From Anaerorhabdus furcosa (GTDB lineage Bacteria > Bacillota_I > Bacilli_A > Erysipelotrichales > Erysipelotrichaceae): DNA of 64,000 bases. The notes beneath the pieces are model-generated. The model saw nothing but the letters and a program-made list of their open reading frames with translations, was not told where the DNA came from and did not search any database. The position numbers were made by a program, and so were the translations under genes. Location: positions 1 through 64,000 of the forward strand of contig NZ_FUWY01000003.1 of assembly GCF_900167375.1 (NCBI RefSeq). The letters run 5' to 3'. Position 1 is the first letter of the stretch. The number at the start of each line of letters is the position of its first letter. Of this stretch, positions 1-64,000 are shown piece after piece.

Positions 1-2766
1 GATTGACTCTGCAGTTACTTTTAGTTCATCTGCATCATTAATCCATACTGTTTCTTTTACTGTTACTACTTCACTATCTCCATTTGGTAACTTGTGTGTT
101 ACTTCATAGCTTACTTCTTTTGTTTGTGTTTCATCTTTTACATAGTTGATTGTGATAACTTCACCCTCTGCAACTGTAGTTGGTGCATTATCAATATCAG
201 ATTGTACTACTTTATATCCTATTATTGTTTTTGCAATAATCGCTTGTACTGGTGCTTTTGTTTCTAACACTTGCACTGTCACTGTGAAATCATCATTGAT
301 TTCTTGTGTTCCTGCCACATGCTTCACTGTATAATGGATATCTTTTGTTTGTGTTTCATCTTTTATATAGTTAATTGTGATAATAGTGCCATTAGGTACT
401 TTATCTCCAAATTTAACATCATTGCCTTTACCATCTTTGATCGATTCAATTTTGTAACCAGCATAATCTTTATCAGTTTTTGCCTTCAATGAATCAGATG
501 TAACTTCAATTGTTTTTTGTGATTCTCCACGCCAAATTGTACCTTTTACCGTGTCTATTGTACTTTTTCCATTAACAACATGATTAACTTTGTATTCAAT
601 ATTATCCATGATTCTTGTATAGTACACTGTCAAAAGATTATTTTGTGAGTTTATTTTATTTTCAATTTGAGAAATAGAATCTTTATGATTTTCGACAAAA
701 GTATAATTTGTTAAATAACCTTCATTCACATAGTTCTTCGCATATAAAATTTCACCTTCAACTGAAGGAGTTTCATATTTAGAAGACATCTCTTGTTTTG
801 TAAATGAGCCATCTTCATTTTCAAGATAATGTTGCACATAGAATATAAAATTTGGAACTGTATATTCTTTGTAGCCATAATAAACATTTTCTGTTTTATT
901 TGCTGGATTTAAAATGATAACTTTATCAATAGATGTATTGTATTCTCCACTAGCCACATACACATAGGTTACATTATCTACTACTATCGTTGTCGGTGGA
1001 TATGGATGATAAGTTCCAAAATCTAACGAACTACTTCCATTCTTTTCGAACATTTCTGTTTCCAATACTACTCTCTTAGAAAAATCATCAAGTGGAGCTC
1101 CTGTTTGCGAAATGAGCTTTCCATTTTTATCAACAAGATAATAATTCATTTGAATGGACCCTTTGTTACCAATTGTTAATGATGCATTTGGAATATCTTT
1201 AGTTTGAGATGAATTTGCATAATCTACATATGTGTTATTTGCACTTGTATTTGTATAAACTAAACCTGATGCATTTACATTTGATACCTTAACATAAATT
1301 GTTAATTTCTTTTCGGATTCGGTAATATCTCCAATATTCCAAACTACTTTATTACCTTCAATTAAAACAGTTCCATGACTTGCTTCGTAATTTACATTTG
1401 AATCTGGTTTTGAAGCAATTTCAAATATTTCAGAATTAATATAATCTGTAATAATTGCATCTGTACCAGCAATTTTAATTTGTCCTGCAAGTTCTCTATA
1501 TATAGATTGAAGTTGACTTAGATCTTGAATATCTTTTGCATATTGTGAAGTAGGATTTGATGCTAACGGTTCAATAAATTCATTAAAAGGTTTCTCCCCC
1601 GCTAAACGCAAGCCTAATGAAAATACTTTAACTCCACTTGTTTTCAATTGATTTGAATACATTTTTGCAGTTTCATAATCCCCTGCATTTGGAACACCGT
1701 CACTTAAGAAAATAACAAACTTTGGACGATCACTATCAAGATCTGTAAACATTTTTACAGCACTTTCAAATGCTACTTCGTAATTTGTACTATTTCCATA
1801 AGGGGATAAAATATTCCACAAGATGTTATTATAATATTCTTTCGCCGAATATTTACCTGCACTTCCACCTGCATTAACGCTTATTAAATCATTAACACCT
1901 GCAAAGCCATCAGTATATGAATCAGCGTTCGATGAAAAAGCTAATAAGCCTATTTTATTAGTAGACGTATGTCCATTCACATCAGCATACAGTTCATTTA
2001 CGAATGATTTAACTGAATCTTGTAATGGTGTCCAGCGATCTTCACCGGCATTTGTCATACTTGCAGAGTTATCAACAATTAACAATACATCTGATCCAGT
2101 AATTACTGGATTTCCTTTTACAGTAAAATCAATTGCAGCGATGCCACTATTTTCATCAACCCAACGAGCCTGTTTAGTCGTAAAAACTGCTCCTGGTTCA
2201 TCATTACCCACTTTGGCTGATCTTGCTTTTTTATTGCTTGAAGATCCTGCAATTACACTGCCATAACTTAATAATTGTCCACTATTTATGATTTCATATT
2301 CATAGACGATCACATTATCACTTCTTTGTAACAATAATGAATCATTTGATGTTGATACTACTGTTTGTCCATCAATTGATAATGCATAATCTTTAGCTTG
2401 GATTGTTTGTCCAATTTCTAAATCTTCTATAATAACTTCTTTATTCACTACTTGATCATTTTCGATATATTGATGAATCGTCACCAATGTCGTTTTACCC
2501 ACAGTTACTTCAGGAGTACCCGTCGGAGTTACCTCTGGTGTTGGCGCAACATCTGGTGTAGCTGTTATCTCTGGTGTTGATTCCGGTACAACTGTCACCT
2601 CTGGTGTTGTAGTTGGTTCAGACGAAAAATTACCTGTATTCTCTTCAGGTTTATTTTCGATAGTTATTGTTTCTTCTCCAACAGTAGCAAATACTTGCCA
2701 TGAAGATGTAGGTACTACAGTTAACATAAGCATTAATGCTAGCATCAACTTAATCAATTTTTTCAT
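1..2766 (-). CDS. Large secreted vWA-domain surface protein (3' part outside window)
   Basis: Reading leftwards from an ATG at 2766 (GGAGG site just upstream), the frame is open for 922 codons and leaves the window at base 1. Residues 1 to about 28 form a signal peptide (MKKLIKLMLALMLML). Residues of about 45-85 are a Thr/Pro/Glu-rich linker built of TPEVT-like units. A von Willebrand A domain follows, with a MIDAS motif DNSAS at residues 232-236 and SDGVPNAG further on. The last 220 or so residues contain repeated MucBP-like units, each ending in ITINY(I/V)KDETQTK, about 75 residues apart. Such architectures are usual for cell-wall-anchored adhesins or pilin-tip proteins. An LPxTG signal would lie outside the window, so anchoring is inferred. 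No partner pilin genes are visible. Confidence 0.85.
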   Translation of the reverse strand, partial: MKKLIKLMLALMLMLTVVPTSSWQVFATVGEETITIENKPEENTGNFSSEPTTTPEVTVVPESTPEITATPDVAPTPEVTPTGTPEVTVGKTTLVTIHQYIENDQVVNKEVIIEDLEIGQTIQAKDYALSIDGQTVVSTSNDSLLLQRSDNVIVYEYEIINSGQLLSYGSVIAGSSSNKKARSAKVGNDEPGAVFTTKQARWVDENSGIAAIDFTVKGNPVITGSDVLLIVDNSASMTNAGEDRWTPLQDSVKSFVNELYADVNGHTSTNKIGLLAFSSNADSYTDGFAGVNDLISVNAGGSAGKYSAKEYYNNILWNILSPYGNSTNYEVAFESAVKMFTDLDSDRPKFVIFLSDGVPNAGDYETAKMYSNQLKTSGVKVFSLGLRLAGEKPFNEFIEPLASNPTSQYAKDIQDLSQLQSIYRELAGQIKIAGTDAIITDYINSEIFEIASKPDSNVNYEASHGTVLIEGNKVVWNIGDITESEKKLTIYVKVSNVNASGLVYTNTSANNTYVDYANSSQTKDIPNASLTIGNKGSIQMNYYLVDKNGKLISQTGAPLDDFSKRVVLETEMFEKNGSSSLDFGTYHPYPPTTIVVDNVTYVYVASGEYNTSIDKVIILNPANKTENVYYGYKEYTVPNFIFYVQHYLENEDGSFTKQEMSSKYETPSVEGEILYAKNYVNEGYLTNYTFVENHKDSISQIENKINSQNNLLTVYYTRIMDNIEYKVNHVVNGKSTIDTVKGTIWRGESQKTIEVTSDSLKAKTDKDYAGYKIESIKDGKGNDVKFGDKVPNGTIITINYIKDETQTKDIHYTVKHVAGTQEINDDFTVTVQVLETKAPVQAIIAKTIIGYKVVQSDIDNAPTTVAEGEVITINYVKDETQTKEVSYEVTHKLPNGDSEVVTVKETVWINDADELKVTAESI

Positions 2767-2866
2767 AGTGTTGCCTCCAATTTACTTCTTACTATGGTAA
2801 TGATAATAGATATCAGTTATATTCCGGTTATATAAAGAAAAAATCTCATTTTTAATTAAACGTAAG

Positions 2867-2891
2867 AAAAAGCCTTTATATAAGGCTTTTT
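2867..2891 (-). terminator. Rho-independent terminator, 10-bp stem
   Basis: Arms AAAAAGCCTT (2867-2876) and AAGGCTTTTT (2882-2891) enclose a 5-base loop. Read leftwards, the hairpin ends in a T-run, so it fits termination of the sugar ABC operon before the surface-protein gene. Confidence 0.7.
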
Positions 2892-2920
2892 AAAGTTAGT
2901 GTTACTTATCAAATTAAAAT

Positions 2921-2946
2921 AACCAAGGTATTTAAGCACCTTGGTT
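2921..2946 (-). terminator. Hairpin terminator after the sugar ABC operon
   Basis: Nine-base arms AACCAAGGT (2921-2929) and ACCTTGGTT (2938-2946) with an 8-base loop lie 23 bp past the isomerase stop. The T-rich flank is better on the + side, so it may be bidirectional. A second hairpin follows at 2867-2891. Confidence 0.65.
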
Positions 2947-2969
2947 ATATTTTTTGTTGTTATTTATTA

Positions 2970-3959
2970 CTATTCTGTCTTTAATGCTGCATCAAAGCTT
3001 ACATCTGATGGTTGGAAATCCCACTTTTTAATATACTCACAAGCTTCTTTCGCACCTGCAAATCTTTCCATACCGCTATCTTCCCATTCTACTGCAACGG
3101 GTCCTTGATAACCAATTTGGTTTAATTCGCGTGTAATATTATCAAAATTTACGTCACCATGACCTAGAGAAACAAAGTTCCATCCACGTCTTGTATCCCC
3201 AAATTCAATATGAGATCCTAGAATACCAGCTCTACCATCAAGACGAACTTTTACATCCTTCGCATGAACATTATAGATTCTATCACCAAAGTCTCTTATA
3301 AATAACGCAGGATCCATTCCTTGCCATACAAAGTGACTTGGATCAAAATTCAATCCTAGTGTATCCCTATAATTAATAGTTTCTAATAATTTCTTTGTTG
3401 TGTAGTAATCAAAAGCAATTTCTGTAGGATGAACTTCCAGTGCAAGTTTAACTCCACATTCATCATAGACATCAAAAATTGGTGTCCATAACTCTTTTAT
3501 TAGATTGAATCCATCATCAACCATTTGTTGGGTAGTTTGAGGAAATGAATACCAATATGCCCAAATAGGAGATCCTAAGAAACAAGTAACAACTTTAACA
3601 TTTAATATTTTAGCAGCACGAGCAACATCTTTCATCGATTCAATTGCCCATTGTCTAATTTTCTCTGGTTGATTCGCTAAATCATTTGGTGCAAAGTTGT
3701 TCAAACGAGGATCAAAATTATCTCCAACACATTGTCCAATTAAATGAGCTCCTAGAGCACTTATCTTTAGATTGTATTTATCCAAAGTAGCAAATAACTC
3801 TTTTACATATGCTGGATCTTTGATTACTCTTGGTACATCTACATGAGCCGCAACCGCTAGTTCTAATCCCTCATATCCAAAACTACTCATTTTTTGACAT
3901 AGTTCTTCAAATGGTAAATCTCCATATTGTCCACTACAAATTGATATCATTCTTTTCAT
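2970..3959 (-). CDS. Sugar phosphate isomerase/epimerase (xylose isomerase-like TIM barrel)
   Basis: The 329-residue protein has the AP-endonuclease-2/xylose-isomerase TIM-barrel pattern: GYEGLELA near the N terminus, ALEVHPTEIAF, LGLNFDPSHFVWQG, NVHAKDV, and GHGDVNF...VAVEWEDSGM near the C terminus. The Glu, Asp, His and Glu residues in these motifs are the usual divalent-metal ligands. Relatives epimerise or isomerise free sugars, keto-sugars or inositol derivatives. The start at 3959 has a GAGGTGG site. It is the last gene of the ABC operon, 10 bp after the dehydrogenase. That pairing suggests oxidation at one carbon followed by isomerisation of the imported sugar. The exact substrate cannot be read from sequence. 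Confidence 0.85.
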   Translation of the reverse strand: MKRMISICSGQYGDLPFEELCQKMSSFGYEGLELAVAAHVDVPRVIKDPAYVKELFATLDKYNLKISALGAHLIGQCVGDNFDPRLNNFAPNDLANQPEKIRQWAIESMKDVARAAKILNVKVVTCFLGSPIWAYWYSFPQTTQQMVDDGFNLIKELWTPIFDVYDECGVKLALEVHPTEIAFDYYTTKKLLETINYRDTLGLNFDPSHFVWQGMDPALFIRDFGDRIYNVHAKDVKVRLDGRAGILGSHIEFGDTRRGWNFVSLGHGDVNFDNITRELNQIGYQGPVAVEWEDSGMERFAGAKEACEYIKKWDFQPSDVSFDAALKTE

Positions 3960-3969
3960 TTTTCCACCT

Positions 3970-5013
3970 CTAATATTTTACCTTTACCATGCAATTCTTT
4001 GCTGCAGATTCTTCTGCTGCAATAACAACTCTCATCGCTTTACTAGCATCATAACCTGGAACTGGTACTTCTTTACCCTCAAGTAAAGCATTTACAAAGC
4101 CATCAATAACACCTGTATTTGTTCTACCATTGCTTGTTTGTTCTTTATTTGATGTCATTTGATCAAGTTGAAATTTTTCTACTTCTCCATTTTTCTTCTC
4201 CAAAATTAACGAATACTCAGGATCAGTATAACATTTTAATATTCCTTCTGTTCCATAAATAACAGTAGAGTTATCTTCATTACCATAGAATGTCCAACTA
4301 ACATGCATTGTTCCTATTGCACCTTTTTTTGTTTGATACATACAATATGAATTATCATCAACTGTTATTGGCGTTCCATCTGGATATTTTTTATCTAATG
4401 TACGGATTTGAGCAAATACATCTGTAATTTCATCATCAAGCAGATAATGCATCAAGTCTGTCTTATGGACTCCTAAGTCTGCCATTGCTCCAAAATGTGC
4501 TAATTTCTTATCAAAGAACCATGAATTCGCATCACCCGTCCAACCCTCAGGTCCTGGGTGTCCAAATACAGTTCTAAATGTTAATACTTTTCCAATTGCT
4601 CCACTTTGAATTAATTCATGTGCTTTAACATGTGCACGAGCAAATCGTTGATTTTGCGCAACCATTAATTGTACGTGATTTTCTTTTGCTGCATTAATCA
4701 TCGAAACACATTCATTAACCGTTGTTGCCATTGGTTTTTCAACCAGTACATGTTTTCCTTTGTTTAACGCTCTTACTGTTACATCAGCATGGGCAAAGTT
4801 AGCAACATTGACACTTACTGCATCAAGATCCATATCTAATAATTCATCCAATGTATCACAAGCAACTGCGTTATATTCTTTTGCAAGTTCTTGTGCTCTT
4901 TCATAGTTATTATCAAAGAAAGCAACGATTTCACAATTTGGATTTTCAGCATATTCTGGTGCATGTCGAACTTGAGTAATTTTTCCACATCCAATTATCC
5001 CAACTTTTATCAT
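3970..5013 (-). CDS. Gfo/Idh/MocA family NAD(P)-dependent oxidoreductase
   Basis: The protein opens with a Rossmann motif (VGIIGCGKIT) and has the family's catalytic-lysine motif VLVEKPMA, followed by the C-terminal alpha/beta domain. Length is 347 residues, normal for the family. Members oxidise sugars, inositols or their derivatives with NAD(P). The reading frame can begin at a GTG directly after the permease stop (5022). I prefer the ATG at 5013, because an AGGTG site sits six bases ahead of it. The gene is packed between permease and isomerase, so it is co-transcribed and presumably acts on the transported sugar. Confidence 0.88.
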   Translation of the reverse strand: MIKVGIIGCGKITQVRHAPEYAENPNCEIVAFFDNNYERAQELAKEYNAVACDTLDELLDMDLDAVSVNVANFAHADVTVRALNKGKHVLVEKPMATTVNECVSMINAAKENHVQLMVAQNQRFARAHVKAHELIQSGAIGKVLTFRTVFGHPGPEGWTGDANSWFFDKKLAHFGAMADLGVHKTDLMHYLLDDEITDVFAQIRTLDKKYPDGTPITVDDNSYCMYQTKKGAIGTMHVSWTFYGNEDNSTVIYGTEGILKCYTDPEYSLILEKKNGEVEKFQLDQMTSNKEQTSNGRTNTGVIDGFVNALLEGKEVPVPGYDASKAMRVVIAAEESAAKNCMVKVKY

Positions 5014-5022
5014 TTCATTCAC

Positions 5023-6012
5023 CTATTTCTTTCTATTTTGGAAATTTTGCAACAATACTGCAATAACAATAATTGAACCACTAATCGCACCATTTAAGAA
5101 TGATGACACATCAGCACTCGTTAAAATGTTACTAATAATCTTGAACATGAGAACACCTAAGAAGGTTCCCATTATTTTACCTTTACCACCACTCATTGAT
5201 GTACCACCAATTGCTACAGCAGCAATTGCTTCCATCTCATAACCTACAGCAGCATTTGCTGATGCAACAGCCGTTAAACGTGATGCATACAATACAGCAG
5301 CAACACCACACATAATTCCTGTAATAGTAAATACAGCAATCTTAGTCATATCTACATTAATACCTGCAAGTCTTGCAGATGTTTCATTACTTCCAACTGC
5401 ATAAATATGTTTTCCAAGCTTTGTTCTTTTCATGATGATGTTAAAAATAATTGCTACAACAATGAAGATTACCATCATGTATGGAATTTTAAATGATCCA
5501 ATTTGGAAACCCCCTACTGCAATCATTCTAAAACTGTCATAGATTTCTTTTTTTACCGTAAATGGTCCACCTTGACCATAGAAGTTAATAATTGATCGAC
5601 ATGCAGTTTGCATCGCAAGTGTTGCAATCATCGCTGGCAAATGTCCTTTTGCTACAAGCAATCCATTGACAGTACCAATAATTGCACCGCCAATAATACA
5701 GAAACCAAGCATAATCCAAACACTTCCAGTTGCATTTAAAACCATGATTCCAAATCCACCTAGAATAGCTACTTGTGAACCTACTGAAATATCAATTTGT
5801 CCAGCAGATATAACCATACTCATACCCATTGCAATTAAACCAATCATTGCACTTTGTACAAAGATGTTTGAAATGTTATTCCAACTAAAGAAGTTTGGAT
5901 TCATAACTGATGCAATAATAACAAGCAAGAAAAATGATAACCAATAACTATAATCTTGTACAATTTTTCTTAGTATTTCTTTTGATGATAATCCTTGAAA
6001 AGTTTTAAACAT
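5023..6012 (-). CDS. Sugar ABC transporter permease (RbsC type)
   Basis: The 329-residue protein has about nine to ten hydrophobic segments and the BPD_transp_2 signatures of ribose/monosaccharide permeases. These include GMSMVISAGQIDISVGSQVA, GLLVAKGHLPAMIATLAM, NETSARLAGINVD and AAVAIGGTSMSGGKG. It should form a membrane dimer that passes the sugar from the binding protein at 7579-8676, powered by the ATPase upstream. Its start overlaps the ATPase stop by 8 bases and has a GGAGGT site, indicating translational coupling. Confidence 0.93.
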   Translation of the reverse strand: MFKTFQGLSSKEILRKIVQDYSYWLSFFLLVIIASVMNPNFFSWNNISNIFVQSAMIGLIAMGMSMVISAGQIDISVGSQVAILGGFGIMVLNATGSVWIMLGFCIIGGAIIGTVNGLLVAKGHLPAMIATLAMQTACRSIINFYGQGGPFTVKKEIYDSFRMIAVGGFQIGSFKIPYMMVIFIVVAIIFNIIMKRTKLGKHIYAVGSNETSARLAGINVDMTKIAVFTITGIMCGVAAVLYASRLTAVASANAAVGYEMEAIAAVAIGGTSMSGGKGKIMGTFLGVLMFKIISNILTSADVSSFLNGAISGSIIVIAVLLQNFQNRKK

Positions 6013-7507
6013 TCGTTGCTACCTCCTTATTAACTCCCGTTGAATATAACATGACATCTTTTTCATTTAATTCATCACGATTCATTTCTTTCATGATTTG
6101 TCCTTTGTATAGGACTAAGCAGCGATCCGCCACTTTGTATATTTCAGGAAACTCTGCACTAAATACAATGATTCCTTTTCCCTGTCTTGCAAGCTCTAAG
6201 ATTAAATGATAAATTTCAAATTTTGCCCCTACATCAATTCCTTGTGTCGGATTATCAAATAACATAATCCCTGCATCAGCTTCAAGCCAACGTCCCAAAA
6301 TAACCTTTTGTTGATTACCACCAGATAGTGATGTAATCGGATTATTTGGATTACCTACTTTAATCTTCATCGCAGATTGTTGACGTGTAAATCTTTGATT
6401 TTCTTCTTTATCACTTATCAATAATTTTTTTAATTTCGTATTGAAATATGCCATCGACATATTATCGTAAATTGATAAATCATTGAAGATTCCTCTTTCT
6501 TTACGCATACGTGGAACAAGAGCTACACCACGTTTCATAAAGTTAATAATTTTGGAACCTTTCTTCATTTCATATCCATCAATTTCTATTGTTCCAGAGT
6601 ATTTTTCTGCTCCAAATAAGGCATCGGCAATTGCTTCTCTACCTGATCCCTGTAGCCCTGTAATCGCAAGAATCTCACCTGAATGCAATTCGAAATTAAT
6701 ATCATGAAACAACTCACTTGAGAAATTCTTTACTGACAAAACGACCTTATCTTTTGAATGATTTTCTTTATTATCAAATGAATCTTCTGCTAGGTTATGA
6801 CCTATCATCATTTCAGTAATTTCACTCTCTACAATATCTTTAAAATTACCTTGTGATACATAATTACCATCACGCATAATAAAGTACGTTTTACATATTT
6901 CAAATAACTCTGGCATTTTATGTGAGATAAAAATAAAACTAACTCCCTCTTCACTTAATTGCCTCATGATATTGAACAAATTCTCAATTTCATTTGTTGA
7001 TAATGCTGTTGTTGGTTCATCCATAATTATAAGTTTTGATTCAAATAATAATGACTTTGCAATTTCAAGCAATTGTTTTTCAGCTGCTTGTAAATCTGAT
7101 ACTGGAGACATCGGATTTATTTTTACATTCATTCTATCAAACACTTCTACACAGCGATTTATCATTTCTTTTGTTTGCGTAATACCGTTTTTAGTAATTT
7201 CTTGTGCTAAAAACATATTTTCTACAACAGTTAGTTCATTGCAAAGATTTAATTCTTGGTGAATAAATCGTATACCATATTTACCAGCAACATGTGCATT
7301 AGCAATATGAACTTTTTTACCATCGATAAAGATTTCCCCTTTTGTAGGTTGAAGTGCCCCTGCAAGTACATTCATTAATGTTGATTTGCCTGCACCATTT
7401 TCTCCAAGTAATCCAACAATATCTTTTGAATCAATTGAGAAATCTACATTGTTTACAGCACGAACTGGACCGAAGTCCATGACAATACCTTTCATTTCAA
7501 CAAGCAT
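6005..7507 (-). CDS. Sugar ABC transporter ATP-binding protein, two fused ABC domains (RbsA type)
   Basis: This 500-residue protein has two ABC cassettes, as in RbsA, XylG and MglA. The first contains Walker A GENGAGKST, an atypical signature region SDLQAAEKQLLEIAKSL and Walker B LIIMDEPTTAL. The second has a degenerate Walker A (GLQGSGREA), signature LSGGNQQKV and ...IMLFDNPTQGIDVG. The degenerate second P-loop is normal for the family. AAGGAG lies seven bases before the ATG at 7507. It is the second structural transporter gene of the LacI-controlled operon. Confidence 0.93.
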   Translation of the reverse strand: MLVEMKGIVMDFGPVRAVNNVDFSIDSKDIVGLLGENGAGKSTLMNVLAGALQPTKGEIFIDGKKVHIANAHVAGKYGIRFIHQELNLCNELTVVENMFLAQEITKNGITQTKEMINRCVEVFDRMNVKINPMSPVSDLQAAEKQLLEIAKSLLFESKLIIMDEPTTALSTNEIENLFNIMRQLSEEGVSFIFISHKMPELFEICKTYFIMRDGNYVSQGNFKDIVESEITEMMIGHNLAEDSFDNKENHSKDKVVLSVKNFSSELFHDINFELHSGEILAITGLQGSGREAIADALFGAEKYSGTIEIDGYEMKKGSKIINFMKRGVALVPRMRKERGIFNDLSIYDNMSMAYFNTKLKKLLISDKEENQRFTRQQSAMKIKVGNPNNPITSLSGGNQQKVILGRWLEADAGIMLFDNPTQGIDVGAKFEIYHLILELARQGKGIIVFSAEFPEIYKVADRCLVLYKGQIMKEMNRDELNEKDVMLYSTGVNKEVATNV

Positions 7508-7531
7508 ATTCTTACTCCTTTATTTAATAAG

Positions 7532-7557
7532 AAAGTCGGTCAGTGACGACCGACTTT
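7532..7557 (-). terminator. Intercistronic hairpin after the sugar-binding-protein gene
   Basis: A perfect 10-bp stem (AAAGTCGGTC at 7532-7541, GACCGACTTT at 7548-7557) with a 6-base loop sits between the binding-protein stop and the ATPase start. It is followed leftwards by TTCTTATT. Such hairpins usually cause partial termination or protect the 3' end, giving an excess of binding protein over membrane components. Confidence 0.75.
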
Positions 7558-7578
7558 CAACATCATCATCAAATTTTA

Positions 7579-8676
7579 TTATTCGAAAATGCTGTAACGT
7601 TCAGTGAATATATCGCTTCCTCTATATCCTTCGAAATCAAACTTAACATCTCCACCTGCATTAGAAATTGCAAATGTAGGGATTAAGTAAACTCCATCAG
7701 TTAATGTTGCACCTGTATAGTCAGTACCTTGAGCAGATGCGATACCTAAACGGATAGCTTCTCTAACCATACCTGGAGCAAAGTAATAAGTGATAAGTTT
7801 AACACCTAATTTAGTGTTTTCAAATTTGTCTAAAGTTTCTTTACGTCCACCAATTGAAGTAACAAGTTTTAAGTTGCTTAAATCAGCTCCGCCTGTGTAT
7901 GCTTCTAACGCATTCATGATTCCATCAGCGATTTCATCATCATGAGTTACGATTAAATCTAAACTTTCGATTTCATCTTTTGAAGCTCCTGCTAACCATT
8001 CTTCCATTTGGTTTTGAGCAGTTTCAGAACTCCAGTTAGTTACAAATGTTTCTTTCATTTGAACAAATTTAGCAGGATCAATTACATCATCCATACCTTG
8101 TGAACGTTGAACACCAACAGTTGATGCATCACCGATGAAACGTAAGTAATTAACTGCATCATCGTCAGCATAGAATGTTGTTAAATAGTTACCCATTTGA
8201 GTACCAATACCAACGTTATCACCCATGATATCTCCTACAAATGTATCAGCAGTAAATCCATCGATTAAACGGTCATAGATAACTAGTTTAACACCAGCAT
8301 CAGTAACAGATTGTGCAGCACTACGTAATGCTTCACCTTCCATTGGCCATAATACGATTACATCTGGATTGCTACTAGAAAGTAAATTTTCGATTGAAGT
8401 GATTTGATCACTTGCTTCAAGTCCATCTTTAACGATAACTTCAATGTTTTGACCACTTGCGTTGATTGCTTCTGCTTCTGCTTTTGCATGAGCTAAACTT
8501 TCACCAGTAAATCCATGGTCTCCAGAAGGAACAACTACACCAATAACAATTTTGTCTCCTTCAGTCTTGCCAGCATCGCCACCTGGAGTTGCAGCTGGAT
8601 CTTTAGCAGGTGTGCTACAAGCTGCAAGGCTTAATGCTAATAATGATACAAGTAATGCTTTTAAACCTTTTTTCAT
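7579..8676 (-). CDS. Sugar ABC transporter substrate-binding lipoprotein (RbsB-like)
   Basis: A lipobox LSLAAC places the lipidated cysteine at residue 20, followed by a flexible Ala/Pro/Gly/Lys linker. The rest is a periplasmic-binding-protein type 1 fold: IGVVVPSGDHGFTGESLAHAK, PDVIVLWPMEGEAL, LVIYDRLIDG, LIVTHDDEIADGIMNAL. This is the Peripla_BP_4 group that binds ribose, galactose, xylose or allose. At 365 residues it is slightly long. An AGAGGAAAG site precedes the ATG. A six-bp hairpin (8713-8732) lies between it and the regulator gene. The nearby dehydrogenase and isomerase argue for an unusual hexose, pentose or cyclitol. Confidence 0.9.
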   Translation of the reverse strand: MKKGLKALLVSLLALSLAACSTPAKDPAATPGGDAGKTEGDKIVIGVVVPSGDHGFTGESLAHAKAEAEAINASGQNIEVIVKDGLEASDQITSIENLLSSSNPDVIVLWPMEGEALRSAAQSVTDAGVKLVIYDRLIDGFTADTFVGDIMGDNVGIGTQMGNYLTTFYADDDAVNYLRFIGDASTVGVQRSQGMDDVIDPAKFVQMKETFVTNWSSETAQNQMEEWLAGASKDEIESLDLIVTHDDEIADGIMNALEAYTGGADLSNLKLVTSIGGRKETLDKFENTKLGVKLITYYFAPGMVREAIRLGIASAQGTDYTGATLTDGVYLIPTFAISNAGGDVKFDFEGYRGSDIFTERYSIFE

Positions 8677-8712
8677 TTTCTTTCCTCTCTCTCTTAATGA
8701 AATTTTATGATT

Positions 8713-8732
8713 AACGAGTTCCTATTCTCGTT
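8713..8732 (-). other. Small hairpin in the regulator/binding-protein spacer
   Basis: Arms AACGAG (8713-8718) and CTCGTT (8727-8732) with an 8-base loop lie in the 65-bp gap between the LacI-type gene and the binding-protein gene. There is no strong T-run. It could be a weak attenuator or processing site; its role is not clear from sequence. Confidence 0.35.
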
Positions 8733-8741
8733 CAATCCAAT

Positions 8742-9758
8742 TTAAATTTTTGATGTTGATCCTCGAACAACTAGACGATGTTTAAGAATTTCAACTTTAG
8801 GTTCAGATTCTGGGTTATTAAGTTTATCTTGAATTCTTTCCATTGCTGCTTCTCCTAATTTATAACAAGGTTGATTCACCGTGGAAATTTGTGGAACCAT
8901 CATTTCAGAATACTCAAGATTATCAAACCCTAGGATAGATACATCTTCTGGAACTTCTAACTTACATTCCCTTGCTCCATAGATAGCACCAAGAGCTAAG
9001 ATATCTGAGATACAAAACAAAGCATCAATGTGATTTTTCTTAGAAAATATTTTTTTTGCTAAACTGCGAGCACTTGAGAATGAATAGTCTTTAGATGCAT
9101 ACACAATATTTTTCTCAGCGTTTTTGATTCCATGTTTTTTACATGCATCTAAGAATCCTTGTTTACGCAATTCAGTTGAGATATAGTCATTTTCACTACT
9201 CATCATTCCTACGTTGCGATGTCCTAAACCGATAAGGTATTCTGTCGCTTCAACAGCTGCTTGATAGTTATCAATGGATACACGATCGATATTGAGTGCA
9301 GGATTATATTCACTGCAGAATACTACAGGATATTTTTTAACATAAGGTAATATTTCATCGTTATCAATGTTTGTCGCTAGAATAATAGCTGCATCAGCTC
9401 TTCTGTTATCTAATATTTTTAATAGTTCTAATTCCTGTTCTTTATCACCATCAGTACTACAAACAAATGTACTGCAATCATACTTTCTTGCTGTCTCACT
9501 AATTCCTTTGATAATGTTTGAATAATATGGGTTGGTCATATTTGGAGCAATTACTAAAATTGCACCACTTGTATTACGTCTTAAATTTCTTGCAGACAAA
9601 TTAGGTTCATATGCCAACTCTTCAACTGCCTTCAATACTTTTTCTTTTGTTTCTGGATTTACAAAACAGGTATTATTAATTACACGAGATACCGTCGCTA
9701 CAGATACGCCAGCCAGTTTTGATACATCACTAATTTTTACTGACGAATATTTGTCCAT
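8742..9758 (-). CDS. LacI-family transcriptional regulator
   Basis: The N-terminal LacI helix-turn-helix (KISDVSKLAGVSVATVSRVINN) is followed by the hinge (AYEPNLSARNLR) and a periplasmic-binding-protein-like effector domain, about 338 residues in all. An upstream ATG at 9779 is in frame, but it lies inside a palindromic operator and has no ribosome site. The ATG at 9758 is preceded by GGGAGG, so I take 9758 as the start. It is the first gene of the sugar ABC operon and probably represses both itself and the transport genes. Two copies of the same TGTAATC-type palindrome flank its promoter region. The effector is presumably the imported sugar. Confidence 0.9.
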   Translation of the reverse strand: MDKYSSVKISDVSKLAGVSVATVSRVINNTCFVNPETKEKVLKAVEELAYEPNLSARNLRRNTSGAILVIAPNMTNPYYSNIIKGISETARKYDCSTFVCSTDGDKEQELELLKILDNRRADAAIILATNIDNDEILPYVKKYPVVFCSEYNPALNIDRVSIDNYQAAVEATEYLIGLGHRNVGMMSSENDYISTELRKQGFLDACKKHGIKNAEKNIVYASKDYSFSSARSLAKKIFSKKNHIDALFCISDILALGAIYGARECKLEVPEDVSILGFDNLEYSEMMVPQISTVNQPCYKLGEAAMERIQDKLNNPESEPKVEILKHRLVVRGSTSKI

Positions 9759-9767
9759 ATGCCCTCC

Positions 9768-9785
9768 CATGTAATCCATTACATG
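9768..9785 (-). promoter_or_regulatory. Proximal operator for the LacI-type regulator
   Basis: The 18-base near-perfect palindrome CATGTAATCCATTACATG spans the leader just before the regulator start. It shares the core TGTAAT-N2-ATTACA with the site at 9880-9893, about 110 bp away, as expected for two cooperating LacI-family operators. Confidence 0.7.
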
Positions 9786-9842
9786 AACTTGTAAAAAAAT
9801 ATAACTTTTTTTGGAAGTTCATCAAAATCTATTTACAGTATT

Positions 9843-9871
9843 AAATTAGCATAAGATATTTTAAAATGCAA
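9843..9871 (-). promoter_or_regulatory. Predicted sigma-A promoter of the LacI/sugar ABC operon
   Basis: Read leftwards: -35 TTGCAT (9871-9866), a 17-bp spacer, and -10 TAATTT (9848-9843). It lies between the two operators and overlaps the cre-like site. Confidence 0.5.
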
Positions 9872-9881
9872 GCGGTTTCTG
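9866..9881. promoter_or_regulatory. cre-like site (CcpA catabolite repression)
   Basis: ATGCAAGCGGTTTCTG matches the Firmicute cre consensus WTGNAANCGNWWNCAW except at the last two bases. It covers the predicted -35 box, so bound CcpA would block polymerase. This is a prediction from consensus alone. Confidence 0.5.
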
Positions 9882-9893
9882 TAATCGATTACA
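9880..9893. promoter_or_regulatory. Distal operator for the LacI-type regulator
   Basis: TGTAATCGATTACA is a perfect 14-base palindrome just upstream of the predicted -35 box. It matches the core of the proximal site at 9770-9783. The pair could support DNA looping across the promoter. Confidence 0.7.
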
Positions 9894-10026
9894 AATCTTG
9901 TGAAGTTTTTAGCATTATATATACCAAAAAAAGCCTTTGCTATTCAATTATTTTAATATTTTCTATTTTTTAAAAATTTTTTTATTTTTATGATAAAAAT
10001 AACTCTAGATTAACTAAAGAGATGAT

Positions 10027-10425
10027 TTACTCTATTTTTATAAGATTACTTTTATATTTAATTTTTCCTGCTAAGACATCATCATAAAACTTTTGTTTTG
10101 TGTCAATATAATCAATACTCTTACTAATTGCATTGAGTTTAGTTATTAGTATCTCTTTTTTCTTTTCTAATATTTTTTTACGTTCTGTAATAGAAGATAT
10201 TCCCTCCAAGCATAAATCAATATAAACTTTCATCTCAGAAATACCCATGCCACATTGCTTTAGACAAGTTAAATTTTCAATCCATGCAATATCACGATCA
10301 TCAAATACACGATAATTATTACTATCTCGTTTTACGTTTGGTATAAGTCCTTCATTGCAATAATACTTGAGTGTTTCATAACTTAACCCCGTTTGTTTAG
10401 ATACTTCTTTCATTGAATACATCAT
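10027..10425 (-). CDS. MerR-family regulator (AdhR/NmlR-like)
   Basis: The 132-residue protein starts with the winged-helix signature MKEVSKQTGLSYETLKYYCNEGLIP and R..NNYRVFDDRDI. A coiled dimerisation helix follows, rich in Lys/Glu/Ile (ITERKKILEKKKEILITKLNAI). It contains LTCLKQCGMGISEMK, where the first Cys occupies the position of the conserved redox or aldehyde-sensing cysteine in AdhR-like proteins. It lacks the Cys pair of mercury sensors. It is transcribed divergently from an aldo/keto reductase operon whose promoter has MerR geometry. Carbonyl or electrophile stress is therefore the likely inducer (inference). Confidence 0.88.
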   Translation of the reverse strand: MMYSMKEVSKQTGLSYETLKYYCNEGLIPNVKRDSNNYRVFDDRDIAWIENLTCLKQCGMGISEMKVYIDLCLEGISSITERKKILEKKKEILITKLNAISKSIDYIDTKQKFYDDVLAGKIKYKSNLIKIE

Positions 10426-10452
10426 TATTTCTCCTCTAAGTTAAAATAACTC

Positions 10453-10483
10453 TTGACCGGTAGTTACTACCGAGTTTTATAAT
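10453..10483 (+). promoter_or_regulatory. MerR-type promoter/operator of the aldo/keto reductase operon
   Basis: -35 TTGACC (10453-10458) and -10 TATAAT (10478-10483) are separated by 19 bp, the over-long spacer typical of MerR-activated promoters. A perfect inverted repeat, CGGTAGT-T-ACTACCG (10458-10472), fills most of the spacer and is the obvious regulator site. Confidence 0.85.
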
Positions 10484-10528
10484 CCAATCGTACTAAATCA
10501 ATTAGTAACCGTCAAGGAGGAATGACAA

Positions 10529-11389
10529 ATGGAATATGTAACATTAAGTAATCAAGTAGTAATGCCAAAATTAGGATTTGGTGTATTTCAAATTTCAAAA
10601 GAAATTTGTGAAGAATGTGTATTGAACGCAATTCAAGTTGGGTATCGGCATATTGATACTGCACAATCTTATTTCAATGAGGAAGAAGTTGGTCAATCCA
10701 TTAGTAAATGTGGTATTCCACGAGAAGAATTATTTATCACGACAAAAGTTTGGATTGATAACTATGGCTATGAGAAAACATTAAGTTCAGTAAAAAAATC
10801 ACTTGAGAAACTAAAACTTGATTATTTGGATCTAGTTTTACTTCATCAACCCTTTGGTGATTATTATGGAGCATATCGTGCTTTGCAAGATTTGTATAAA
10901 GAAGGAAAAATTCGTGCAATTGGTGTAAGTAATTTTTCTCCTGATCGATTAGCTGATATTGCTGGATTTAATGAAATTCCACCTCATGTTAATCAAGTAG
11001 AAGTTAATCCACTCCATCAACAAGTAGCAGCACAAGAAAATATGATAAAACGTAATGTACAGATACAAGCTTGGGCACCTTTTGGAGAAGGCAAATGCAA
11101 TATGTTTGAAAATCCTACATTAAAAGAAATTGGAGCGAAATATCAAAAGTCTGTAGCTCAAGTAATTTTAAGATGGCTTATGCAACGCAATGTTGTTGCT
11201 CTTGCAAAATCAACTCATATTGAAAGAATGAAAGAAAATATCGAAATATTTGATTTTGAGTTATCAAATGATGAGATGAAGAAAATAAGTGAACTTGATA
11301 CAAATACAAGTTTATTCTTTAATCATCAAACACCTGAAACTGTTGATTATTTCTTAAGTATAATTGAAGAGAGAAAAGGAAAGATTTAA
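10529..11389 (+). CDS. Aldo/keto reductase
   Basis: This is a 286-residue AKR-fold NADPH-dependent carbonyl reductase, close to 2,5-diketo-gluconate/methylglyoxal reductases. The catalytic tetrad is visible as D43, Y48, K73 and H106 (HIDTAQSYFNEE, TTKVW, LLHQP). GVSNF, NQVEVNPL and the C-terminal cofactor motif (ALAKSTHIERMKEN) are also present. The start has an AAGGAGGA site. Under the divergent MerR promoter, it would reduce toxic aldehydes or ketones to alcohols. Its stop overlaps the next start (TAATG), giving a coupled operon. Confidence 0.93.
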   Translation: MEYVTLSNQVVMPKLGFGVFQISKEICEECVLNAIQVGYRHIDTAQSYFNEEEVGQSISKCGIPREELFITTKVWIDNYGYEKTLSSVKKSLEKLKLDYLDLVLLHQPFGDYYGAYRALQDLYKEGKIRAIGVSNFSPDRLADIAGFNEIPPHVNQVEVNPLHQQVAAQENMIKRNVQIQAWAPFGEGKCNMFENPTLKEIGAKYQKSVAQVILRWLMQRNVVALAKSTHIERMKENIEIFDFELSNDEMKKISELDTNTSLFFNHQTPETVDYFLSIIEERKGKI

Positions 11390-12063
11390 TGAAGAAATGG
11401 ATAATCTGTTTCTTAGGTATTCTTCTAGTTTTTGGGCTTTCCGCATGTACCTCATCAAACGTAAATACTCAAGAAGCAGTCATTGATAATCAGCCACAAG
11501 AAAATAATTCGAATAAGATACTCATTGTTTACTTCTCAATGCCCGAGACATCTTCATCTACTGACATGAGTAGCGAAGAAGAAAATAGTACTGTTGTCAT
11601 TGATAATGAAGTCATGGGTAATACACAATATTTTGCTTCTATCATTCAAGAATATACTCAAGGAACATTATTTAGAATTGAACCTACTACACCTTATCTA
11701 ACAAGTCATGAACTATTAATAGACTTAGCATCCACTGAACAGAAAGAGGAAGCTCGTCCTTTAATAAAGAATTCAATAGACAATTTTGAGCAGTATGACA
11801 TTGTCTTTGTTGGTTATCCAAATTGGTGGGGTGATATGCCAATGATTTTATATACATTCTTTGATGATTATGATTTTGAATCAAAAACAATTATTCCTTT
11901 TAATACACATGGAGGTAGTGGGTTTTCAAATACAATTGAAACCATCAAAGAATTAGAACCTGCTGCAATTGTTTCTAATCAAGGGTTATCTATTTCAAGA
12001 AATGAGATTGAAAATTCAAAATCAACGATTACATCTCGGCTAGATGCATTAGCCAAAAACTAA
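11389..12063 (+). CDS. Flavodoxin-like lipoprotein
   Basis: The N terminus is a lipoprotein signal (MKKWIICFLGILLVFGLSAC, lipidated C20). A flavodoxin-4-type domain follows: KILIVYFSMPETSS, GNTQYFASIIQEYTQGTLFRIEP, YDIVFVGYPNWWGDMPM, FNTHGGSGFSNTIE. These bind FMN phosphate and ring. A membrane-anchored flavodoxin of 224 residues would pass electrons at the outer face of the membrane. The start ATG shares a base with the preceding stop. It sits between an AKR and an FMN reductase in a MerR-controlled set, so a role in redox or carbonyl stress is likely but unproven. Confidence 0.85.
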   Translation: MKKWIICFLGILLVFGLSACTSSNVNTQEAVIDNQPQENNSNKILIVYFSMPETSSSTDMSSEEENSTVVIDNEVMGNTQYFASIIQEYTQGTLFRIEPTTPYLTSHELLIDLASTEQKEEARPLIKNSIDNFEQYDIVFVGYPNWWGDMPMILYTFFDDYDFESKTIIPFNTHGGSGFSNTIETIKELEPAAIVSNQGLSISRNEIENSKSTITSRLDALAKN

Positions 12064-12080
12064 ACTAAAGGAGAATAAGA

Positions 12081-12614
12081 ATGAAAAAAAATGTATTAAT
12101 TCTATTAGGAAGTCCTAGAAAAAATGGAAATTCTGAAATATTAAGCCACGCTTTTGCGCAAGGAGCTAATAGTGTAGGACATATTACAGAAGAAATTTAT
12201 TTACAAGAAAAAATGACTAAACCTTGCTTAGCTTGTTATGGATGTCGCAAAACAAAAATGTGTATCCAAAAAGATGATATGCAAGATTTATTAGAGAAAA
12301 TGATAAACGCTGATGTCATTGTACTTGCTACACCTGTTTACTTTTATTCCATGAGTGGACAAATGAAAGTGATGATTGATCGTACATTACCCCGTTATAC
12401 AGAAATAAGGGATAAGGAATTTTATTTTATTGTCACTGCTGCGGATGGTAAAGAAATGATGGAGCGTACTATGGATTCTTTACGTGGATTTACTGATTGC
12501 TTGCCAAACTCTGTCGTTAAGTCTTATCTTTACGGTGCTGAGCTTTATGAAAAAGGGGAAGCACAGAACTCACATTTAAGACAAATAGCGTATGATATGG
12601 GGAAAAATATTTAA
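12081..12614 (+). CDS. NADPH-dependent FMN reductase / iron-sulfur flavoprotein-like
   Basis: The protein has the flavodoxin-fold start VLILLGSPRKNGNS (FMN phosphate loop), the cysteine cluster KPCLACYGCRKTKMC and the flavin-contact motif VLATPVYFYSMSGQMKVMIDR. Length is 177 residues. The Cys spacing resembles the iron-sulfur flavoprotein family, though whether a cluster is bound cannot be told. An AAGGAG site precedes the ATG and the gap to the flavodoxin gene is 17 bp. It is the third gene of the MerR-controlled operon and probably supplies reduced flavin or electrons to it. Confidence 0.85.
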   Translation: MKKNVLILLGSPRKNGNSEILSHAFAQGANSVGHITEEIYLQEKMTKPCLACYGCRKTKMCIQKDDMQDLLEKMINADVIVLATPVYFYSMSGQMKVMIDRTLPRYTEIRDKEFYFIVTAADGKEMMERTMDSLRGFTDCLPNSVVKSYLYGAELYEKGEAQNSHLRQIAYDMGKNI

Positions 12615-12714
12615 TGATTGATATGCATCTTCAACTTCATTCATTGCATTAGAGTACAATTCTTTATCAATTTATGATAAATATAGAATGATTATTTATC
12701 TTTGGAGGATTTCT

Positions 12715-13878
12715 ATGCAAACTACCCATTTTTTACTTGATGTATTCATTTGTTCCTTAGGTGCTTATGGTGGACCTGAGGCTCACTTTGGTATCTTTTA
12801 TTCACAACTTGTTCATAAGAAAAACTATCTAAGCGAAGAAGAATTAGTTGAACTTAATGCTTTGTGTTCTATATTGCCTGGTCCAACAAGTACTCAAACA
12901 ATTACAGCAATTGGCTATAAAGTAGGTGGTAAACTACTCGCCTTTCTGACTTTACTTGTATGGGCACTACCCGTATTAATTTTAATGACAGTTCTTGCAC
13001 TTATTTTCCCCTATTTAGAATCAAATAATTTATCAATTGATTTCTTAAGATATTTAGCACCCATGGCAATCGCATTTGTTTTATTTGCTGGACTTAACAT
13101 TTCTAAGAAAGTTTTGATTAATAAATCTACTGTAATTCTTGCGATTACGAGTGCTCTTCTTACTTATTTTATTCAAGCAACTTGGCTCTATCCTGTTCTT
13201 CTATTGTGTGGTGGCGTTCTAATGATTTATCTTGAAAAACCAGATTTAAATTTATCGGATTTTCATATCAAGCCGTCCTGGAAATTTTTAATTTTTTTCT
13301 TTGTATTTGCAATTGGAAGTTATTTCCTTATGATTCTTACTGGCTCATTACTCGCAACACTTTTCTATGAGTTCTATCGTTTTGGTTATTTAGTATTTGG
13401 TGGAGGTCAAGTAGTTGTACCATTAATGATTTCAGAGTTTGTTGATCATTATCATTTTTTAAGTCAACAAGAATTCTTAATTGGTTATGGACTTATCCAA
13501 GGTCTTCCTGGTCCAATGTTTGGCTTCAGTTCTTTTGTAGGTGGCTTAGCTGCCCGGGATACGAATCTTACTCTTCAAATTATTTCCGGGTTATTATCTG
13601 GTGTATCAATATTTTTACCTGGTGTTCTTCTGATTTATTTTATTTATCCTATGTGGGATAAATTAAGGCAGGTTAAAGCAATAAAAGTCGCATTAAAAGG
13701 AATAAGTGCAGTGGCTTGTGGACTACTCTTAAAAACAGCCTTTACGCTATTATTTACACCGCTATTACCTTTGGTACAATACTTATTTATACTTTTCTTC
13801 TTTATCCTACTTTATACTAAAAAAATACCTGCACCTGCGCTTGTTGTTCTTGCGATACTGCTTGGATTTATCAACTAA
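12715..13878 (+). CDS. chrA: Chromate transporter, fused two-domain form (ChrA)
   Basis: Two homologous chromate-transport domains are fused in 387 residues. The first holds FICSLGAYGGPEAHFGIF and LCSILPGPTSTQTITAIGYKVGG. The second holds RFGYLVFGGGQVVVPLM and LIQGLPGPMFGFSSFVGG. The family consists of inner-membrane carriers named for chromate/sulfate, but natural substrates in anaerobes are often unknown. An in-frame ATG exists at 12688, but 12715 has TGGAGG seven to eight bases ahead and begins at the conserved N terminus. No sulfur gene is nearby. A second, split ChrA pair lies at 41842-42968. Confidence 0.85.
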   Translation: MQTTHFLLDVFICSLGAYGGPEAHFGIFYSQLVHKKNYLSEEELVELNALCSILPGPTSTQTITAIGYKVGGKLLAFLTLLVWALPVLILMTVLALIFPYLESNNLSIDFLRYLAPMAIAFVLFAGLNISKKVLINKSTVILAITSALLTYFIQATWLYPVLLLCGGVLMIYLEKPDLNLSDFHIKPSWKFLIFFFVFAIGSYFLMILTGSLLATLFYEFYRFGYLVFGGGQVVVPLMISEFVDHYHFLSQQEFLIGYGLIQGLPGPMFGFSSFVGGLAARDTNLTLQIISGLLSGVSIFLPGVLLIYFIYPMWDKLRQVKAIKVALKGISAVACGLLLKTAFTLLFTPLLPLVQYLFILFFFILLYTKKIPAPALVVLAILLGFIN

Positions 13879-13880
13879 AA

Positions 13881-13914
13881 ATCTTCGAGTAAAATTACTC
13901 GAAGATCTTTTTTT
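13881..13914. terminator. Bidirectional terminator between convergent genes
   Basis: A 12-base perfect inverted repeat (ATCTTCGAGTAA at 13881-13892, TTACTCGAAGAT at 13895-13906) is followed by eight Ts. It sits between the chrA stop and the stop of the convergent DUF885 gene and can serve both. Confidence 0.9.
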
Positions 13915-15691
13915 ATTTATTACTACTAATGTAGTCTTCTATATTTTTAGTTACCATGCTAAATGGTGCATTCCCTGATTTTAATAATGCATCATTGAAT
14001 GCTTTCACATCAAACTTGTCACCTAATTCAGCTTCAGCTTTTGCACGTAAATCTAGTATTTGGAAATAACCAATACCATAAGATAAACTTACACCCGGGT
14101 TTGATTGAGTCATGTAGTATGTAGCTTCCATACCCTCTCCATTTAAACCATAGCTTGCTAAGAAATCATTAAATTCTTCAATTGTCCATCCATGATAATG
14201 AACACCAATATCCATTAGAGCACTTAATGCCCAGTTTACGTCAAAGTTTGCACGCATAATTTCTTTTAATGCTTCATTTGTATTTGCTGCATCTAACGCA
14301 TAATTTGCACCATAGTTTGCAAATCCTTCAGAGAATCCAAGATGTGTTGATAATAATAAGTTGTATGGATCAATATCATTTTGAACCACATAATTATAAT
14401 AATACATATGTCCTGGAATTCCTTCATGCGCAATATAATAGAATGTTTGTAAATCATCAATTAACGCTGCATTCTTAGTATTTACACGAATATAGTTTTT
14501 ACCTTCCTTATCAATAAATGGTGTGATGTAGTAGGCTCCAACACCATCTGATACAAGTTTAGAAGCAGGAATCGCTTCATACTCAGGTATATTAATTTCT
14601 GTATATTGTTCTTTTGACCAATCAATTAGTGCTTCAATCATTGCTTCATAAGAATCATAACCTGCTTTATATTCTCCACTTTGCACCATTTCAAGTGCAG
14701 TTGGATCTTTCATCATAGCAGTTTGCATTGCTTGTATACTTGTTACAATACGTTGTTCAAGCATTTTTTCTGCTTCTTCAATTGATAATGTTGAACTTGT
14801 ATACATGCGATAGTATAGTTCATAGATTTCTTTTCCATTTTCAAAATGAGCTAAACCAAATTGGTTATTTGCAGGATCCTTTAGTTTAGTAAGTTCTTCA
14901 CCTAGTGTTAAGTAGGCAGGTACAATCGAATCAGTGTAAACAGCTCTTGCTTGTTCGATGTATTTAGCTTTTGCTGCATCATCAATACCTTCAAAAGCAT
15001 TAATATTTTCTTCTACTACAGCCATCATTTCTTCACCATAACCTTGATTAGCTAAGTTATCAGCATACTTAACGATTTCATCAACATTGTAGTCAGACAT
15101 GAAATAGCCTGCATCTTTTTGCTTTTTAGCATATTCTGTGTAACCTTCAAACATTGGTTTTACACTACCCATTAACGTAATTAAATCTTGTACATCTTTT
15201 TCACTATAGAACACAAAGTCAGATAAAATTTGTGGCACTGAAATATGAATTCCACTAAATAATCCAAATACATTTCCTACATATTCAAAATCTTCTCTAT
15301 TTGAGATTTCATTTAATTCAATTTGATCTTTAATAATATCATAAGTATTTTGTTGCTTCTCAGTTAAAGTTTTACGATCAAATGTTTCAAATTCTTTCTT
15401 TGAAGTTTCAAATTCTTCAAGTGTTTCTTTAACTTGATTTTCACTCCAAGGCTCCGTCATTTGGACTACAATATTGTTTACATCTACGCCAAACGCCTCA
15501 GGTTTTGACACAGTTTGATGGACAGATAAATAATTATCTTCTAGGTACATTTTGATTTCATTTGTTACAAATTCATCAAAACGAGTTTGTTCAGCTACAT
15601 TATCAACTGGCGCAGTTGTTTGACATCCAACTAATCCTAATACCAAGAACGTCGTTAAACTTGCCGTCAATAGTTTTTTTAAAGTATTCAT
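13913..15691 (-). CDS. DUF885 family lipoprotein, putative zinc metallopeptidase
   Basis: A lipoprotein signal (LGLVGC, lipidated C23) precedes a 592-residue DUF885 domain. The family motif HEGIPGH lies at residues 422-428 and GFSEGFANYG follows; these supply the presumed metal ligands and catalytic Glu. Homologues are extracytoplasmic peptidases of poorly known specificity. The frame extends 11 codons further upstream, but GAGGAGG lies just before the ATG at 15691, so I start there. It stands alone, with its own terminator on one side and the ftsH operon terminator on the other. Confidence 0.88.
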   Translation of the reverse strand: MNTLKKLLTASLTTFLVLGLVGCQTTAPVDNVAEQTRFDEFVTNEIKMYLEDNYLSVHQTVSKPEAFGVDVNNIVVQMTEPWSENQVKETLEEFETSKKEFETFDRKTLTEKQQNTYDIIKDQIELNEISNREDFEYVGNVFGLFSGIHISVPQILSDFVFYSEKDVQDLITLMGSVKPMFEGYTEYAKKQKDAGYFMSDYNVDEIVKYADNLANQGYGEEMMAVVEENINAFEGIDDAAKAKYIEQARAVYTDSIVPAYLTLGEELTKLKDPANNQFGLAHFENGKEIYELYYRMYTSSTLSIEEAEKMLEQRIVTSIQAMQTAMMKDPTALEMVQSGEYKAGYDSYEAMIEALIDWSKEQYTEINIPEYEAIPASKLVSDGVGAYYITPFIDKEGKNYIRVNTKNAALIDDLQTFYYIAHEGIPGHMYYYNYVVQNDIDPYNLLLSTHLGFSEGFANYGANYALDAANTNEALKEIMRANFDVNWALSALMDIGVHYHGWTIEEFNDFLASYGLNGEGMEATYYMTQSNPGVSLSYGIGYFQILDLRAKAEAELGDKFDVKAFNDALLKSGNAPFSMVTKNIEDYISSNK

Positions 15692-15752
15692 GATTTCCTC
15701 CTCATCACTATTTAACTTTAACATATGTCAATTGTTATTCCAACATAAGAAA

Positions 15753-15778
15753 AGCCAATAAGTATAAACTCACTGGCT
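15753..15778 (-). terminator. Terminator of the tilS-hpt-ftsH operon
   Basis: Read leftwards, AGCCAGTGAGT and ACTTATTGGCT (15778-15768 and 15763-15753) form an 11-bp stem with two G-U pairs and a 4-base loop. TTTTCTT follows. Confidence 0.75.
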
Positions 15779-15787
15779 CATTTCATA

Positions 15788-17845
15788 TTAGATTTTTGGT
15801 GTTTTTGTTTCAATTTCGTCTTCAATAGAATCACTTTCATTAATTTCATCTAATGAAGGATTTTGATCTTCTGGAATATCCACTGGTTTTGGTTCTTCAA
15901 GTGGCAGTTGATTTTGTTCAGCTTTTGGTTTACGTTTACGAGTTGTTTTCTTTACAACAGGTTCTTCCGTATTTCCATCATCTTTCTTATCATCCTTATT
16001 AACATCTTTCTTAGGAAGATCTTGATTGATTGGTAAGCCTTTAATCACTAGATCAATTTGCTCAGCAGTAATTGTTTCATACTCAAGCAATGCATTCGCA
16101 ATTTTAATTAAATCATCTTTATGTTCTGAAATAATTTTATGTGCTTGTTTATGGCATGTATCAATAATCTTACGTACTTCTTGATCAATTTCAAAAGCAA
16201 TTTGTCCCGATACATTTGAAGGCGAATTGTAATCTCTTCCTAAGAAGACATTACCACTTCCACTATCATATTTAATTGGTCCTAAATCACTCATACCATA
16301 TACAGTAACCATATCACGAGCAATACGAGTTGCTGATTCAATATCACCAGATGCTCCTGCAGAAATATCATCAAAGAAGATTTCTTCTGATGTACGTCCA
16401 CCCATATATGAAGTGATAGTACTCATTAAGTCTTTCTTTGTACGCATCATTTTTTCTTCCTTTTCAGTCATCAAGTTATATCCACCAGCTTGACCACGAG
16501 GAATGATTGTAATTTTTTGCACTACTGTTGCATCATCTAAGTATAAACCAATGATGGCATGCCCTGCTTCATGATAAGCAACAAGTTTCTTACTTGCTTC
16601 ATCATACTTACGACTCTTCTTAGCAGGTCCCATCATAACACGGTCAATTGCTTCATCAAGTTGTGACATATGAATTAAATCTGAACTTTCACGAACTGCA
16701 AGAATTGCAGCTTCATTTAATACGTTTTCTAAGTCAGCTCCACTAAATCCTGGAGTACGTTTTGCTAATGCTTCTAAGTCAATATCTGGACCTAAATGTT
16801 TATTTCTTGCATGAACTTCAAGAATTTCTTTACGACCTTTACGATCAGGTAGTGATACTGTAATTTGACGATCGAAACGTCCTGGACGAAGTAATGCTGG
16901 GTCAAGTACGTCTGGTCTATTTGTTGCAGCAATCATAACAATTCCCGCATTTTCACCAATACCATCCATTTCAACTAAGAGTTGATTTAATGTTTGTTCA
17001 CGTTCATCGTGTCCTCCACCAAATCCAGCTCCACGTTGTCTACCTACTGCATCAATTTCATCAATAAAGATAATACATGGTGAAGTTTGTTGTGCTTTTT
17101 TAAACATGTCGCGCACACGACTTGCTCCAACCCCTACGAACATTTCAACGAAATCAGATCCTGAAATACTATAGAATGGAACATCAGCCTCACCAGCAAC
17201 AGCTTTAGCAAGTAAAGTTTTCCCTGTTCCTGGAGGACCTACCATTAAAATTCCTTTTGGTATACGAGCACCCATTTTCGCAAATTTCTTTGGCGACTTT
17301 AAGTAATCGATAATTTCTACCATTTCTTCTTTTTCTTCATCACATCCAGCTACATCCGCAAAACGAACTCGAATGTTGCCTTCAAGTTTTGCACGTGATT
17401 TGGAAAATTCAAATGCTTTGTTGTTTCCGCCACCTTGCATTCTTGTTAACATGAAAATTGCTAACCCACCTAATGCTAAATATGGAATAAATGAAATTAT
17501 AGTATCAAGAAATAGATTGCTTTCTTCAGCATCTATTACTGCAACTTGTCCTTCATTTAATAATTCCAATACTAAATCAGATTGGCTTTCAGTGTTAGGA
17601 ACTGTAGATGAGAAAAGTATATCTTGAGCTCCATCGTTATAAATCCCTTTAACATGAATTACATTGTATCCAATGCTTACATCTGCCTTAGTGACATCTT
17701 GAGTTTCTAACACATTCAACAATTCATTATATGAAAGTTTTTGTGTTGAACCAGAGCCTCCTCCTAAGTTGAATAAACTAAACATTGCGATAGCAACAAC
17801 CAAGTATGGCAAATAATTTAAAAACCGGTTGTTATTTTTCATCAA
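15788..17845 (-). CDS. ftsH: ATP-dependent zinc metalloprotease FtsH
   Basis: FtsH degrades misassembled membrane proteins and short-lived regulators at the inner membrane. The order is: TM1 (about 9-26), an extracytoplasmic loop, TM2 (about 115-133), AAA+ with Walker A GPPGTGKT (203-210) and Walker B IIFIDEID (258-265), the SRH ending LLRPGRFDR (to about 325), and zinc motif HEAGH (425-429). The C-terminal 75 or so residues are a Lys/Asp/Glu-rich tail longer than in E. coli. The start could be TTG at 17845, spaced nine bases from AAGGAG, or ATG at 17842, spaced twelve. It follows hpt and tilS, the order conserved in many Firmicutes. Confidence 0.97.
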
Positions 17846-17865
17846 TTAAACACACTCCTTACTAT

Positions 17866-18402
17866 TTATCGATAACATTCATCTTTTAATACACCAATGT
17901 ATGGTAAATTACGAAATTTTTGGTTGTAGTCTAAACCAAAGCCAACCACAAACTCATTTTCAATTTCGAAACCTGTATATTCTGCTTTAATCTCAACGAC
18001 TCTACGATCTGGTTTATCAAGTAAAGTCACAATCTTCACAGAGTTTGCACCTTTATTTAATAACGTTTGTTTAACTGTAGTTAGTGTTCTTCCTGTATCC
18101 ACAATATCTTCTACAAGAATAATATCTAACCCCTTAATCGAGCGGTCTAAATCTTTTAATATTTTAATATCACCAATTGATTCAGTTCCTTCGTAACTTG
18201 AAACATCCATAAAATCAAATTCAATGTCCATCTCAACATGTTTTACTAATTCTGCTAAGAATGGTACAGATCCCTTCAACAATGCTACAAATAGCGGTGC
18301 TTCTTTCCCTGCATAGTCATTTGTAATTTGTTTGGCTAATTCTTTTGAGCGTGCAATAATTTGCTCCTCAGTTACTAATACCTTTTTAATCAATTGATGC
18401 AT
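17866..18402 (-). CDS. hpt: Hypoxanthine phosphoribosyltransferase
   Basis: The enzyme converts hypoxanthine or guanine plus PRPP to IMP or GMP. The PRPP-binding motif ILVEDIVDTGRTL is intact, as are LFVALLKGSVPFLAELV (PPi loop) and DVSSYEGTESIGDIK (flexible loop). The base-contact region FVVGFGLDYNQKFRNLPYIGVL is also present. Its 178 residues are the standard length. GGAGG stands seven bases before the ATG. It lies between tilS and ftsH, the classical cluster. It could also recycle bases released by the nucleoside hydrolase encoded at 31082-32008. Confidence 0.97.
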   Translation of the reverse strand: MHQLIKKVLVTEEQIIARSKELAKQITNDYAGKEAPLFVALLKGSVPFLAELVKHVEMDIEFDFMDVSSYEGTESIGDIKILKDLDRSIKGLDIILVEDIVDTGRTLTTVKQTLLNKGANSVKIVTLLDKPDRRVVEIKAEYTGFEIENEFVVGFGLDYNQKFRNLPYIGVLKDECYR

Positions 18403-18421
18403 ACTTTTTCCTCCGTGCTAT

Positions 18422-19639
18422 TCAGTATTTTAACACAAATAAGTTAGGTTTTATAGAGTAATGTTCCACATTACACCCAATTCCAGGCACCAATATCACT
18501 TCGTTATTACAATTTAAGACAATCGGCCATGACTTTCTATCTTTTAATGGTATTTTTCGATCAATAAACCATCGATTTATTTTCTTTGTACCAAACCGCA
18601 ATTGAATCGCATCCCCTTGTCTTACATTTCTAATTGTAAGCGGAAAATCAATTTCTTTCACCGTACATGCATTCACTCCCATCGAACCCGTTGTTTCTAC
18701 TATAAAATAAGGACTTTTAAAGTCTTGAATAGATTGTATTACAACCTCATACTCTTTGTCCTCATTTCCCACAATTTCACAAATTCCTTGTGAAACAATG
18801 AGTTTTCCATTACTTAACTCTACTTCATAATTATTTCTACTCCATAAAACAGTTTCTAATTGCTCAAAATAGTCTTTTGAATTATTTGCTTCCCTTAGGT
18901 TTTGATTTCTAAACCATTGTCTTAAACAATTCATTCGAAATTCCTTTGATTCATGACTTAATGTAGAAATATCCAATTGAGCTTTTGACAAAAGCCCTTC
19001 ATATTGTTTCATTCTATATCGTTCTTTATTTCTCTCTTCGATTTCTTGTAAAACACAAATACGGTCTTCATGTGTCATTTTTTCAACAATTTCATGCCGT
19101 AGTTTATTTCGTGTGTAGTGATTGGTTAAGTTAGACTCATCGATTTTGTAGGACACATCATGCGTATGACAATACGCAATACAATCCTGTTTGCTCATAT
19201 TGAGCAATGGTCTTATGATTTCCATCTCTTTATACATTGAAATTTGTGCAATTCCATAATGAGAAGGAATTGATTTTCTCTCTTTTTGAAACAAATAAGT
19301 TTCAATCAAATCATCTTGGTGATGTCCCACCAATAACCCCTGAGCATTTTCTTCCTTGTAGCATTTCATAAAAAAATCATATCGCACATCCCTTGCCCAA
19401 GCCTGAAAATTTCCTTTGCCTGTTTGTTTTGGATGTAAGACAATCATTTTAATTTGATATTTTTCACAATATTCTTTTACACATTTTTCATCACGGTCTG
19501 CAGTATTTCTTTTATGATAGTTTACATGTGCAACTACAACATTCATTTTTTCTTGGACACACATGTCTAAAAGGGCCATTGAATCTGGCCCTCCTGATAC
19601 TGCTACAATCCATTTCTTAGAAACAAGTTCTTTCATCAT
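18422..19639 (-). CDS. tilS: tRNA(Ile)-lysidine synthase
   Basis: TilS joins lysine to the wobble cytidine of the AUA-reading isoleucine tRNA. The PP-loop ATPase motif SGGPDSMALL lies at residues 15-24, followed by VVAHVNYHKR and GNFQAWARDVRYDFF. GHHQDDLIETYLFQ, RPLL and the TNHYTRNKLRHEIV motif complete the N-terminal domain. A C-terminal TilS domain (IRNVRQGDAIQLRFGTKKINRWFIDRKIPL) recognises the tRNA acceptor. The 405-residue length is typical. The Shine-Dalgarno site is weak. It is followed directly by hpt and ftsH. Confidence 0.95.
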   Translation of the reverse strand: MMKELVSKKWIVAVSGGPDSMALLDMCVQEKMNVVVAHVNYHKRNTADRDEKCVKEYCEKYQIKMIVLHPKQTGKGNFQAWARDVRYDFFMKCYKEENAQGLLVGHHQDDLIETYLFQKERKSIPSHYGIAQISMYKEMEIIRPLLNMSKQDCIAYCHTHDVSYKIDESNLTNHYTRNKLRHEIVEKMTHEDRICVLQEIEERNKERYRMKQYEGLLSKAQLDISTLSHESKEFRMNCLRQWFRNQNLREANNSKDYFEQLETVLWSRNNYEVELSNGKLIVSQGICEIVGNEDKEYEVVIQSIQDFKSPYFIVETTGSMGVNACTVKEIDFPLTIRNVRQGDAIQLRFGTKKINRWFIDRKIPLKDRKSWPIVLNCNNEVILVPGIGCNVEHYSIKPNLFVLKY

Positions 19640-19668
19640 AACTATAGTTTATCACAACTAAATTAATT

Positions 19669-20242
19669 TTACACAGTTTCGCTTTCAGTAATTAATCGTA
19701 TAATTCGTTTCTTAATCATTCGATAACAAGGTGAATCCGTCGATAAATGTGCTTTGATATCAATGATACGTGCTGTATTGATGTACTTACAATCATTTAG
19801 AAATAGAACTGATGGTTTATTCATACCGGGGTAAACATCCTAATCGCATCAAATGTTTCTTACCATTTGGATTTTCCACTAAATCATAGGCACTATGATA
19901 TTGTACCTCATTGGATGTCATTGGAATTACGAAGGCTTTCTTTTGATAAAGGGAAAAGATCAAGCCAAAATGTTGAAAACCAATTTCATTGATATACGCT
20001 TGTCCATAATCTATGAAACAAATATCGCCTTCCTTAACCTCAACTCCCAACTGTTCACATGAGGTATATTGACTACGTAATACCCAATTCGCATCACTTA
20101 CCAAATAATTATCACTGTTTTTTTCATCCACATGCATCATTACTTCTTTTCTTGCTTTGACATAAGCTAGCCACTTTGTCTGATAAGATTCTACGCACTC
20201 ATCATCACCATTTAATAATTGATTAATCCTTTGTTTATTCAT
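19669..20242 (-). pseudogene. PemK/MazF-like protein, split by a frameshift at 19828-19831
   Basis: Two overlapping frames together make one family-like protein. The first (20242-19817, ATG after AAGGAGG) has the PemK/MazF beta-barrel start EGDICFIDYG...NEIGFQHFGLIFS...VIPMTSN. It ends abruptly after LMRLGCLPRYE. The second (19824-19669, 51 residues) continues in the next frame with NKPSVLFLNDCKYINTARI, which is how the C-terminal half of the family reads. Removing one base from the CCCC run at 19831-19828 would restore LPG-MNKPSVLF and a product of about 190 residues. The change could be a real mutation, a sequencing slip or slippage-based control. It lies just before tilS. Confidence 0.65.
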
Positions 20243-20293
20243 AATTACCTCCTTACTGTCTTGTTCTAAATATTGCATTAAATTCCTAAAAAA

Positions 20294-20313
20294 AACACTG
20301 TTTTATCAGTGTT
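20294..20313 (-). terminator. Terminator overlapping the WecA/TagO stop codon
   Basis: Arms AACACTG (20294-20300) and CAGTGTT (20307-20313) with a 6-base loop read leftwards into an eight-base T-run. The hairpin overlaps the last codons of the glycosyltransferase gene. Confidence 0.8.
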
Positions 20314-21391
20314 CGTTTGTATCTTCTTTACTTTTTCCTCTAATTCGTCGCCACAATCCCAATAACGGATGAAATTTAGGATTAATCATTCCTGTTTTTT
20401 CAATGAATATCTCCGATATAAACAACAAAATAACAACCATGATCATACCTGCTACTTTATCGAAATAACTGATAACTGAACTTACTCCAAATAACATCGT
20501 CATTAAATAGAGAATTAAGACTGCATTGCGATGACCTAAATCTAATTTGTACATTAAGATATGATGCAAATGACTACGATCGGCTTCAGATATTTTTTGG
20601 CCTTTAAGTTTTCTTCGTATAATCGCGAGAAGTGTATCTGAAATTGGTATAAACAACATCAAGATTGGAAATCCCAATGTAATAAATGCAGTTGTTTTAA
20701 ATCCGAGTAAGGATATGGTCGCAATCATATACCCTAAGAAGAGTGCTCCACAATCTCCCATAAAAATACTCGCCGGGTGGAAATTATACTTCAAGAAACC
20801 TAAAATCGATCCCGCTAAGATAAGAGACATAATACAAATATCACGTCTTCCCATAAAGAAACCTAGTAAACCAATGGTACAGGTAACAATAAATGAAATA
20901 CCACTTGATAAGCCATCTAACCCATCAATTAAGTTAATTGCATTGGTGATACCTACAATCCACGCAAATGAAACAAATCCTGAAATAAATATATTATTAA
21001 TTTGAATGCCAAATGGCAAACTAATGGATGTTAAATAAATTTGACCCACAAACATCGCAACTAAAGCAGCGGCAATTTGAAATCCTAGTTTTACAATAGG
21101 TTTTAAATCAAAGATATCATCCAGTAACCCACCTGTGAAAATAATCATTCCCCCAAGAAGAATACCATTTAACGTATCATCTGCTTTAACAAAAATAGCC
21201 ATTGATATCATAAATGCTATGTAAATCGCTAAACCACCGATACGTACAATTTTCCCATGATGAACTGTTCTTTGATTCTCCTGGGCATAAATGCCTAAAT
21301 TCAAACCTACTTTCTTTGCGATAGGTACACAAATAAAAGAAAGAAGAAGTGGTAGTACAAAATAAGGGAATGCCCCAATAACTAAATTCAA
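20306..21391 (-). CDS. Undecaprenyl-phosphate GlcNAc-1-phosphate transferase (WecA/TagO type)
   Basis: This polytopic glycosyltransferase-4-family protein moves GlcNAc-1-P from UDP-GlcNAc to undecaprenyl phosphate, the first step of teichoic-acid or other wall-polymer synthesis. About ten to eleven membrane segments are seen. Conserved cytoplasmic motifs are GGLAIY, GGLLDDIFDLKP, NAINLIDGLDGLSSG, FMGDCGALFLGYM and the His-rich loop ADRSHLHHILM. A GTG at 21400 is possible. The TTG at 21391 sits about eight bases after GAGAGG and is better placed, giving 361 residues. It stands alone upstream of the frameshifted PemK-like gene. Confidence 0.9.
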   Translation of the reverse strand: MNLVIGAFPYFVLPLLLSFICVPIAKKVGLNLGIYAQENQRTVHHGKIVRIGGLAIYIAFMISMAIFVKADDTLNGILLGGMIIFTGGLLDDIFDLKPIVKLGFQIAAALVAMFVGQIYLTSISLPFGIQINNIFISGFVSFAWIVGITNAINLIDGLDGLSSGISFIVTCTIGLLGFFMGRRDICIMSLILAGSILGFLKYNFHPASIFMGDCGALFLGYMIATISLLGFKTTAFITLGFPILMLFIPISDTLLAIIRRKLKGQKISEADRSHLHHILMYKLDLGHRNAVLILYLMTMLFGVSSVISYFDKVAGMIMVVILLFISEIFIEKTGMINPKFHPLLGLWRRIRGKSKEDTNEH

Positions 21392-21503
21392 ATTGTACAC
21401 CTCTCTTTCAACTGTGAGTAATTATAGCATAGAAACAAGGGTCAAGAAAACGGGTAATGTACATTACTAGATTATCTTTCTTTTATAGTTGTGTCAAACA
21501 CCT

Positions 21504-22283
21504 CTAAAAGAGTTTAATAAAATTATATGAGATGACAATTGTCACGAAGACCAAGATTGTTAAACTAATTGGTGTGCCATACTTCTTCGGCAAATACTTA
21601 TTAATTGCATATCCCAAAATGCTTCCTATTGTAGACGAAATTAATAGCACAACAACAATTTTAGGATCAAATGAACCAAAACCTGTTGTTAAAGCTATTT
21701 TTGTAAGTTTGGTACTTAATGAAAAGAAAATAATTACAAGTGATAAAAGTGGAGCTTCTTTTTTATCATATGGAAAAAATGTCATGTATGCTGCAAGATT
21801 TAAACCACGACCACCAAAACCTAAAAAGATAATGATTGTTGATAATGTAAAACTAATCCAAAATATCTTATTCTTTGTTTCAATTACTTTTTCTTTAATC
21901 TTTATTTTATCTAAAAAGTAAAAAAACATAACGATGATAATCATGATAAAGAATAATGTTTGTATTTGTTTTACAAGCGTTTCATCAATTTTCGCTAAGT
22001 ATTCTAGTAGATATTCACCTACTATACCACCCACAATTGCCCCACATGCAGAAACTAAAACTCTTGACCAATCAATCGGTGATTTATTATTTTTAAAGAA
22101 GCGATAAGTCAAAATAAAAAGCATAGGAAAAAAGGCAACCGAAATATAATATCCAATCTCAGTTACAGAATGAATATTTATTAAATCAAACAAGGGTCTC
22201 ATAATTAATCCAGGTCCTAGCCCTGAACCAATACCAACCACAAGTGAGAAGAATGTCACGACTGCATACAATACAATTGCCAT
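21504..22283 (-). CDS. TauE/SafE (TSUP) family membrane permease
   Basis: This is a 259-residue integral membrane protein with about seven to eight hydrophobic helices. It shows the two-fold TSUP pattern: VVGIGSGLGPGLIMRPLF near the N terminus and FLGFGGRGLNLAAYMTFF in the second half. The family exports or imports small organic or inorganic anions such as sulfite or sulfoacetate. The substrate here cannot be assigned. It lies between the wall-polymer transferase and a divergent esterase gene, with no operon partner. Confidence 0.8.
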   Translation of the reverse strand: MAIVLYAVVTFFSLVVGIGSGLGPGLIMRPLFDLINIHSVTEIGYYISVAFFPMLFILTYRFFKNNKSPIDWSRVLVSACGAIVGGIVGEYLLEYLAKIDETLVKQIQTLFFIMIIIVMFFYFLDKIKIKEKVIETKNKIFWISFTLSTIIIFLGFGGRGLNLAAYMTFFPYDKKEAPLLSLVIIFFSLSTKLTKIALTTGFGSFDPKIVVVLLISSTIGSILGYAINKYLPKKYGTPISLTILVFVTIVISYNFIKLF

Positions 22284-22383
22284 ACCTAAACCAATATCAT
22301 CTTTCTAATTTAAGTCTAGCACAACTTTTTCTCTACCTATTAAATAACGCTTCATTCAAATTAAGCTTTATTTTAAAAAGTGT

Positions 22384-22406
22384 CTTGTTATAATTGACTT
22401 AACAAG
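22384..22406. promoter_or_regulatory. Inverted repeat overlapping the esterase promoter
   Basis: CTTGTTA (22384-22390) and TAACAAG (22400-22406) are perfect 7-base arms nine bases apart. The left arm overlaps a TATAAT box (22389-22394) read towards the esterase gene. This is a candidate operator; no regulator gene is next to it. Confidence 0.45.
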
Positions 22407-22422
22407 CAAAGGAGACAATCTC

Positions 22423-23301
22423 ATGGAATTAAGTAATAAACTAAAAAGTTTTCTCGAATTTGATCAAGGTCACATGGACCCTACATGTTTTCCAATTCAC
22501 GAATTAGATATCCCCTACTTCAAAAATCAAAAATTAGATGTTTATTTACCAGACTACACCACAACTAAAAAACCAACCGTAATTATCATTCATGGTGGTG
22601 GTTGGATTAGTGGATTTAAACAATCTAAATTTATGAAAGGTATGATTCAAATTGTTGAATTTGGCATTAACGTTGTATCTATAGATTATTCATTGTCCAT
22701 TGATGCTCGCTACCCTCAACAAATCATTGATATCAAACAAGCTTTATGCTGGGTTGAAAATCACGCTGAGCAATATCATTTTGATTTAGATAATCTTCAT
22801 CTGTGGGGAGAATCTGCAGGTGCTCATTTAGCACTACTTGGTGGATTGATTCAAGAAGATAATTTACTTCATTATTCTCTTACGCAAACACAACACACAC
22901 TAAAAAGCATCATTGCTTTCTATCCTGCAATTGATTCCACAACCATGTCAAAACAACTCACTGATTTAGGGTGCACCTTTACAAGTGAAACAGACATTAA
23001 CGATGAAGATGGGCTCATTAGTTTACTTATTGGAAAAGAAAACTTTACTAATCCAACTATACTGGCTGCAATTAATCCTACTACTTATATCACAAAAGAG
23101 ATGCCACGCCTTTTATTACAACATGGACAAAAAGATACTCTTGTACCTGCTCAACAAAGCATTGATTTTTATAACACAGTAAAAGAACGTTTTCCTCAAG
23201 CTAAAATTACATTAGAATTATTCCCAACGGCAATTCATACAGATGATCAATTCTTCACTCGAGAAAACATTCAACGTGTCGTTGATTTCATTAACGAGTA
23301 A
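22423..23301 (+). CDS. Alpha/beta-hydrolase esterase
   Basis: The protein has the oxyanion motif HGGGWISG (57-64) and nucleophile elbow GESAGAH (S131). Asp in QHGQKDTLVP and His in FPTAIHTDDQFF complete the catalytic triad. At 292 residues it matches the BD-FAE/esterase-lipase group that removes acyl groups from small esters or sugars. AAAGGAG precedes the ATG and a palindromic site overlaps the promoter. The 3' end overlaps the convergent S66 peptidase gene by 11 bp. The physiological substrate is unknown. Confidence 0.88.
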   Translation: MELSNKLKSFLEFDQGHMDPTCFPIHELDIPYFKNQKLDVYLPDYTTTKKPTVIIIHGGGWISGFKQSKFMKGMIQIVEFGINVVSIDYSLSIDARYPQQIIDIKQALCWVENHAEQYHFDLDNLHLWGESAGAHLALLGGLIQEDNLLHYSLTQTQHTLKSIIAFYPAIDSTTMSKQLTDLGCTFTSETDINDEDGLISLLIGKENFTNPTILAAINPTTYITKEMPRLLLQHGQKDTLVPAQQSIDFYNTVKERFPQAKITLELFPTAIHTDDQFFTRENIQRVVDFINE

Positions 23302-24238
23302 AATCATATTCAATAAAGAATTTAGAATTTTCAACTGATACTTTTGCATAAGCACCATTTACCATTGGTATCGTTGGATAGGTATGACCTATCTCAACAT
23401 CATAGACAATGGGTACATTTAAATTCAAATCATTCAATGCATCACTTATCGTTACATCGAATGCTGGTTCTGCATTATTTAATTTTCCAATCATTAATCC
23501 TTTTAAATTAGATAAGTATCCTAATTCATTTAATTGCCACAATACTCTTTTTACACCTAATGTGTTGTATTCATAGGCTTCCACATATAAAATCACATCG
23601 TTGCAATATTGTTCTTTAAATGCCAGTGTTTCATCAAAACGAGTTTGTAGTAAATTAACTAACACTTCCATACAACCTCCAAGTAATCTACCTTCAAAGT
23701 GTAAATCACCGCTTGGAATTGTATAAGTTGGTTCATCTAAAAATTGTTCGAATTTATTTTGTTTACCCATTAGTAAATCTAGTAGTGCATCACTTGCTGC
23801 TTTTAGTTGTAATGTATTGTACTCAGAAACACACATTCCATATATCGAAGCAGTATTAGCACAAGTTGCAAGCGGGTGTACAAAACATGTATTGTCTGAA
23901 TAGCCAATAAACCATTTTGGTTTCATTTCTTTTATTTGTTTAAAATCAAGATAAGGTAAGATTTCATTCATGATTTCTCCACCTGCACAAGACCATAAAA
24001 AATCAATTGAATCATCAGCATAAAAGTTCATAAGTTCTTTTGCTCTAATTTCTGGCAAATTACTTTGAGCTTTTTTTAGATTGTAAATACTTGGACATTC
24101 AACTAGTTTAAATCCTTTTTCTTCTAAGCTTTTTTTAGCAATAATATAATTTTCATAATATGGTGTTCCTGATACACCAAAGGATGGAGCGACTATACCA
24201 ATCGTTGCATTTTCTTTAATAAATTGCGGATATCTCAT
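23291..24238 (-). CDS. LD-carboxypeptidase family protein (peptidase S66, MccF-like)
   Basis: The S66 Ser-Glu-His triad is visible: nucleophile S114 in GYSDNT, Glu in VEAYEYN and His in VEIGHTYPTIPM. The N terminus ATIGIVAPSFGVS and the GGCMEVLVNLL segment are also typical. The family includes murein tetrapeptide L,D-carboxypeptidases and MccF-type enzymes that cleave microcin C-like acyl-nucleotides. The sequence alone does not decide between these. The frame reaches a GTG at 24256, but GGAGGAAGAGTT directly precedes ATG 24238, giving 315 residues. It is divergent from the nucleoside operon. Confidence 0.87.
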   Translation of the reverse strand: MRYPQFIKENATIGIVAPSFGVSGTPYYENYIIAKKSLEEKGFKLVECPSIYNLKKAQSNLPEIRAKELMNFYADDSIDFLWSCAGGEIMNEILPYLDFKQIKEMKPKWFIGYSDNTCFVHPLATCANTASIYGMCVSEYNTLQLKAASDALLDLLMGKQNKFEQFLDEPTYTIPSGDLHFEGRLLGGCMEVLVNLLQTRFDETLAFKEQYCNDVILYVEAYEYNTLGVKRVLWQLNELGYLSNLKGLMIGKLNNAEPAFDVTISDALNDLNLNVPIVYDVEIGHTYPTIPMVNGAYAKVSVENSKFFIEYDFTR

Positions 24239-24318
24239 AACTCTTCCTCCAAACACTTGTTAAGTATGTTAATCTTATTATATCTAGTTTAGATTAGCAA
24301 CAAAGAGGAGGAAGTATA

Positions 24319-26403
24319 ATGGAATTTAAAAATGCATATGACAAAATATATAGTGCTTGGATGGGAAAGATTATAGGTATTCGTTTAGGAGCACCTGTTG
24401 AAGCATGGACCTATGATGAAATAAAAAATACGTATGGCTATATCAACAATTATATAGTTGACTATGGAATCTTTGCAGCAGATGATGATAGCAATGGTCC
24501 TCTTTTTTTCAAAGAAGTTTTACGTAATAAAAAAATAGAAGAGATTACTGTTCAAGATATCGCTAACACCATGTTGAATTATATCCCTTATGAACATGGA
24601 TTCTTTTGGTGGGGTGGAAAAGGTATCTCAACAGAGCATACTGCTTATCTTAATTTAATTGAAGGTATACAACCTCCTCAATCAGGATCATCTAAATTAA
24701 ATGGACAAATTATGGCTGAACAAATCGGTGGACAAATCTTTGTTGATTGGTGTGGATATTGTTCACTTGGAGATCCTCATATTGCAAAGAAATTAGCCCA
24801 TATGGCAAGTTCAATCACACATGATCAAGATGGTATTGTTGGCGGCGAATATGTTGCTGTGATGATTGCCTTAGCATTTACCTATCATGATGCCTACACA
24901 ATTGTAACTAAAGCACTAGAGTACATTGATACCAACTCCATGTACGCAGAAGTAATTCAAGATATCATCCACTTTTATGATGCAAATCCAAATGATGAAA
25001 TGAAATGTTTCGATTATGTTTTATCAAAATATAGTTATGATCATTTCCCTGGTATGTGTCATATCATTCCAAACATTGCAATTATGATTTTGGCACTTTT
25101 GTATGGTCGAAATGATTTTAATAAAACCATGACATTGCTCTGCACTCTTGGTTATGATACAGATTGCAATTGTGGAAACGTTGGTTCTATTATTGGTGCA
25201 ATTGTTGGAATTGAAAACATTGATGAAAAATGGATAACACCTATACAAGATATTTTATTAGCGTCAAGTAATAATGGATATTTAAACCAAACAACTGTAA
25301 GTGATAGTGCTTATGAATTTACACAACTTGCATTTGAATCTCATGGATTAGAAATTCCAAATGAATACAAACGTGATCTTTCGACAACAACTTATCACTT
25401 TGATTTACCTTATGCTACAAAAGGATTTATTGCACACTCATCACGCTATTGTGAATCAAATGTAAAACAAGATCAAAACAAACTTAAAATTATTTTAAAT
25501 AATTGCTTTAATGATTACAGTTTGGATGTTGATAAAATAACTTATTTTTTACCAGATGATATTTATGATGCACGTTATGATCCACTTTTCTCTCCACAAG
25601 TTTTTCCAAATGAAACCATTACAGTTTCCTTATCGAATCCTTTAAATTGTAACTTAAGTGCTTGTCTAAGAATTACTTACACCGATGGAACAATTGAAGA
25701 TTCTACTTCTATACCCTTTACAGATCATATTGAACTTCAACACAAAATCATGAAGACAAAGAAGACAGTTCACAAAATCGGACTACATTTCGATTTTCAT
25801 GAACGTATTATGAGAAAATATATTCTTGTGAATTCATTTGAGATTGATCATCATATGAAATATGAAATTGATTTTAAAAATCAATCACCTTGTGACTTCG
25901 GATTAACCTTTGGTGAAACTTCTTGTGTTAACCCTTTCTTATTCAGTTTGCATCGTGGTAATTTAAATTACACAAATTCAGGTTTTGAGTTAATAAGTAC
26001 TGATGAAGCATTTATTCAAATGGGTGAACCTCATATCAACAAAAGAGTGATTGAAATGACTCTAGAATGTGATTGCGAAGAAGCTCATATCATCATAAGT
26101 AGCACTGGTTATAGTGATTTTCTTTCACTGAAACTAAGTCATGAAAAACCAATTTCACTTTGTAAGAAAAACGCATACAATTTTCAAGAAATTTACATAA
26201 CGAATTTAATATATGAAAAAATGAATTCTGCATTGAAAGTCGAATGTACTTGTGATTTAATTATGGTACATATAAACAATCAAACTGTTCAAATACCAAT
26301 GTCTTTAAATCAAAGTACTTTAGGTATGTTTGGAATTTATATCAAAGGAAACGGAAAAGTATCATTAATTGATTGTAAACTGGAAGGACAGTTTTCAATA
26401 TAA
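24319..26403 (+). CDS. ADP-ribosylglycohydrolase-family protein with C-terminal beta-rich extension
   Basis: Residues 1 to about 330 are an ADP-ribosylglycohydrolase domain. It has MGKIIGIRLGAPVEAW, a metal-ligand cluster AADDDSN (D55-D57) and GYDTDCNCGNVGSIIGAIVG (D280 and D282). The family removes ADP-ribose or related ribosyl groups from proteins or small molecules. Residues of about 350-694 are an extra beta-rich part, possibly a carbohydrate-binding-like sandwich. No signal peptide is seen, so it should be cytoplasmic. GAGGAGGAAG precedes the ATG and a weak promoter (TTGTTA at 24257) is present. It is the first gene of the nucleoside-uptake operon, so an N-ribosyl substrate is plausible. 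Confidence 0.82.
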   Translation: MEFKNAYDKIYSAWMGKIIGIRLGAPVEAWTYDEIKNTYGYINNYIVDYGIFAADDDSNGPLFFKEVLRNKKIEEITVQDIANTMLNYIPYEHGFFWWGGKGISTEHTAYLNLIEGIQPPQSGSSKLNGQIMAEQIGGQIFVDWCGYCSLGDPHIAKKLAHMASSITHDQDGIVGGEYVAVMIALAFTYHDAYTIVTKALEYIDTNSMYAEVIQDIIHFYDANPNDEMKCFDYVLSKYSYDHFPGMCHIIPNIAIMILALLYGRNDFNKTMTLLCTLGYDTDCNCGNVGSIIGAIVGIENIDEKWITPIQDILLASSNNGYLNQTTVSDSAYEFTQLAFESHGLEIPNEYKRDLSTTTYHFDLPYATKGFIAHSSRYCESNVKQDQNKLKIILNNCFNDYSLDVDKITYFLPDDIYDARYDPLFSPQVFPNETITVSLSNPLNCNLSACLRITYTDGTIEDSTSIPFTDHIELQHKIMKTKKTVHKIGLHFDFHERIMRKYILVNSFEIDHHMKYEIDFKNQSPCDFGLTFGETSCVNPFLFSLHRGNLNYTNSGFELISTDEAFIQMGEPHINKRVIEMTLECDCEEAHIIISSTGYSDFLSLKLSHEKPISLCKKNAYNFQEIYITNLIYEKMNSALKVECTCDLIMVHINNQTVQIPMSLNQSTLGMFGIYIKGNGKVSLIDCKLEGQFSI

Positions 26404-26417
26404 ACAGGAGGAAAGAG

Positions 26418-27494
26418 ATGAAAAAGATTTTAGCAGTACTTTTGGCTATGCTACTTGTTGTTGGATGTTCAAGCAAACCAGCAGAAAAACCAAGTAACAC
26501 AGACCAACCAGAGGGCGAAAAGACAATTAAAGTAGCCTTATTATTACCATACATTGGTGACCAATCATATTTCGATATCGTGTATGCAGGTTTCCAAGAA
26601 ATCAGTGCTATGCCAAACGTTGAAGCAAAACTAATTGAAATGGGTAAAGACAACAGTAAATGGGAAAACTATTACCTAGAAGCAGCTGAAGGTGGTTACG
26701 ACTTAATTATGGGTGGTAACTGGGAAGCTGAACCTTCACTTTACAAAATTGCAAAAGAATTCCCAGAACAAAAATTTATCAACTTCGATTACAGTGCTCC
26801 AGAAGATTTACCAAATGTGTATGCAATGACATACAAATGTGAAGAGTTAGGATTCTTAGCTGGTGCTGTCGCTGGTACCGCTACAACAACAAACAAGATT
26901 GGCGCTATTGGTGGTATGGATTCTCCATCAATCAATGATTTCTTTGGTGGTTATATTACTGGAGCTCAAGCTGCTAATCCTGATGTAAAAGTATCATTCG
27001 GATATGTTGGAAACTTCCAAGATGCTCCAAAAGCAAAAGAACAAGCTGATAACATGTACAAATCAGGTGCTGATGTAATCTTCCACGCAGCTGGTGGTGC
27101 AGGAAATGGTTTATTCGAATCTGCTTCAGGACTTGAAGGTGTTTGGGCAATCGGTGTTGACTCTGACCAATCATTAACATTCAGTGAAAAACCTGAAATC
27201 GTAAAAGTTATCTTATCATCTGCTACAAAGAATTGCGACAAAGCTTTAGTACGTGCATTCAATATGTACTTAGATGGAACACTTCCATTTGGTGAGAAAG
27301 AATTATTAGGATATAAAGAAGGTGGAGTTGGAATCGTTAAAAATGATGCATATAACAACTTCTTCTCTGATGAACAAAAAGCTGCAATCGAACAACTTGA
27401 ACAAGATTTAATTGACGGCAAGTTCGATATCCCTCAAATTCGTCTTGAAACAGACAATACAAAATGGGAAGCATTAAAAGCTAGCGTTCAATAG
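26418..27494 (+). CDS. BMP-family nucleoside-binding lipoprotein
   Basis: A lipobox (LLVVGC, lipidated C17) and a Bmp/PnrA-type binding fold are clear: KVALLLPYIGDQSYFDIVYAGF, YDLIMGGNWEAEP, FINFDYSAPEDLPNVYAMTYK, GFLAGAVAGT, DVIFHAAGGAGNGLFES and WAIGVDSDQS. Family members capture purine or other nucleosides for ABC import. The 358-residue length is normal. GGAGGAAAGAG precedes the ATG. An 11-bp hairpin follows the stop, so this gene is likely expressed above the membrane components. It was probably the ligand-recognition step for the ATPase and two permeases that follow. Confidence 0.92.
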   Translation: MKKILAVLLAMLLVVGCSSKPAEKPSNTDQPEGEKTIKVALLLPYIGDQSYFDIVYAGFQEISAMPNVEAKLIEMGKDNSKWENYYLEAAEGGYDLIMGGNWEAEPSLYKIAKEFPEQKFINFDYSAPEDLPNVYAMTYKCEELGFLAGAVAGTATTTNKIGAIGGMDSPSINDFFGGYITGAQAANPDVKVSFGYVGNFQDAPKAKEQADNMYKSGADVIFHAAGGAGNGLFESASGLEGVWAIGVDSDQSLTFSEKPEIVKVILSSATKNCDKALVRAFNMYLDGTLPFGEKELLGYKEGGVGIVKNDAYNNFFSDEQKAAIEQLEQDLIDGKFDIPQIRLETDNTKWEALKASVQ

Positions 27495-27504
27495 TATTCA
27501 TAAG

Positions 27505-27529
27505 TAATGCTCTACCAAGTAGAGCATTA
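27505..27529 (+). terminator. Intercistronic hairpin after the nucleoside-binding-protein gene
   Basis: TAATGCTCTAC (27505-27515) and GTAGAGCATTA (27519-27529) form a perfect 11-bp stem with a 3-base loop, followed by TTTTTATTT. It is a good terminator but is followed by the ATPase gene, so it probably gives partial termination, like the hairpin at 7532-7557. Confidence 0.8.
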
Positions 27530-27552
27530 TTTTTATTTAGAAAGGGGATTAT

Positions 27553-29112
27553 ATGGACGATATCATCTTAAGTTTACAAGAGATTACAAAAGTATACGAT
27601 AATGGTGTATTTGCAAATCGTAAAGTATCAATCGATTTCAAGAAAGGTGAAATACATTCTGTCGTTGGGGAAAACGGTGCTGGAAAATCAACAATTATGA
27701 AAATCGCATTTGGTATGGAAAAACAAAGCGAAGGCCAAATTGTGTACAAAGGAAAACCTGTACAGTTTGAAAACTCAATGGAGGCAATTAAACTCGGTAT
27801 TGGCATGGTACATCAACACTTTATGTTAATTCCAAGTTTCACTGTTGCTCAAAGTATTGTATTAGGTAATGAACCTGTTAAAAACAAATTCTTTGTTGAT
27901 TACAATCAAGCAACAAAAAAAGCAACAGAGCTTGCGAAGAAATACAATTTTGAAATTGATGTAAAAGCAAAAATAGAAACACTCTCAGTAGGTGCTAAAC
28001 AAAAAGTTGAAATATTAAAAACGCTTTATCAAGATGCAGAAGTTATTATTCTTGATGAACCTACTGCAGTACTAACACCTCAAGAAACTGATGCTCTTTT
28101 CATTGAACTGAAAAAATTCAGAGAATTAGGACACACAGTTATCTTCATTTCTCATAAATTAAATGAAGTAAAACAAATTAGTGATCGTATCACAATTATG
28201 AAAAATGGAGAAAGTTGCGGAACTTATAATGCATGTGACATCTCAATAGAAAAAATGACTGAACTCATCGTTGGTCGTGAACTATCTACATCCTTTGAAG
28301 ATATTAAAAAGAAATTAGATAATACAAAAGCTGTCTTAGCAGTTGAAAATTTAGAAATTAAAACTACAAAGAAACACACTTTAAATAATATTAATTTCAC
28401 TGTGAAAAGTGGTGAGATACTTGGTATTGCAGGAGTTCAGGGGAATGGTCAATCTGAATTAATTCAAGCAATTGCCGGCATGAGATCTTTTACATCTGGT
28501 TCAATTCATTTAAATGATGTTGATATCTCCACAATTCCAATTAAGCAAAGACGCCAAAAAGGATTAGCTTATATTCCAGAGGATCGTATGCAAGATGGAA
28601 TTGCAGCAAATGCTTCAATCAGTGATAATATCATATCCACTTATTATGATTCTCCTGAAATAAGTGGAAAAGTATTCATGAAGAATAAAAGCATTCGTAC
28701 AATTGCCGATAATTTGATTTCAAAATTCAGTGTGAAGACTACATCTGCCAAAACCAAAATAGGAAGTCTATCTGGTGGTAATATTCAAAAAGTAGTTGTA
28801 GCACGTGAATACCAAACAGATCCACAATTACTCATTGCCGAGCAACCAACTCGTGGTATTGATATCGGTAGTGCTAACTTTATCCACAATCAATTAATTG
28901 ATCTTAGAAATGAAGGACGTGCTATCCTATTAGTTAGTGCCGACTTAACAGAAGTTATGGATTTAAGTGATAAGTTAATTGTTATGTATGACGGTGAGAT
29001 TGTTGCCTACTTCGAAAGTACAAATGATGTAACAGACAAAGATTTAGGTCTTTATATGCTCGGTGTCAAAAAACAATCAGAAGAAGAAATAAGGAGGGCA
29101 TACCGTGTTTAA
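27553..29112 (+). CDS. Nucleoside ABC transporter ATP-binding protein, two ABC domains
   Basis: The 519-residue protein has two ABC cassettes. The first has Walker A GENGAGKST, signature-like LSVGAKQKVEIL and Walker B VIILDEPTAVLTP. The second has GVQGNGQSE, LSGGNIQKVVVAREY and LLIAEQPTRGIDIGS. The altered P-loop of the second cassette is usual for NupA/YufO-like proteins. It would energise import of nucleosides delivered by the lipoprotein upstream. The start has AAAGGGGAT. The next permease gene begins eight bases before its stop. Confidence 0.93.
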   Translation: MDDIILSLQEITKVYDNGVFANRKVSIDFKKGEIHSVVGENGAGKSTIMKIAFGMEKQSEGQIVYKGKPVQFENSMEAIKLGIGMVHQHFMLIPSFTVAQSIVLGNEPVKNKFFVDYNQATKKATELAKKYNFEIDVKAKIETLSVGAKQKVEILKTLYQDAEVIILDEPTAVLTPQETDALFIELKKFRELGHTVIFISHKLNEVKQISDRITIMKNGESCGTYNACDISIEKMTELIVGRELSTSFEDIKKKLDNTKAVLAVENLEIKTTKKHTLNNINFTVKSGEILGIAGVQGNGQSELIQAIAGMRSFTSGSIHLNDVDISTIPIKQRRQKGLAYIPEDRMQDGIAANASISDNIISTYYDSPEISGKVFMKNKSIRTIADNLISKFSVKTTSAKTKIGSLSGGNIQKVVVAREYQTDPQLLIAEQPTRGIDIGSANFIHNQLIDLRNEGRAILLVSADLTEVMDLSDKLIVMYDGEIVAYFESTNDVTDKDLGLYMLGVKKQSEEEIRRAYRV

Positions 29113-30172
29113 GAAAAATTCTGACGTTATGTTTGAAATTGTAAAAACTCTTGTAGCGATTGCAATTTCACTTGTCATCTCTTTCCTTATTCTAGTTCTT
29201 GTATCTAAGACTCCCGTTGATGCCTTCTTCAAATTATTAACTGCTCCAGTAACTAAAATTAGATACTTTGGTAACGTACTTGAAACCATGGTACCTATCG
29301 GATTTGCAGGACTTGCAACATCCTTGTTATTTAGAACAGGTTTATTCAATCTTGGAACAGAGGGTATCTACTACATTTGTGGTGTTGTAACTGCAACTGT
29401 TGCATCACAAATGTTTGGTAATGCCTTCTTAGATCCAATTCTTACAATTCTTATTTCAAGTGTTTTTGGAGGACTTGTTGCATTAATTCCAGGATACTTT
29501 AAAGCAAAATACAACACCAATGAATTAGTTGTATCCTTGATGATGAATTCTATCTTATTTGGATTGGGTTTATTCTTTGTAAAAACATTTATTCGTGCAA
29601 GTGATGTTCCATCTGTTGCAAGTAATAAATTCATGGAAACAACTCGTTTACCTATCTTCATCCCAGGTACAAGAACACACATTGGTGTTATTGTGTTACT
29701 TGTTGTTACAGTCTTGATGTTTATCTTGCTGTTTAAAACAAAACTTGGATATAGCATTCGTATGACAGGTTTAAATAAGAATTTTGCTAAATACTCTGGT
29801 ATGAGTGCATTCGCTTTATTCTTGTCTGTACATTTTATCTCAGGTTTTATTGGGGGTATGGGTTCATCAATCGAATTGCTTGGTATGTATGAACGATTTA
29901 CTTGGGTAGCCTTGCCGGGCCTTGGATTTACAGGTGCCTTAATTGCAACCTTAGGTAAAAACAATCCTTTTGGTGTACTACTTGCATCATTTGGAATTGC
30001 CTACATTCGTGTAGGTGCAGAAATCATGTCTCGTACAACCGATGTTCCTGTTGAAATGGCAGCATTTGTTGAAGCAATTCTAGTATTTCTAATCATGTCA
30101 CAATATTTCCTAAAGAAATGGCGTGATCGTTCATTATTAAAGGAAGGAGATAAAGCAAATGGAACAGTATAA
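29105..30172 (+). CDS. Nucleoside ABC transporter permease 1
   Basis: This is a 355-residue BPD_transp_2 permease with eight to ten hydrophobic helices. Typical motifs include FRTGLFNLGTEGIYYICGV, PGYFKAKYNTNELVVSLMMNSI, RMTGLNKNFAKYSGM and FTGALIATLGKNNPFGVL. It starts with GTG seven bases after AAGGAGGG. It pairs with the second permease at 30159-31082 to form the heterodimeric channel found in NupBC-type transporters. It overlaps both neighbours, so it is translationally coupled. Confidence 0.92.
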   Translation: MFKKNSDVMFEIVKTLVAIAISLVISFLILVLVSKTPVDAFFKLLTAPVTKIRYFGNVLETMVPIGFAGLATSLLFRTGLFNLGTEGIYYICGVVTATVASQMFGNAFLDPILTILISSVFGGLVALIPGYFKAKYNTNELVVSLMMNSILFGLGLFFVKTFIRASDVPSVASNKFMETTRLPIFIPGTRTHIGVIVLLVVTVLMFILLFKTKLGYSIRMTGLNKNFAKYSGMSAFALFLSVHFISGFIGGMGSSIELLGMYERFTWVALPGLGFTGALIATLGKNNPFGVLLASFGIAYIRVGAEIMSRTTDVPVEMAAFVEAILVFLIMSQYFLKKWRDRSLLKEGDKANGTV

Positions 30173-31082
30173 AGACCTCATATTTAGCGCTTCATTCTTC
30201 TTTGTTATTATTCGCGTATGTGTTCCTCTTATGTTCGCTTCTATGTCTGCCTATACCGCTAATTTATCTGGACTTCCAAATATTGCAGTAGAAGGGATCA
30301 TGTTAATTGCTGCAATTATGGGTGTTCTTGGTAGTGTTTGGACTCATAGTGCTTGGCTTGGTCTTTTAGTCGCTATTGCATCTGGTATTTTAATGGCATT
30401 GATTCTAGCATTCAGTGCTATCAAGTTAAAAACAACTCCTATCATGGGTGGTATCGCATTAAATGTATTCGCATCAAGTTTCACAGTCTTCTTATTGTTT
30501 GTGATTACTGGAAGTAAAGGAACCACTGCATCGCTTCCAAGTAAAGTATTACCTACAATTCATATTCCAATTATCAAAGATATTCCAATTCTAGGAGAAA
30601 TTATTTCTGGACATAATGTATTGGCATATATTTGTATGATTACAGCTGTTCTTGTGTATATCTTAGTTTATAAAACAAAATTTGGCTTGCACATGCGTGC
30701 TAGTGGTTTAGATGAAAATGCTGCGCGAAGTGTTGGAATCAACGTAAATCGTGTGCGTTTTACTTCACTTATCTTATCTGGTATTTTAGCCGCTATGGGT
30801 GGTGCATATCTATCAATGGGTTACTTGTCTTTCTTCACAGCCAATATGACAGCATCTCGTGGTTGGATTGGTATTGCTGCTGAAGCCATGGGACGTGGTA
30901 ATTTCATAACTGTATTATTAACTACGCTTGTATTTGGTGTCTTTGATGCCATCACAAATGTATTATCACTTACAAATTTACCAAGTGAATTATTACAAAC
31001 AATTCCTTACCTTGCTGTATTCTTCGCAATTATCGCTTACTCAATTAAAGAGTACAATAAGAAGAAAAGGAACAATGCCTAA
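30159..31082 (+). CDS. Nucleoside ABC transporter permease 2
   Basis: This is the second, shorter (307-residue) BPD_transp_2 permease. It shows FASMSAYTANLSGLPNIAVEGIMLIAA, LKTTPIMGGIALNVFASS, MRASGLDENAARSVGINVNRVR and WIGIAAEAMGRGN. It forms the heterodimer partner of the preceding permease. The start overlaps that gene by 14 bases and has GGAAGGAG. Its stop shares one base with the nucleoside hydrolase start (TAATG). Confidence 0.92.
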   Translation: MEQYKDLIFSASFFFVIIRVCVPLMFASMSAYTANLSGLPNIAVEGIMLIAAIMGVLGSVWTHSAWLGLLVAIASGILMALILAFSAIKLKTTPIMGGIALNVFASSFTVFLLFVITGSKGTTASLPSKVLPTIHIPIIKDIPILGEIISGHNVLAYICMITAVLVYILVYKTKFGLHMRASGLDENAARSVGINVNRVRFTSLILSGILAAMGGAYLSMGYLSFFTANMTASRGWIGIAAEAMGRGNFITVLLTTLVFGVFDAITNVLSLTNLPSELLQTIPYLAVFFAIIAYSIKEYNKKKRNNA

Positions 31083-32008
31083 TGAGAAGAAAAATCATAT
31101 TCGATTGTGATCCAGGACATGATGATATCTTCGCAATCTTATTTGCACTAGCTCATCCCGAGGAATTTGAAATCCTCGGGTTCGCTACGGTTGCAGGGAA
31201 TCAAACATTAGATAAGGTTAGCAATAACCTAGCCAATGTACTTGATTTTCTACATCTTGATTTACCAATATACAAAGGCTATGACAAACCTATCGCAAAA
31301 CCACTTGAGGTTCAACCTCTAGCTCATGGTGAAAGTGGTTTAGATGGTCCTGTCTTTCCAAAAAAAGAACATCAGTTTCAAACAAAACACGCAATTGAAT
31401 TTTATAAAGAAATGTTAGAGACACATGATCAAATTTCAATCATCGCCATTGGACCACTGACAAATGTTGCACTTATGTTAAAAACATATCCTCATCTCAT
31501 ACACAAGATTGAATGTATTTCTTGTATGGGTGGTGGTATTCACGAAGGTAATATTCAAAAACGTTCTGAATTTAATATTTATCACGATCCTGAAGCCGCA
31601 AAAATAGTATTTGAAAGTGGTGTTCCAGTGATTCTCAATCCACTTGAAGTATGTGTTGCAGGTGGTATTACTTTTGCGGAAATGGATTTATTCAACACGA
31701 AAGCTCCAGTTAGTAAACTTGTATATGAACTCTTTGAATTTTACTCTCGCTATAGTAAAGAGCACAACATGTCTTCTTCACCTATCTTCGATGTATGTCC
31801 TCTATTTTATTTGTATAAACCTGAATTCTTTAAAGGATTTAAAGCAAATGTATTCATCGAATTAAATGGTAATTATACTCGTGGAATGACTGTTGTCGAA
31901 GAATCAGAACAAGGAAATACATTGGTATTGTTTGATGTGGATCGTGATGGTTTCATCCAATCCTTTATCGAAAGCATCTTTACATTAGATAGGAACCTTC
32001 AATTATGA
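31082..32008 (+). CDS. Inosine-uridine-preferring nucleoside hydrolase
   Basis: The N-terminal calcium-binding signature IIFDCDPGHDD (D8, D10, D14, D15), IAIGPLTNVALML, MGGGIHEGN..RSEFNIYHDPEAA and PIFDVCPLFYL identify an IU-nucleoside hydrolase of 308 residues. It cuts the N-glycosidic bond of imported nucleosides, giving free base and ribose. The base could feed Hpt (17866-18402). The ribose could be trapped by the ribokinase of the facing operon (35757-36638). Lacking a signal peptide, it should be cytoplasmic. It is coupled at both ends (TAATG and ATGA overlaps). Confidence 0.93.
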   Translation: MRRKIIFDCDPGHDDIFAILFALAHPEEFEILGFATVAGNQTLDKVSNNLANVLDFLHLDLPIYKGYDKPIAKPLEVQPLAHGESGLDGPVFPKKEHQFQTKHAIEFYKEMLETHDQISIIAIGPLTNVALMLKTYPHLIHKIECISCMGGGIHEGNIQKRSEFNIYHDPEAAKIVFESGVPVILNPLEVCVAGGITFAEMDLFNTKAPVSKLVYELFEFYSRYSKEHNMSSSPIFDVCPLFYLYKPEFFKGFKANVFIELNGNYTRGMTVVEESEQGNTLVLFDVDRDGFIQSFIESIFTLDRNLQL

Positions 32009-33285
32009 AAGATCTCGCTTATTTAACATTAGAAAAATACAAAGATGAATTATTAGATCTTGCAACTACTTTATTCAATACTCCAGAACTTGGTTATAAA
32101 GAAATAAAAACAAAATGTATCATTCAAAACTTCTTAATCAAACACGGATTTAGAATCGAAAAAGAATATTTCGAAACTGGATTCCAAGTAACAATTGGAC
32201 AAAGTGAAAAACCACATATTGGTTTAATTGCTGAATTAGATGCAATTCCTACTTTAGGACATCGTTGTGCTAATCCTCTTGATCATGCTGCCCATAGTTG
32301 TGGACATTCTACACAAGTTGTTATGATGATAGGTGCTTTGTTAGCATTGAAAGATTTAATTGATACAAACCAAATCAAAGGGAAGATAACTTTATTCTTT
32401 TGCCCAGCTGAAGAATTCATTGATATTGATTATCGTAAGCAGCTCATTCAAGAGAAAAAGATTTATGCCATTGGTGGTAAACAAAATATGATCATTGATC
32501 ACATTTTCGATGATGTAGATTGTATTCTTCATGCTCATGGTATGGGTGAATTTCGCAAGTATCGCTTCAATGTAAAATCATCTCTTGCAGGATTTGTATA
32601 CAAAAAATATCATTTCCTTGGAAAAGCATCACATGCTGCTATGGCACCAAGTGAAGGTATCAATGCATTGTCCGCATGCAATTTATTTCTTCAAGCACAA
32701 GCAATGCTTCGAGAAACATTCTTAGATAGTGATATGAATCGAATTCATGGTATTATAACCAAAGGTGGTGATGTTGTAAACTCAATACCATCTGAAGTTA
32801 TCTATGAAGCCTATGTTCGCTCATTTTCAACAACAACCTTAATTAAGTTAAACCAGCAATTATCTGATGCAGCTAAGCATTGCGCTCTAGCAATTGGAGC
32901 AGATTGTGATATCGAAGAAATTAAAGGTTATTTCCCATTCAATCAAGATATCAATTTATCTGATGTCGTTTATCAAAATATGCTTCCATTTGTTGATTCC
33001 AAAATGATTCAAACAGATGAAAAAAGTGTGGCTTCAGGTGATATCGGTGACTTAAGTTTATTTAAACCAACTATTCAATTTGGCTATACGGGTTTCAAAG
33101 GAACAATGCATGGTAAAGACTTAGAAATAAGTGAACCTGATATAGTTTATACAACCTCATCAAAAATAGTCATTGGTTCAATCATCGATTTACTCACAAA
33201 TGAAAAATCTTTAGATAAAATCATCAACACATTTGTACAACAAATGACAATTGATGAATATAAAAACTACATCTTAAATTCATAA
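32005..33285 (+). CDS. M20-family amidohydrolase
   Basis: The 426-residue protein has the M20D pattern: LFNTPELGYKE, IGLIAELDAIP, HSCGHSTQVVMMIGA (Zn ligands), LFFCPAEEF, and a dimerisation segment with KYHFLGKASHAAMAPSEGINAL. The family deacylates N-acyl amino acids or cleaves p-aminobenzoyl-glutamate and similar amides. Its place at the end of a nucleoside operon suggests an amide linked to a modified nucleoside or base, but this is inference. Its ATGA start overlap with the nucleoside hydrolase shows coupling. A 10-bp hairpin follows its stop. Confidence 0.88.
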   Translation: MKDLAYLTLEKYKDELLDLATTLFNTPELGYKEIKTKCIIQNFLIKHGFRIEKEYFETGFQVTIGQSEKPHIGLIAELDAIPTLGHRCANPLDHAAHSCGHSTQVVMMIGALLALKDLIDTNQIKGKITLFFCPAEEFIDIDYRKQLIQEKKIYAIGGKQNMIIDHIFDDVDCILHAHGMGEFRKYRFNVKSSLAGFVYKKYHFLGKASHAAMAPSEGINALSACNLFLQAQAMLRETFLDSDMNRIHGIITKGGDVVNSIPSEVIYEAYVRSFSTTTLIKLNQQLSDAAKHCALAIGADCDIEEIKGYFPFNQDINLSDVVYQNMLPFVDSKMIQTDEKSVASGDIGDLSLFKPTIQFGYTGFKGTMHGKDLEISEPDIVYTTSSKIVIGSIIDLLTNEKSLDKIINTFVQQMTIDEYKNYILNS

Positions 33286-33295
33286 AAATATCAAG

Positions 33296-33321
33296 ATTCA
33301 TGATAGCCTATTATCATGAAT
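33296..33321 (+). terminator. Terminator of the nucleoside operon
   Basis: ATTCATGATA (33296-33305) and TATCATGAAT (33312-33321) make a perfect 10-bp stem with a 6-base loop, followed by TTTATTTTC. Read leftwards it is followed by CTTGATATTTTT, so it might also end an antisense RNA from the first peptide cassette. Confidence 0.75.
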
Positions 33322-33398
33322 TTTATTTTCTCAAAAATGATATATTTATCAATTTCTATACTTATAAGAACTACCTATAATTATTCTTTCATCTGTGA

Positions 33399-33404
33399 TA
33401 TAAA
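33399..33404 (+). promoter_or_regulatory. Extended -10 promoter of peptide cassette 1
   Basis: TGATATAAA (33396-33404) is a TGn-extended -10 box (TATAAA) about 50 bp before the peptide start. It is identical in copy 2 (33900-33905). No good -35 hexamer is seen. Confidence 0.5.
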
Positions 33405-33419
33405 GAACTATTACTAGTC

Positions 33420-33444
33420 CACTTTCTTTAATGTAAAGGAGGTG
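33420..33444 (+). promoter_or_regulatory. Hairpin sequestering the Shine-Dalgarno site of peptide 1
   Basis: CACTTTCTTTA (33420-33430) can pair along its full length with TAAAGGAGGTG (33434-33444), including two G-U pairs, around a 3-base loop. The right arm is the Shine-Dalgarno sequence, so the folded mRNA would hide the ribosome site. Confidence 0.7.
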
Positions 33445-33451
33445 AAATACA

Positions 33452-33538
33452 ATGGAATTGGTCGTTATGATTCACGCTATCGCAGCAAGTATAATTGCTT
33501 ATTATATTTGCAAATGGCTAGACAGCAATAGAGACTAG
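33452..33538 (+). CDS. 28-residue hydrophobic peptide, type I toxin-like (copy 1)
   Basis: The peptide starts MELVVMIHAI and ends YYICKWLDSNRD. It has one hydrophobic membrane-spanning stretch of about 18 residues followed by a short charged tail. An almost perfect Shine-Dalgarno sequence (AAAGGAGGTGA) precedes the ATG by nine bases and is itself hidden in a hairpin. A 12-bp terminator follows 15 bp after the stop. Small size, membrane helix, charged tail, buried ribosome site and compact transcript are all hallmarks of type I toxins. I recall similar YYICKWLD-type small ORFs in Firmicutes, but no function is established here. A regulatory or signalling peptide is the alternative. Confidence 0.7.
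   Translation: MELVVMIHAIAASIIAYYICKWLDSNRD
33501..33528 (-). promoter_or_regulatory. Possible antisense promoter inside peptide gene 1
   Basis: Read leftwards: -35 TTGCTG (33528-33523), a 16-bp spacer, and -10 TATAAT (33506-33501). A transcript would start near 33494 and cover the 5' half of the peptide gene, its Shine-Dalgarno site and leader. The TATAAT may be a by-product of coding Tyr-Tyr-Ile. Confidence 0.4.
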
Positions 33539-33553
33539 TAATTAGCATAAATG

Positions 33554-33583
33554 AAAAGGCAAGAGTTGCACCTCTTGCCTTTT
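33554..33583 (+). terminator. Terminator of peptide cassette 1
   Basis: AAAAGGCAAGAG (33554-33565) and CTCTTGCCTTTT (33572-33583) form a perfect 12-bp stem with loop TTGCAC; the 3' arm supplies the T-run. Confidence 0.9.
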
Positions 33584-33899
33584 CCTATACAATGGAATTG
33601 ATATACTTATTATATATCATCATTTGAAAAAATCAACTAATTTTCTTAGTTAACAAATAAAAAATTGTTTAGAATTTATATAATATTCTGGTTACTTCAA
33701 TATCATTAGAAGTGACCTAAGATTCTATGATTAATTAGGCACAAGAACTGACTAAATAATGATATAAAACGGATTACTAAATTCTAATAAAATAATATTT
33801 GTATCACTAAATTTTCGTGAATTTTATTTTCTCAAAAATGATATATTTATTAATTTCTATACTTATAAGAACTACCTGTAATTATTTTCTCATCTGTGA

Positions 33900-33905
33900 T
33901 ATAAA
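33900..33905 (+). promoter_or_regulatory. Extended -10 promoter of peptide cassette 2
   Basis: TGATATAAA (33897-33905) is identical to the box in copy 1 and stands in the same place relative to the peptide gene. Confidence 0.5.
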
Positions 33906-33920
33906 GTACTATTACTAGTC

Positions 33921-33945
33921 CACTTTCTTTAATGCAGAGGAGGTG
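33921..33945 (+). promoter_or_regulatory. Hairpin sequestering the Shine-Dalgarno site of peptide 2
   Basis: CACTTTCTTTA (33921-33931) pairs with CAGAGGAGGTG (33935-33945) through ten of eleven positions, using three G-U pairs. The fold is weaker than in copy 1 but the Shine-Dalgarno sequence is still covered. Confidence 0.6.
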
Positions 33946-33952
33946 AAATGTA

Positions 33953-34039
33953 GTGGAATTGGTCGTTATGATTCACGCTATCGCAGCAAGTATAATTGCT
34001 TATTATATTTTCAAATGGCTAGATAGCAATAGAGACTAG
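33953..34039 (+). CDS. 28-residue hydrophobic peptide, type I toxin-like (copy 2)
   Basis: It differs from copy 1 by only one residue, Cys20 to Phe (YYIFKWLDSNRD), and begins with GTG instead of ATG. The other change in the coding part (GAC to GAT) is silent. The hydrophobic helix, charged tail, hairpin-masked AGAGGAGGTGA ribosome site and 12-bp terminator are kept. The weaker start codon and weaker masking hairpin may balance each other. An internal antisense promoter-like pair is present as in copy 1 (34002-34029). The two copies might have diverged so that each responds to its own antisense RNA, or copy 2 may be decaying. Confidence 0.65.
   Translation: MELVVMIHAIAASIIAYYIFKWLDSNRD
34002..34029 (-). 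promoter_or_regulatory. Possible antisense promoter inside peptide gene 2
   Basis: -35 TTGCTA (34029-34024), a 16-bp spacer and -10 TATAAT (34007-34002) read leftwards, equivalent to 33501-33528 in copy 1. Confidence 0.38.
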
Positions 34040-34054
34040 TAATTAGCATAAATG

Positions 34055-34084
34055 AAAAGGCAAGAGTCGGACCTCTTGCCTTTT
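34055..34084 (+). terminator. Terminator of peptide cassette 2
   Basis: The 12-bp stem AAAAGGCAAGAG/CTCTTGCCTTTT is identical to copy 1. The loop has changed to TCGGAC, two differences out of six. Confidence 0.9.
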
Positions 34085-34165
34085 CTACTGCAGTGGAATT
34101 GATATTCTTATTATATATTATAGTTTAAAAAATGCAACTAATTTTCTTAGTTAATAAATAAAAAT

Positions 34166-35770
34166 TTATTTTGCGTTTTTATGAAGTCTTTGTTGCTTCA
34201 TTTCTTCAATATCCTCTTGAGTAAATATTCCTTGTTTAACATAATAATCAGTATCCAATTCATCCAGATGAATAACATCTTCATTTTTAATTGCTTCAAC
34301 TAATTCTTTTTTTAGTTTCCAAAATTGTTCATTTTTATTACGTAACATTTTAGGAAAAATCGGAGGATTTGCTTCTCGATAGAAATTGATTTTCATTTCA
34401 TCTAATTTCACAAATTTTCCATCTTCAATTGTATTGGGTAAACCATATTCCATTTCATAATTTACTAAGCGTTGATTTAAATTATTTCTTATCGATTCAT
34501 ATCGTTCAGGATTTACTTCTAATACATTCGTTGTTTCATTTGGATCATTTATTCTATCAAATAATTCTTCTCTACCCAAACTAAAATAATAATTATATTT
34601 AAACTCTTGAGTACATATACTCACCCATCTTCTATTACCACGGCAATGTTCCATAAACACTTCAGCTTTTCCGGTATGCTTTTCAAGTAGTGATTGTCCT
34701 GGTAACTTTATTGCTCCTGGATATTTTAGTCCAGCAGCATCCATCATAGTTGGAAGAATATCATTCAAACTTACTAAGCGATTATCAATTGTATGTGGCG
34801 CAATGCGACGAGGATAGCGAACAATCATCGGCACTCTACTTGAAGAATCATACGGTAAGAATTTTTGATAAGTACCATAATCTCCAAGCATCTCCCCATG
34901 ATCACTTGTAAAGATAATGAGTGTGTTATCATATTCTCCAATCTCTTTTAATTTTTGTATTATTCTTCCAATATGAGTATCTACATGAGTAATTGCAGAA
35001 TAATAACATTCTTTTGCTCTTCTTAAATAAGATTCATTTGGATAATCCGCAATATTCATATTTTCTAATGCAAGATTACTCAAACTAGTCTTACTTTCCT
35101 TAGATGTTGGAATTTCTTTATCACGATAGATGTCTTGGTATTCTTTTGGAACATCAAATGGTGGATGCGGTGCAATAAAGCCTGCCCAAATCAAAAACGG
35201 TCTTTCTAAAGATATCGTATCTAATGTTTCAATCGTTTTATTGGCTACCCAAGTTGTCCCATGATCTTCTTCTTTAACCAATGACTCTTGTGGTTGCATA
35301 TAAAGCATGTGACGTACCCCATGAACACTTTGAAGATGCGTATATCCTTTTTCTCTTAGATACAACGCATAGTCATCATCTTCAAGAAAACGTGGAATTT
35401 CATCCATTAATAAAAGTCGATTAAATCCATTGTGTGCTCGGTAAGGTTGAAAATGCATTTTACCAATCGCAACAGTATTGTAACGATCATCTTGCAGTAT
35501 TTCTGCAAATGTTGGCAAATCATATGGAATTGATTTTGATTCATCAAAATAGTTATCATCAAACCCATGATACTTTGCAGTCAAACCTGTAAGTAAATTA
35601 TGACGTGCTGGTATACAAACAGGATTGGGTGAATAGGCATTCGTGAATAAGCAACCCTCATCTGCTAGTGCATCTAGGTTGGGAGTAATCATATGATCAT
35701 AACCCGCACAATGCAGCGTATCATATCGTTGTTGATCTGTTGTAATAAGTAAGATATTAGGCTTCTTCAT
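34166..35770 (-). CDS. Cys-type sulfatase
   Basis: This is a 534-residue alkaline-phosphatase-superfamily sulfatase. It opens with KPNILLITTDQQRYDTLHCAGY (metal Asp and adjacent residues). The formylglycine site C52-x-P-x-R56 (CIPAR) and IFTSDHGEMLGDYGTYQK supply further metal ligands. Cys52 must be oxidised to formylglycine, and the radical-SAM enzyme for this is in the same operon. No signal peptide is seen, so a cytoplasmic role on an imported sulfated compound is likely. The frame runs to 35785, but ATG 35770 lies nine bases after GAGG. The start overlaps the ribokinase stop by 14 bases. Confidence 0.92.
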   Translation of the reverse strand: MKKPNILLITTDQQRYDTLHCAGYDHMITPNLDALADEGCLFTNAYSPNPVCIPARHNLLTGLTAKYHGFDDNYFDESKSIPYDLPTFAEILQDDRYNTVAIGKMHFQPYRAHNGFNRLLLMDEIPRFLEDDDYALYLREKGYTHLQSVHGVRHMLYMQPQESLVKEEDHGTTWVANKTIETLDTISLERPFLIWAGFIAPHPPFDVPKEYQDIYRDKEIPTSKESKTSLSNLALENMNIADYPNESYLRRAKECYYSAITHVDTHIGRIIQKLKEIGEYDNTLIIFTSDHGEMLGDYGTYQKFLPYDSSSRVPMIVRYPRRIAPHTIDNRLVSLNDILPTMMDAAGLKYPGAIKLPGQSLLEKHTGKAEVFMEHCRGNRRWVSICTQEFKYNYYFSLGREELFDRINDPNETTNVLEVNPERYESIRNNLNQRLVNYEMEYGLPNTIEDGKFVKLDEMKINFYREANPPIFPKMLRNKNEQFWKLKKELVEAIKNEDVIHLDELDTDYYVKQGIFTQEDIEEMKQQRLHKNAK

Positions 35771-36638
35771 ACTGTTCAACCTCATCTAATGTAGGCATAG
35801 CACTTTGTGCACCAATCTTACCAATAGAAATCCCTGCAGCGATATTCGCTTTTTCCAATGCATCAACCAAGTTGATTTCCTGTGCAATAAAAGCCGCTAA
35901 TGCGCCATTAAAGGTATCTCCTGCACCTGTAGTATCAACTACATTTACTTTTTTAGGATGAATATGTACTAATTGATTACCATCATGCATGAAGGCACCT
36001 TCACTCCCTTTTGTCATGATAATTTTATTTGGATATTTACACAATACTTCTTCATAGGATTCATCAAACATTGCATTAATTTCAGTTTCATTGGGAGTGA
36101 AATATGTAACCTTATCAATTATCGTTTTATCAAATGGTACAAAAGGAGCTGGATTTAAAATTGTTTTGATACCGTGCTCATAACAATAGTCCACAAGATA
36201 AAATACAGTTTCTAATGGTATTTCAAATTGCAATACAACCATACTTGCTTCTTGAATGACTTCAAGATATTGTTTAATAAATTCAATATTTATTTTTTCA
36301 TTTGCTCCTTTAATAATTACGATTTGATTATCATTCTCAGCAACTGTAATACTTGCAAGTCCTGTACTTATACCATTCAACTTAGCAACTGATGAAATAC
36401 CAACCCCATGATCTTTCAAATTATTTAATGCAAGATCACCATATGAATCATCTCCAACAGCACCAATAAATTCAACATGTCCACCAAGCTTACTTGCACT
36501 AACTGCTTGATTCGCTCCTTTACCTCCACAAAATACATTGAATGAATTACCAATAATGGTTTCTCCTTTTTTAGGAAAACGCTCACTACTTACCACTAGA
36601 TCTACATTAATACTTCCAATTACCACAATCTTTTTCAT
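35757..36638 (-). CDS. rbsK: Ribokinase / PfkB-family sugar kinase
   Basis: Motifs IGSINVDLVVSSERFPKKGETI, FCGGKGANQAVSASKLGG and the C-terminal VVDTTGAGDTFNGALAAFI (catalytic Asp) are those of ribokinase. It would make ribose-5-phosphate from ribose and ATP. Length from ATG 36638 (after AAGGAG) is 293 residues; an upstream in-frame start at 36677 is less well placed. Sandwiched between a sulfatase and its maturase, it might phosphorylate a sugar freed from a sulfated compound. It could also act on ribose made by the nucleoside hydrolase encoded nearby. Substrate choice between ribose and a related sugar is not provable here. Confidence 0.88.
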   Translation of the reverse strand: MKKIVVIGSINVDLVVSSERFPKKGETIIGNSFNVFCGGKGANQAVSASKLGGHVEFIGAVGDDSYGDLALNNLKDHGVGISSVAKLNGISTGLASITVAENDNQIVIIKGANEKINIEFIKQYLEVIQEASMVVLQFEIPLETVFYLVDYCYEHGIKTILNPAPFVPFDKTIIDKVTYFTPNETEINAMFDESYEEVLCKYPNKIIMTKGSEGAFMHDGNQLVHIHPKKVNVVDTTGAGDTFNGALAAFIAQEINLVDALEKANIAAGISIGKIGAQSAMPTLDEVEQYEEA

Positions 36639-36651
36639 ATAGTCTCCTTCT

Positions 36652-37740
36652 TTACAATGTTTGTGCAATCGCAACAATTTGTTTTTCTTTTGCTTCTAAA
36701 AACTCTTTGATACCACAATATTCCAAATCAAAATATACACCACTCATCCGTTTACAATTTCCTCTACACATCTTGTTGTATGGGCATGAATTGCATTGAT
36801 TACTCAATACTCTTTTTTCTTGTATGAATTCTTGAGTTATTTTTGACTTTGCAAGTTCTACGATTGTATTTTGATTTATATTTCCTATTTTATATTGATC
36901 TAAAACATAGAAATCACATGGATAAACATCCCCATTTGATTCCGCAACAAACTGCATTGAACAAAATCCCATAGCTCCACACTGTTGTGGTGGTATCCCT
37001 GCAAACATAGGAATGATATTATCAAAGAATGTCACACTACGGTAAATCCCTTTGCGATATTCCTCAAACCACAAATCAAAAAACTCATTGTAGAAATTAA
37101 AGAACTCCTTTGGTTTTAGTCCATATTCAGATTCATGGTTGAAATCACTTAAACAAGGAATTAATTGAATATAAGATAAATCATGTTCTTGATAAAACTT
37201 GTATAACTCTTTTGCATGATTCGACAAAGAAGATGTAAGTACTGTAAGAATATTAAAATCGATTCCATTCTTTTTAAGTTGTTCTATCGTATTCATGATT
37301 CGATCATATGTGCCTTGATTATTTCTATCTTCTCGAACTAAATCATGATTTGATTGATACCCATCTAGTGATACCCCTACCAGAAAATGATGTTCTTTAA
37401 ACAACTCAATCCATTCATCATTTATTAATGTTCCATTAGTTTGAATTGAATAATGTATATCGTGAAAATCTTTTTTTACTTCATTCACTTGATTGATAAA
37501 TTTCTTAAATACCTCTATTCCTGCACAAGTAGGTTCTCCACCTTGAAAAGCAAAGGATATTTGTGCTGGCTCTTTAAAGTATCCAACTGTTTTATTTACT
37601 ATGTTTTCTATTGTTTCATCACTCAACACATCATAACAATAGGTTTCTCGATTGCTTGCAACATCATGATAAAAACAATATTTGCATTTTAAATTACATA
37701 AGCTAGATGCTGGTTTAATCAGCATAGAAAAGTATTTCAT
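36652..37740 (-). CDS. Anaerobic sulfatase-maturating enzyme (radical SAM)
   Basis: The radical-SAM cluster motif C15-x3-C19-x2-C22 (SLCNLKCKYCFY), AFQGGEPT, and SIQTNGTLI are followed by a SPASM region. SPASM cysteines are CGAMGFCSMQ, GDVYPCDFYVL and CNSCPYNKMCRGNCKR. At 362 residues it fits the anSME group, which oxidises the sulfatase Cys to formylglycine without oxygen. Co-occurrence with a CxPxR sulfatase 14 bp away via ribokinase makes the assignment strong. The ATG at 37740 begins the operon. Oxygen-independent maturation supports an anaerobic host. Confidence 0.93.
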   Translation of the reverse strand: MKYFSMLIKPASSLCNLKCKYCFYHDVASNRETYCYDVLSDETIENIVNKTVGYFKEPAQISFAFQGGEPTCAGIEVFKKFINQVNEVKKDFHDIHYSIQTNGTLINDEWIELFKEHHFLVGVSLDGYQSNHDLVREDRNNQGTYDRIMNTIEQLKKNGIDFNILTVLTSSLSNHAKELYKFYQEHDLSYIQLIPCLSDFNHESEYGLKPKEFFNFYNEFFDLWFEEYRKGIYRSVTFFDNIIPMFAGIPPQQCGAMGFCSMQFVAESNGDVYPCDFYVLDQYKIGNINQNTIVELAKSKITQEFIQEKRVLSNQCNSCPYNKMCRGNCKRMSGVYFDLEYCGIKEFLEAKEKQIVAIAQTL

Positions 37741-37842
37741 ATAATCACCTGTACCTATTATAAACTATCTCTTCATTAATCTAAAATTATATTTGCATTT
37801 TCTTTCATCATTATGTACCTTTATACATAGAGGGTAAACAAT

Positions 37843-38511
37843 ATGAAATTTACAAGCGCAATATTTGACTTTAACGGAACCTTATTCTTCGATAGTGACT
37901 ATCATTTTAAAGCATGGAAGAAATTGGTAAAAGAAGAATTTAATCACGAACTCACAGAAGTTGAAATGAATACAATTATACATGGTTGTCCAAATATCGA
38001 AGCAATTGAAAGACTTGCACCAAATGCTTATTCACTTGATAAAAAGAATGAACTTTCTAAATTAAAAGAAGCGATGTATCGTGAAATATGTGCATCGATT
38101 GATCATATTAGTTTAGTAGATGGAGCTCCCGAGCTAATGAACTACTTGAAGGAAAATAATATTCCACTTACAATTGCTAGTGCATCCATTATAGAAAACA
38201 TCGATTTTTTTTACACCACATTTCATCTAGACCAATGGATGAAACTTGAAGATATTATTTATGATAATGGAACTTACAAAAATAAGATTGCTATGTTTAA
38301 TGATGCTTTATCCATTTTAGGTAAAGAAAAAGAGTCTTGCATTATATTTGAAGACTCTCTAAGTGGAGTATTGAGTGCTATTGAAGCTGGATTTAAACAC
38401 ATCATTCTTCTTCACCAACATCAATATCGCGAAGATTTTGATAAGTATCCTGAAATCTTATTCCATTCGAATAACTTTTATGATGTTCTCAATTATATAA
38501 AAAGTAATTAA
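37843..38511 (+). CDS. HAD-family hydrolase, beta-phosphoglucomutase-like
   Basis: A 222-residue HAD protein with a helical cap. Motif I is FDFNGTLF, with nucleophile D9, but the usual second Asp is Asn11. Motif II is TIASAS, and motif IV is IIFEDSLSGVLSAIEAG. The cap begins YHFKAWKKLVKEEF, typical of beta-PGM relatives. The second Asp of DxD normally acts as general acid/base, so the Asn may mean altered activity. A DFNGTL version does occur in a recognisable HAD subgroup, so it may be normal there. GAGGG precedes the ATG. A good terminator follows. Substrate unknown. Confidence 0.83.
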   Translation: MKFTSAIFDFNGTLFFDSDYHFKAWKKLVKEEFNHELTEVEMNTIIHGCPNIEAIERLAPNAYSLDKKNELSKLKEAMYREICASIDHISLVDGAPELMNYLKENNIPLTIASASIIENIDFFYTTFHLDQWMKLEDIIYDNGTYKNKIAMFNDALSILGKEKESCIIFEDSLSGVLSAIEAGFKHIILLHQHQYREDFDKYPEILFHSNNFYDVLNYIKSN

Positions 38512-38545
38512 TTATTACTCGCACTAAAAAAACATTAAATCATTC

Positions 38546-38569
38546 AAAAGCTTCTTATCGGAAGCTTTT
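38546..38569. terminator. Terminator after the HAD gene
   Basis: AAAAGCTTC (38546-38554) and GAAGCTTTT (38561-38569) form a 9-bp stem with loop TTATCG and T-rich ends on both strands. It lies between convergent genes and can serve both. Confidence 0.85.
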
Positions 38570-38595
38570 TATTTTATATAACTTCAATAAATTGA

Positions 38596-39015
38596 TTAGT
38601 TTAACTCCGCAGATAAAACCCAAACAAATCCAAATTTATCTTTTACCATACCACTAATTCCATCATCATGTGGTGGTGGATTTACAGCCAAATCACCAAT
38701 TATTTCACCGTCTTGTGCAAGAATCGAAAATGCTTTTCTTGCTTGTTCAGGTGTTTGACAATAAACATGAATGTTAATTGCTGAACCTTTTTCAAATGGC
38801 CAAATCGCATCAGCACCACTAACACCACCTGTTTCACTTAGCATTATGTGTCCATGCATGATTTTGTTTTTTTGTTCTTTATCTAAATCAGGATAAGCAC
38901 TATCGGGTGCATCGCTATAACGTGCTAAAACAGGCTCTTCTGCTCCAAATGCTTGTTGGTAAAGTTTGAAAGCTTCTTCACAATCTCCTGAAAAGTTTAA
39001 ATAAGGCATTATCAT
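38596..39015 (-). CDS. VOC family protein (PhnB-like)
   Basis: The protein has the PhnB/3-dmu-9_3-mt version of the VOC fold. This is visible in MPYLNFSGDCEEAFKLYQQAFG, KIMHGHIMLSE, INIHVYCQTPEQARKAF and MVKDKFGFVWVLS. At 139 residues it has a single domain pair. The family mixes metal-dependent dioxygenase-like enzymes with binding proteins, and members of this subgroup rarely have a known reaction. It neighbours a second VOC gene in the same orientation, 51 bp apart, suggesting a shared transcript. No function is assigned. Confidence 0.8.
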   Translation of the reverse strand: MIMPYLNFSGDCEEAFKLYQQAFGAEEPVLARYSDAPDSAYPDLDKEQKNKIMHGHIMLSETGGVSGADAIWPFEKGSAINIHVYCQTPEQARKAFSILAQDGEIIGDLAVNPPPHDDGISGMVKDKFGFVWVLSAELN

Positions 39016-39066
39016 AGAAATCTCTCCTTTAATTTCTTTCTCTTTTGGTTCAATGTAATGTTAAAA

Positions 39067-39480
39067 CTATATTTTATTTGTACTGCCTATTTCAAGCAAG
39101 TTACCCTCTAAATCAGCAACATAGAAATTGCGAATTCCAAAAGGATAAGTAATCGGTGCTCCTGTAGGAAATTCCAAATTAAACTTTGAAAGACGATCAT
39201 ATTCTGCATCTACATCAGCAAAACTAGGTAACCAAAGGGCAATTTCAAATGTTTGATTTATTTCTTTCTTAGGTGGATTATATTGTTCACCTATTGCCTT
39301 TACAAATTCTTTCCTACTATACATAAACAGTGACAACGAACCACTTGCTGTTTCAAATTCTGCAAAGTCTCCACCATCCCATGTCGTGTGAAATCCCAAT
39401 ATGTCTCTATAAAATCGGACCATGTTGTCAATATCACCAACTAATAAACTTACGCCTACCTTTACCTCATATCCATTCAT
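39067..39480 (-). CDS. VOC family (glyoxalase/bleomycin-resistance-like) protein
   Basis: This 137-residue VOC protein shows VGVSLLVGDIDNMVRFYRDILGFHTTW at the N terminus and FPTGAPITYPFGIRNFYVADLEGNLLEIGS at the C terminus. Glu near the end is a usual metal ligand. The fold is shared by glyoxalase I, dioxygenases and antibiotic-sequestering proteins. Nothing specific to one of these is visible. It lies upstream of the PhnB-like gene and downstream of threonine ammonia-lyase on the same strand. Confidence 0.78.
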   Translation of the reverse strand: MNGYEVKVGVSLLVGDIDNMVRFYRDILGFHTTWDGGDFAEFETASGSLSLFMYSRKEFVKAIGEQYNPPKKEINQTFEIALWLPSFADVDAEYDRLSKFNLEFPTGAPITYPFGIRNFYVADLEGNLLEIGSTNKI

Positions 39481-39544
39481 ATCAATTTCCCCCCACAGAC
39501 TGCTTCTTTAATTGATTACTTGTTAGTGAAGTTAATTCTAGAAA

Positions 39545-40765
39545 TTATTCATCAATATCTGTTGCAATAAGTTCACCTTTTCTTATTTCAACTTCATATC
39601 CTTCATTTCTAAGCCTATCAACTAGGCTTTCTTTATGTTGTTGATTCAATGTTTCAAGTACCATGGATACTGAACATTGATGTTTTAATACTTCGTTTGA
39701 TAAACGATCATGTTCAACAGTAATAATATTTGCACCTGCATCTGATAATGTATCAATAACTCGTTTTAAGTTACCTGGCTTATCTGTTAAGTGGAATGAC
39801 ACAGAGAAACGTCTACCCGTTTTAATTAATCCTAAATCAATGATTTGTGATAAATAATTGACATCAATATTCCCACCAGATAAAACTGCAACTGTTTTCT
39901 TTTGATCAATACTTATTTTATGGAATACCGCAGCAGCAACAGCAGTAGCTCCTGCTCCTTCTGCCACAAGTTTCATTTTCTCAAGAAGCATCAAGATGGT
40001 TGCGGATATTTCTTTATCGCCAACAAGTACTACATCATCTAAATAGTCTCTGCAAATTTCAAAAGTTTTATTACCCGGTTTCTTAACTGCAATTCCATCT
40101 GCCATCGTGTTCACTTCAGCTTCTGTAATCTTATTATCATCAATTGATACTTTCATACTTGGCGCATGTTTTGCTTGTACCCCAATAACTCGAACTGAAG
40201 GTTTCAAAGTTTTAATTGCATAGGCAATACCACTAGCTAAACCTCCTCCACCAATTGGAACAAGAACCGTTTCTACATCTGGCATTTTTTCTAATATTTC
40301 AAGCCCAATTGTTCCTTGTCCTGCAATAACTTCTTCATCATCAAATGGTTCAATGAAAACTGCACCTGTCTTGCAAACTAATTCCTTCGCAAATTCATAG
40401 GCTTCATTAAAAGTATCACCGACTAGTTCTACATTTACACCATAACTACGAGTTGCTTCTATCTTTGATAGAGGAGCAGTAGCAGGCATAACGATTGTTC
40501 CTTTAATTCCCATATCACGACAAGCATAAGCTACTCCTTGCGCATGATTTCCTGCACTTGCAGCAACAACACCACAAGCTCTTTCTTCTGGCGAAAGTTT
40601 GCTTATTTTATAATATGCACCTCTTAATTTAAAGGCGCCTGTTTTTTGAAGATTTTCTGCCTTAATCCAAAGGTTGTTATGGATTAGTGATGCATCGATA
40701 ATTGGTGTTTTATTGATGACTCCTCGTAAAACTTCTTTTGCTTCATGAATCATTTCTATTTTCAT
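39545..40765 (-). CDS. ilvA: Threonine ammonia-lyase (PLP-dependent, with ACT domain)
   Basis: It deaminates L-threonine (or serine) to 2-oxobutanoate and ammonia. PLP-lysine K46 lies in KTGAFKLRGA. The glycine-rich phosphate loop GGGGLASG and AVLSGGNIDV are present. Residues of about 328-405 (RRFSVSFHLTDKPGNLKRVIDTLSDAGANIITVEH) form a single ACT regulatory domain. At 406 residues it fits the short IlvA form common in Firmicutes, not the two-ACT enzyme. No isoleucine-pathway gene is beside it, so a catabolic role is equally possible. Confidence 0.93.
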   Translation of the reverse strand: MKIEMIHEAKEVLRGVINKTPIIDASLIHNNLWIKAENLQKTGAFKLRGAYYKISKLSPEERACGVVAASAGNHAQGVAYACRDMGIKGTIVMPATAPLSKIEATRSYGVNVELVGDTFNEAYEFAKELVCKTGAVFIEPFDDEEVIAGQGTIGLEILEKMPDVETVLVPIGGGGLASGIAYAIKTLKPSVRVIGVQAKHAPSMKVSIDDNKITEAEVNTMADGIAVKKPGNKTFEICRDYLDDVVLVGDKEISATILMLLEKMKLVAEGAGATAVAAAVFHKISIDQKKTVAVLSGGNIDVNYLSQIIDLGLIKTGRRFSVSFHLTDKPGNLKRVIDTLSDAGANIITVEHDRLSNEVLKHQCSVSMVLETLNQQHKESLVDRLRNEGYEVEIRKGELIATDIDE

Positions 40766-40847
40766 ATGTTTTCCCCAAATTTCTTCTATTATTTTACTTC
40801 ATATTGATTTGAAATTGAATACTTTTCACAATCATTTCACAGTTCAA

Positions 40848-41741
40848 TTATAAGCCTTTAATTTTATTCCAGTCTTTGCACAATTGTACAAAGGTTTGTG
40901 CAGATTCAGTTAAATACTTGTTTTTATTATAGATAACCATGAACTTGCGGATCAAATCAATTCCCTCTACCTCAAGTCTTACAATCTCTTTCTTTTTAAT
41001 ATCATCTTTAATCATTAGATACGGCAATATAGATACTCCTAGATTTTTTTCAACACCACGTACCAACGCTTTTGTACTCACACTTTCCCATATCGGCTTT
41101 ATGATAACATCATTAGCAGTAAACAAGCTATTCAATAAATCTCTCTCTGCACTTCCTGGTTCTCTAAATAATAAATCACAATTCTCTAGGTCCTTTAGTT
41201 TCACCGATTTACGTTTTGCTAGATGATGATCTTTACTCACTATTAAACATAACTCATCGGTATAAAATGGTATTTCAATCATTTTATCTTTATGATGACA
41301 TCTTCCTTCTAGCAAAACTAAGTCAACTTCATTTTCAATTAATAAGTTTTCAATATGATGGCTATTATTAATTGTTACTTGTACTTTAGTTTTAGGATAT
41401 TTTTCTTTAAATAATTTGATGATTGTTGGCAAGATAAAATTTCCTATAGTAATAGTTGTTCCAATACGAAGAGTTCCAAGTATTTCATAATTAACCAAGT
41501 TTTGTTCCATCTCATCAAACATAACTTGTATTTGTAATGCATAATCAAATAGTTTATGTGCTATTTCAGTTGGGTATATTCTTCTAGCAAGTCGATCAAA
41601 AAGTTGTATCCCATAATACTCTTCCATTTCTTTTATCGCCAAACTAACTGCAGGTTGAGCTAGATGCAATTGTTCCGCTGCTTTCGTTATACTTCCCAAT
41701 TGATATACCATCACAAAAATTCTTAAATGTCGTAACGTCAT
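40848..41741 (-). CDS. LysR-family regulator, divergent from the chromate transporter pair
   Basis: The N-terminal LysR helix-turn-helix (LRHLRIFVMVYQLGSITKAAEQLHLAQPAVSLAIKEME) is followed by a substrate-binding domain (LRIGTTITIGNFILPTIIKLF). An ATG at 41756 is in frame but lies in a palindrome. ATG 41741 starts right at the domain and follows GGAGGGG. Length is 297 residues. It is divergently transcribed from two ChrA half-transporter genes and most likely controls them via the inverted repeat at 41751-41774. Confidence 0.9.
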   Translation of the reverse strand: MTLRHLRIFVMVYQLGSITKAAEQLHLAQPAVSLAIKEMEEYYGIQLFDRLARRIYPTEIAHKLFDYALQIQVMFDEMEQNLVNYEILGTLRIGTTITIGNFILPTIIKLFKEKYPKTKVQVTINNSHHIENLLIENEVDLVLLEGRCHHKDKMIEIPFYTDELCLIVSKDHHLAKRKSVKLKDLENCDLLFREPGSAERDLLNSLFTANDVIIKPIWESVSTKALVRGVEKNLGVSILPYLMIKDDIKKKEIVRLEVEGIDLIRKFMVIYNKNKYLTESAQTFVQLCKDWNKIKGL

Positions 41742-41750
41742 GTCCCCTCC

Positions 41751-41774
41751 ATACATAATGAATTCAATATGTAT
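41751..41774. promoter_or_regulatory. LysR-type operator
   Basis: ATACATA (41751-41757) and TATGTAT (41768-41774) are perfect inverted arms ten bases apart, just upstream of the LysR start and facing the ChrA genes. They fit a T-N11-A LysR site. Confidence 0.55.
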
Positions 41775-41841
41775 TCCATAATTTAATATTAATTTAATTA
41801 TATACCTAAATAGCTTAAACTAATAGACAAGGGAGAACAAA

Positions 41842-42408
41842 ATGGAAAATAAAGCACAACTCAGAAAAAAATTATTCTTGTCTACTTTTTACCTAAGTGC
41901 ATTCACATTTGGGGGCGGATATGTCATTATTACACTTTTAAAAAATAAGTTCGTTGATCAATATCACTGGATTGATGAAAAAGAAATGCTAGATCTTGTT
42001 GCGATTGCACAATCTGCACCTGGGGTTATGGCGGTTAATGGAGCGATTGTTGTTGGTTATAAACTAGATGGTTTAATTGGTGTTCTAATCTCAATACTTG
42101 GTACTGTTCTACCACCATTTATTATCATCACAATTGTTTCTTATTTTTATGAAGCATTCCAATCAAATCAATTTATAGCACTCATGTTAGATGGTATGCA
42201 ATCAGGTGTTGCAGCAGTAATCGCTGCCGTTGTCCTTGATATGGCACTTGGCATTGTAAAAGAAAAAAGCATACTCAATAACATCGTTATGGTTATTGCA
42301 TTCATCTGTGCCTTTGTATTTAAAATTAATGTTGCTTGGATTGTTATTACTTGTATCATCATTGGTGTTGCACGTATGTTCATTTTTGAAAGGAGACATG
42401 ATTCATGA
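41842..42408 (+). CDS. chrA: Chromate transporter half-protein 1 (ChrA family)
   Basis: A single chromate-transport domain of 188 residues: STFYLSAFTFGGGYVIITLLKNKFVD, LVAIAQSAPGVMAVNGAIVVGYKLDG and several hydrophobic helices. It corresponds to one half of the fused protein at 12715-13878. Paired half-size genes are common in Firmicutes and are thought to form heterodimers. GGGAG precedes the ATG. The next gene overlaps its stop by four bases. Its substrate need not be chromate. Confidence 0.88.
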   Translation: MENKAQLRKKLFLSTFYLSAFTFGGGYVIITLLKNKFVDQYHWIDEKEMLDLVAIAQSAPGVMAVNGAIVVGYKLDGLIGVLISILGTVLPPFIIITIVSYFYEAFQSNQFIALMLDGMQSGVAAVIAAVVLDMALGIVKEKSILNNIVMVIAFICAFVFKINVAWIVITCIIIGVARMFIFERRHDS

Positions 42409-42968
42409 TTTATTTACAATTATTCTTTAGTTTCCTTCAAATCGGTTTGTTTAGTTTTGGTGGAGGCTATGCAGCTTTACCACTTATACAAGAACAAGTA
42501 GTTACTTTACATAAATGGTTAGAACTAAGCGAATTTACTAACCTTGTCACGATTTCACAAATGACACCCGGTCCAATCGCAATTAATGCAGCTACATTTG
42601 TCGGCTTGCAAGTAGGAGGTATTTTTGGTGCTATTGTTGCTACAATTGGAAGTGTATTACCAGCTTCTATTATTGTTTCAGCACTTGCATATTTTTACAT
42701 AAAATATAAAAACGTGTCTTGGATTCAACACGTATTAAGTACATTACGTCCCGCAGTTGTAGCAATGATTGCTACAGCAGGTATCTCTATTTTAACAACC
42801 GCTTTGTGGGGCACTTCTACTGTATCACTTGGTACAGTTCGTATTGATATGATTGTTATCTTCGCAATTGCATTTATTGTTCTTAGCAAATTCAAGGCAA
42901 ACCCGATTACTGTTATGTTACTATGTGGTGTTGCTAAAGTTATACTATTCTATGTAACTGCACTATAA
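42405..42968 (+). CDS. chrA: Chromate transporter half-protein 2 (ChrA family)
   Basis: The second single-domain ChrA protein, 187 residues: SFLQIGLFSFGGGYAALPLIQEQVV, LVTISQMTPGPIAINAATFVGLQVGG and four or more hydrophobic segments. It starts four bases before the stop of the first half (ATGA overlap) after GAAAGGAG. The two products should assemble in the membrane. A terminator follows immediately. Confidence 0.88.
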   Translation: MIYLQLFFSFLQIGLFSFGGGYAALPLIQEQVVTLHKWLELSEFTNLVTISQMTPGPIAINAATFVGLQVGGIFGAIVATIGSVLPASIIVSALAYFYIKYKNVSWIQHVLSTLRPAVVAMIATAGISILTTALWGTSTVSLGTVRIDMIVIFAIAFIVLSKFKANPITVMLLCGVAKVILFYVTAL

Positions 42969-42986
42969 AAACTTGCTTGCAAGTTT
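42967..42986 (+). terminator. Terminator of the chromate transporter pair
   Basis: AAAACTTGC (42967-42975) and GCAAGTTTT (42978-42986) form a 9-bp repeat with a very short centre, followed by TT and ATTT. It overlaps the stop codon of the second half-gene. Confidence 0.75.
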
Positions 42987-43095
42987 TTTATTTAAAACAA
43001 AAACACTCCTATTCAACAAAGATCTATTATCCACCATACAATATGATGAATTTGTACTTTGATTAATTTGAAAAGGAATGTTTTAAATTACTACT

Positions 43096-43390
43096 TTAAT
43101 AAATCAATGCAATTACGATATCATTTACATTTGTTCCTGTTGGACCAGTTTTAATTAAACTTCCAACTTTTTCTAATGCAAAATAAGAATCATTCTTTTG
43201 TAAATACGTATCTCCGGTACCATTTAAAGCATCCCAAGAAGATTCATCAACGATACCTCCAGCTGCGTCGGTTGGTCCATCTGTTCCATCACTTCCTACT
43301 GATGCGATTGTTATGCCTTTAGTTTTATTTAGAAGCTTTGCTGCAAATAAGGCAGTTTCTTGATTTCTACCACATGGAAGTTGCAGGCGA
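43096..43390 (-). pseudogene. Glycerate 2-kinase (MOFRL domain) C-terminal fragment
   Basis: About 95 residues match the C-terminal MOFRL half of class II glycerate kinases: GRNQETALFAAKLL, ASVGSDGTDGPTDAAGGIVD, NDSYFALEKVGSLIKTGPTGTNVNDI. Full proteins have over 400 residues, so the N-terminal three quarters is missing. Homology begins near 43390, and upstream sequence belongs to another gene read in the opposite direction. An ATG at 43404 opens the frame but is accidental. It is a remnant, presumably not functional. Confidence 0.8.
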
Positions 43391-43622
43391 AGACATAACT
43401 TCATTAAATGATTTCATGCCTTATGTAAGACACCTTCATACAAGTGGGAATGGTATCAATCATCAACGTGATTTCTTAACCATGCAAGATAAAGATAAGC
43501 TAGTTTCAATTAAGAATGCTATTCACACTTATAACGGTACTCTTAGTATCGAATCCGTATCTACTAATTTTATTGAAGATGCTAAAGTGAATCTTGATGT
43601 CATGCTCAGTGTCTTTAAATAA
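43367..43622 (+). pseudogene. Sugar phosphate isomerase/epimerase C-terminal fragment
   Basis: About 85 residues resemble the last third of a xylose-isomerase-like TIM-barrel enzyme: DFYHMEVAGEDI, YVRHLHTSGNGINHQRDF and YNGTLSIESVS. The first two thirds are absent. The coding part meets the oppositely oriented glycerate-kinase fragment at 43367-43390. A deletion that removed the 5' halves of two divergent genes would give this arrangement. An ATG at 43338 lies in the other gene's sequence. Confidence 0.7.
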
Positions 43623-43640
43623 AAAAGAGATGTTTCCATC

Positions 43641-44378
43641 TCATGATTTTATAAATACGATTTCCCTATTTGATGAATACTCCTCGCTATAAACAAAGCC
43701 ATAATCATCAAATTGTTTTATTCCATCGATGGTTGTAATATTTTTTTCAGCCATCATCCGTACTAAGGCACCTCTAGCCATTTTAGCTAAAGTGCCTTTT
43801 ACTTTTATTTTGTCATTTACTCGTTCACCAAACACAACAGTTACCATATTATCTTTACAATATGACTCTATTACATCACTGTATTCTTTCGATGCTAAGT
43901 TAAGAATAATTTCATTATCCTTTAATAATTCTTTCGCAATCTTGTCTCCCCAATAATCATATAAATTAGTATGCTTCTTGATGTTGATTTTCGTTTGCAT
44001 TTCCAAACGATAATGGACTACTGCATCACTAGGTCTAAGATAACCATACAATCCACTAAGGATAACTAAATTCTTATTAACATAGTCCCATGCATTATCA
44101 GAGAAAACATGAGGAGCCATTTCTTGATATTGTAATCCTTGATATGTCACTAAAGCCATCATATTCGCTTTTTCTAATTTATTCATTGCATAACGCTCAT
44201 AATTTAGATTTACTAATTGATCATTGCATTTTAGTACTGTTTTTAATTCTTCTTTATCTAATTTCTTGATTTCATTGAAAATGATTTTTGCCTCATTGAG
44301 AAAGCGAGGTGTCGTTGATGGTACAAATGAATCGCTTGTATCAATCATCTTCTTTGCTGGAGAAATTATAATTTTCAT
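43641..44378 (-). CDS. yaaA: Peroxide stress protein YaaA (DUF328)
   Basis: YaaA-family signatures are complete: MKIIISPAKKM at the N terminus, ALVTYQGLQYQEM, VILSGLYGYLRPSDAVVHYRLEM, NLASKEYSDVI and the C-terminal KMARGALVRMMAEKNI. The E. coli protein limits free iron and oxidative damage. The frame runs upstream to 44417, but ATG 44378 matches the conserved N terminus, giving 245 residues. It is separated from the antiporter gene by 28 bp on the same strand and may share its transcript. Confidence 0.93.
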   Translation of the reverse strand: MKIIISPAKKMIDTSDSFVPSTTPRFLNEAKIIFNEIKKLDKEELKTVLKCNDQLVNLNYERYAMNKLEKANMMALVTYQGLQYQEMAPHVFSDNAWDYVNKNLVILSGLYGYLRPSDAVVHYRLEMQTKINIKKHTNLYDYWGDKIAKELLKDNEIILNLASKEYSDVIESYCKDNMVTVVFGERVNDKIKVKGTLAKMARGALVRMMAEKNITTIDGIKQFDDYGFVYSEEYSSNREIVFIKS

Positions 44379-44406
44379 TTTTATCACCAGATGTATTTTA
44401 ACATAT

Positions 44407-45630
44407 TTAAGATTCAATTACCTTACGATGATGATGTGCTACTGAATGAGTTGGTTCAATTAATCCTGCAAATATAAATGAAAGTTTTGCACAAGCAGGT
44501 CCAACCATTTCATAAAGAACTGATGAAGATAAAATAATTGTAAGTAGTAAACTGCCCATTTCTGCTGGTAGAAGTCTTTCTGCTAAGAAAGCCAACCCAA
44601 TTGCTACACCAGCTTGAGGTATCATTGCTAAACCCATATATTTTTGATAGGTCGTTGGCATACCTGTTAAACGACATCCCATTGCTGTACCCGCATATTT
44701 CCCTATAATACGAATTGCAAAGTAACCCACACCAATAAGTCCTGCACTCATTAATGCCATCACATCCAATCTCATTCCCGATACAATGAAAAATAGCGAC
44801 ATAATTGGTGGATTGAATGAATTTACTTGATCGAAAATTTTCTTATCCTTTGTGATATTAATATAGACCGCTCCAAAAATCATACATGATAGTAGTGGAG
44901 ATACATCAAATTGAGCACAAATACCAGATATAGCCAATAGAAAAGCTAATGTTAAGATAAGTTTATTATCAGTACTTCTATGTTTTAATAATTTGCTCAA
45001 TGTGATTGCAGATAAGATACCTAGAACCCAAGAAGCCGCATTAAGCAATATTGGTAACATTATTTCTTGTATTTCCACACTACCCAATGTACTTGCATTG
45101 ATATAGGCAACAACAACTGAAAAAGTTAATAGACAGATTACATCATCTAATGCGACTATTTGTAAAAGGGTATTCACATAATCACCTTTGACATGATATT
45201 GGCGTATTGTCATCATTGTACTTGCAGGTGCTGTTGCAGTTGCAATAGCACCTAATATTAATGAGAAGTTCCATGATAAGTTAAATAGATAGCGCATTGC
45301 AAATGTAACCAGTAAACCCGCTAAAAGTGCCTCAAAACAAGTAATTACAATTACTTTTAACCCTGTAGCTTTGATAACTTCTTTTTTAAAGAATTTCCCA
45401 ACACCAAAGGCAATAAAGCCCAATGCAATATCATTAATGAATCCCATATGATTTAATAATGATAGTGGTACTAGATTCATTAAACTAGGACCAATGAATA
45501 CTCCCGCTAAAATATACCCACTAACATTAGGTAAACTCACTAATTTTGTCATCCTTGTTCCTAAAAATCCTGCAAATAGGATTATTGATAAGGAACAAAG
45601 GATTAGTGTTGTTTCATTTATACTCTCCAT
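44407..45630 (-). CDS. Cation:proton antiporter (CPA2/Kef type)
   Basis: About twelve hydrophobic segments in 407 residues fit the Na+/H+ exchanger superfamily. Motifs seen are SGYILAGVFIGPSLMN, GFIAFGVGKFF, GAIATATAPASTMM, LDDVICLLTFSVVV (acidic ion-site residues), DVSPLLSCMIFGA and QAGVAIGLAFLAERLLP. No C-terminal RCK domain is attached. The frame could start at TTG 45639. ATG 45630 is nine bases after AGGAAGG and is preferred. It is divergent from a LysR gene that probably regulates it. Confidence 0.87.
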   Translation of the reverse strand: MESINETTLILCSLSIILFAGFLGTRMTKLVSLPNVSGYILAGVFIGPSLMNLVPLSLLNHMGFINDIALGFIAFGVGKFFKKEVIKATGLKVIVITCFEALLAGLLVTFAMRYLFNLSWNFSLILGAIATATAPASTMMTIRQYHVKGDYVNTLLQIVALDDVICLLTFSVVVAYINASTLGSVEIQEIMLPILLNAASWVLGILSAITLSKLLKHRSTDNKLILTLAFLLAISGICAQFDVSPLLSCMIFGAVYINITKDKKIFDQVNSFNPPIMSLFFIVSGMRLDVMALMSAGLIGVGYFAIRIIGKYAGTAMGCRLTGMPTTYQKYMGLAMIPQAGVAIGLAFLAERLLPAEMGSLLLTIILSSSVLYEMVGPACAKLSFIFAGLIEPTHSVAHHHRKVIES

Positions 45631-45697
45631 CACATTCAACCTTCCTTTACACTTCTTGTATGGTATAATTATGGCAAGAATAATACATAAAATAAAA

Positions 45698-45721
45698 TTA
45701 TGATTATTATGATAGTCATAA
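45698..45721. promoter_or_regulatory. Candidate LysR site between antiporter and LysR genes
   Basis: TTATGA (45698-45703) and TCATAA (45716-45721) are perfect 6-base inverted arms 12 bases apart in the 116-bp divergent spacer. Confidence 0.4.
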
Positions 45722-45746
45722 ATATATTTTATAGCGAGGTGGTTTA

Positions 45747-46643
45747 ATGATCGATCCTAAATTAGAAACACTTCTTGCAGTACACGAAACTAAAAGTTTT
45801 ACCAAAGCTGCAAAACATTTGAATTTAACACAACCTGCAGTTAGTCAGCATATCAAAATGCTCGAGAAAGATTTGGGGGCTCAATTATTTTTACGTACTG
45901 ATGGTGCACTTAAAACCACTGTTGAAGGAGAAATTGCAGTCAAATACGCTACACGTATCAAAACACTTTATCAAAATCTTAAACAAGCAATTATTGATCA
46001 ATCTACACATTTGACACGCTTAACAATTGGAATTACTCATACGGCTGAAAGTAATTATATGGTAGAAACTTTAGCACGATATAGTTCCGACAACCACGGC
46101 GTACTCATAACAATTATTTCTGATACTATAAAAAATCTTTATAAGAAACTAAAGACATATGAAATTGACATGGCTATTGTAGAGGGTAAAATTATTGATA
46201 ATAACTTCAACCATATATTGCTTGATACCGATTATCTTATTTTAGCAGTATCAAAAGATAGTCCATTAAGTAAGAAAAAGATAGTGACCCTCAATGATTT
46301 AAAGAAAGAGAAACTGATCTTACGCTTACCTAATTCTGATACAAGAAAACTATTCGCATCTCATTTACAAAGTAATGGCTACTCTATTCATGAGTTAAAC
46401 ATTATTTTGGAGGTAGATAATGTATCAACAATAAAAGACTTGATTATGCAGAACTTCGGTTCTTCTATTCTTCCCCACAGCGTTCTAGTTGATGAAATAA
46501 AGAAGAATAAAATTATCGGATTACCCATTGAAAATTTAACCATGTCACGCGAAGTAAATTTAATGTATCACAAAGATTTTAATTATCCCGAATTACTCCA
46601 AGAGATTGTATCTCTTTACTCTAGTAATCAGGATACAAATTAA
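45747..46643 (+). CDS. LysR-family transcriptional regulator
   Basis: The N-terminal helix-turn-helix (ETLLAVHETKSFTKAAKHLNLTQPAVSQHIKMLEKDLG) is followed by a LysR effector domain (LTIGITHTAESNYMVETL, DMAIVEGKI). Length is 298 residues. GAGGTGG precedes the ATG. It is divergent from the CPA2 antiporter and only 17 bp before the acyltransferase gene. It could act on either neighbour; the divergent arrangement favours the antiporter. Confidence 0.9.
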   Translation: MIDPKLETLLAVHETKSFTKAAKHLNLTQPAVSQHIKMLEKDLGAQLFLRTDGALKTTVEGEIAVKYATRIKTLYQNLKQAIIDQSTHLTRLTIGITHTAESNYMVETLARYSSDNHGVLITIISDTIKNLYKKLKTYEIDMAIVEGKIIDNNFNHILLDTDYLILAVSKDSPLSKKKIVTLNDLKKEKLILRLPNSDTRKLFASHLQSNGYSIHELNIILEVDNVSTIKDLIMQNFGSSILPHSVLVDEIKKNKIIGLPIENLTMSREVNLMYHKDFNYPELLQEIVSLYSSNQDTN

Positions 46644-46660
46644 TTTTGAGGACTAAGCTT

Positions 46661-47659
46661 ATGAGAAAAAATTATAACGCAATTGATTTAATGAAATTCA
46701 TTTCAGCATTTCTAGTTATTCTTGTTCACACCTATCCTTTTTATACAAGTGTTCCAACTTTAGGATTTGTTACAAGTAATATTGTAGGACGTGTTGTTAT
46801 TCCTTTCTTTTTCATCGCTGCTGGTTATTTCTTTCAAAAAGGAAATCCCAATCCAGCAAGATTCAAGAAATATACCTTTAAGCTAATTCGACTCTACCTT
46901 GTATGGAGTATCCTTTATATTCCTCTTGGAATACATTTATTGAATGGATTTATGGAGATGACACCTGTACTTTGGGCCGCAGGATCATTTTTGGCTCTAG
47001 TTAATTTTGGTACCTATTTTCATCTATGGTATATGGCAGCACTTATTTTCGCTATTTGTTTTTGCTACTTCTACCTCAAAAAATTCTCAATGAAATCATT
47101 ATTAATCTTGGGATTCATTCTGTTTTTGTTTGGTTGCCTTGAAACCTATTATGGTTTATTACCTAGTGGTGCTTTCTTAGATGCATTTAATATCTACCTC
47201 ATGATTTTCTTTACCACAAGAAATGGATTGTTCTTCGGAATCCTATTTGTTTCTCTTGGTATGTACATTGCCAAGACAGATTTAGCCGAAAAAATAAAAC
47301 ACGGATGGATTTATTCAGGAGTATTTTTTGTTGCATTATGCGTTGAAGCTTTCTCGATTAAGAATTTAGGTTGGGCTATTGATTATAATTTCTATTTCAT
47401 GGTTGTACCATTTAGTTTCTTTTGGTTCATTACATTGCTCAATACAAAATTAAACTGGAAAGTTGATTTTGTTGCTATGCGTGAATACAGTGTCATTATT
47501 TATTTTAGTCACGGTATTTTCTTAGAACTGATTCCTATCTTATTAGGTACCCAATACGGATACTTGTTTGACAGTGGCGTCTTTAGATTGTTTTCTGTAC
47601 TCATACCTACTTTGTTATTATCCTACCTCATTAAACATAAAATTCCATTATTAAAATAA
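46661..47659 (+). CDS. Membrane acyltransferase (acyltransferase-3 family)
   Basis: This is a 332-residue protein with about ten hydrophobic helices and the acyltransferase-3 start AIDLMKFISAFLVILVHTYPF (catalytic His). IPFFFIAAGYFFQKG, FHLWYMAALIF and the C-terminal SVIIYFSHGIFLEL are also present. Such proteins O-acetylate wall or surface polysaccharides. A TTG at 46646 opens the frame, but ATG 46661 is nine bases after GAGG. Its last 45 codons (47522-47656) are duplicated at 49732-49866 beyond the AlbA_2-type gene. This shows that the 3' end of this gene was an insertion or recombination point. Confidence 0.87.
   Translation: MRKNYNAIDLMKFISAFLVILVHTYPFYTSVPTLGFVTSNIVGRVVIPFFFIAAGYFFQKGNPNPARFKKYTFKLIRLYLVWSILYIPLGIHLLNGFMEMTPVLWAAGSFLALVNFGTYFHLWYMAALIFAICFCYFYLKKFSMKSLLILGFILFLFGCLETYYGLLPSGAFLDAFNIYLMIFFTTRNGLFFGILFVSLGMYIAKTDLAEKIKHGWIYSGVFFVALCVEAFSIKNLGWAIDYNFYFMVVPFSFFWFITLLNTKLNWKVDFVAMREYSVIIYFSHGIFLELIPILLGTQYGYLFDSGVFRLFSVLIPTLLLSYLIKHKIPLLK
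47522..47656 (+). repeat. 135-bp direct repeat, copy attached to the intact acyltransferase
   Basis: It matches 49732-49866 with five differences in 135 bases and no gaps (about 96%). The two copies bracket 2.1 kb carrying one gene. Here the repeat is in frame and ends the functional acyltransferase. Confidence 0.9.
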
Positions 47660-47923
47660 TAATCAAAATCAAAGATTATTAATTACTTATATTTCAAAAC
47701 GTTCTCATTGCTAGCCTACAATCTTTCCATTTCGCATAAATTTAGCAATATGTATTCTTTGTCACGTTAAACTTCTTCTACATATTTACTATTTCATATT
47801 AAAAACAACCCTTGTTTTAAGAAAACTATTATAAGTTATTCTTATTCCAATATTCTCGGTTGTTTTTTTATTTACTATCAGAATAAATAAATTTAATGAC
47901 CTCTAATAGTAGAATATTTATAT
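47660..47923. other. 264-bp gap with a possible long-loop structured RNA or terminator
   Basis: No gene is seen. AAAACAACC (from about 47803) can pair with GGTTGTTTT about 55 bases later, followed by a T-run. Within the loop, AACT and AGTT arms form a smaller stem. This could be the end of a short transcript or a terminator read rightwards. Confidence 0.3.
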
Positions 47924-49426
47924 TCATTTAATTGTGAAATATCCACCATTTTTTCTGCTTCCTTGATATTCTACAAGATTAGAATCAACCAGTATTTTCA
48001 TTTGCCTTTGAATAGTTTTCAAAGGGCGATTACCAAGTTTGCTACTTAGAGCGATTGCATTCAAGCCTTCATTAAATTTAATTGCTTGGTATAAAGAAAG
48101 TTGGCCTTTATTAAGTTTGATTTTTATACCCTCATTTATAACCTCATTTATAACCTCATTTTTATTTTGATGTATAAAAAGAGGGTGTATGTAAAGAGTT
48201 GTCACAAAGTAAGTTCTGTTTAAATCTGTTTCAAATAGTGGTTCTGGTGAACCATTATTTCTCAACGATGAAACAATTTTTCTGAACCCAGTATTCCTTC
48301 CTTCTGTTAATCGTAACTCCTTTAGAAAATCTCCAATTCTTCTGTTTCTATATCGTCTACTTATTGCACGATATTCTTTTAGATGAGTTTGTGTTATAGA
48401 CCTATCTGCACCAGGATGACTAATCATTTCTATCCTGTCTGCTAACACCCTTACTTCTATTGGTTCTCTAACGTCGTACCCTTTGTGATAAACACAGTTT
48501 GACAAAGCTTCTTCAATTGCTTCATAAGGGTAGTTAAAAAATCGATTAGATTCAGCAATACCCTCAACTTTGATTATCTTTTCAGCAATTATATTATTTG
48601 AAATATATTGCAGTGCATCTCTCAATTGGATATGCAAAGGACCTTTGAATATTCTTTCGTCTAATCTACCTCCCTCATCTTCATCCGGAAATAAAACAAT
48701 ATCTATTTGCGCTTGTGGAAAAAACTTATCTGGAGTCGGGTTAAAAAACATCAAAGCAATATTTCTTGGTTTTATATATTCAGGCAACTCACATATTAAA
48801 TTCAAATTTTTGCATAATTCTTCAATACTTAAATCATCAAGATTATCATACAAAGAACTTTTGACTTCATATAGATATTCTTTAACTAAATTTCTTTTGA
48901 TATCACTAATATTTGCCTCATGATTCACTCTATCATCAAAAGGAATATTATTAGCTAGATTATATAACTCTCTAATCTCTTCCTGTGTTGGAGCTATCGT
49001 ACTTGACAGCTTTCTAATATAACTAACTCTTTCTCTATTATCTTTTGACATTGTCTTAGGAGATGAATAGGGTCTTAAATTTCCACCTGGAGCCCACACA
49101 ACAATAAATTTTTTGCTTTTAAAGTCAACGATTTCGGTTATCGGCATGTATTCAGGTTGAATTAATTTAAATTTATTTAACATATCTTTTAAATAACCAT
49201 CAATTTTATTGGTTTCAACTCCTTTTAGAATCAAATTGTTTTCCCTATCTCTTTCATTGGATATACCAATAATTAAGTAACCACCTCCCCAATTATCAAT
49301 ATCATTGGCAAATGCGCAAATAGTTTTCAAAGAGGAATCAGCATTCCATGTCTCTTTAAATTCTAATCTCGCCCATTCTACAGTTTGCCCAGAAAGCAAA
49401 TTATTTATATTCGCTGGAATTTTCAT
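47924..49426 (-). CDS. AlbA_2/Schlafen-type DNA-binding protein with ATPase-like and winged-helix parts
   Basis: The order is: an AlbA_2 domain (residues of about 10-130; WARLEFKETWN, ICAFANDIDNWGGGYLIIGIS), a middle part, a HATPase_c_4-like segment (PYEAIEEALSNCVYHKGYD, GRNTGFRKIV) and a C-terminal winged helix (LNAIALSSKLGNRPLKTIQRQMKIL). The family is annotated as putative transcriptional regulators or RecG-related, and is common in mobile and defence-associated DNA. ATG 49426 follows GAGGAG; the frame extends to 49474. Length is 500 residues. It is bracketed by duplicated acyltransferase sequence, which suggests recent arrival. Its target is unknown. Confidence 0.82.
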   Translation of the reverse strand: MKIPANINNLLSGQTVEWARLEFKETWNADSSLKTICAFANDIDNWGGGYLIIGISNERDRENNLILKGVETNKIDGYLKDMLNKFKLIQPEYMPITEIVDFKSKKFIVVWAPGGNLRPYSSPKTMSKDNRERVSYIRKLSSTIAPTQEEIRELYNLANNIPFDDRVNHEANISDIKRNLVKEYLYEVKSSLYDNLDDLSIEELCKNLNLICELPEYIKPRNIALMFFNPTPDKFFPQAQIDIVLFPDEDEGGRLDERIFKGPLHIQLRDALQYISNNIIAEKIIKVEGIAESNRFFNYPYEAIEEALSNCVYHKGYDVREPIEVRVLADRIEMISHPGADRSITQTHLKEYRAISRRYRNRRIGDFLKELRLTEGRNTGFRKIVSSLRNNGSPEPLFETDLNRTYFVTTLYIHPLFIHQNKNEVINEVINEGIKIKLNKGQLSLYQAIKFNEGLNAIALSSKLGNRPLKTIQRQMKILVDSNLVEYQGSRKNGGYFTIK

Positions 49427-49731
49427 TATTTTTATTTCTCCTCTATAAATACTTGTTTTTGCTATTGCGAGCATCGTTTCAGCTAAATAAAGTAGTAAAT
49501 TCGTTGAATATTTGCTGAAAATAAAAAATGACTAAAACAAAGCCCTTATATATATTTCATATGTTAATAAACGTATTTTTCCTAAATTATTTATGAAATA
49601 TAAACAGAACTTCATCAAAGTCATCTAATTTTTGTGAATTTCAAATATAAAATTTTTATGCAAAAAATGTATTTCTACCGAACCATCTGAGCAATCATCG
49701 AAAATTGAAACAAAACTCAATATGACATTTT
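49427..49731. other. About 300-bp AT-rich gap upstream of the AlbA_2-type gene
   Basis: It presumably holds the promoter of the AlbA_2-type gene. Very AT-rich; I see no gene, strong hairpin or recombinase site. It ends at the duplicated acyltransferase segment. Confidence 0.5.
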
Positions 49732-49866
49732 TTAGAACTGATTCCTATCTTATTAGGTACTCAACACGGATACTTATTTGACAGTGGCGTCTTTAGATTG
49801 TTTTCTGTACTCTTACCTACTTTGTTATTATCCTAACTCATTAAACATAAAATTCCATTATTAAAA
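49732..49866 (+). pseudogene. Displaced 3' fragment of the acyltransferase gene
   Basis: It repeats the last 45 codons of the acyltransferase at 47522-47656. One of the five differences turns a Tyr codon (TAC) into a TAA stop, and there is no start or 5' part. It lies directly before the terminator at 49866-49895, so it may mark the ancestral end of the acyltransferase gene. Confidence 0.85.
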
Positions 49867-49895
49867 CAAACTCCAAGTCTATTCTTGGAGTTTGT
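49866..49895. terminator. Bidirectional terminator at the end of the PTS/kinase operon
   Basis: ACAAACTCCAAG (49866-49877) and CTTGGAGTTTGT (49884-49895) form a perfect 12-bp stem. It overlaps the HAD stop codon; read leftwards it continues TTTTAAT. Confidence 0.8.
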
Positions 49896-50694
49896 TATAT
49901 ATTATTTCATCAATTGCTTTTGTAAATCCATCATCATCGTTTGTATCAGTAATCATTGTACAAACCTTTTTGACATCTTCATGCGCCTGCCCCATCGCAA
50001 CACTAATCCCTGCTTCTTTCAACATGTCGATATCATTGAAATTATCCCCAAGAACAAGAACTTCATCTCGTTGTAATCCAAGATATTTCATTAGGAATTT
50101 AATGGCTTTTCCTTTTCCTGATTTCTTATTCAATAACTCAAAACTAAACGTTTCATTTCGTACTGTATAATAATTTTCCAATACTGCTTCAGGTATACAA
50201 GAAATAGCTTGATCTATATTTTCCTTATCACCCATGATATTTAACCTACCTATGGGATTGGTTATTTCATAAATATCTGTTTCTGTAATTGGCATGCTCA
50301 ATATTTTTGAATCATGGTTTAAGGCAGGATTTATCACTTTTTCAAAACTATACAAATCATAGTCACTATAACCTGCTACTTGAATATTAATACCATTTGT
50401 ATAGCTTTCTATTAGATGATAATCCTCACTATTTAAATACTTAGCACGTAATATCTCATATCCTTTATTTTGATAAACACATGCTCCTGTATTTGTAATG
50501 GAATAACTTTCTATTTCTGTAAGATTACACTGCTCTAAAAATTTCTTTATTCCTCCAAGTGGTCTACCTGTTGCAAAGCATACAATAATATTCGAATCTA
50601 TTAATTTTTTAATTGTTCTTTTATTTGTATCACTTAGTTCTCTATTGCAATTCAGCAATGTTCCATCTAAATCCGTAGCAACAAGTTTAATCAT
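49879..50694 (-). CDS. HAD-superfamily Cof-type phosphatase
   Basis: The 271-residue protein has the Cof/type-IIB HAD layout: motif I LVATDLDGTLLN (D8, D10), motif II CFATGRPLGG, a C2B cap, Lys in the NKKSGKGKAI region, and motif IV VLVLGDNFNDIDMLKEAGISVAMG. These enzymes dephosphorylate sugar phosphates and similar metabolites. It overlaps the DhaL stop by 8 bases, so it belongs to the PTS/DhaKL operon as its last gene. It may recycle a stalled phosphorylated intermediate, but the substrate is unknown. Confidence 0.9.
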   Translation of the reverse strand: MIKLVATDLDGTLLNCNRELSDTNKRTIKKLIDSNIIVCFATGRPLGGIKKFLEQCNLTEIESYSITNTGACVYQNKGYEILRAKYLNSEDYHLIESYTNGINIQVAGYSDYDLYSFEKVINPALNHDSKILSMPITETDIYEITNPIGRLNIMGDKENIDQAISCIPEAVLENYYTVRNETFSFELLNKKSGKGKAIKFLMKYLGLQRDEVLVLGDNFNDIDMLKEAGISVAMGQAHEDVKKVCTMITDTNDDDGFTKAIDEIIYNKLQE

Positions 50695-51292
50695 TCAATA
50701 ACGCTTTGAAAATGATATATGAAACATAAGCGCCTCCGTCAATGTGCCCCAACGTCTTCTCTTTGTGATATGCTGCTCTACCATGAACTGCAATCAGTTT
50801 TGATGTTTCTTCCATACCATTTTTTGCTGCTTCATTTGCAAAATGCAACGCTTCTTTTTGATTACCACTTCCACAAAATGCATTTACTGCTGGTTCTAGT
50901 GAATCAATAATTGTTTTATCACCCACTTTTGCACCTGTTTTCTCTTTGATATTTTCTAATCCCTTTTTGAACGCTTCTTGAAAATCACTTAATTTTGCAT
51001 CTGTAATTCCCTTCATGCTTTTTGCCATTCCCATAAAACCAAATGAAATAATTGTTCCAAGTGATGAGGGTGCTGATTCATTGAATGTTTTTGATACTTG
51101 CATAAAATACTTTCCAAAATCTTCCTCTTCACAACTTTTAATAAATTCAACTACACTTGAAAATCCTTGATCCATTGAAATTCCTAAATCACCATCACCA
51201 AAAGCTTGATCTAATTCTACAAGCTTTGCAGAGTTTTTATGAATCTCAGTTTTAATTCTTTCAAAGTATTGTATACATTCTTTTGTTTTCAT
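50687..51292 (-). CDS. dhaL: DhaL-type kinase subunit (ADP/ATP-binding)
   Basis: DhaL is the nucleotide-binding half of the dihydroxyacetone kinase family. The three-Asp magnesium site is ELDQAFGDGDLGISM, the nucleotide loop SAPSSLGTIISFGF, and GDKTIIDSLEP and GRAAYHKEKTLGHIDGGA follow. Length is 201 residues, as usual. Partner DhaK is encoded 56 bp upstream. No DhaM phosphoryl donor is visible, so the pair either uses ATP directly or takes phosphate from a PTS protein encoded elsewhere. Confidence 0.92.
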   Translation of the reverse strand: MKTKECIQYFERIKTEIHKNSAKLVELDQAFGDGDLGISMDQGFSSVVEFIKSCEEEDFGKYFMQVSKTFNESAPSSLGTIISFGFMGMAKSMKGITDAKLSDFQEAFKKGLENIKEKTGAKVGDKTIIDSLEPAVNAFCGSGNQKEALHFANEAAKNGMEETSKLIAVHGRAAYHKEKTLGHIDGGAYVSYIIFKALLND

Positions 51293-51318
51293 AAGTTCCT
51301 CTTTTCTTTATTTAGAAA

Positions 51319-51344
51319 TCAAGGTTTGCCTTAACAAACCTTGA
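51319..51344 (-). other. Intercistronic hairpin between dhaK and dhaL
   Basis: TCAAGGTTTG (51319-51328) and CAAACCTTGA (51335-51344) form a perfect 10-bp stem with a 6-base loop just past the dhaK stop. Only a short ATTTCT follows leftwards, so it is more likely a processing or attenuation element than a full terminator. Confidence 0.6.
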
Positions 51345-51348
51345 CTAC

Positions 51349-52356
51349 TTAAAATAGATTATTATTTGTATAAAATGGTGATAACGCAGGATACTCAAGT
51401 AACTTCAAGCATTCATCATCCAGTTTAAATATAGTAATTGAACATCCTGCCATCTCCATTGATGTAGCATATTCACCTATATGTGGTAAAACACAACTAA
51501 CATTTTTTGATTTGCATAATTCAACAAGTTTACGATACAGAACAAACAATTCTTCCAAAGGGGTTGCACCTAATCCATTTACTAACACAGATATCTTATC
51601 TTCTGATTTTAAATGAAGCTCCCTATCTATTTTAGTAAAGATTAGTTGAGCAAGATCGTCTGCTTTCATAATATCTGCTATTTCAATTCCCGCTTCTCCA
51701 TGAATTCCCATTCCGATTTCCATTTTGCCCTCATCTACTGTAAATGTGGGCTCTCCTACAGTTGGAACAATGCAAGGTGATAAGGCAACACCCATTGTGC
51801 GTATATTCTCTAATGCCTTTTTTGTAATCGTTGCTACTTCTTCTAAACTATATCCTAGTTCTGCTGCAGCTCCAGCGATTTTAAAAGCATACACCATCCC
51901 TGCTACTCCTCGCCTTTTAGCAAAATCTTCAGATGATGCGATATCATCTGTTACAAGTACTGATGATGTTTTAATATCATCAAACTCTACTTCCTCAGTC
52001 GCCATCGCAAAATTCATTTTATCTCCACCATAATTACCATATAAGCAGAGTACACCTTTTCCACTATCACAGGCACGAATTAAATCTGCCATTTTTGATG
52101 CTGAAGGTGAAGCAAATACATCGCCAATAGCACAACCATCAAGTAAACCTTCTCCTACATACCCAAGGAATACCGGCAAATGTCCACTTCCGCCTGCCGT
52201 TACAATTCCTACTTTATCTTTTTTTCTTGAGTTATCAGCACGAACAAGCATTCTAAAGTCATCATTCAACATTTTTACCTGTCCTTGATATGCAAGGCAA
52301 ATTCCTTCTACTGTTTCCCTTACAAAATCTTGAGGGCTATTCAAAATTTTCTTCAT
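51349..52356 (-). CDS. dhaK: DhaK-type kinase subunit (substrate-binding)
   Basis: DhaK binds a small ketose covalently through a histidine before phosphorylation. The family motifs are VGIVTAGGSGHLPVFLGYVGEGLLDGCAIGDVFASPS, NYGGDKMNFAMA and MGIHGEAGIEI, with the hemiaminal His in the last. ATG 52356 lies one base after the aldolase stop with GGAGA six bases upstream; a TTG at 52371 is less likely. Length is 335 residues. In a polyol-type PTS operon with an aldolase, the substrate may be dihydroxyacetone or a related C4-C5 ketose such as erythrulose. Confidence 0.92.
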   Translation of the reverse strand: MKKILNSPQDFVRETVEGICLAYQGQVKMLNDDFRMLVRADNSRKKDKVGIVTAGGSGHLPVFLGYVGEGLLDGCAIGDVFASPSASKMADLIRACDSGKGVLCLYGNYGGDKMNFAMATEEVEFDDIKTSSVLVTDDIASSEDFAKRRGVAGMVYAFKIAGAAAELGYSLEEVATITKKALENIRTMGVALSPCIVPTVGEPTFTVDEGKMEIGMGIHGEAGIEIADIMKADDLAQLIFTKIDRELHLKSEDKISVLVNGLGATPLEELFVLYRKLVELCKSKNVSCVLPHIGEYATSMEMAGCSITIFKLDDECLKLLEYPALSPFYTNNNLF

Positions 52357-52357
52357 T

Positions 52358-53008
52358 TTATTTCTCCGCAAATACTTCTGGATATTTCCAACTCTCTAAT
52401 TCTGCCTTTGTAAATACTGCTGGTTCTTTTCCTTGATTAATCATGAGTGTATTGAAATAAATTTCTGCCACTTCTTCAATATATTGTGCGCTTAAAAATG
52501 CATCCGCAAGGGTTGGTCCTAAAGCAATAACACCATGCTTTTCCATCAGTAACATATCAGAATTTACTGCTGTTTCTGCAACACGTTTTGCTAAGTCAAT
52601 TGTTCCAGGTCTTCCATAAGGTGCTACTGGAATTTTCCCGTCTGCTAATCTAAATCCTGCGATTTCATAGATGACAGCAGGAATTGGTTTATTTAACACC
52701 GCAAAGGAAGTTCCCATTTTTGAATGAGTATGAGCAATTCCATACGCATTGGGACAAGCTTTATAAACTTCAACATGCATTAACGCTTCACTTGATGGTT
52801 TTAACCCTTCAAGCAGTTTTAAATCTTGATCTAGAACACTGATGTCACTAACTTTTAAACATTCTCTATCAACACCAGATGGGGTTATACACACATATCC
52901 AGTTTCTTTATCACGAATACTAAAATTTCCTGATTTATGCTTACACAATCCAATTCTTTGTGCCTCTAGTGCTACTCTTAATACTTCCTCTTTTAGATTT
53001 TCTAACAT
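52358..53008 (-). CDS. Class II aldolase (FucA/AraD type)
   Basis: The 216-residue protein has the class II aldolase/adducin fold: LCKHKSGNFSIRD, CITPSGVDRE, catalytic Glu in SSEALMHVEVYKA, zinc ligands HTHSKMG, and a third His in LLMEKHGVIALG. Relatives cleave L-fuculose-1-P, L-rhamnulose-1-P or tagatose-type phosphates into dihydroxyacetone phosphate and an aldehyde, or epimerise ribulose-5-P. The gene sits between the PTS permease and DhaK, 12 bp from the former. It probably acts on the phosphate imported by the PTS. Confidence 0.9.
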   Translation of the reverse strand: MLENLKEEVLRVALEAQRIGLCKHKSGNFSIRDKETGYVCITPSGVDRECLKVSDISVLDQDLKLLEGLKPSSEALMHVEVYKACPNAYGIAHTHSKMGTSFAVLNKPIPAVIYEIAGFRLADGKIPVAPYGRPGTIDLAKRVAETAVNSDMLLMEKHGVIALGPTLADAFLSAQYIEEVAEIYFNTLMINQGKEPAVFTKAELESWKYPEVFAEK

Positions 53009-53019
53009 AGTTTCTCCCT

Positions 53020-54363
53020 CTATTCAGTTTCACTGTCTTTCTTTTTCATTGTTTTAATATAGTATGCAAGTAAACCTGCCATAACAATTAATCCAACGAT
53101 ACCAATGACATTGCCTGATAATCCTGTTGAAATAAAATATCTAAATAATGGAGCCTCAACGCCAAAGTACGTAATCATTTGTCCAGCAGGAATAGTGATT
53201 GTACCTACAGCTTGTGCAAGTGCGGTTGCAGCAGGTGCAAACGCAGATGATACAAACAAATATATTGGTGTAAAAATTACGCCTAATATAAACATACGAA
53301 TTAGATTACCATTCGTTACTACTAATGCTGGTACAGCAACAATAATATTTACAATACCTGCAAGTGGTAAAACATTTGAGAATCCAAATTTAGCCATCAA
53401 GAAAGCTAACGCTAATTCAACTGGCACTAAAATAATTGAAACAATCCAAATTTCAGAACGTCCTGCCATAAATGGCCAATCTAGTCCAATATAAATTTCT
53501 CTGTCTTTGAATTTACTCTTCATAAATGTTCCAGCAGCATCCGCAATTGGAGCAAGTGCTTGCATAAATAATTTAGCAACCATAGGGAATAGAACAAGTG
53601 CTGTAGCAACTTTAATTGCTACTTGCAATGATGATCCAACTGAATTTCCAGCTAGAAGTGATAAAAGTAAACCAACAATGAATCCCATAACACTATTCTC
53701 TGAGAAGATTCCAAGTTTTTCTTTTATCTTATCTGTTTCAAAACTCTTTGAATTTAAACCAGGTATTTTATCCATTAATTTGTTAATTGGATTCATCCAT
53801 AATGCTTGTAGTAACATATAGTGTGTACATGTAACTCCAGGTATACCTGTTTCTTTTTGAATTTGTTTTTGGCTTGCACCACCCACAACTAGTTCAAGTA
53901 CAACTTGTACTGTTGCTGCTAAGAAACCAAGATAAATATTATTTGTAAATGCACTAACCATTGTAGCTGTGAAAATTTTACCCCAAACATTCCATAAATC
54001 TACATTAAGAACATTTGTCCAATTAAAGCCTAGCATGACTAAGTTAATAATAATTTGTAATGGAAATACTAATAATGCATATGGCCAAGCCCATGCAATT
54101 GCAGCCATAGGCGACCAACCCACATCAATTACATTGAGTGCAATACCCGTGTTCTCAACAAATTGAGTTGCTACTGGTGATATAGCACCAAACATAAAAT
54201 CTAAAATTACTGACATACCTGTAAATGCAACACCTAGTGTTAGACCTGCAATTACAGCTTTCTTTAGTTTTAATTTTACAATTAGTCCAATAATTATCAT
54301 AATTACTGGCAAAAATATCGCTGCCCCTAATCCTAAAATATATTGCAGAATATCATTAAACAT
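53020..54363 (-). CDS. PTS EIIC component, galactitol type (GatC-like)
   Basis: This 447-residue integral membrane protein with about eleven to twelve hydrophobic segments has the EIIC-GAT features: PVIMIIIGLIVKLKLKKAVIAGLTLGVAFTG, GWSPMAAIAWAWPYALLVFPLQI, WNVWGKIFTATMVS, and MKSKFKDREIYIGLDWPFMAGRSEIW. It transports a polyol or ketose while the EIIB at 54381-54656 phosphorylates it. The substrate is not decided by sequence; galactitol, or another C4-C6 polyol, is possible. It follows EIIB by 17 bp. Confidence 0.9.
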   Translation of the reverse strand: MFNDILQYILGLGAAIFLPVIMIIIGLIVKLKLKKAVIAGLTLGVAFTGMSVILDFMFGAISPVATQFVENTGIALNVIDVGWSPMAAIAWAWPYALLVFPLQIIINLVMLGFNWTNVLNVDLWNVWGKIFTATMVSAFTNNIYLGFLAATVQVVLELVVGGASQKQIQKETGIPGVTCTHYMLLQALWMNPINKLMDKIPGLNSKSFETDKIKEKLGIFSENSVMGFIVGLLLSLLAGNSVGSSLQVAIKVATALVLFPMVAKLFMQALAPIADAAGTFMKSKFKDREIYIGLDWPFMAGRSEIWIVSIILVPVELALAFLMAKFGFSNVLPLAGIVNIIVAVPALVVTNGNLIRMFILGVIFTPIYLFVSSAFAPAATALAQAVGTITIPAGQMITYFGVEAPLFRYFISTGLSGNVIGIVGLIVMAGLLAYYIKTMKKKDSETE

Positions 54364-54380
54364 TTTCTATCCTCCTTGTC

Positions 54381-54656
54381 TTACTTAAGTAAGTTTTTTA
54401 GTTTTTCGAATTCTTCGTCAATGCCCATTCCTGTTAAGAATGCAATTCCATTAACAGTTGGAACATCATATGATTTTGAACCTGGAACAATTGTGATATA
54501 AACATCCACAGAATCAATGATATTGTCTAATGACTTAATATCCACTGCTTCAACATGACAATTGATTCCTTCATTTTCTAGCATTGATTCAACTTTTGAT
54601 GCAACTGTTTGTGATGTTGCTACTCCCGATCCACATGCTACGACTACTTTTTTCAT
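54381..54656 (-). CDS. PTS EIIB component, galactitol type (GatB-like)
   Basis: A 91-residue EIIB: MKKVVVACGSGVATSQTVASKVESML, with the phosphocysteine at residue 8, and SYDVPTVNGIAFLTGMG. It receives phosphate from EIIA and transfers it to the sugar at EIIC. ATG 54656 overlaps the EIIA stop (ATGA) and follows GGAG by five bases. A GTG two codons upstream is also in frame. Confidence 0.92.
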   Translation of the reverse strand: MKKVVVACGSGVATSQTVASKVESMLENEGINCHVEAVDIKSLDNIIDSVDVYITIVPGSKSYDVPTVNGIAFLTGMGIDEEFEKLKNLLK

Positions 54657-55129
54657 ATACACTCCACCTCCTTTTCTTTTAAAATTTGTAAAAATTCTTC
54701 TTTATTTCTTGCCCTAGCAAGAGCTGAAACATTATCTTGATTCGATAATATATTCATTAAAAGTGATAAAACTGGAACTTGATTCTTTGGTTCACTTATC
54801 GCTAACATAAATATCAAATTTACCTCAATCTCCATTTTAGGATCTGCCATATATTTAAATTTCACAGGTCTATTTAGCTTCGCAATTGCTATTGCGTTCT
54901 TATTCACATGTTTACTTTCAGTATGTGGAATCGCAACATTGTAATTACCTAGCAATAACCCTGTTGGATATATTTCTTCTCTATTTAATACCCCCTCCAA
55001 ATACGTTTCCTTTACAATTCCCATTTCTTGCATCTTGTTTGCTAAAATTTGAAGAACTTTTTCTTTGTCTTGCTCATCAATATCTAAAATCACAAGATCT
55101 TCATTTATTGATTCACTTAAAATTCCCAT
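54653..55129 (-). CDS. PTS EIIA component, galactitol/fructose type
   Basis: The 158-residue EIIA domain has the phosphohistidine motif NYNVAIPHTESKHV, preceded by NREEIYPTGLL and followed by KFKYMADPKMEIEVNLIFMLA. It receives phosphate from HPr and passes it to EIIB. It is the first structural gene after the PRD regulator (10 bp) and overlaps EIIB by four bases. Confidence 0.92.
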   Translation of the reverse strand: MGILSESINEDLVILDIDEQDKEKVLQILANKMQEMGIVKETYLEGVLNREEIYPTGLLLGNYNVAIPHTESKHVNKNAIAIAKLNRPVKFKYMADPKMEIEVNLIFMLAISEPKNQVPVLSLLMNILSNQDNVSALARARNKEEFLQILKEKEVECI

Positions 55130-55139
55130 ACCATTTCTC

Positions 55140-57212
55140 CTATTCGTATTCTTCTATTAATTTGTGTAAACACTTTGGTGTTTGACATTCCATCATTTTT
55201 TGATAAAACTCTTTATTTTGTAATAAATTAACTAAACTAAAGAATGCTCTTAAATGTGATGCCATATCTGTTACTGATAAACAACAAACAAACTGAACTT
55301 CTCCTAATGGAGAATTGTAATCTACAGAATGATTTAATTTGATTAAACTAAATCCAGTTTTCTTCCCACCATCATCAACTCCTGCATGGGGTACCGCAAA
55401 TCCTTTTGCTAAAACCATATAAGGACCATTACTCTCAATTTTATTGATCATTGCATCAATATAACGTTTTTCTATATAACCCTTGTTCAATAATATTTCT
55501 GCTGATTTAGAAATACTTTCTTTCCAAGTTGATGCATCTTTTCCAAATTCAATCATCTCAATAGGGAGTAATTCAGATAGTTTTTTCTTTTCAGTTATCT
55601 CAGAATTTTCGCTAGTGTCTTTGCTTGATATTTGTTTCTTGACGACACTCTTTACTCTTTCTACAATTTCTCTCTCTTCTTTGAGATTATATTCCCTGAG
55701 TATTTCTGTAATTTCTGAAACTAGATTCTCTTCCTTTATTCCTTTTTCATTTAATAACCTTTGCGATTTAATGCTATTTACAGCTTGTGTTATTTTCGAG
55801 TAATCATCATCAGAGAAATTTAGATTAATTTTTATCCATGGAATTTCAATTTTTGATTCTCTACTTTTTACAGTAGATAGAATCATATCGACACCCTCCA
55901 ATTCAAAATTATCAGAAGCATGTACAGGCAAGATATCAATGATTGAGAAATCAAAATTGTTTTTTATCTTCTCCAAAAGCAATTGACTAGAAGCAATTCC
56001 TACATCACTTACAAGAACGACTTTAATTCCTGATTCTTTAATTTTTTTTCTTTCAATGGCTGCACACACATGCAAGACAATATATTCTTTTTCTATTTCT
56101 TTTATAGGTCGATTAAGTAGTTCTTCTAGAATATACATCGATCCATCAATAGCTTGTGCTATGTGTTTATTTTCATTACATACTTCTTTTAAAATTTTCT
56201 CATCAATGACATGTTGAATTTTCTTTCTTGTCATATATTCAACATGCAAGCATAATCTAATAAAGAATAAATAGTCATTTGATAAATCCAAATGCAATGA
56301 TTTCTTTAATTCCTCAATTAGTCGATTTACATAAAATTGAATACGAATGATGTCATTACTTACTTTGTTGGTCTTCAGATATTTCAGATTACTAAGTATA
56401 TTCGCTACACCATTGATTTCCTCTACTGGTAAATTAAGTGCGAATTCCTGATCAATGAGTTGACACAATTTATTTGCATTAATCTTATATTGCTCATCGA
56501 TCTTAGAAGCAATGTCTCTAATTAAATAACCTTCACGAATGCGATGCATCATAATATACAAATAAGCATTTATTCTTTTATAAGAGGAATCAGTCATCAT
56601 AATCTTGCAATTCGATTCAAAATAAGACATGACTTGGTTAACTCGATCAATCCCTTTGTCTTTTAAACTCTCGTTAAATGTTCTACTCAGTCCAATACTG
56701 AATACTGAGGTATCTGAGCAAATCATATCCAATAGCAACATTCGCTTGGAGTATTCATCTCCTTCAAGTTTTATTCCTTTATATTGCTCTGATGTATAAC
56801 TTACATCATGTTTTTTTGCAAATTCAGAAAGTACTTTTAAATCCATATTCACCGTAGAAACACTAATATATAATCGTTCTGCCATTTCTGAAATTGTTAG
56901 ATAATCATCAGCTTTTAATAGCATTTCAATAATGATATAAATTCTTTCATCTCTAGAAAGCTTATAATCATAGAATCCACTCTCATTAATTAAATGAAGA
57001 CAACTTTTTAAATCACTATAATCAAATGAGATATCCTTGTTTTGATGAATTATTATTTCCTTCATCTTTTTTTCACAGAGAAAATTATTCAATTCTTGAA
57101 TATCATTTCTTATACTTCTTTCTGAAACATTAAATTCATAAGCCAATTGAGTAATGGTTATCTCTGGATTATCCAATATTGAAATTATTATTTTCTTTGT
57201 TCGAATGTTCAT
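55140..57212 (-). CDS. PRD-domain transcriptional activator with EIIB and EIIA domains (BglG/MtlR type)
   Basis: Order in 690 residues: an N-terminal winged helix (PEITITQLAYEFNVSERSIRNDIQELNNFL), a second HTH (DDYLTISEMAERLYISVSTVNMDLKVLSEF), two PRDs with His regulation sites (about 190-400), an EIIB-like domain (KVVLVSDVGIASSQLLLEKI, lacking the usual Cys) and a C-terminal EIIA domain with phospho-His (MVLAKGFAVPHAGVDDG). Such proteins activate PTS operons according to HPr and EIIB phosphorylation. It heads the operon on the same strand, so it may also drive its own expression. Confidence 0.92.
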   Translation of the reverse strand: MNIRTKKIIISILDNPEITITQLAYEFNVSERSIRNDIQELNNFLCEKKMKEIIIHQNKDISFDYSDLKSCLHLINESGFYDYKLSRDERIYIIIEMLLKADDYLTISEMAERLYISVSTVNMDLKVLSEFAKKHDVSYTSEQYKGIKLEGDEYSKRMLLLDMICSDTSVFSIGLSRTFNESLKDKGIDRVNQVMSYFESNCKIMMTDSSYKRINAYLYIMMHRIREGYLIRDIASKIDEQYKINANKLCQLIDQEFALNLPVEEINGVANILSNLKYLKTNKVSNDIIRIQFYVNRLIEELKKSLHLDLSNDYLFFIRLCLHVEYMTRKKIQHVIDEKILKEVCNENKHIAQAIDGSMYILEELLNRPIKEIEKEYIVLHVCAAIERKKIKESGIKVVLVSDVGIASSQLLLEKIKNNFDFSIIDILPVHASDNFELEGVDMILSTVKSRESKIEIPWIKINLNFSDDDYSKITQAVNSIKSQRLLNEKGIKEENLVSEITEILREYNLKEEREIVERVKSVVKKQISSKDTSENSEITEKKKLSELLPIEMIEFGKDASTWKESISKSAEILLNKGYIEKRYIDAMINKIESNGPYMVLAKGFAVPHAGVDDGGKKTGFSLIKLNHSVDYNSPLGEVQFVCCLSVTDMASHLRAFFSLVNLLQNKEFYQKMMECQTPKCLHKLIEEYE

Positions 57213-57292
57213 AGCTTCCTCCTAATTTAAATTCTATATGAATCATTTTTTTATACCAAATTCGATTCTTTACTTATTTTTTGGAAAAAAAT

Positions 57293-57319
57293 AAACTTCG
57301 ACAATTGCTATCGAAGCTT
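57293..57319 (-). terminator. Terminator of the XRE/HipA-like kinase module
   Basis: CTTCGA (57296-57301) and TCGAAG (57311-57316) form the core stem, with two more A-T pairs beyond a mismatch. Read leftwards, a T-run (ATTTTTTTCC) follows. It separates the module from the PTS regulator gene. Confidence 0.65.
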
Positions 57320-57384
57320 ATTTCTTAATAAACTGTTTTTTCTTTATATATTATGCTGTTTATGTGGTAAAACTTAAATCCATT

Positions 57385-58206
57385 TCAATTCTTATTTTTT
57401 GCGAATAGATAAATATACTTCCTTCTTTGACTATTTATGATTTCACAAACTCTTTTTTTATACTCTTCCGGATAATTCAATTCTTTTTCTAGTATCTCTT
57501 CTACTATGTTTCTATCAAATAGAAAATTGATTTGCATTCCATATTTTTTCTCCGCTGCATCAAGTTGTTCATCAAAGCTTGTGCAAAATGTTTTTGATTT
57601 TACAGTTTCAATCAATTTTTCCGTTTCTTTCTTCATTGGATAATCCATTGTTACATCAGCTAGTAGAGATGCTCCATGATCGAAAAAGGGACAAAATTGA
57701 TAATCTCCTCTTTCATCTAATATGAATGCGATGTTATTCATATGGCGATCTTCATTTAGAAAAATTGCATCTATTTCCATGATTTTTGTTAAATATTCTC
57801 CCACATGTTTTAGCCCCGTTATCTCTTCTACTTTTTGCACAACAAAATCAATTCTATCTTCAACATTTTGTATACCATATATCGATTGATTAAGACTATG
57901 TCCATACACCTTTTTAAACAACTCCTCCATTGTTATTAATCTACTTCCCTCTTTTAGAAAATTCAAACTTTTGCATCCTAAAAACTCATTATCTTTATAT
58001 TCTATAATTTCTGTATCATATAGCACAAATTCATTAGCTGATAGTGATGAATAAGAAATCAATTTCGAAACAACATACTCGCTTAATCCCTCATAACCTG
58101 TGTAATCAGCTTTATACCACTCTTCATTTTGTCTCCATTTTAATTGATTACCTTTTGATGAACTTCTATTCAATTGTTCAACAGACTGTTCCAATAATTT
58201 TACCAT
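57385..58206 (-). CDS. HipA-like Ser/Thr kinase (HipT-type, lacking N-terminal HipA subdomain)
   Basis: The 273-residue protein has the HipA/CtkA kinase core only. A Ser-rich loop, RSSSKGNQLKW, with WYKAD (K32) resembles the HipA nucleotide-lysine region. Catalytic DAIFLNEDRHMNN (D153, N158) and metal-binding FFDHGASLL (D176) follow. Full HipA has over 430 residues and an N-subdomain that is absent here, as in HipT of HipBST systems. HipA kinases phosphorylate aminoacyl-tRNA synthetases and cause growth arrest. It starts four bases after the XRE gene, so the pair is an operon. The target is unknown. Confidence 0.78.
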   Translation of the reverse strand: MVKLLEQSVEQLNRSSSKGNQLKWRQNEEWYKADYTGYEGLSEYVVSKLISYSSLSANEFVLYDTEIIEYKDNEFLGCKSLNFLKEGSRLITMEELFKKVYGHSLNQSIYGIQNVEDRIDFVVQKVEEITGLKHVGEYLTKIMEIDAIFLNEDRHMNNIAFILDERGDYQFCPFFDHGASLLADVTMDYPMKKETEKLIETVKSKTFCTSFDEQLDAAEKKYGMQINFLFDRNIVEEILEKELNYPEEYKKRVCEIINSQRRKYIYLFAKNKN

Positions 58207-58210
58207 AGTA

Positions 58211-58759
58211 TTACCTTTCTACTTTTATCCAAAATTCATCTCCATATACTCTTCCTTCAGTTTTTTCAATTATCAAAAACGGATCATAAAATGGTATATC
58301 CAATTTTCTTAATTCAACTTTCAGCATATCTCTTTCCTCAGGAAAACATCTTTCTTTCAAAAAGTTTTTATAATCTTCATAATCAGGATTCAAATTATTA
58401 CCAAAAGCTCTATCCAAAACATTATTTGTGTAGTTGACTATTGATATTAATTGTTTTTTCTCATCAATATCAATTAAAGTACATATTCTTTCTCCTAACA
58501 TATAATACAATCGGATTATGTTTTCTCCTTTACTTGGAATTATCAATTTTTGTAGTAGATTTGGATTTTCATTTAAAAGCCATAATAATTTAGCTACTGA
58601 ACCATCCGCTTGCGTTCTTTCAGCTTCCCATGCTTCAACTGTCCGAGATGAAACATTCAACAATTCTCCTAATTCTCTTTGTGTTAGCTTATATTTTTTT
58701 CTTATTTTCTTTATTTCGATTGCTGGAATTTTGGGAACTCTCAAAAATTTATTATTCAT
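58211..58759 (-). CDS. XRE-type DNA-binding protein with C-terminal extension, likely antitoxin
   Basis: Residues of about 14-70 are a helix-turn-helix (IKKIRKKYKLTQRELGELLNVSSRTVEAWEAERTQADGSVAKLL), a form common in HigA/HipB-like antitoxins. The remaining 110 residues are unrecognised and end in FYDPFLIIEKTEGRVYGDEFWIKVER. This extension might do the job of the missing HipS or HipA N-subdomain. GAGGTG precedes the ATG at 58759. It is followed four bases later by the HipA-like kinase, and an inverted repeat in the promoter implies autorepression. Confidence 0.78.
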   Translation of the reverse strand: MNNKFLRVPKIPAIEIKKIRKKYKLTQRELGELLNVSSRTVEAWEAERTQADGSVAKLLWLLNENPNLLQKLIIPSKGENIIRLYYMLGERICTLIDIDEKKQLISIVNYTNNVLDRAFGNNLNPDYEDYKNFLKERCFPEERDMLKVELRKLDIPFYDPFLIIEKTEGRVYGDEFWIKVER

Positions 58760-58804
58760 ATCTCACCTCAACTACGATATTATAGTATTATTTAATATAT
58801 TCTT

Positions 58805-58828
58805 ATACTATTTTATAGTATATGTCAA
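58805..58828 (-). promoter_or_regulatory. Promoter and operator of the XRE/HipA-like module
   Basis: Read leftwards, -35 TTGACA (58828-58823) is followed by a perfect inverted repeat ATACTAT-TTT-ATAGTAT (58805-58821) that fills the spacer and touches the -10 region. A further ATAGTAT half-site is at 58782-58788. Binding of the XRE protein here would block transcription. Confidence 0.65.
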
Positions 58829-58883
58829 TGGTTTTAATCACAATTTAGTCAAAACAATTACTAAATGGTAATTTGCAAACAAA

Positions 58884-58903
58884 AACCTGATAAATATCAG
58901 GTT
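58884..58903 (-). terminator. Terminator after the AEC transporter gene
   Basis: AACCTGATA (58884-58892) and TATCAGGTT (58895-58903) form a 9-bp repeat with a two-base centre; leftwards a TTTTTG run follows. Confidence 0.8.
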
Positions 58904-58918
58904 GATTTGTAATCTCAA

Positions 58919-59833
58919 TTACCAAAACATTTGTGCAAGTACAACGATGATCGGAATAGTAACAATACTTAATATTGTTGTAAAAGAGATAATATGTGCA
59001 CTTGTTGTATAGTCTTTATTATACATCTGCGCAAAGATTGCAAGAGTATTGGCGCAAGGCACACTGTTAGCAACCAATACAATTAATTTGATTTGCATGT
59101 ATTCATTGGGTATGAATTTCAAGAACAATATAGAAAGTAGTGGTATTGCAATAAGTCTAGCAATCGCTACTAAATAACACTTCTTGTTTGTAAATAATTT
59201 AATAATTGAGTCTTTTGCTAAATATGTTCCTAGCACAATCATACTTAATGGTGTATTCATCGTCCCTATGCTTCGAAAAACATCTTCAATAATTGTGGGT
59301 AATTGAATTGGTGTACAATAGAGTACTAACCCGATAATTACCGCTAATGTATTTGGATTAGTGATAACCTTTTTAAATGATACTTCAGTTTTGTCACCAG
59401 TCATCATATAAATACCTAACGTCCAGACCAAGATAATGAATATAACAATGTATGCACTTAGATAAAATACTGCATCTTGACCAAACATTGCAATAATAAT
59501 GGGTACTCCTACAAAAGAAGAGTTTGTAAAGATAGAAGCAAAACGCTCTATGAGTTTATCACCTTTGAACATGATGTTTGCAAAGATAATACCTATTGCA
59601 ATAACAACTATACTTAATACAAAGGATAATCCCAATAGTTGAAATTCTACTATATTAAATTCACGAATAAATGATGTTACTAATACACTTGGAATAACAT
59701 AACGCAATAAGAAATTTCCTACTTGTTTAACTGTTTCATCATTGAATACTTTTTGTTTGTACAAGATATAACCAACAAACATTAAACAAAACATTTTAAC
59801 AATTTGAATTAATAAAGGGATAACAATTTCCAT
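58919..59833 (-). CDS. Auxin efflux carrier (AEC) family transporter
   Basis: The 304-residue membrane protein has about ten hydrophobic helices in two bundles and the family's NSSFVGVPIIIAMFG motif, with MFVGYILYKQKVF, NTPLSMIVLGTYLA and NSVPCANTLAIFAQMY. Bacterial members move malate, malonate or other organic anions. It lies seven bp after the M42 peptidase gene, so the two and the GNAT gene form an operon. Uptake or export of a peptide-derived compound is possible but not shown. Confidence 0.88.
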   Translation of the reverse strand: MEIVIPLLIQIVKMFCLMFVGYILYKQKVFNDETVKQVGNFLLRYVIPSVLVTSFIREFNIVEFQLLGLSFVLSIVVIAIGIIFANIMFKGDKLIERFASIFTNSSFVGVPIIIAMFGQDAVFYLSAYIVIFIILVWTLGIYMMTGDKTEVSFKKVITNPNTLAVIIGLVLYCTPIQLPTIIEDVFRSIGTMNTPLSMIVLGTYLAKDSIIKLFTNKKCYLVAIARLIAIPLLSILFLKFIPNEYMQIKLIVLVANSVPCANTLAIFAQMYNKDYTTSAHIISFTTILSIVTIPIIVVLAQMFW

Positions 59834-59839
59834 ATTTTA

Positions 59840-60865
59840 TTACTTTACATATTCAAGTAATAATTGAACACTAGATTCAACAGCTTGAATATGACTTCTT
59901 TCCATTCCGTGACTTGCATGAACTCCAGGACCAATAAGCGCACCTTTGATGTTGTTTGATGATCTAAGTGCCGTTGATACATCTGATCCATACATTGGAT
60001 ATATATCTACTGCATAGTTTAATTTATTCTTCTTAGCAATATCAATTAACTTAGAAGTCATTTCATAATCATATGGACCACTACTATCTTTCGCACAGAT
60101 TGATACATCATATTCAGTACATGCTAAGTCTGTTCCAATACATCCCATATCAACACCAAGAAGTTCTGTAATATCACTTGGAATCCAAGCTCCACCATGA
60201 CCAACTTCTTCAAAAACTGTAATCATAAAATATGTCTTGTGAGATAATTTCATTTTGCTTGAAGATATTTGTTCAAGAACGCTAAATAAAATCGCAACAC
60301 TTAACTTATCATCCAAGAATCTCGATTTGATAAAGCCACTTGGTGTAATTTCAACATTGGGTTCAATGGCAATGAAATCACCATGATGTATCCCTAGTTT
60401 TTCTACATCTTCTTTATTTTTTACAATTTCATCAATTCTTACTTCCATTGTATCTTCATTACGTTCTAGTGTTGTTGCATCCTTATACACATGAATACTT
60501 GGTGAATTACTTAATATTGTTCCAGTATATACTTTTCCATCGCGTGTATAAATTCTGCAATACTCTCCATCTAATGTATTCATAATAGGACCACCTACTT
60601 TAGTAACCGCAAGTTTCCCATCTGCTTTTATTGAACGAACCATTAACCCTAAAGTATCTGCATGTGCACAAACACCTTTAGCCTCTTGATTCTTCCCCTC
60701 AACTTCAATAATTAAATTCCCTTTTTGAGTTACACTAGTCTTAAAACCTAAATGCTCTGCTTCTTTCTTTAAATAGTCAATCGCATTTTTTGTAAAACCT
60801 GATGGACTATCAATTTTCAATATTTTCTCTACTAATTCCATCGTATATTTTTTATTAAATTTCAT
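59840..60865 (-). CDS. M42-family metallo-aminopeptidase
   Basis: The binuclear-metal residues are visible: GVCAHADTLG (H68, D70), FLDDKLSVAIL, FEEVGHGG (Glu general base and ligand) and GPGVHASHGMERSH near the C terminus. The PDZ-like insert domain occupies about residues 75-180. At 341 residues it fits the PepA/FrvX/YsdC group of large multimeric aminopeptidases (or cellulase-like M42 members). It is directly coupled to the GNAT gene (no gap) and to the AEC transporter, suggesting one transcript. Confidence 0.92.
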   Translation of the reverse strand: MKFNKKYTMELVEKILKIDSPSGFTKNAIDYLKKEAEHLGFKTSVTQKGNLIIEVEGKNQEAKGVCAHADTLGLMVRSIKADGKLAVTKVGGPIMNTLDGEYCRIYTRDGKVYTGTILSNSPSIHVYKDATTLERNEDTMEVRIDEIVKNKEDVEKLGIHHGDFIAIEPNVEITPSGFIKSRFLDDKLSVAILFSVLEQISSSKMKLSHKTYFMITVFEEVGHGGAWIPSDITELLGVDMGCIGTDLACTEYDVSICAKDSSGPYDYEMTSKLIDIAKKNKLNYAVDIYPMYGSDVSTALRSSNNIKGALIGPGVHASHGMERSHIQAVESSVQLLLEYVK

Positions 60866-61369
60866 TTATTTTATCCCCTTCTCATAAGCAATTCTTGGTG
60901 CATTATCCATAACATACACTTTTCCACATTCAACAAATCCATTCTTTTCTATACATCTTCTCATTGATTGATTTAATTCATGTGTATCAATTCTCATATA
61001 GTTTACACCTTTTTCTAAAGCTTGTAACTTAGCAAATTCAAAAAACTCTTTCGCTAGTCCTTTCCCTTTAGCATTTTGATTAATCGCTATTCTGTGGATT
61101 ACACAATAAGGTTCATCTGCTAACCAATTACCCTCAATGACCGCATAATAGGGGTCTCTATCAAAAGAAAGCATACACGTACCTAAGATCTCTCCATTTT
61201 CTTCTAAGACATAATTGTGTTTACTTTCGATATCATGAATGACTGTATCGATATTAGGATATCCATTTTGCCATTGGGGTATATTTTTTGATTTTAAATA
61301 CTCTTGTGCTTGTTGGATAATGTTATAAATTACATCTTTATCTTCAAGTTTAGCTAATCTAATTTCCAT
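60866..61369 (-). CDS. GNAT-family N-acetyltransferase
   Basis: The 167-residue protein has the acetyl-CoA-binding core IHRIAINQNAKGKGLAKEFFEFAK and the C-terminal NYMRIDTHELNQSMRRCIEKNGFVECGKVYV. The N-terminal part (IRLAKLEDKDVIYNIIQQA) is standard. It acetylates a primary amine of an unknown molecule or protein. It is the first gene of the GNAT-M42-AEC operon and its stop abuts the M42 start. Confidence 0.88.
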   Translation of the reverse strand: MEIRLAKLEDKDVIYNIIQQAQEYLKSKNIPQWQNGYPNIDTVIHDIESKHNYVLEENGEILGTCMLSFDRDPYYAVIEGNWLADEPYCVIHRIAINQNAKGKGLAKEFFEFAKLQALEKGVNYMRIDTHELNQSMRRCIEKNGFVECGKVYVMDNAPRIAYEKGIK

Positions 61370-61488
61370 AATTCTATTCCACCTTAATATCTATCTAATA
61401 TAGTACCACAAGTTAATCTTAGTTGATAAACAAACAAGAATTAGAAAGAAGTAATTTTTGTATTATCTTTTCCTTATGCGCAATATAA

Positions 61489-61508
61489 AAACGAACCGGA
61501 GTTCGTTT
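61489..61508 (-). terminator. Terminator of the UvrA-like gene
   Basis: AAACGAAC (61489-61496) and GTTCGTTT (61501-61508) form an 8-bp stem with loop CGGA; leftwards it runs into TTTTTATAT. Confidence 0.8.
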
Positions 61509-61513
61509 ATATT

Positions 61514-63763
61514 TTACTTAACTGATTTTCTTAGATATTCTGCCGTTATTGTATTTGATGATTCTATCATTTCTAATGGAGTACCCGTAAATACCACTTC
61601 TCCTCCTTTAGTTCCACCATCAGGGCCAATATCAATGATGTAGTCTGCTAACTTCATGACATCCAGATTATGTTCGATAACCACTACGGTATTTCCTCTT
61701 TCCACAAATCTTTCAAGCAATCTCATGATATTTTTAACATCTGAAGCATGTAATCCAGTAGTTGGTTCATCAAGTAAATAGATATTTCCCTTTTGATCTA
61801 AATATTTAGCTAACTTAATTCTTTGTAACTCACCACCTGATAAAGTTGACATCGGTTGACCTAATGATAGATAAGATAAGCCAACCTCTTGTAAAGCATG
61901 AATCTTCTTGTATATTTTCTTATTGTCTTTAAAGAACTCTAACGCATCATCAACTGTAAGTTTTAATATCTCTAAAATATTTTTCCCAAGATAAGTATAA
62001 GAGAGTGATTCATTACTATATCGATTACCTTCACAAACTTCACAGGTTGTAATTACTGGATCCATAAAGACAAGTTCAGTAACGATAACCCCTTTACCCT
62101 TACAATTAGGACATGCACCTTTACTATTAAATGAGAATAATGATGGCTCTACATGATTTGCATCAGCAATAAGTTTTCTTATTTCATCAAAGAATCCAAG
62201 ATAAGTCACTGGCATTGATCGATTTGTCGCGGTGATGGATGATTGATCAACAATAATAACTCGTTCTTCGTACTCTTTTGCAAACACATCTCGAAATAAA
62301 CTTGATTTCCCAGATCCAGCCACACCCGTTACAACGCACAATACATTTTCAGGGACATCTACTGATACATTCTTTAGGTTGTGTACTGAAGCATTTCTGA
62401 TGGGTAAATAATGAGTTGCACATCGTGGATTATTTTTGACTTCAATCTTTTCACACATTGCCATTCCCGTTAATGTATCCGTCTTTAACAAATCAGAATA
62501 ACTTCCTTGATACAGAACTTCTCCACCATATTTACCTGCACGAGGCCCAACATCAATAATCTCATCTGCTATTGATATGACATCTTTATCATGTTCAACA
62601 ACAAGCACTGTATTCCCTTTATCTCTTAAACTTTTAAGCAATTGTGTCATACGATATACATCTCGTGGGTGCATCCCTGTACTTGGTTCATCAAAAATAT
62701 AGATAAGCCCTGTTAATGAACTTCCCATATATCGTACTAGTTTTAATCGTTGGGCTTCTCCTCCAGAAAGTGTTACCGATTCTCTATTCATACTCAAATA
62801 AGGTAATCCAATATCAATCATTCTAGTTAGTGATGAAACTAAAGTCTCAACAATACTCACCCCTCGAGGATCCTTTACTTCCTTTAGTACATCTCTAAGT
62901 TGAGTAAACTCCATCTCACACATTTCATCAATACTATACCCATTAATCTTACATGACCGTACTTGCGTATTGAGTCTTTTTCCATGACAATCATCACACT
63001 CATGCTCAATAACCAGTTTCTTTAATCTTGCGATTGTTTGATCACTCGAATTTGATAAGTCTCTTTTTATTAGAAGTCGTTCCATATAGTTATAAATGCC
63101 TTCCATCTTTTTATGAACTTGGGAACCACCTTTTTCATAAGCACCATAAAGCATCAAATTCTTTTCTTCTTTTGTATAATTTTTCCATTTTTTATCTAAA
63201 TCAAATAATCCTGTCGATGTAATCTGTTTCCAATACCAGTTATCAACGTGATGAGCAGGAATATCCAACATATCTTCATTAAGACTTTTATCCTCATCAA
63301 TAACTTGTTTCATATCCACATCCACAACTTTTCCAATCCCAAAGCACGTTGGACACATTCCACTTGGGTCATTAAATGAAAAATAAGATGCCGTTCCAAC
63401 ATAAGGAGTTCCAATACGTGAATACAATAATCGCAGTGCAGAGTACATATCACTGATTGTCCCTACAGTTGAACGTGCATTACCACCTAGTCGTGATTGA
63501 TCAATGATGACAGAGGCTGTTAAGTTATCAATGTAGTCAACTCTTGGTTTTACATACTTAGGTAATCTTCCTCTTATAAAAGCGGAGTATGTTTCATTCA
63601 TCTGTCTTTGACTCTCTGCTGCAATGGTATCAAAGACAATACTTGATTTACCTGATCCAGATACTCCCGTAAATACGACTATTTTCTCTTTGGGAATCGC
63701 TAGTGATACATTCTTTAAATTGTTTTGTGTTAAGCCTTTGATGATAATCTTGTTATGTTCCAT
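61514..63763 (-). CDS. Short UvrA-like ATPase (class III, UvrA2 type)
   Basis: Two ABC-type ATPase halves carry GVSGSGKSS and GVAGSGKSS P-loops, LSGGEAQRL and LSGGELQRI signatures, and FDEPSTGMHP and LDEPTTGLHA Walker B motifs. Zinc-finger cysteine pairs (CPTCFGIGK, CDDCHGKR, CPNCKGKG, CEVCEGNR) are seen. From ATG 63763, which follows GGAGGAG, it has 749 residues, against about 940 for UvrA. The UvrB-binding insert of the first ATPase half seems absent, so it probably does not do standard nucleotide excision. UvrA2-like proteins are linked to resistance to DNA-binding drugs. The role here is unproven. Confidence 0.9.
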   Translation of the reverse strand: MEHNKIIIKGLTQNNLKNVSLAIPKEKIVVFTGVSGSGKSSIVFDTIAAESQRQMNETYSAFIRGRLPKYVKPRVDYIDNLTASVIIDQSRLGGNARSTVGTISDMYSALRLLYSRIGTPYVGTASYFSFNDPSGMCPTCFGIGKVVDVDMKQVIDEDKSLNEDMLDIPAHHVDNWYWKQITSTGLFDLDKKWKNYTKEEKNLMLYGAYEKGGSQVHKKMEGIYNYMERLLIKRDLSNSSDQTIARLKKLVIEHECDDCHGKRLNTQVRSCKINGYSIDEMCEMEFTQLRDVLKEVKDPRGVSIVETLVSSLTRMIDIGLPYLSMNRESVTLSGGEAQRLKLVRYMGSSLTGLIYIFDEPSTGMHPRDVYRMTQLLKSLRDKGNTVLVVEHDKDVISIADEIIDVGPRAGKYGGEVLYQGSYSDLLKTDTLTGMAMCEKIEVKNNPRCATHYLPIRNASVHNLKNVSVDVPENVLCVVTGVAGSGKSSLFRDVFAKEYEERVIIVDQSSITATNRSMPVTYLGFFDEIRKLIADANHVEPSLFSFNSKGACPNCKGKGVIVTELVFMDPVITTCEVCEGNRYSNESLSYTYLGKNILEILKLTVDDALEFFKDNKKIYKKIHALQEVGLSYLSLGQPMSTLSGGELQRIKLAKYLDQKGNIYLLDEPTTGLHASDVKNIMRLLERFVERGNTVVVIEHNLDVMKLADYIIDIGPDGGTKGGEVVFTGTPLEMIESSNTITAEYLRKSVK

Positions 63764-63850
63764 ACTTTTCTCCTCCATCATTTGTTCAATCACTATACAC
63801 TCTACCACCGTGGAAGAGTCAACCACTATTTAATGACTTACCAGATAAAA

Positions 63851-63880
63851 ATAAGAAATGGATTTTCATCCATTTCTTAT
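63851..63880 (-). terminator. Terminator overlapping the stop of the right-edge gene
   Basis: ATAAGAAATGGAT (63851-63863) and ATCCATTTCTTAT (63868-63880) form a perfect 13-bp stem with a four-base loop; leftwards TTTTTATC follows. Confidence 0.85.
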
Positions 63881-64000
63881 AAATCTTCATATGTTATCAA
63901 TTCAACATTATTATTTGTAATAAATTCTTTGATTTTTCTTGATGTTGCTGCTGCTAAATCCTTCATGCGAATTGCAGTATATGTAGACAATGGAAATAAC
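63877..64000 (-). CDS. Unidentified protein, C-terminal 40 residues only
   Basis: The open frame enters from the right edge and stops at 63877-63879. The visible end reads ...LFPLSTYTAIRMKDLAAA and finishes VELITYEDL. It is too short to assign to a family. The stop codon lies inside a strong terminator stem, which supports this being a true gene end. Confidence 0.6.
   Translation of the reverse strand, partial: LFPLSTYTAIRMKDLAAATSRKIKEFITNNNVELITYEDL

Follow-up and report, generated by a model that had tools for sequence, protein, structure and literature searches.

Two tandem copies of a short cassette in the chromosome of Anaerorhabdus furcosa are each, very probably, a complete type I toxin-antitoxin module that belongs to the par/Fst kind, a reading that extends from the sequence to the presumed transcription, toxicity, antitoxin action and physiological role of the products. 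The window analyzed here is a stretch of 64,000 nucleotides, and all coordinates refer to it. The cassette pair is intergenic, with an M20 peptidase gene (32005-33285, plus strand) on its left and a sulfatase gene (34166-35785, minus strand) on its right; the flanking operons are a nucleoside-transport/hydrolase/M20 operon and a sulfatase/PfkB/radical-SAM operon, respectively. The two whole repeat units lie on the plus strand at 33310-33660 and 33811-34161 and match without gaps at an offset of 501, with 322 of 351 positions identical (91.7%), which confirms the ungapped tandem repeats of about 92% identity described in a previous sequence-only reading of this DNA. The pair would have originated in a tandem duplication. 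Between the cassettes, at 33690-33725, an inverted repeat that is short and imperfect was observed (GGTTACTTC / GAAGTGACC).

Each copy carries a predicted toxin ORF of 28 codons on the plus strand. The ORF of copy 1 (33452-33538) starts with ATG, encodes MELVVMIHAIAASIIAYYICKWLDSNRD and is recognizable from its sequence and its homologues; the ORF of copy 2 (33953-34039) starts with GTG, and its product differs by a single C-to-F change (C20F). The hydropathy of the copy 1 peptide over 18 residues is 2.21. Both window peptides contain KWLD, where the W is placed between the hydrophobic helix and the charged tail and is invariant in a family alignment of 44 rows. Searches with the window peptides returned no match in Pfam and NCBIfam, the peptide had no match in a sequence search of the PDB, and Rfam at its gathering cut-offs had none across the whole window. 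The PHROGs search gave an unknown family and weak holin matches only, and a literature text search for the peptide motif retrieved no relevant paper. A holin or Ldr identity was set aside because the Pfam matches of relatives are weak and of mixed kinds.

The predicted toxin mRNA begins behind an extended -10 box, TGaTATAAA, found on the plus strand in both copies (33396-33404 and 33897-33905). In copy 1, the 5' end of the mRNA, TTACTAGTC (33411-33419), pairs in the minimum free energy fold with GACTAGTAA (33533-33541), which lies over the stop codon; the corresponding pairing in copy 2 joins 33912-33920 with 34034-34042. The 5' end is followed by a stem-loop (33420-33444; 33921-33945 in copy 2) that holds the Shine-Dalgarno (SD) sequence AGGAGG (33437-33442). 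The stem in copy 1 has 11 bp, with CACTTTCTTTA (33420-33430) fully paired to TAAAGGAGGTG (33434-33444). Plus-strand transcripts of 183 nt fold far more stably than their dinucleotide shuffles, with z-scores of -5.8 for copy 1 and -5.0 for copy 2. An mRNA with a locked ribosome site and with its leader paired to the stop-codon region should be stable and poorly translated. The 28-residue membrane peptide, the promoter-like box and the masked ribosome site had all been proposed for each copy from the letters alone, and all three are borne out.

Behind each ORF there is a bidirectional terminator that serves both strands (33553-33584 in copy 1, with a 13-bp stem flanked by an A-run and a T-run, and 34054-34085 in copy 2). 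Both hairpins were detected in a terminator scan of the window, which yielded 2 hits against 0.1 expected in shuffled sequences; a terminator in each copy had been noted before, with a stem counted as 12 bp instead of 13. On the far side of the terminator, we predict a minus-strand antitoxin promoter, TTGATT-16-TATAAT, at 33609-33636 in copy 1; in copy 2 the minus-strand TATAAT at 34110-34115 is present and the -35 box is poor. This promoter faces back through a downstream repeat of the start-codon region into the terminator and would therefore produce an RNA of about 57 nt capable of pairing with its own mRNA at the start codon. The predicted antitoxin RNAs are located on the minus strand at 33546-33602 (fold z-score -5.8) and 34047-34103 (-5.0). 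The promoters predicted in the window are convergent, and promoters are enriched on both strands among relatives.

The direct repeat that links the two RNAs is found over the toxin start codon (33447-33460, ATACAATGGAATTG; 33948-33961 in copy 2) and again behind the terminator (33587-33600; 34088-34101 in copy 2), both on the plus strand, so that the minus-strand RNA is complementary to the toxin start region. The upstream and downstream repeats of copy 1 are an exact 14-nt match (ATACAATGGAATTG twice). In copy 2 they read ATGTAGTGGAATTG and CTGCAGTGGAATTG. Of the three changes there, two have a mirrored counterpart, including the change of the start codon from ATG to GTG, and the third leaves a G-U pair. 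Only one clear repeat is present in the window copies. Change between the copies is uneven: three of 87 ORF positions differ, none in the terminator stem and two in the terminator loop, as opposed to five of 18 positions behind the terminator and seven of 38 in the minus-strand promoter. The sequence-only reading had stated that codons and stems are conserved while loops and tails drift; this is not quite the pattern observed, the stretch behind the terminator being the part that changes fastest. The fast-changing stretch behind the terminator is the predicted antitoxin, which that reading did not contain.

The source genome (2.4 Mb) holds one more intact copy, at C7:128 kb (MGLFDTIHAIIACIIVYYICKWLDNRGD), and two decayed ones: at C3:88 kb a stop codon replaces the W, and at C6:101 kb the 5' half is missing and stops are present. 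Such decay gives no clear sign of strong selection for keeping the modules. In the C7 and C3 copies, the start sequence of the copy is repeated behind its own terminator. We calculated duplex energies between antitoxins and targets for four loci, and the cognate pair was lowest in every row of the matrix (-20.4, -21.4, -21.7 and -28.2 kcal/mol). The copy 1 antitoxin scored -20.4 kcal/mol on its own target versus -15.5, -6.4 and -12.0 on three paralogues, and the copy 2 antitoxin -21.4 on its own target versus -12.5 kcal/mol on copy 1; the largest cross term was -19.6 kcal/mol, for the C3 RNA on the C7 mRNA. The pairing site has changed in step with the start codon, and each antitoxin should therefore prefer its own toxin. 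Tandem arrays of two to three copies were also observed in further genomes (G198 C12:19956-20712, L062 and L078), with its own repeat in every copy of the L062 and L078 arrays. The cognate duplex is again strongest in the tandem pair at L062, the locus on which the comparison in tandem pairs elsewhere rests, L078 and the tandem triplet of G198 (L162) having been left out.

In order to evaluate these features beyond one genome, we collected relatives by peptide similarity only, excluding matches within long frames (e.g. G011, 417 aa), and tested 67 dereplicated loci. Sources included genome contigs (27 loci) and viral contigs (17 loci); further relatives came from whole genomes of the family (21 of 273), genomes of the order, phages, and plasmids (401 records at E-values up to 10). 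The score of the best repeat between the start region and the region behind the ORF averaged 11.9 for cognate and 6.8 for non-cognate combinations, and none of 10,000 permutations approached the cognate mean (maximum permuted mean 7.4); the repeat mostly covers the start codon and codons 2-8. Just behind it, 29 of the 47 loci with a clear repeat have a minus-strand TGnTATAAT, where 0.18 are expected. Terminator hairpins are present in 57 of the 67 relatives, 52 of them bidirectional, and in none of the shuffled sequences. The toxin -10 scores 6.56 against 5.01 in shuffles, with TGn and at least five of six matching positions in 46 of the 67. Pairing of the leader with the stop region is stronger for cognate than for non-cognate combinations, and SD bases are paired in 81% of cases versus 66% with shuffled leaders, a modest effect. 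These tests, all computed from sequence, provide strong support for the predicted RNA layout.

The family, with the signature SVxA[GS]…YYICKWLD, is found in Erysipelotrichales, Clostridia, lactobacilli, enterococcal and streptococcal plasmids and viral contigs, and its members fall below Pfam and NCBIfam cut-offs. It is widespread among Firmicutes of the gut and the small plasmids that they carry: members come from Erysipelotrichales and Lachnospiraceae of the gut, from small cryptic plasmids and from E. faecium plasmids, and a query with the family matched 331 Enterococcus records, most of them with weak E-values. Genomes of the order to which the source genome belongs have matches at exactly the positions of the Massilimicrobiota and Erysipelotrichaceae loci, which makes an origin of the window in Erysipelotrichales most likely. 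Homologues beyond the source genome, on which the sequence-only reading had made itself depend, are numerous in contigs, genomes, plasmids and viral contigs. Unannotated members were observed on small plasmids of 3 to 23 kb (L120, L121, L126, L128 and L129) from Waltera, Mediterraneibacter, Mogibacterium, an uncultured bacterium and Butyricicoccus. One member with a cognate repeat (L130, 2001-2096) lies in a sequence submitted as that of an inovirus (bajarodino virus 15), which would be unusual for a Firmicutes module; the record is possibly a mis-assigned small replicon.

The type I toxin-antitoxin assignment made earlier is well supported, on firmer grounds than that reading had, by the predicted antisense RNA, which matches the start codon of its own toxin and is conserved across dozens of relatives. 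The accompanying comparison with the toxins of Clostridia is in need of correction: the window family reaches at most 24.6 bits on NF047374, the C. difficile type I toxin family, whose cut-off is 60 bits, and the layout is that of par/Fst. The C. difficile toxins are small and hydrophobic, with a charged tail and convergent antisense RNAs that are mostly cognate-specific (PMC6563280, PMC7699646). However, they are longer than the window peptides (34-53 aa), and the weak profile similarity is mainly confined to the hydrophobic part.

The cassette most likely represents a branch of the known Fst/par family that is distant and lacks annotation. The par/Fst modules (Enterococcus plasmid pAD1 and NCBI-annotated Fst loci) and the window cassettes have in common convergent promoters, a bidirectional terminator, a masked SD, 5'/3' pairing, direct repeats over the start codon and codons 4-8, and a W between the helix and the charged tail. 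When eight plasmid-annotated Fst loci were subjected to the same repeat test, seven showed repeats placed as in the family, at the start codon and codons 2-8. A profile-profile comparison of the family with Fst aligned over the full length with a probability of 92.6 and a score of 28.8, whereas 200 column permutations did not exceed 15.0. The spacing of the family motif S-xxx-[GS] to the W equals that of the Fst motif P-xxx-G; among 44 relatives, S is found at W-13 in 38 and G at W-9 in 20. The window differs from par/Fst in lacking P-xxx-G, in having only one clear repeat, and in a terminator loop that, judged by eye, has no YUNR motif; where the majority of Fst toxins have P/D/S/T-xxx-G in the helix, the window peptides carry A-xxx-S. 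The window peptides do not match NF033608 (type_I_tox_Fst, cut-off 26 bits), the best of the relatives shown reaches 13.5 bits, and a search for this family in 198 genomes of the class gave no match. On the Fst profile the window peptides score -3.1 bits, no better than shuffles, and thus the link to Fst runs through the family and through SpF66, an Rfam entry considered below. Another relative of Fst, the 29-residue Fst-type toxin Lpt, is encoded on Lacticaseibacillus plasmids, sometimes in multiple copies (PMC11352940), but it belongs to the P-xxx-G class (AIIAPLLVGVFLLL core) and is distant in sequence. We also observed that Rfam RF02848 (RefB11) and RF02844 (RefA9), both catalogued as sRNAs of Enterococcus, map onto annotated Fst toxin mRNA and antisense RNA (at L153, L154, L158 and L161).

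The consensus of RF02442 (SpF66) encodes a complete peptide, MSLILELVLTIIADVIAGIILYFVCKWLDGKE, which scores 40.5 bits on the family profile and 10.8 bits on the Fst profile, a value reached by none of 1,000 shuffles. This match ties the family to the recognized Fst superfamily. The SpF66 peptide has D-xxx-G, a feature of one S. pneumoniae Fst clade (PMC7472228), in place of the A-xxx-S of the window. Members on plasmids of E. faecium and S. thermophilus match RF02442 above its gathering score of 42 bits on the toxin-mRNA strand (L122, 1460-1677; L124, 1453-1649; L123, 1463-1678); the window itself reaches 11.9 bits over part of the model. The pneumococcal RNAs of this entry, F66 and F67 (srn502 and srn503), lie in tandem in the intergenic region between SP2168 and SP2169 and were confirmed by Northern blot; F66 insertions had a fitness of 0 in the nasopharynx (PMC3395615). 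F67 is annotated as an Fst-family toxin in PneumoBrowse (PMC12323649). Like the window copies, F66 and F67 are thus tandem within one intergenic region, and they have so far been described mainly as small RNAs. Their confirmation by Northern blot means that natural expression occurs for a cousin of the arrangement seen in the window. The SpF66 entry, listed as a Streptococcus sRNA, probably describes a toxin mRNA.

Taken together, the proposed module would function as follows. The plus-strand mRNA would encode a 28-residue single-helix membrane peptide, with its ribosome site locked in the 5' stem and its 5' end paired with the stop-codon region. The minus-strand RNA of about 57 nt, made from the far side of the shared bidirectional terminator, would use its 5' end to pair with its own mRNA at the start codon, while its 3' hairpin is complementary to the terminator hairpin of the mRNA; pairing at both sites is expected to block translation initiation. 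If the supply of antitoxin dropped, toxin would be made and the membrane damaged. Toxicity of the peptide and protection by the antisense RNA are suggested by analogy with the Fst superfamily.

It seems unlikely, given what is known of relatives, that the products are benign small membrane proteins which tune a neighboring transporter or enzyme under the same antisense RNA control. The chromosomal site between two catabolic operons would suit such a role, and chromosomal Fst loci are of obscure function, with par-EF0409 encoded between two mannitol PTS operons (PMC7472228), the closest parallel to the window pair. However, homologues are carried by small cryptic and conjugative plasmids and viral contigs among unrelated neighbors, as would be the case for an addiction module, and the Fst and Ldr relatives kill when over-expressed (PMC7472228).

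The stop codon of the C3 copy and the truncation of the C6 copy raise a further explanation, that the tandem pair is a recent duplicate on its way to losing function, intact in sequence and silent. We regard this as quite improbable, since neither window copy has lost its ORF, SD stem, terminator stem or matched pairing sites, and the changes in these sites are coordinated. Finally, a compact repeat with strong hairpins between operons could be a non-coding element (BOX/RUP-like) or an attenuator in which an ORF falls within the hairpins by chance. Its probability is close to negligible: the peptide is conserved over 67 dereplicated loci with differing codons and with its SD and start codon, and a non-coding dispersed repeat was rejected because the start-region repeats are locus-specific. 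The toxin-antitoxin module of the par/Fst kind is therefore the reading that we prefer.

The tandem arrangement invites a broader, doubtful proposal. Tandem par arrays may diversify by duplication followed by co-mutation of the start codon and antisense site, giving rise to orthogonal pairs, and those between catabolic operons may couple the synthesis of a membrane peptide to the operons on either side, through read-through for instance, and not act as mere addiction modules. The placement of the window pair has a parallel in par-EF0409 and in pneumococcal F66 and F67.

This kind of system is already known; the gain lies in the unrecognized breadth of the branch, in pairing sites specific to each locus and in a new reading of SpF66. 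The Fst/par superfamily gains a branch that has been overlooked by profile libraries and plasmid annotation. If SpF66 is a toxin mRNA, as suggested here, its Tn-seq phenotype is to be read differently. The locus-specific repeats offer a simple, annotation-free way to detect such modules and to predict which antitoxin partners which toxin.
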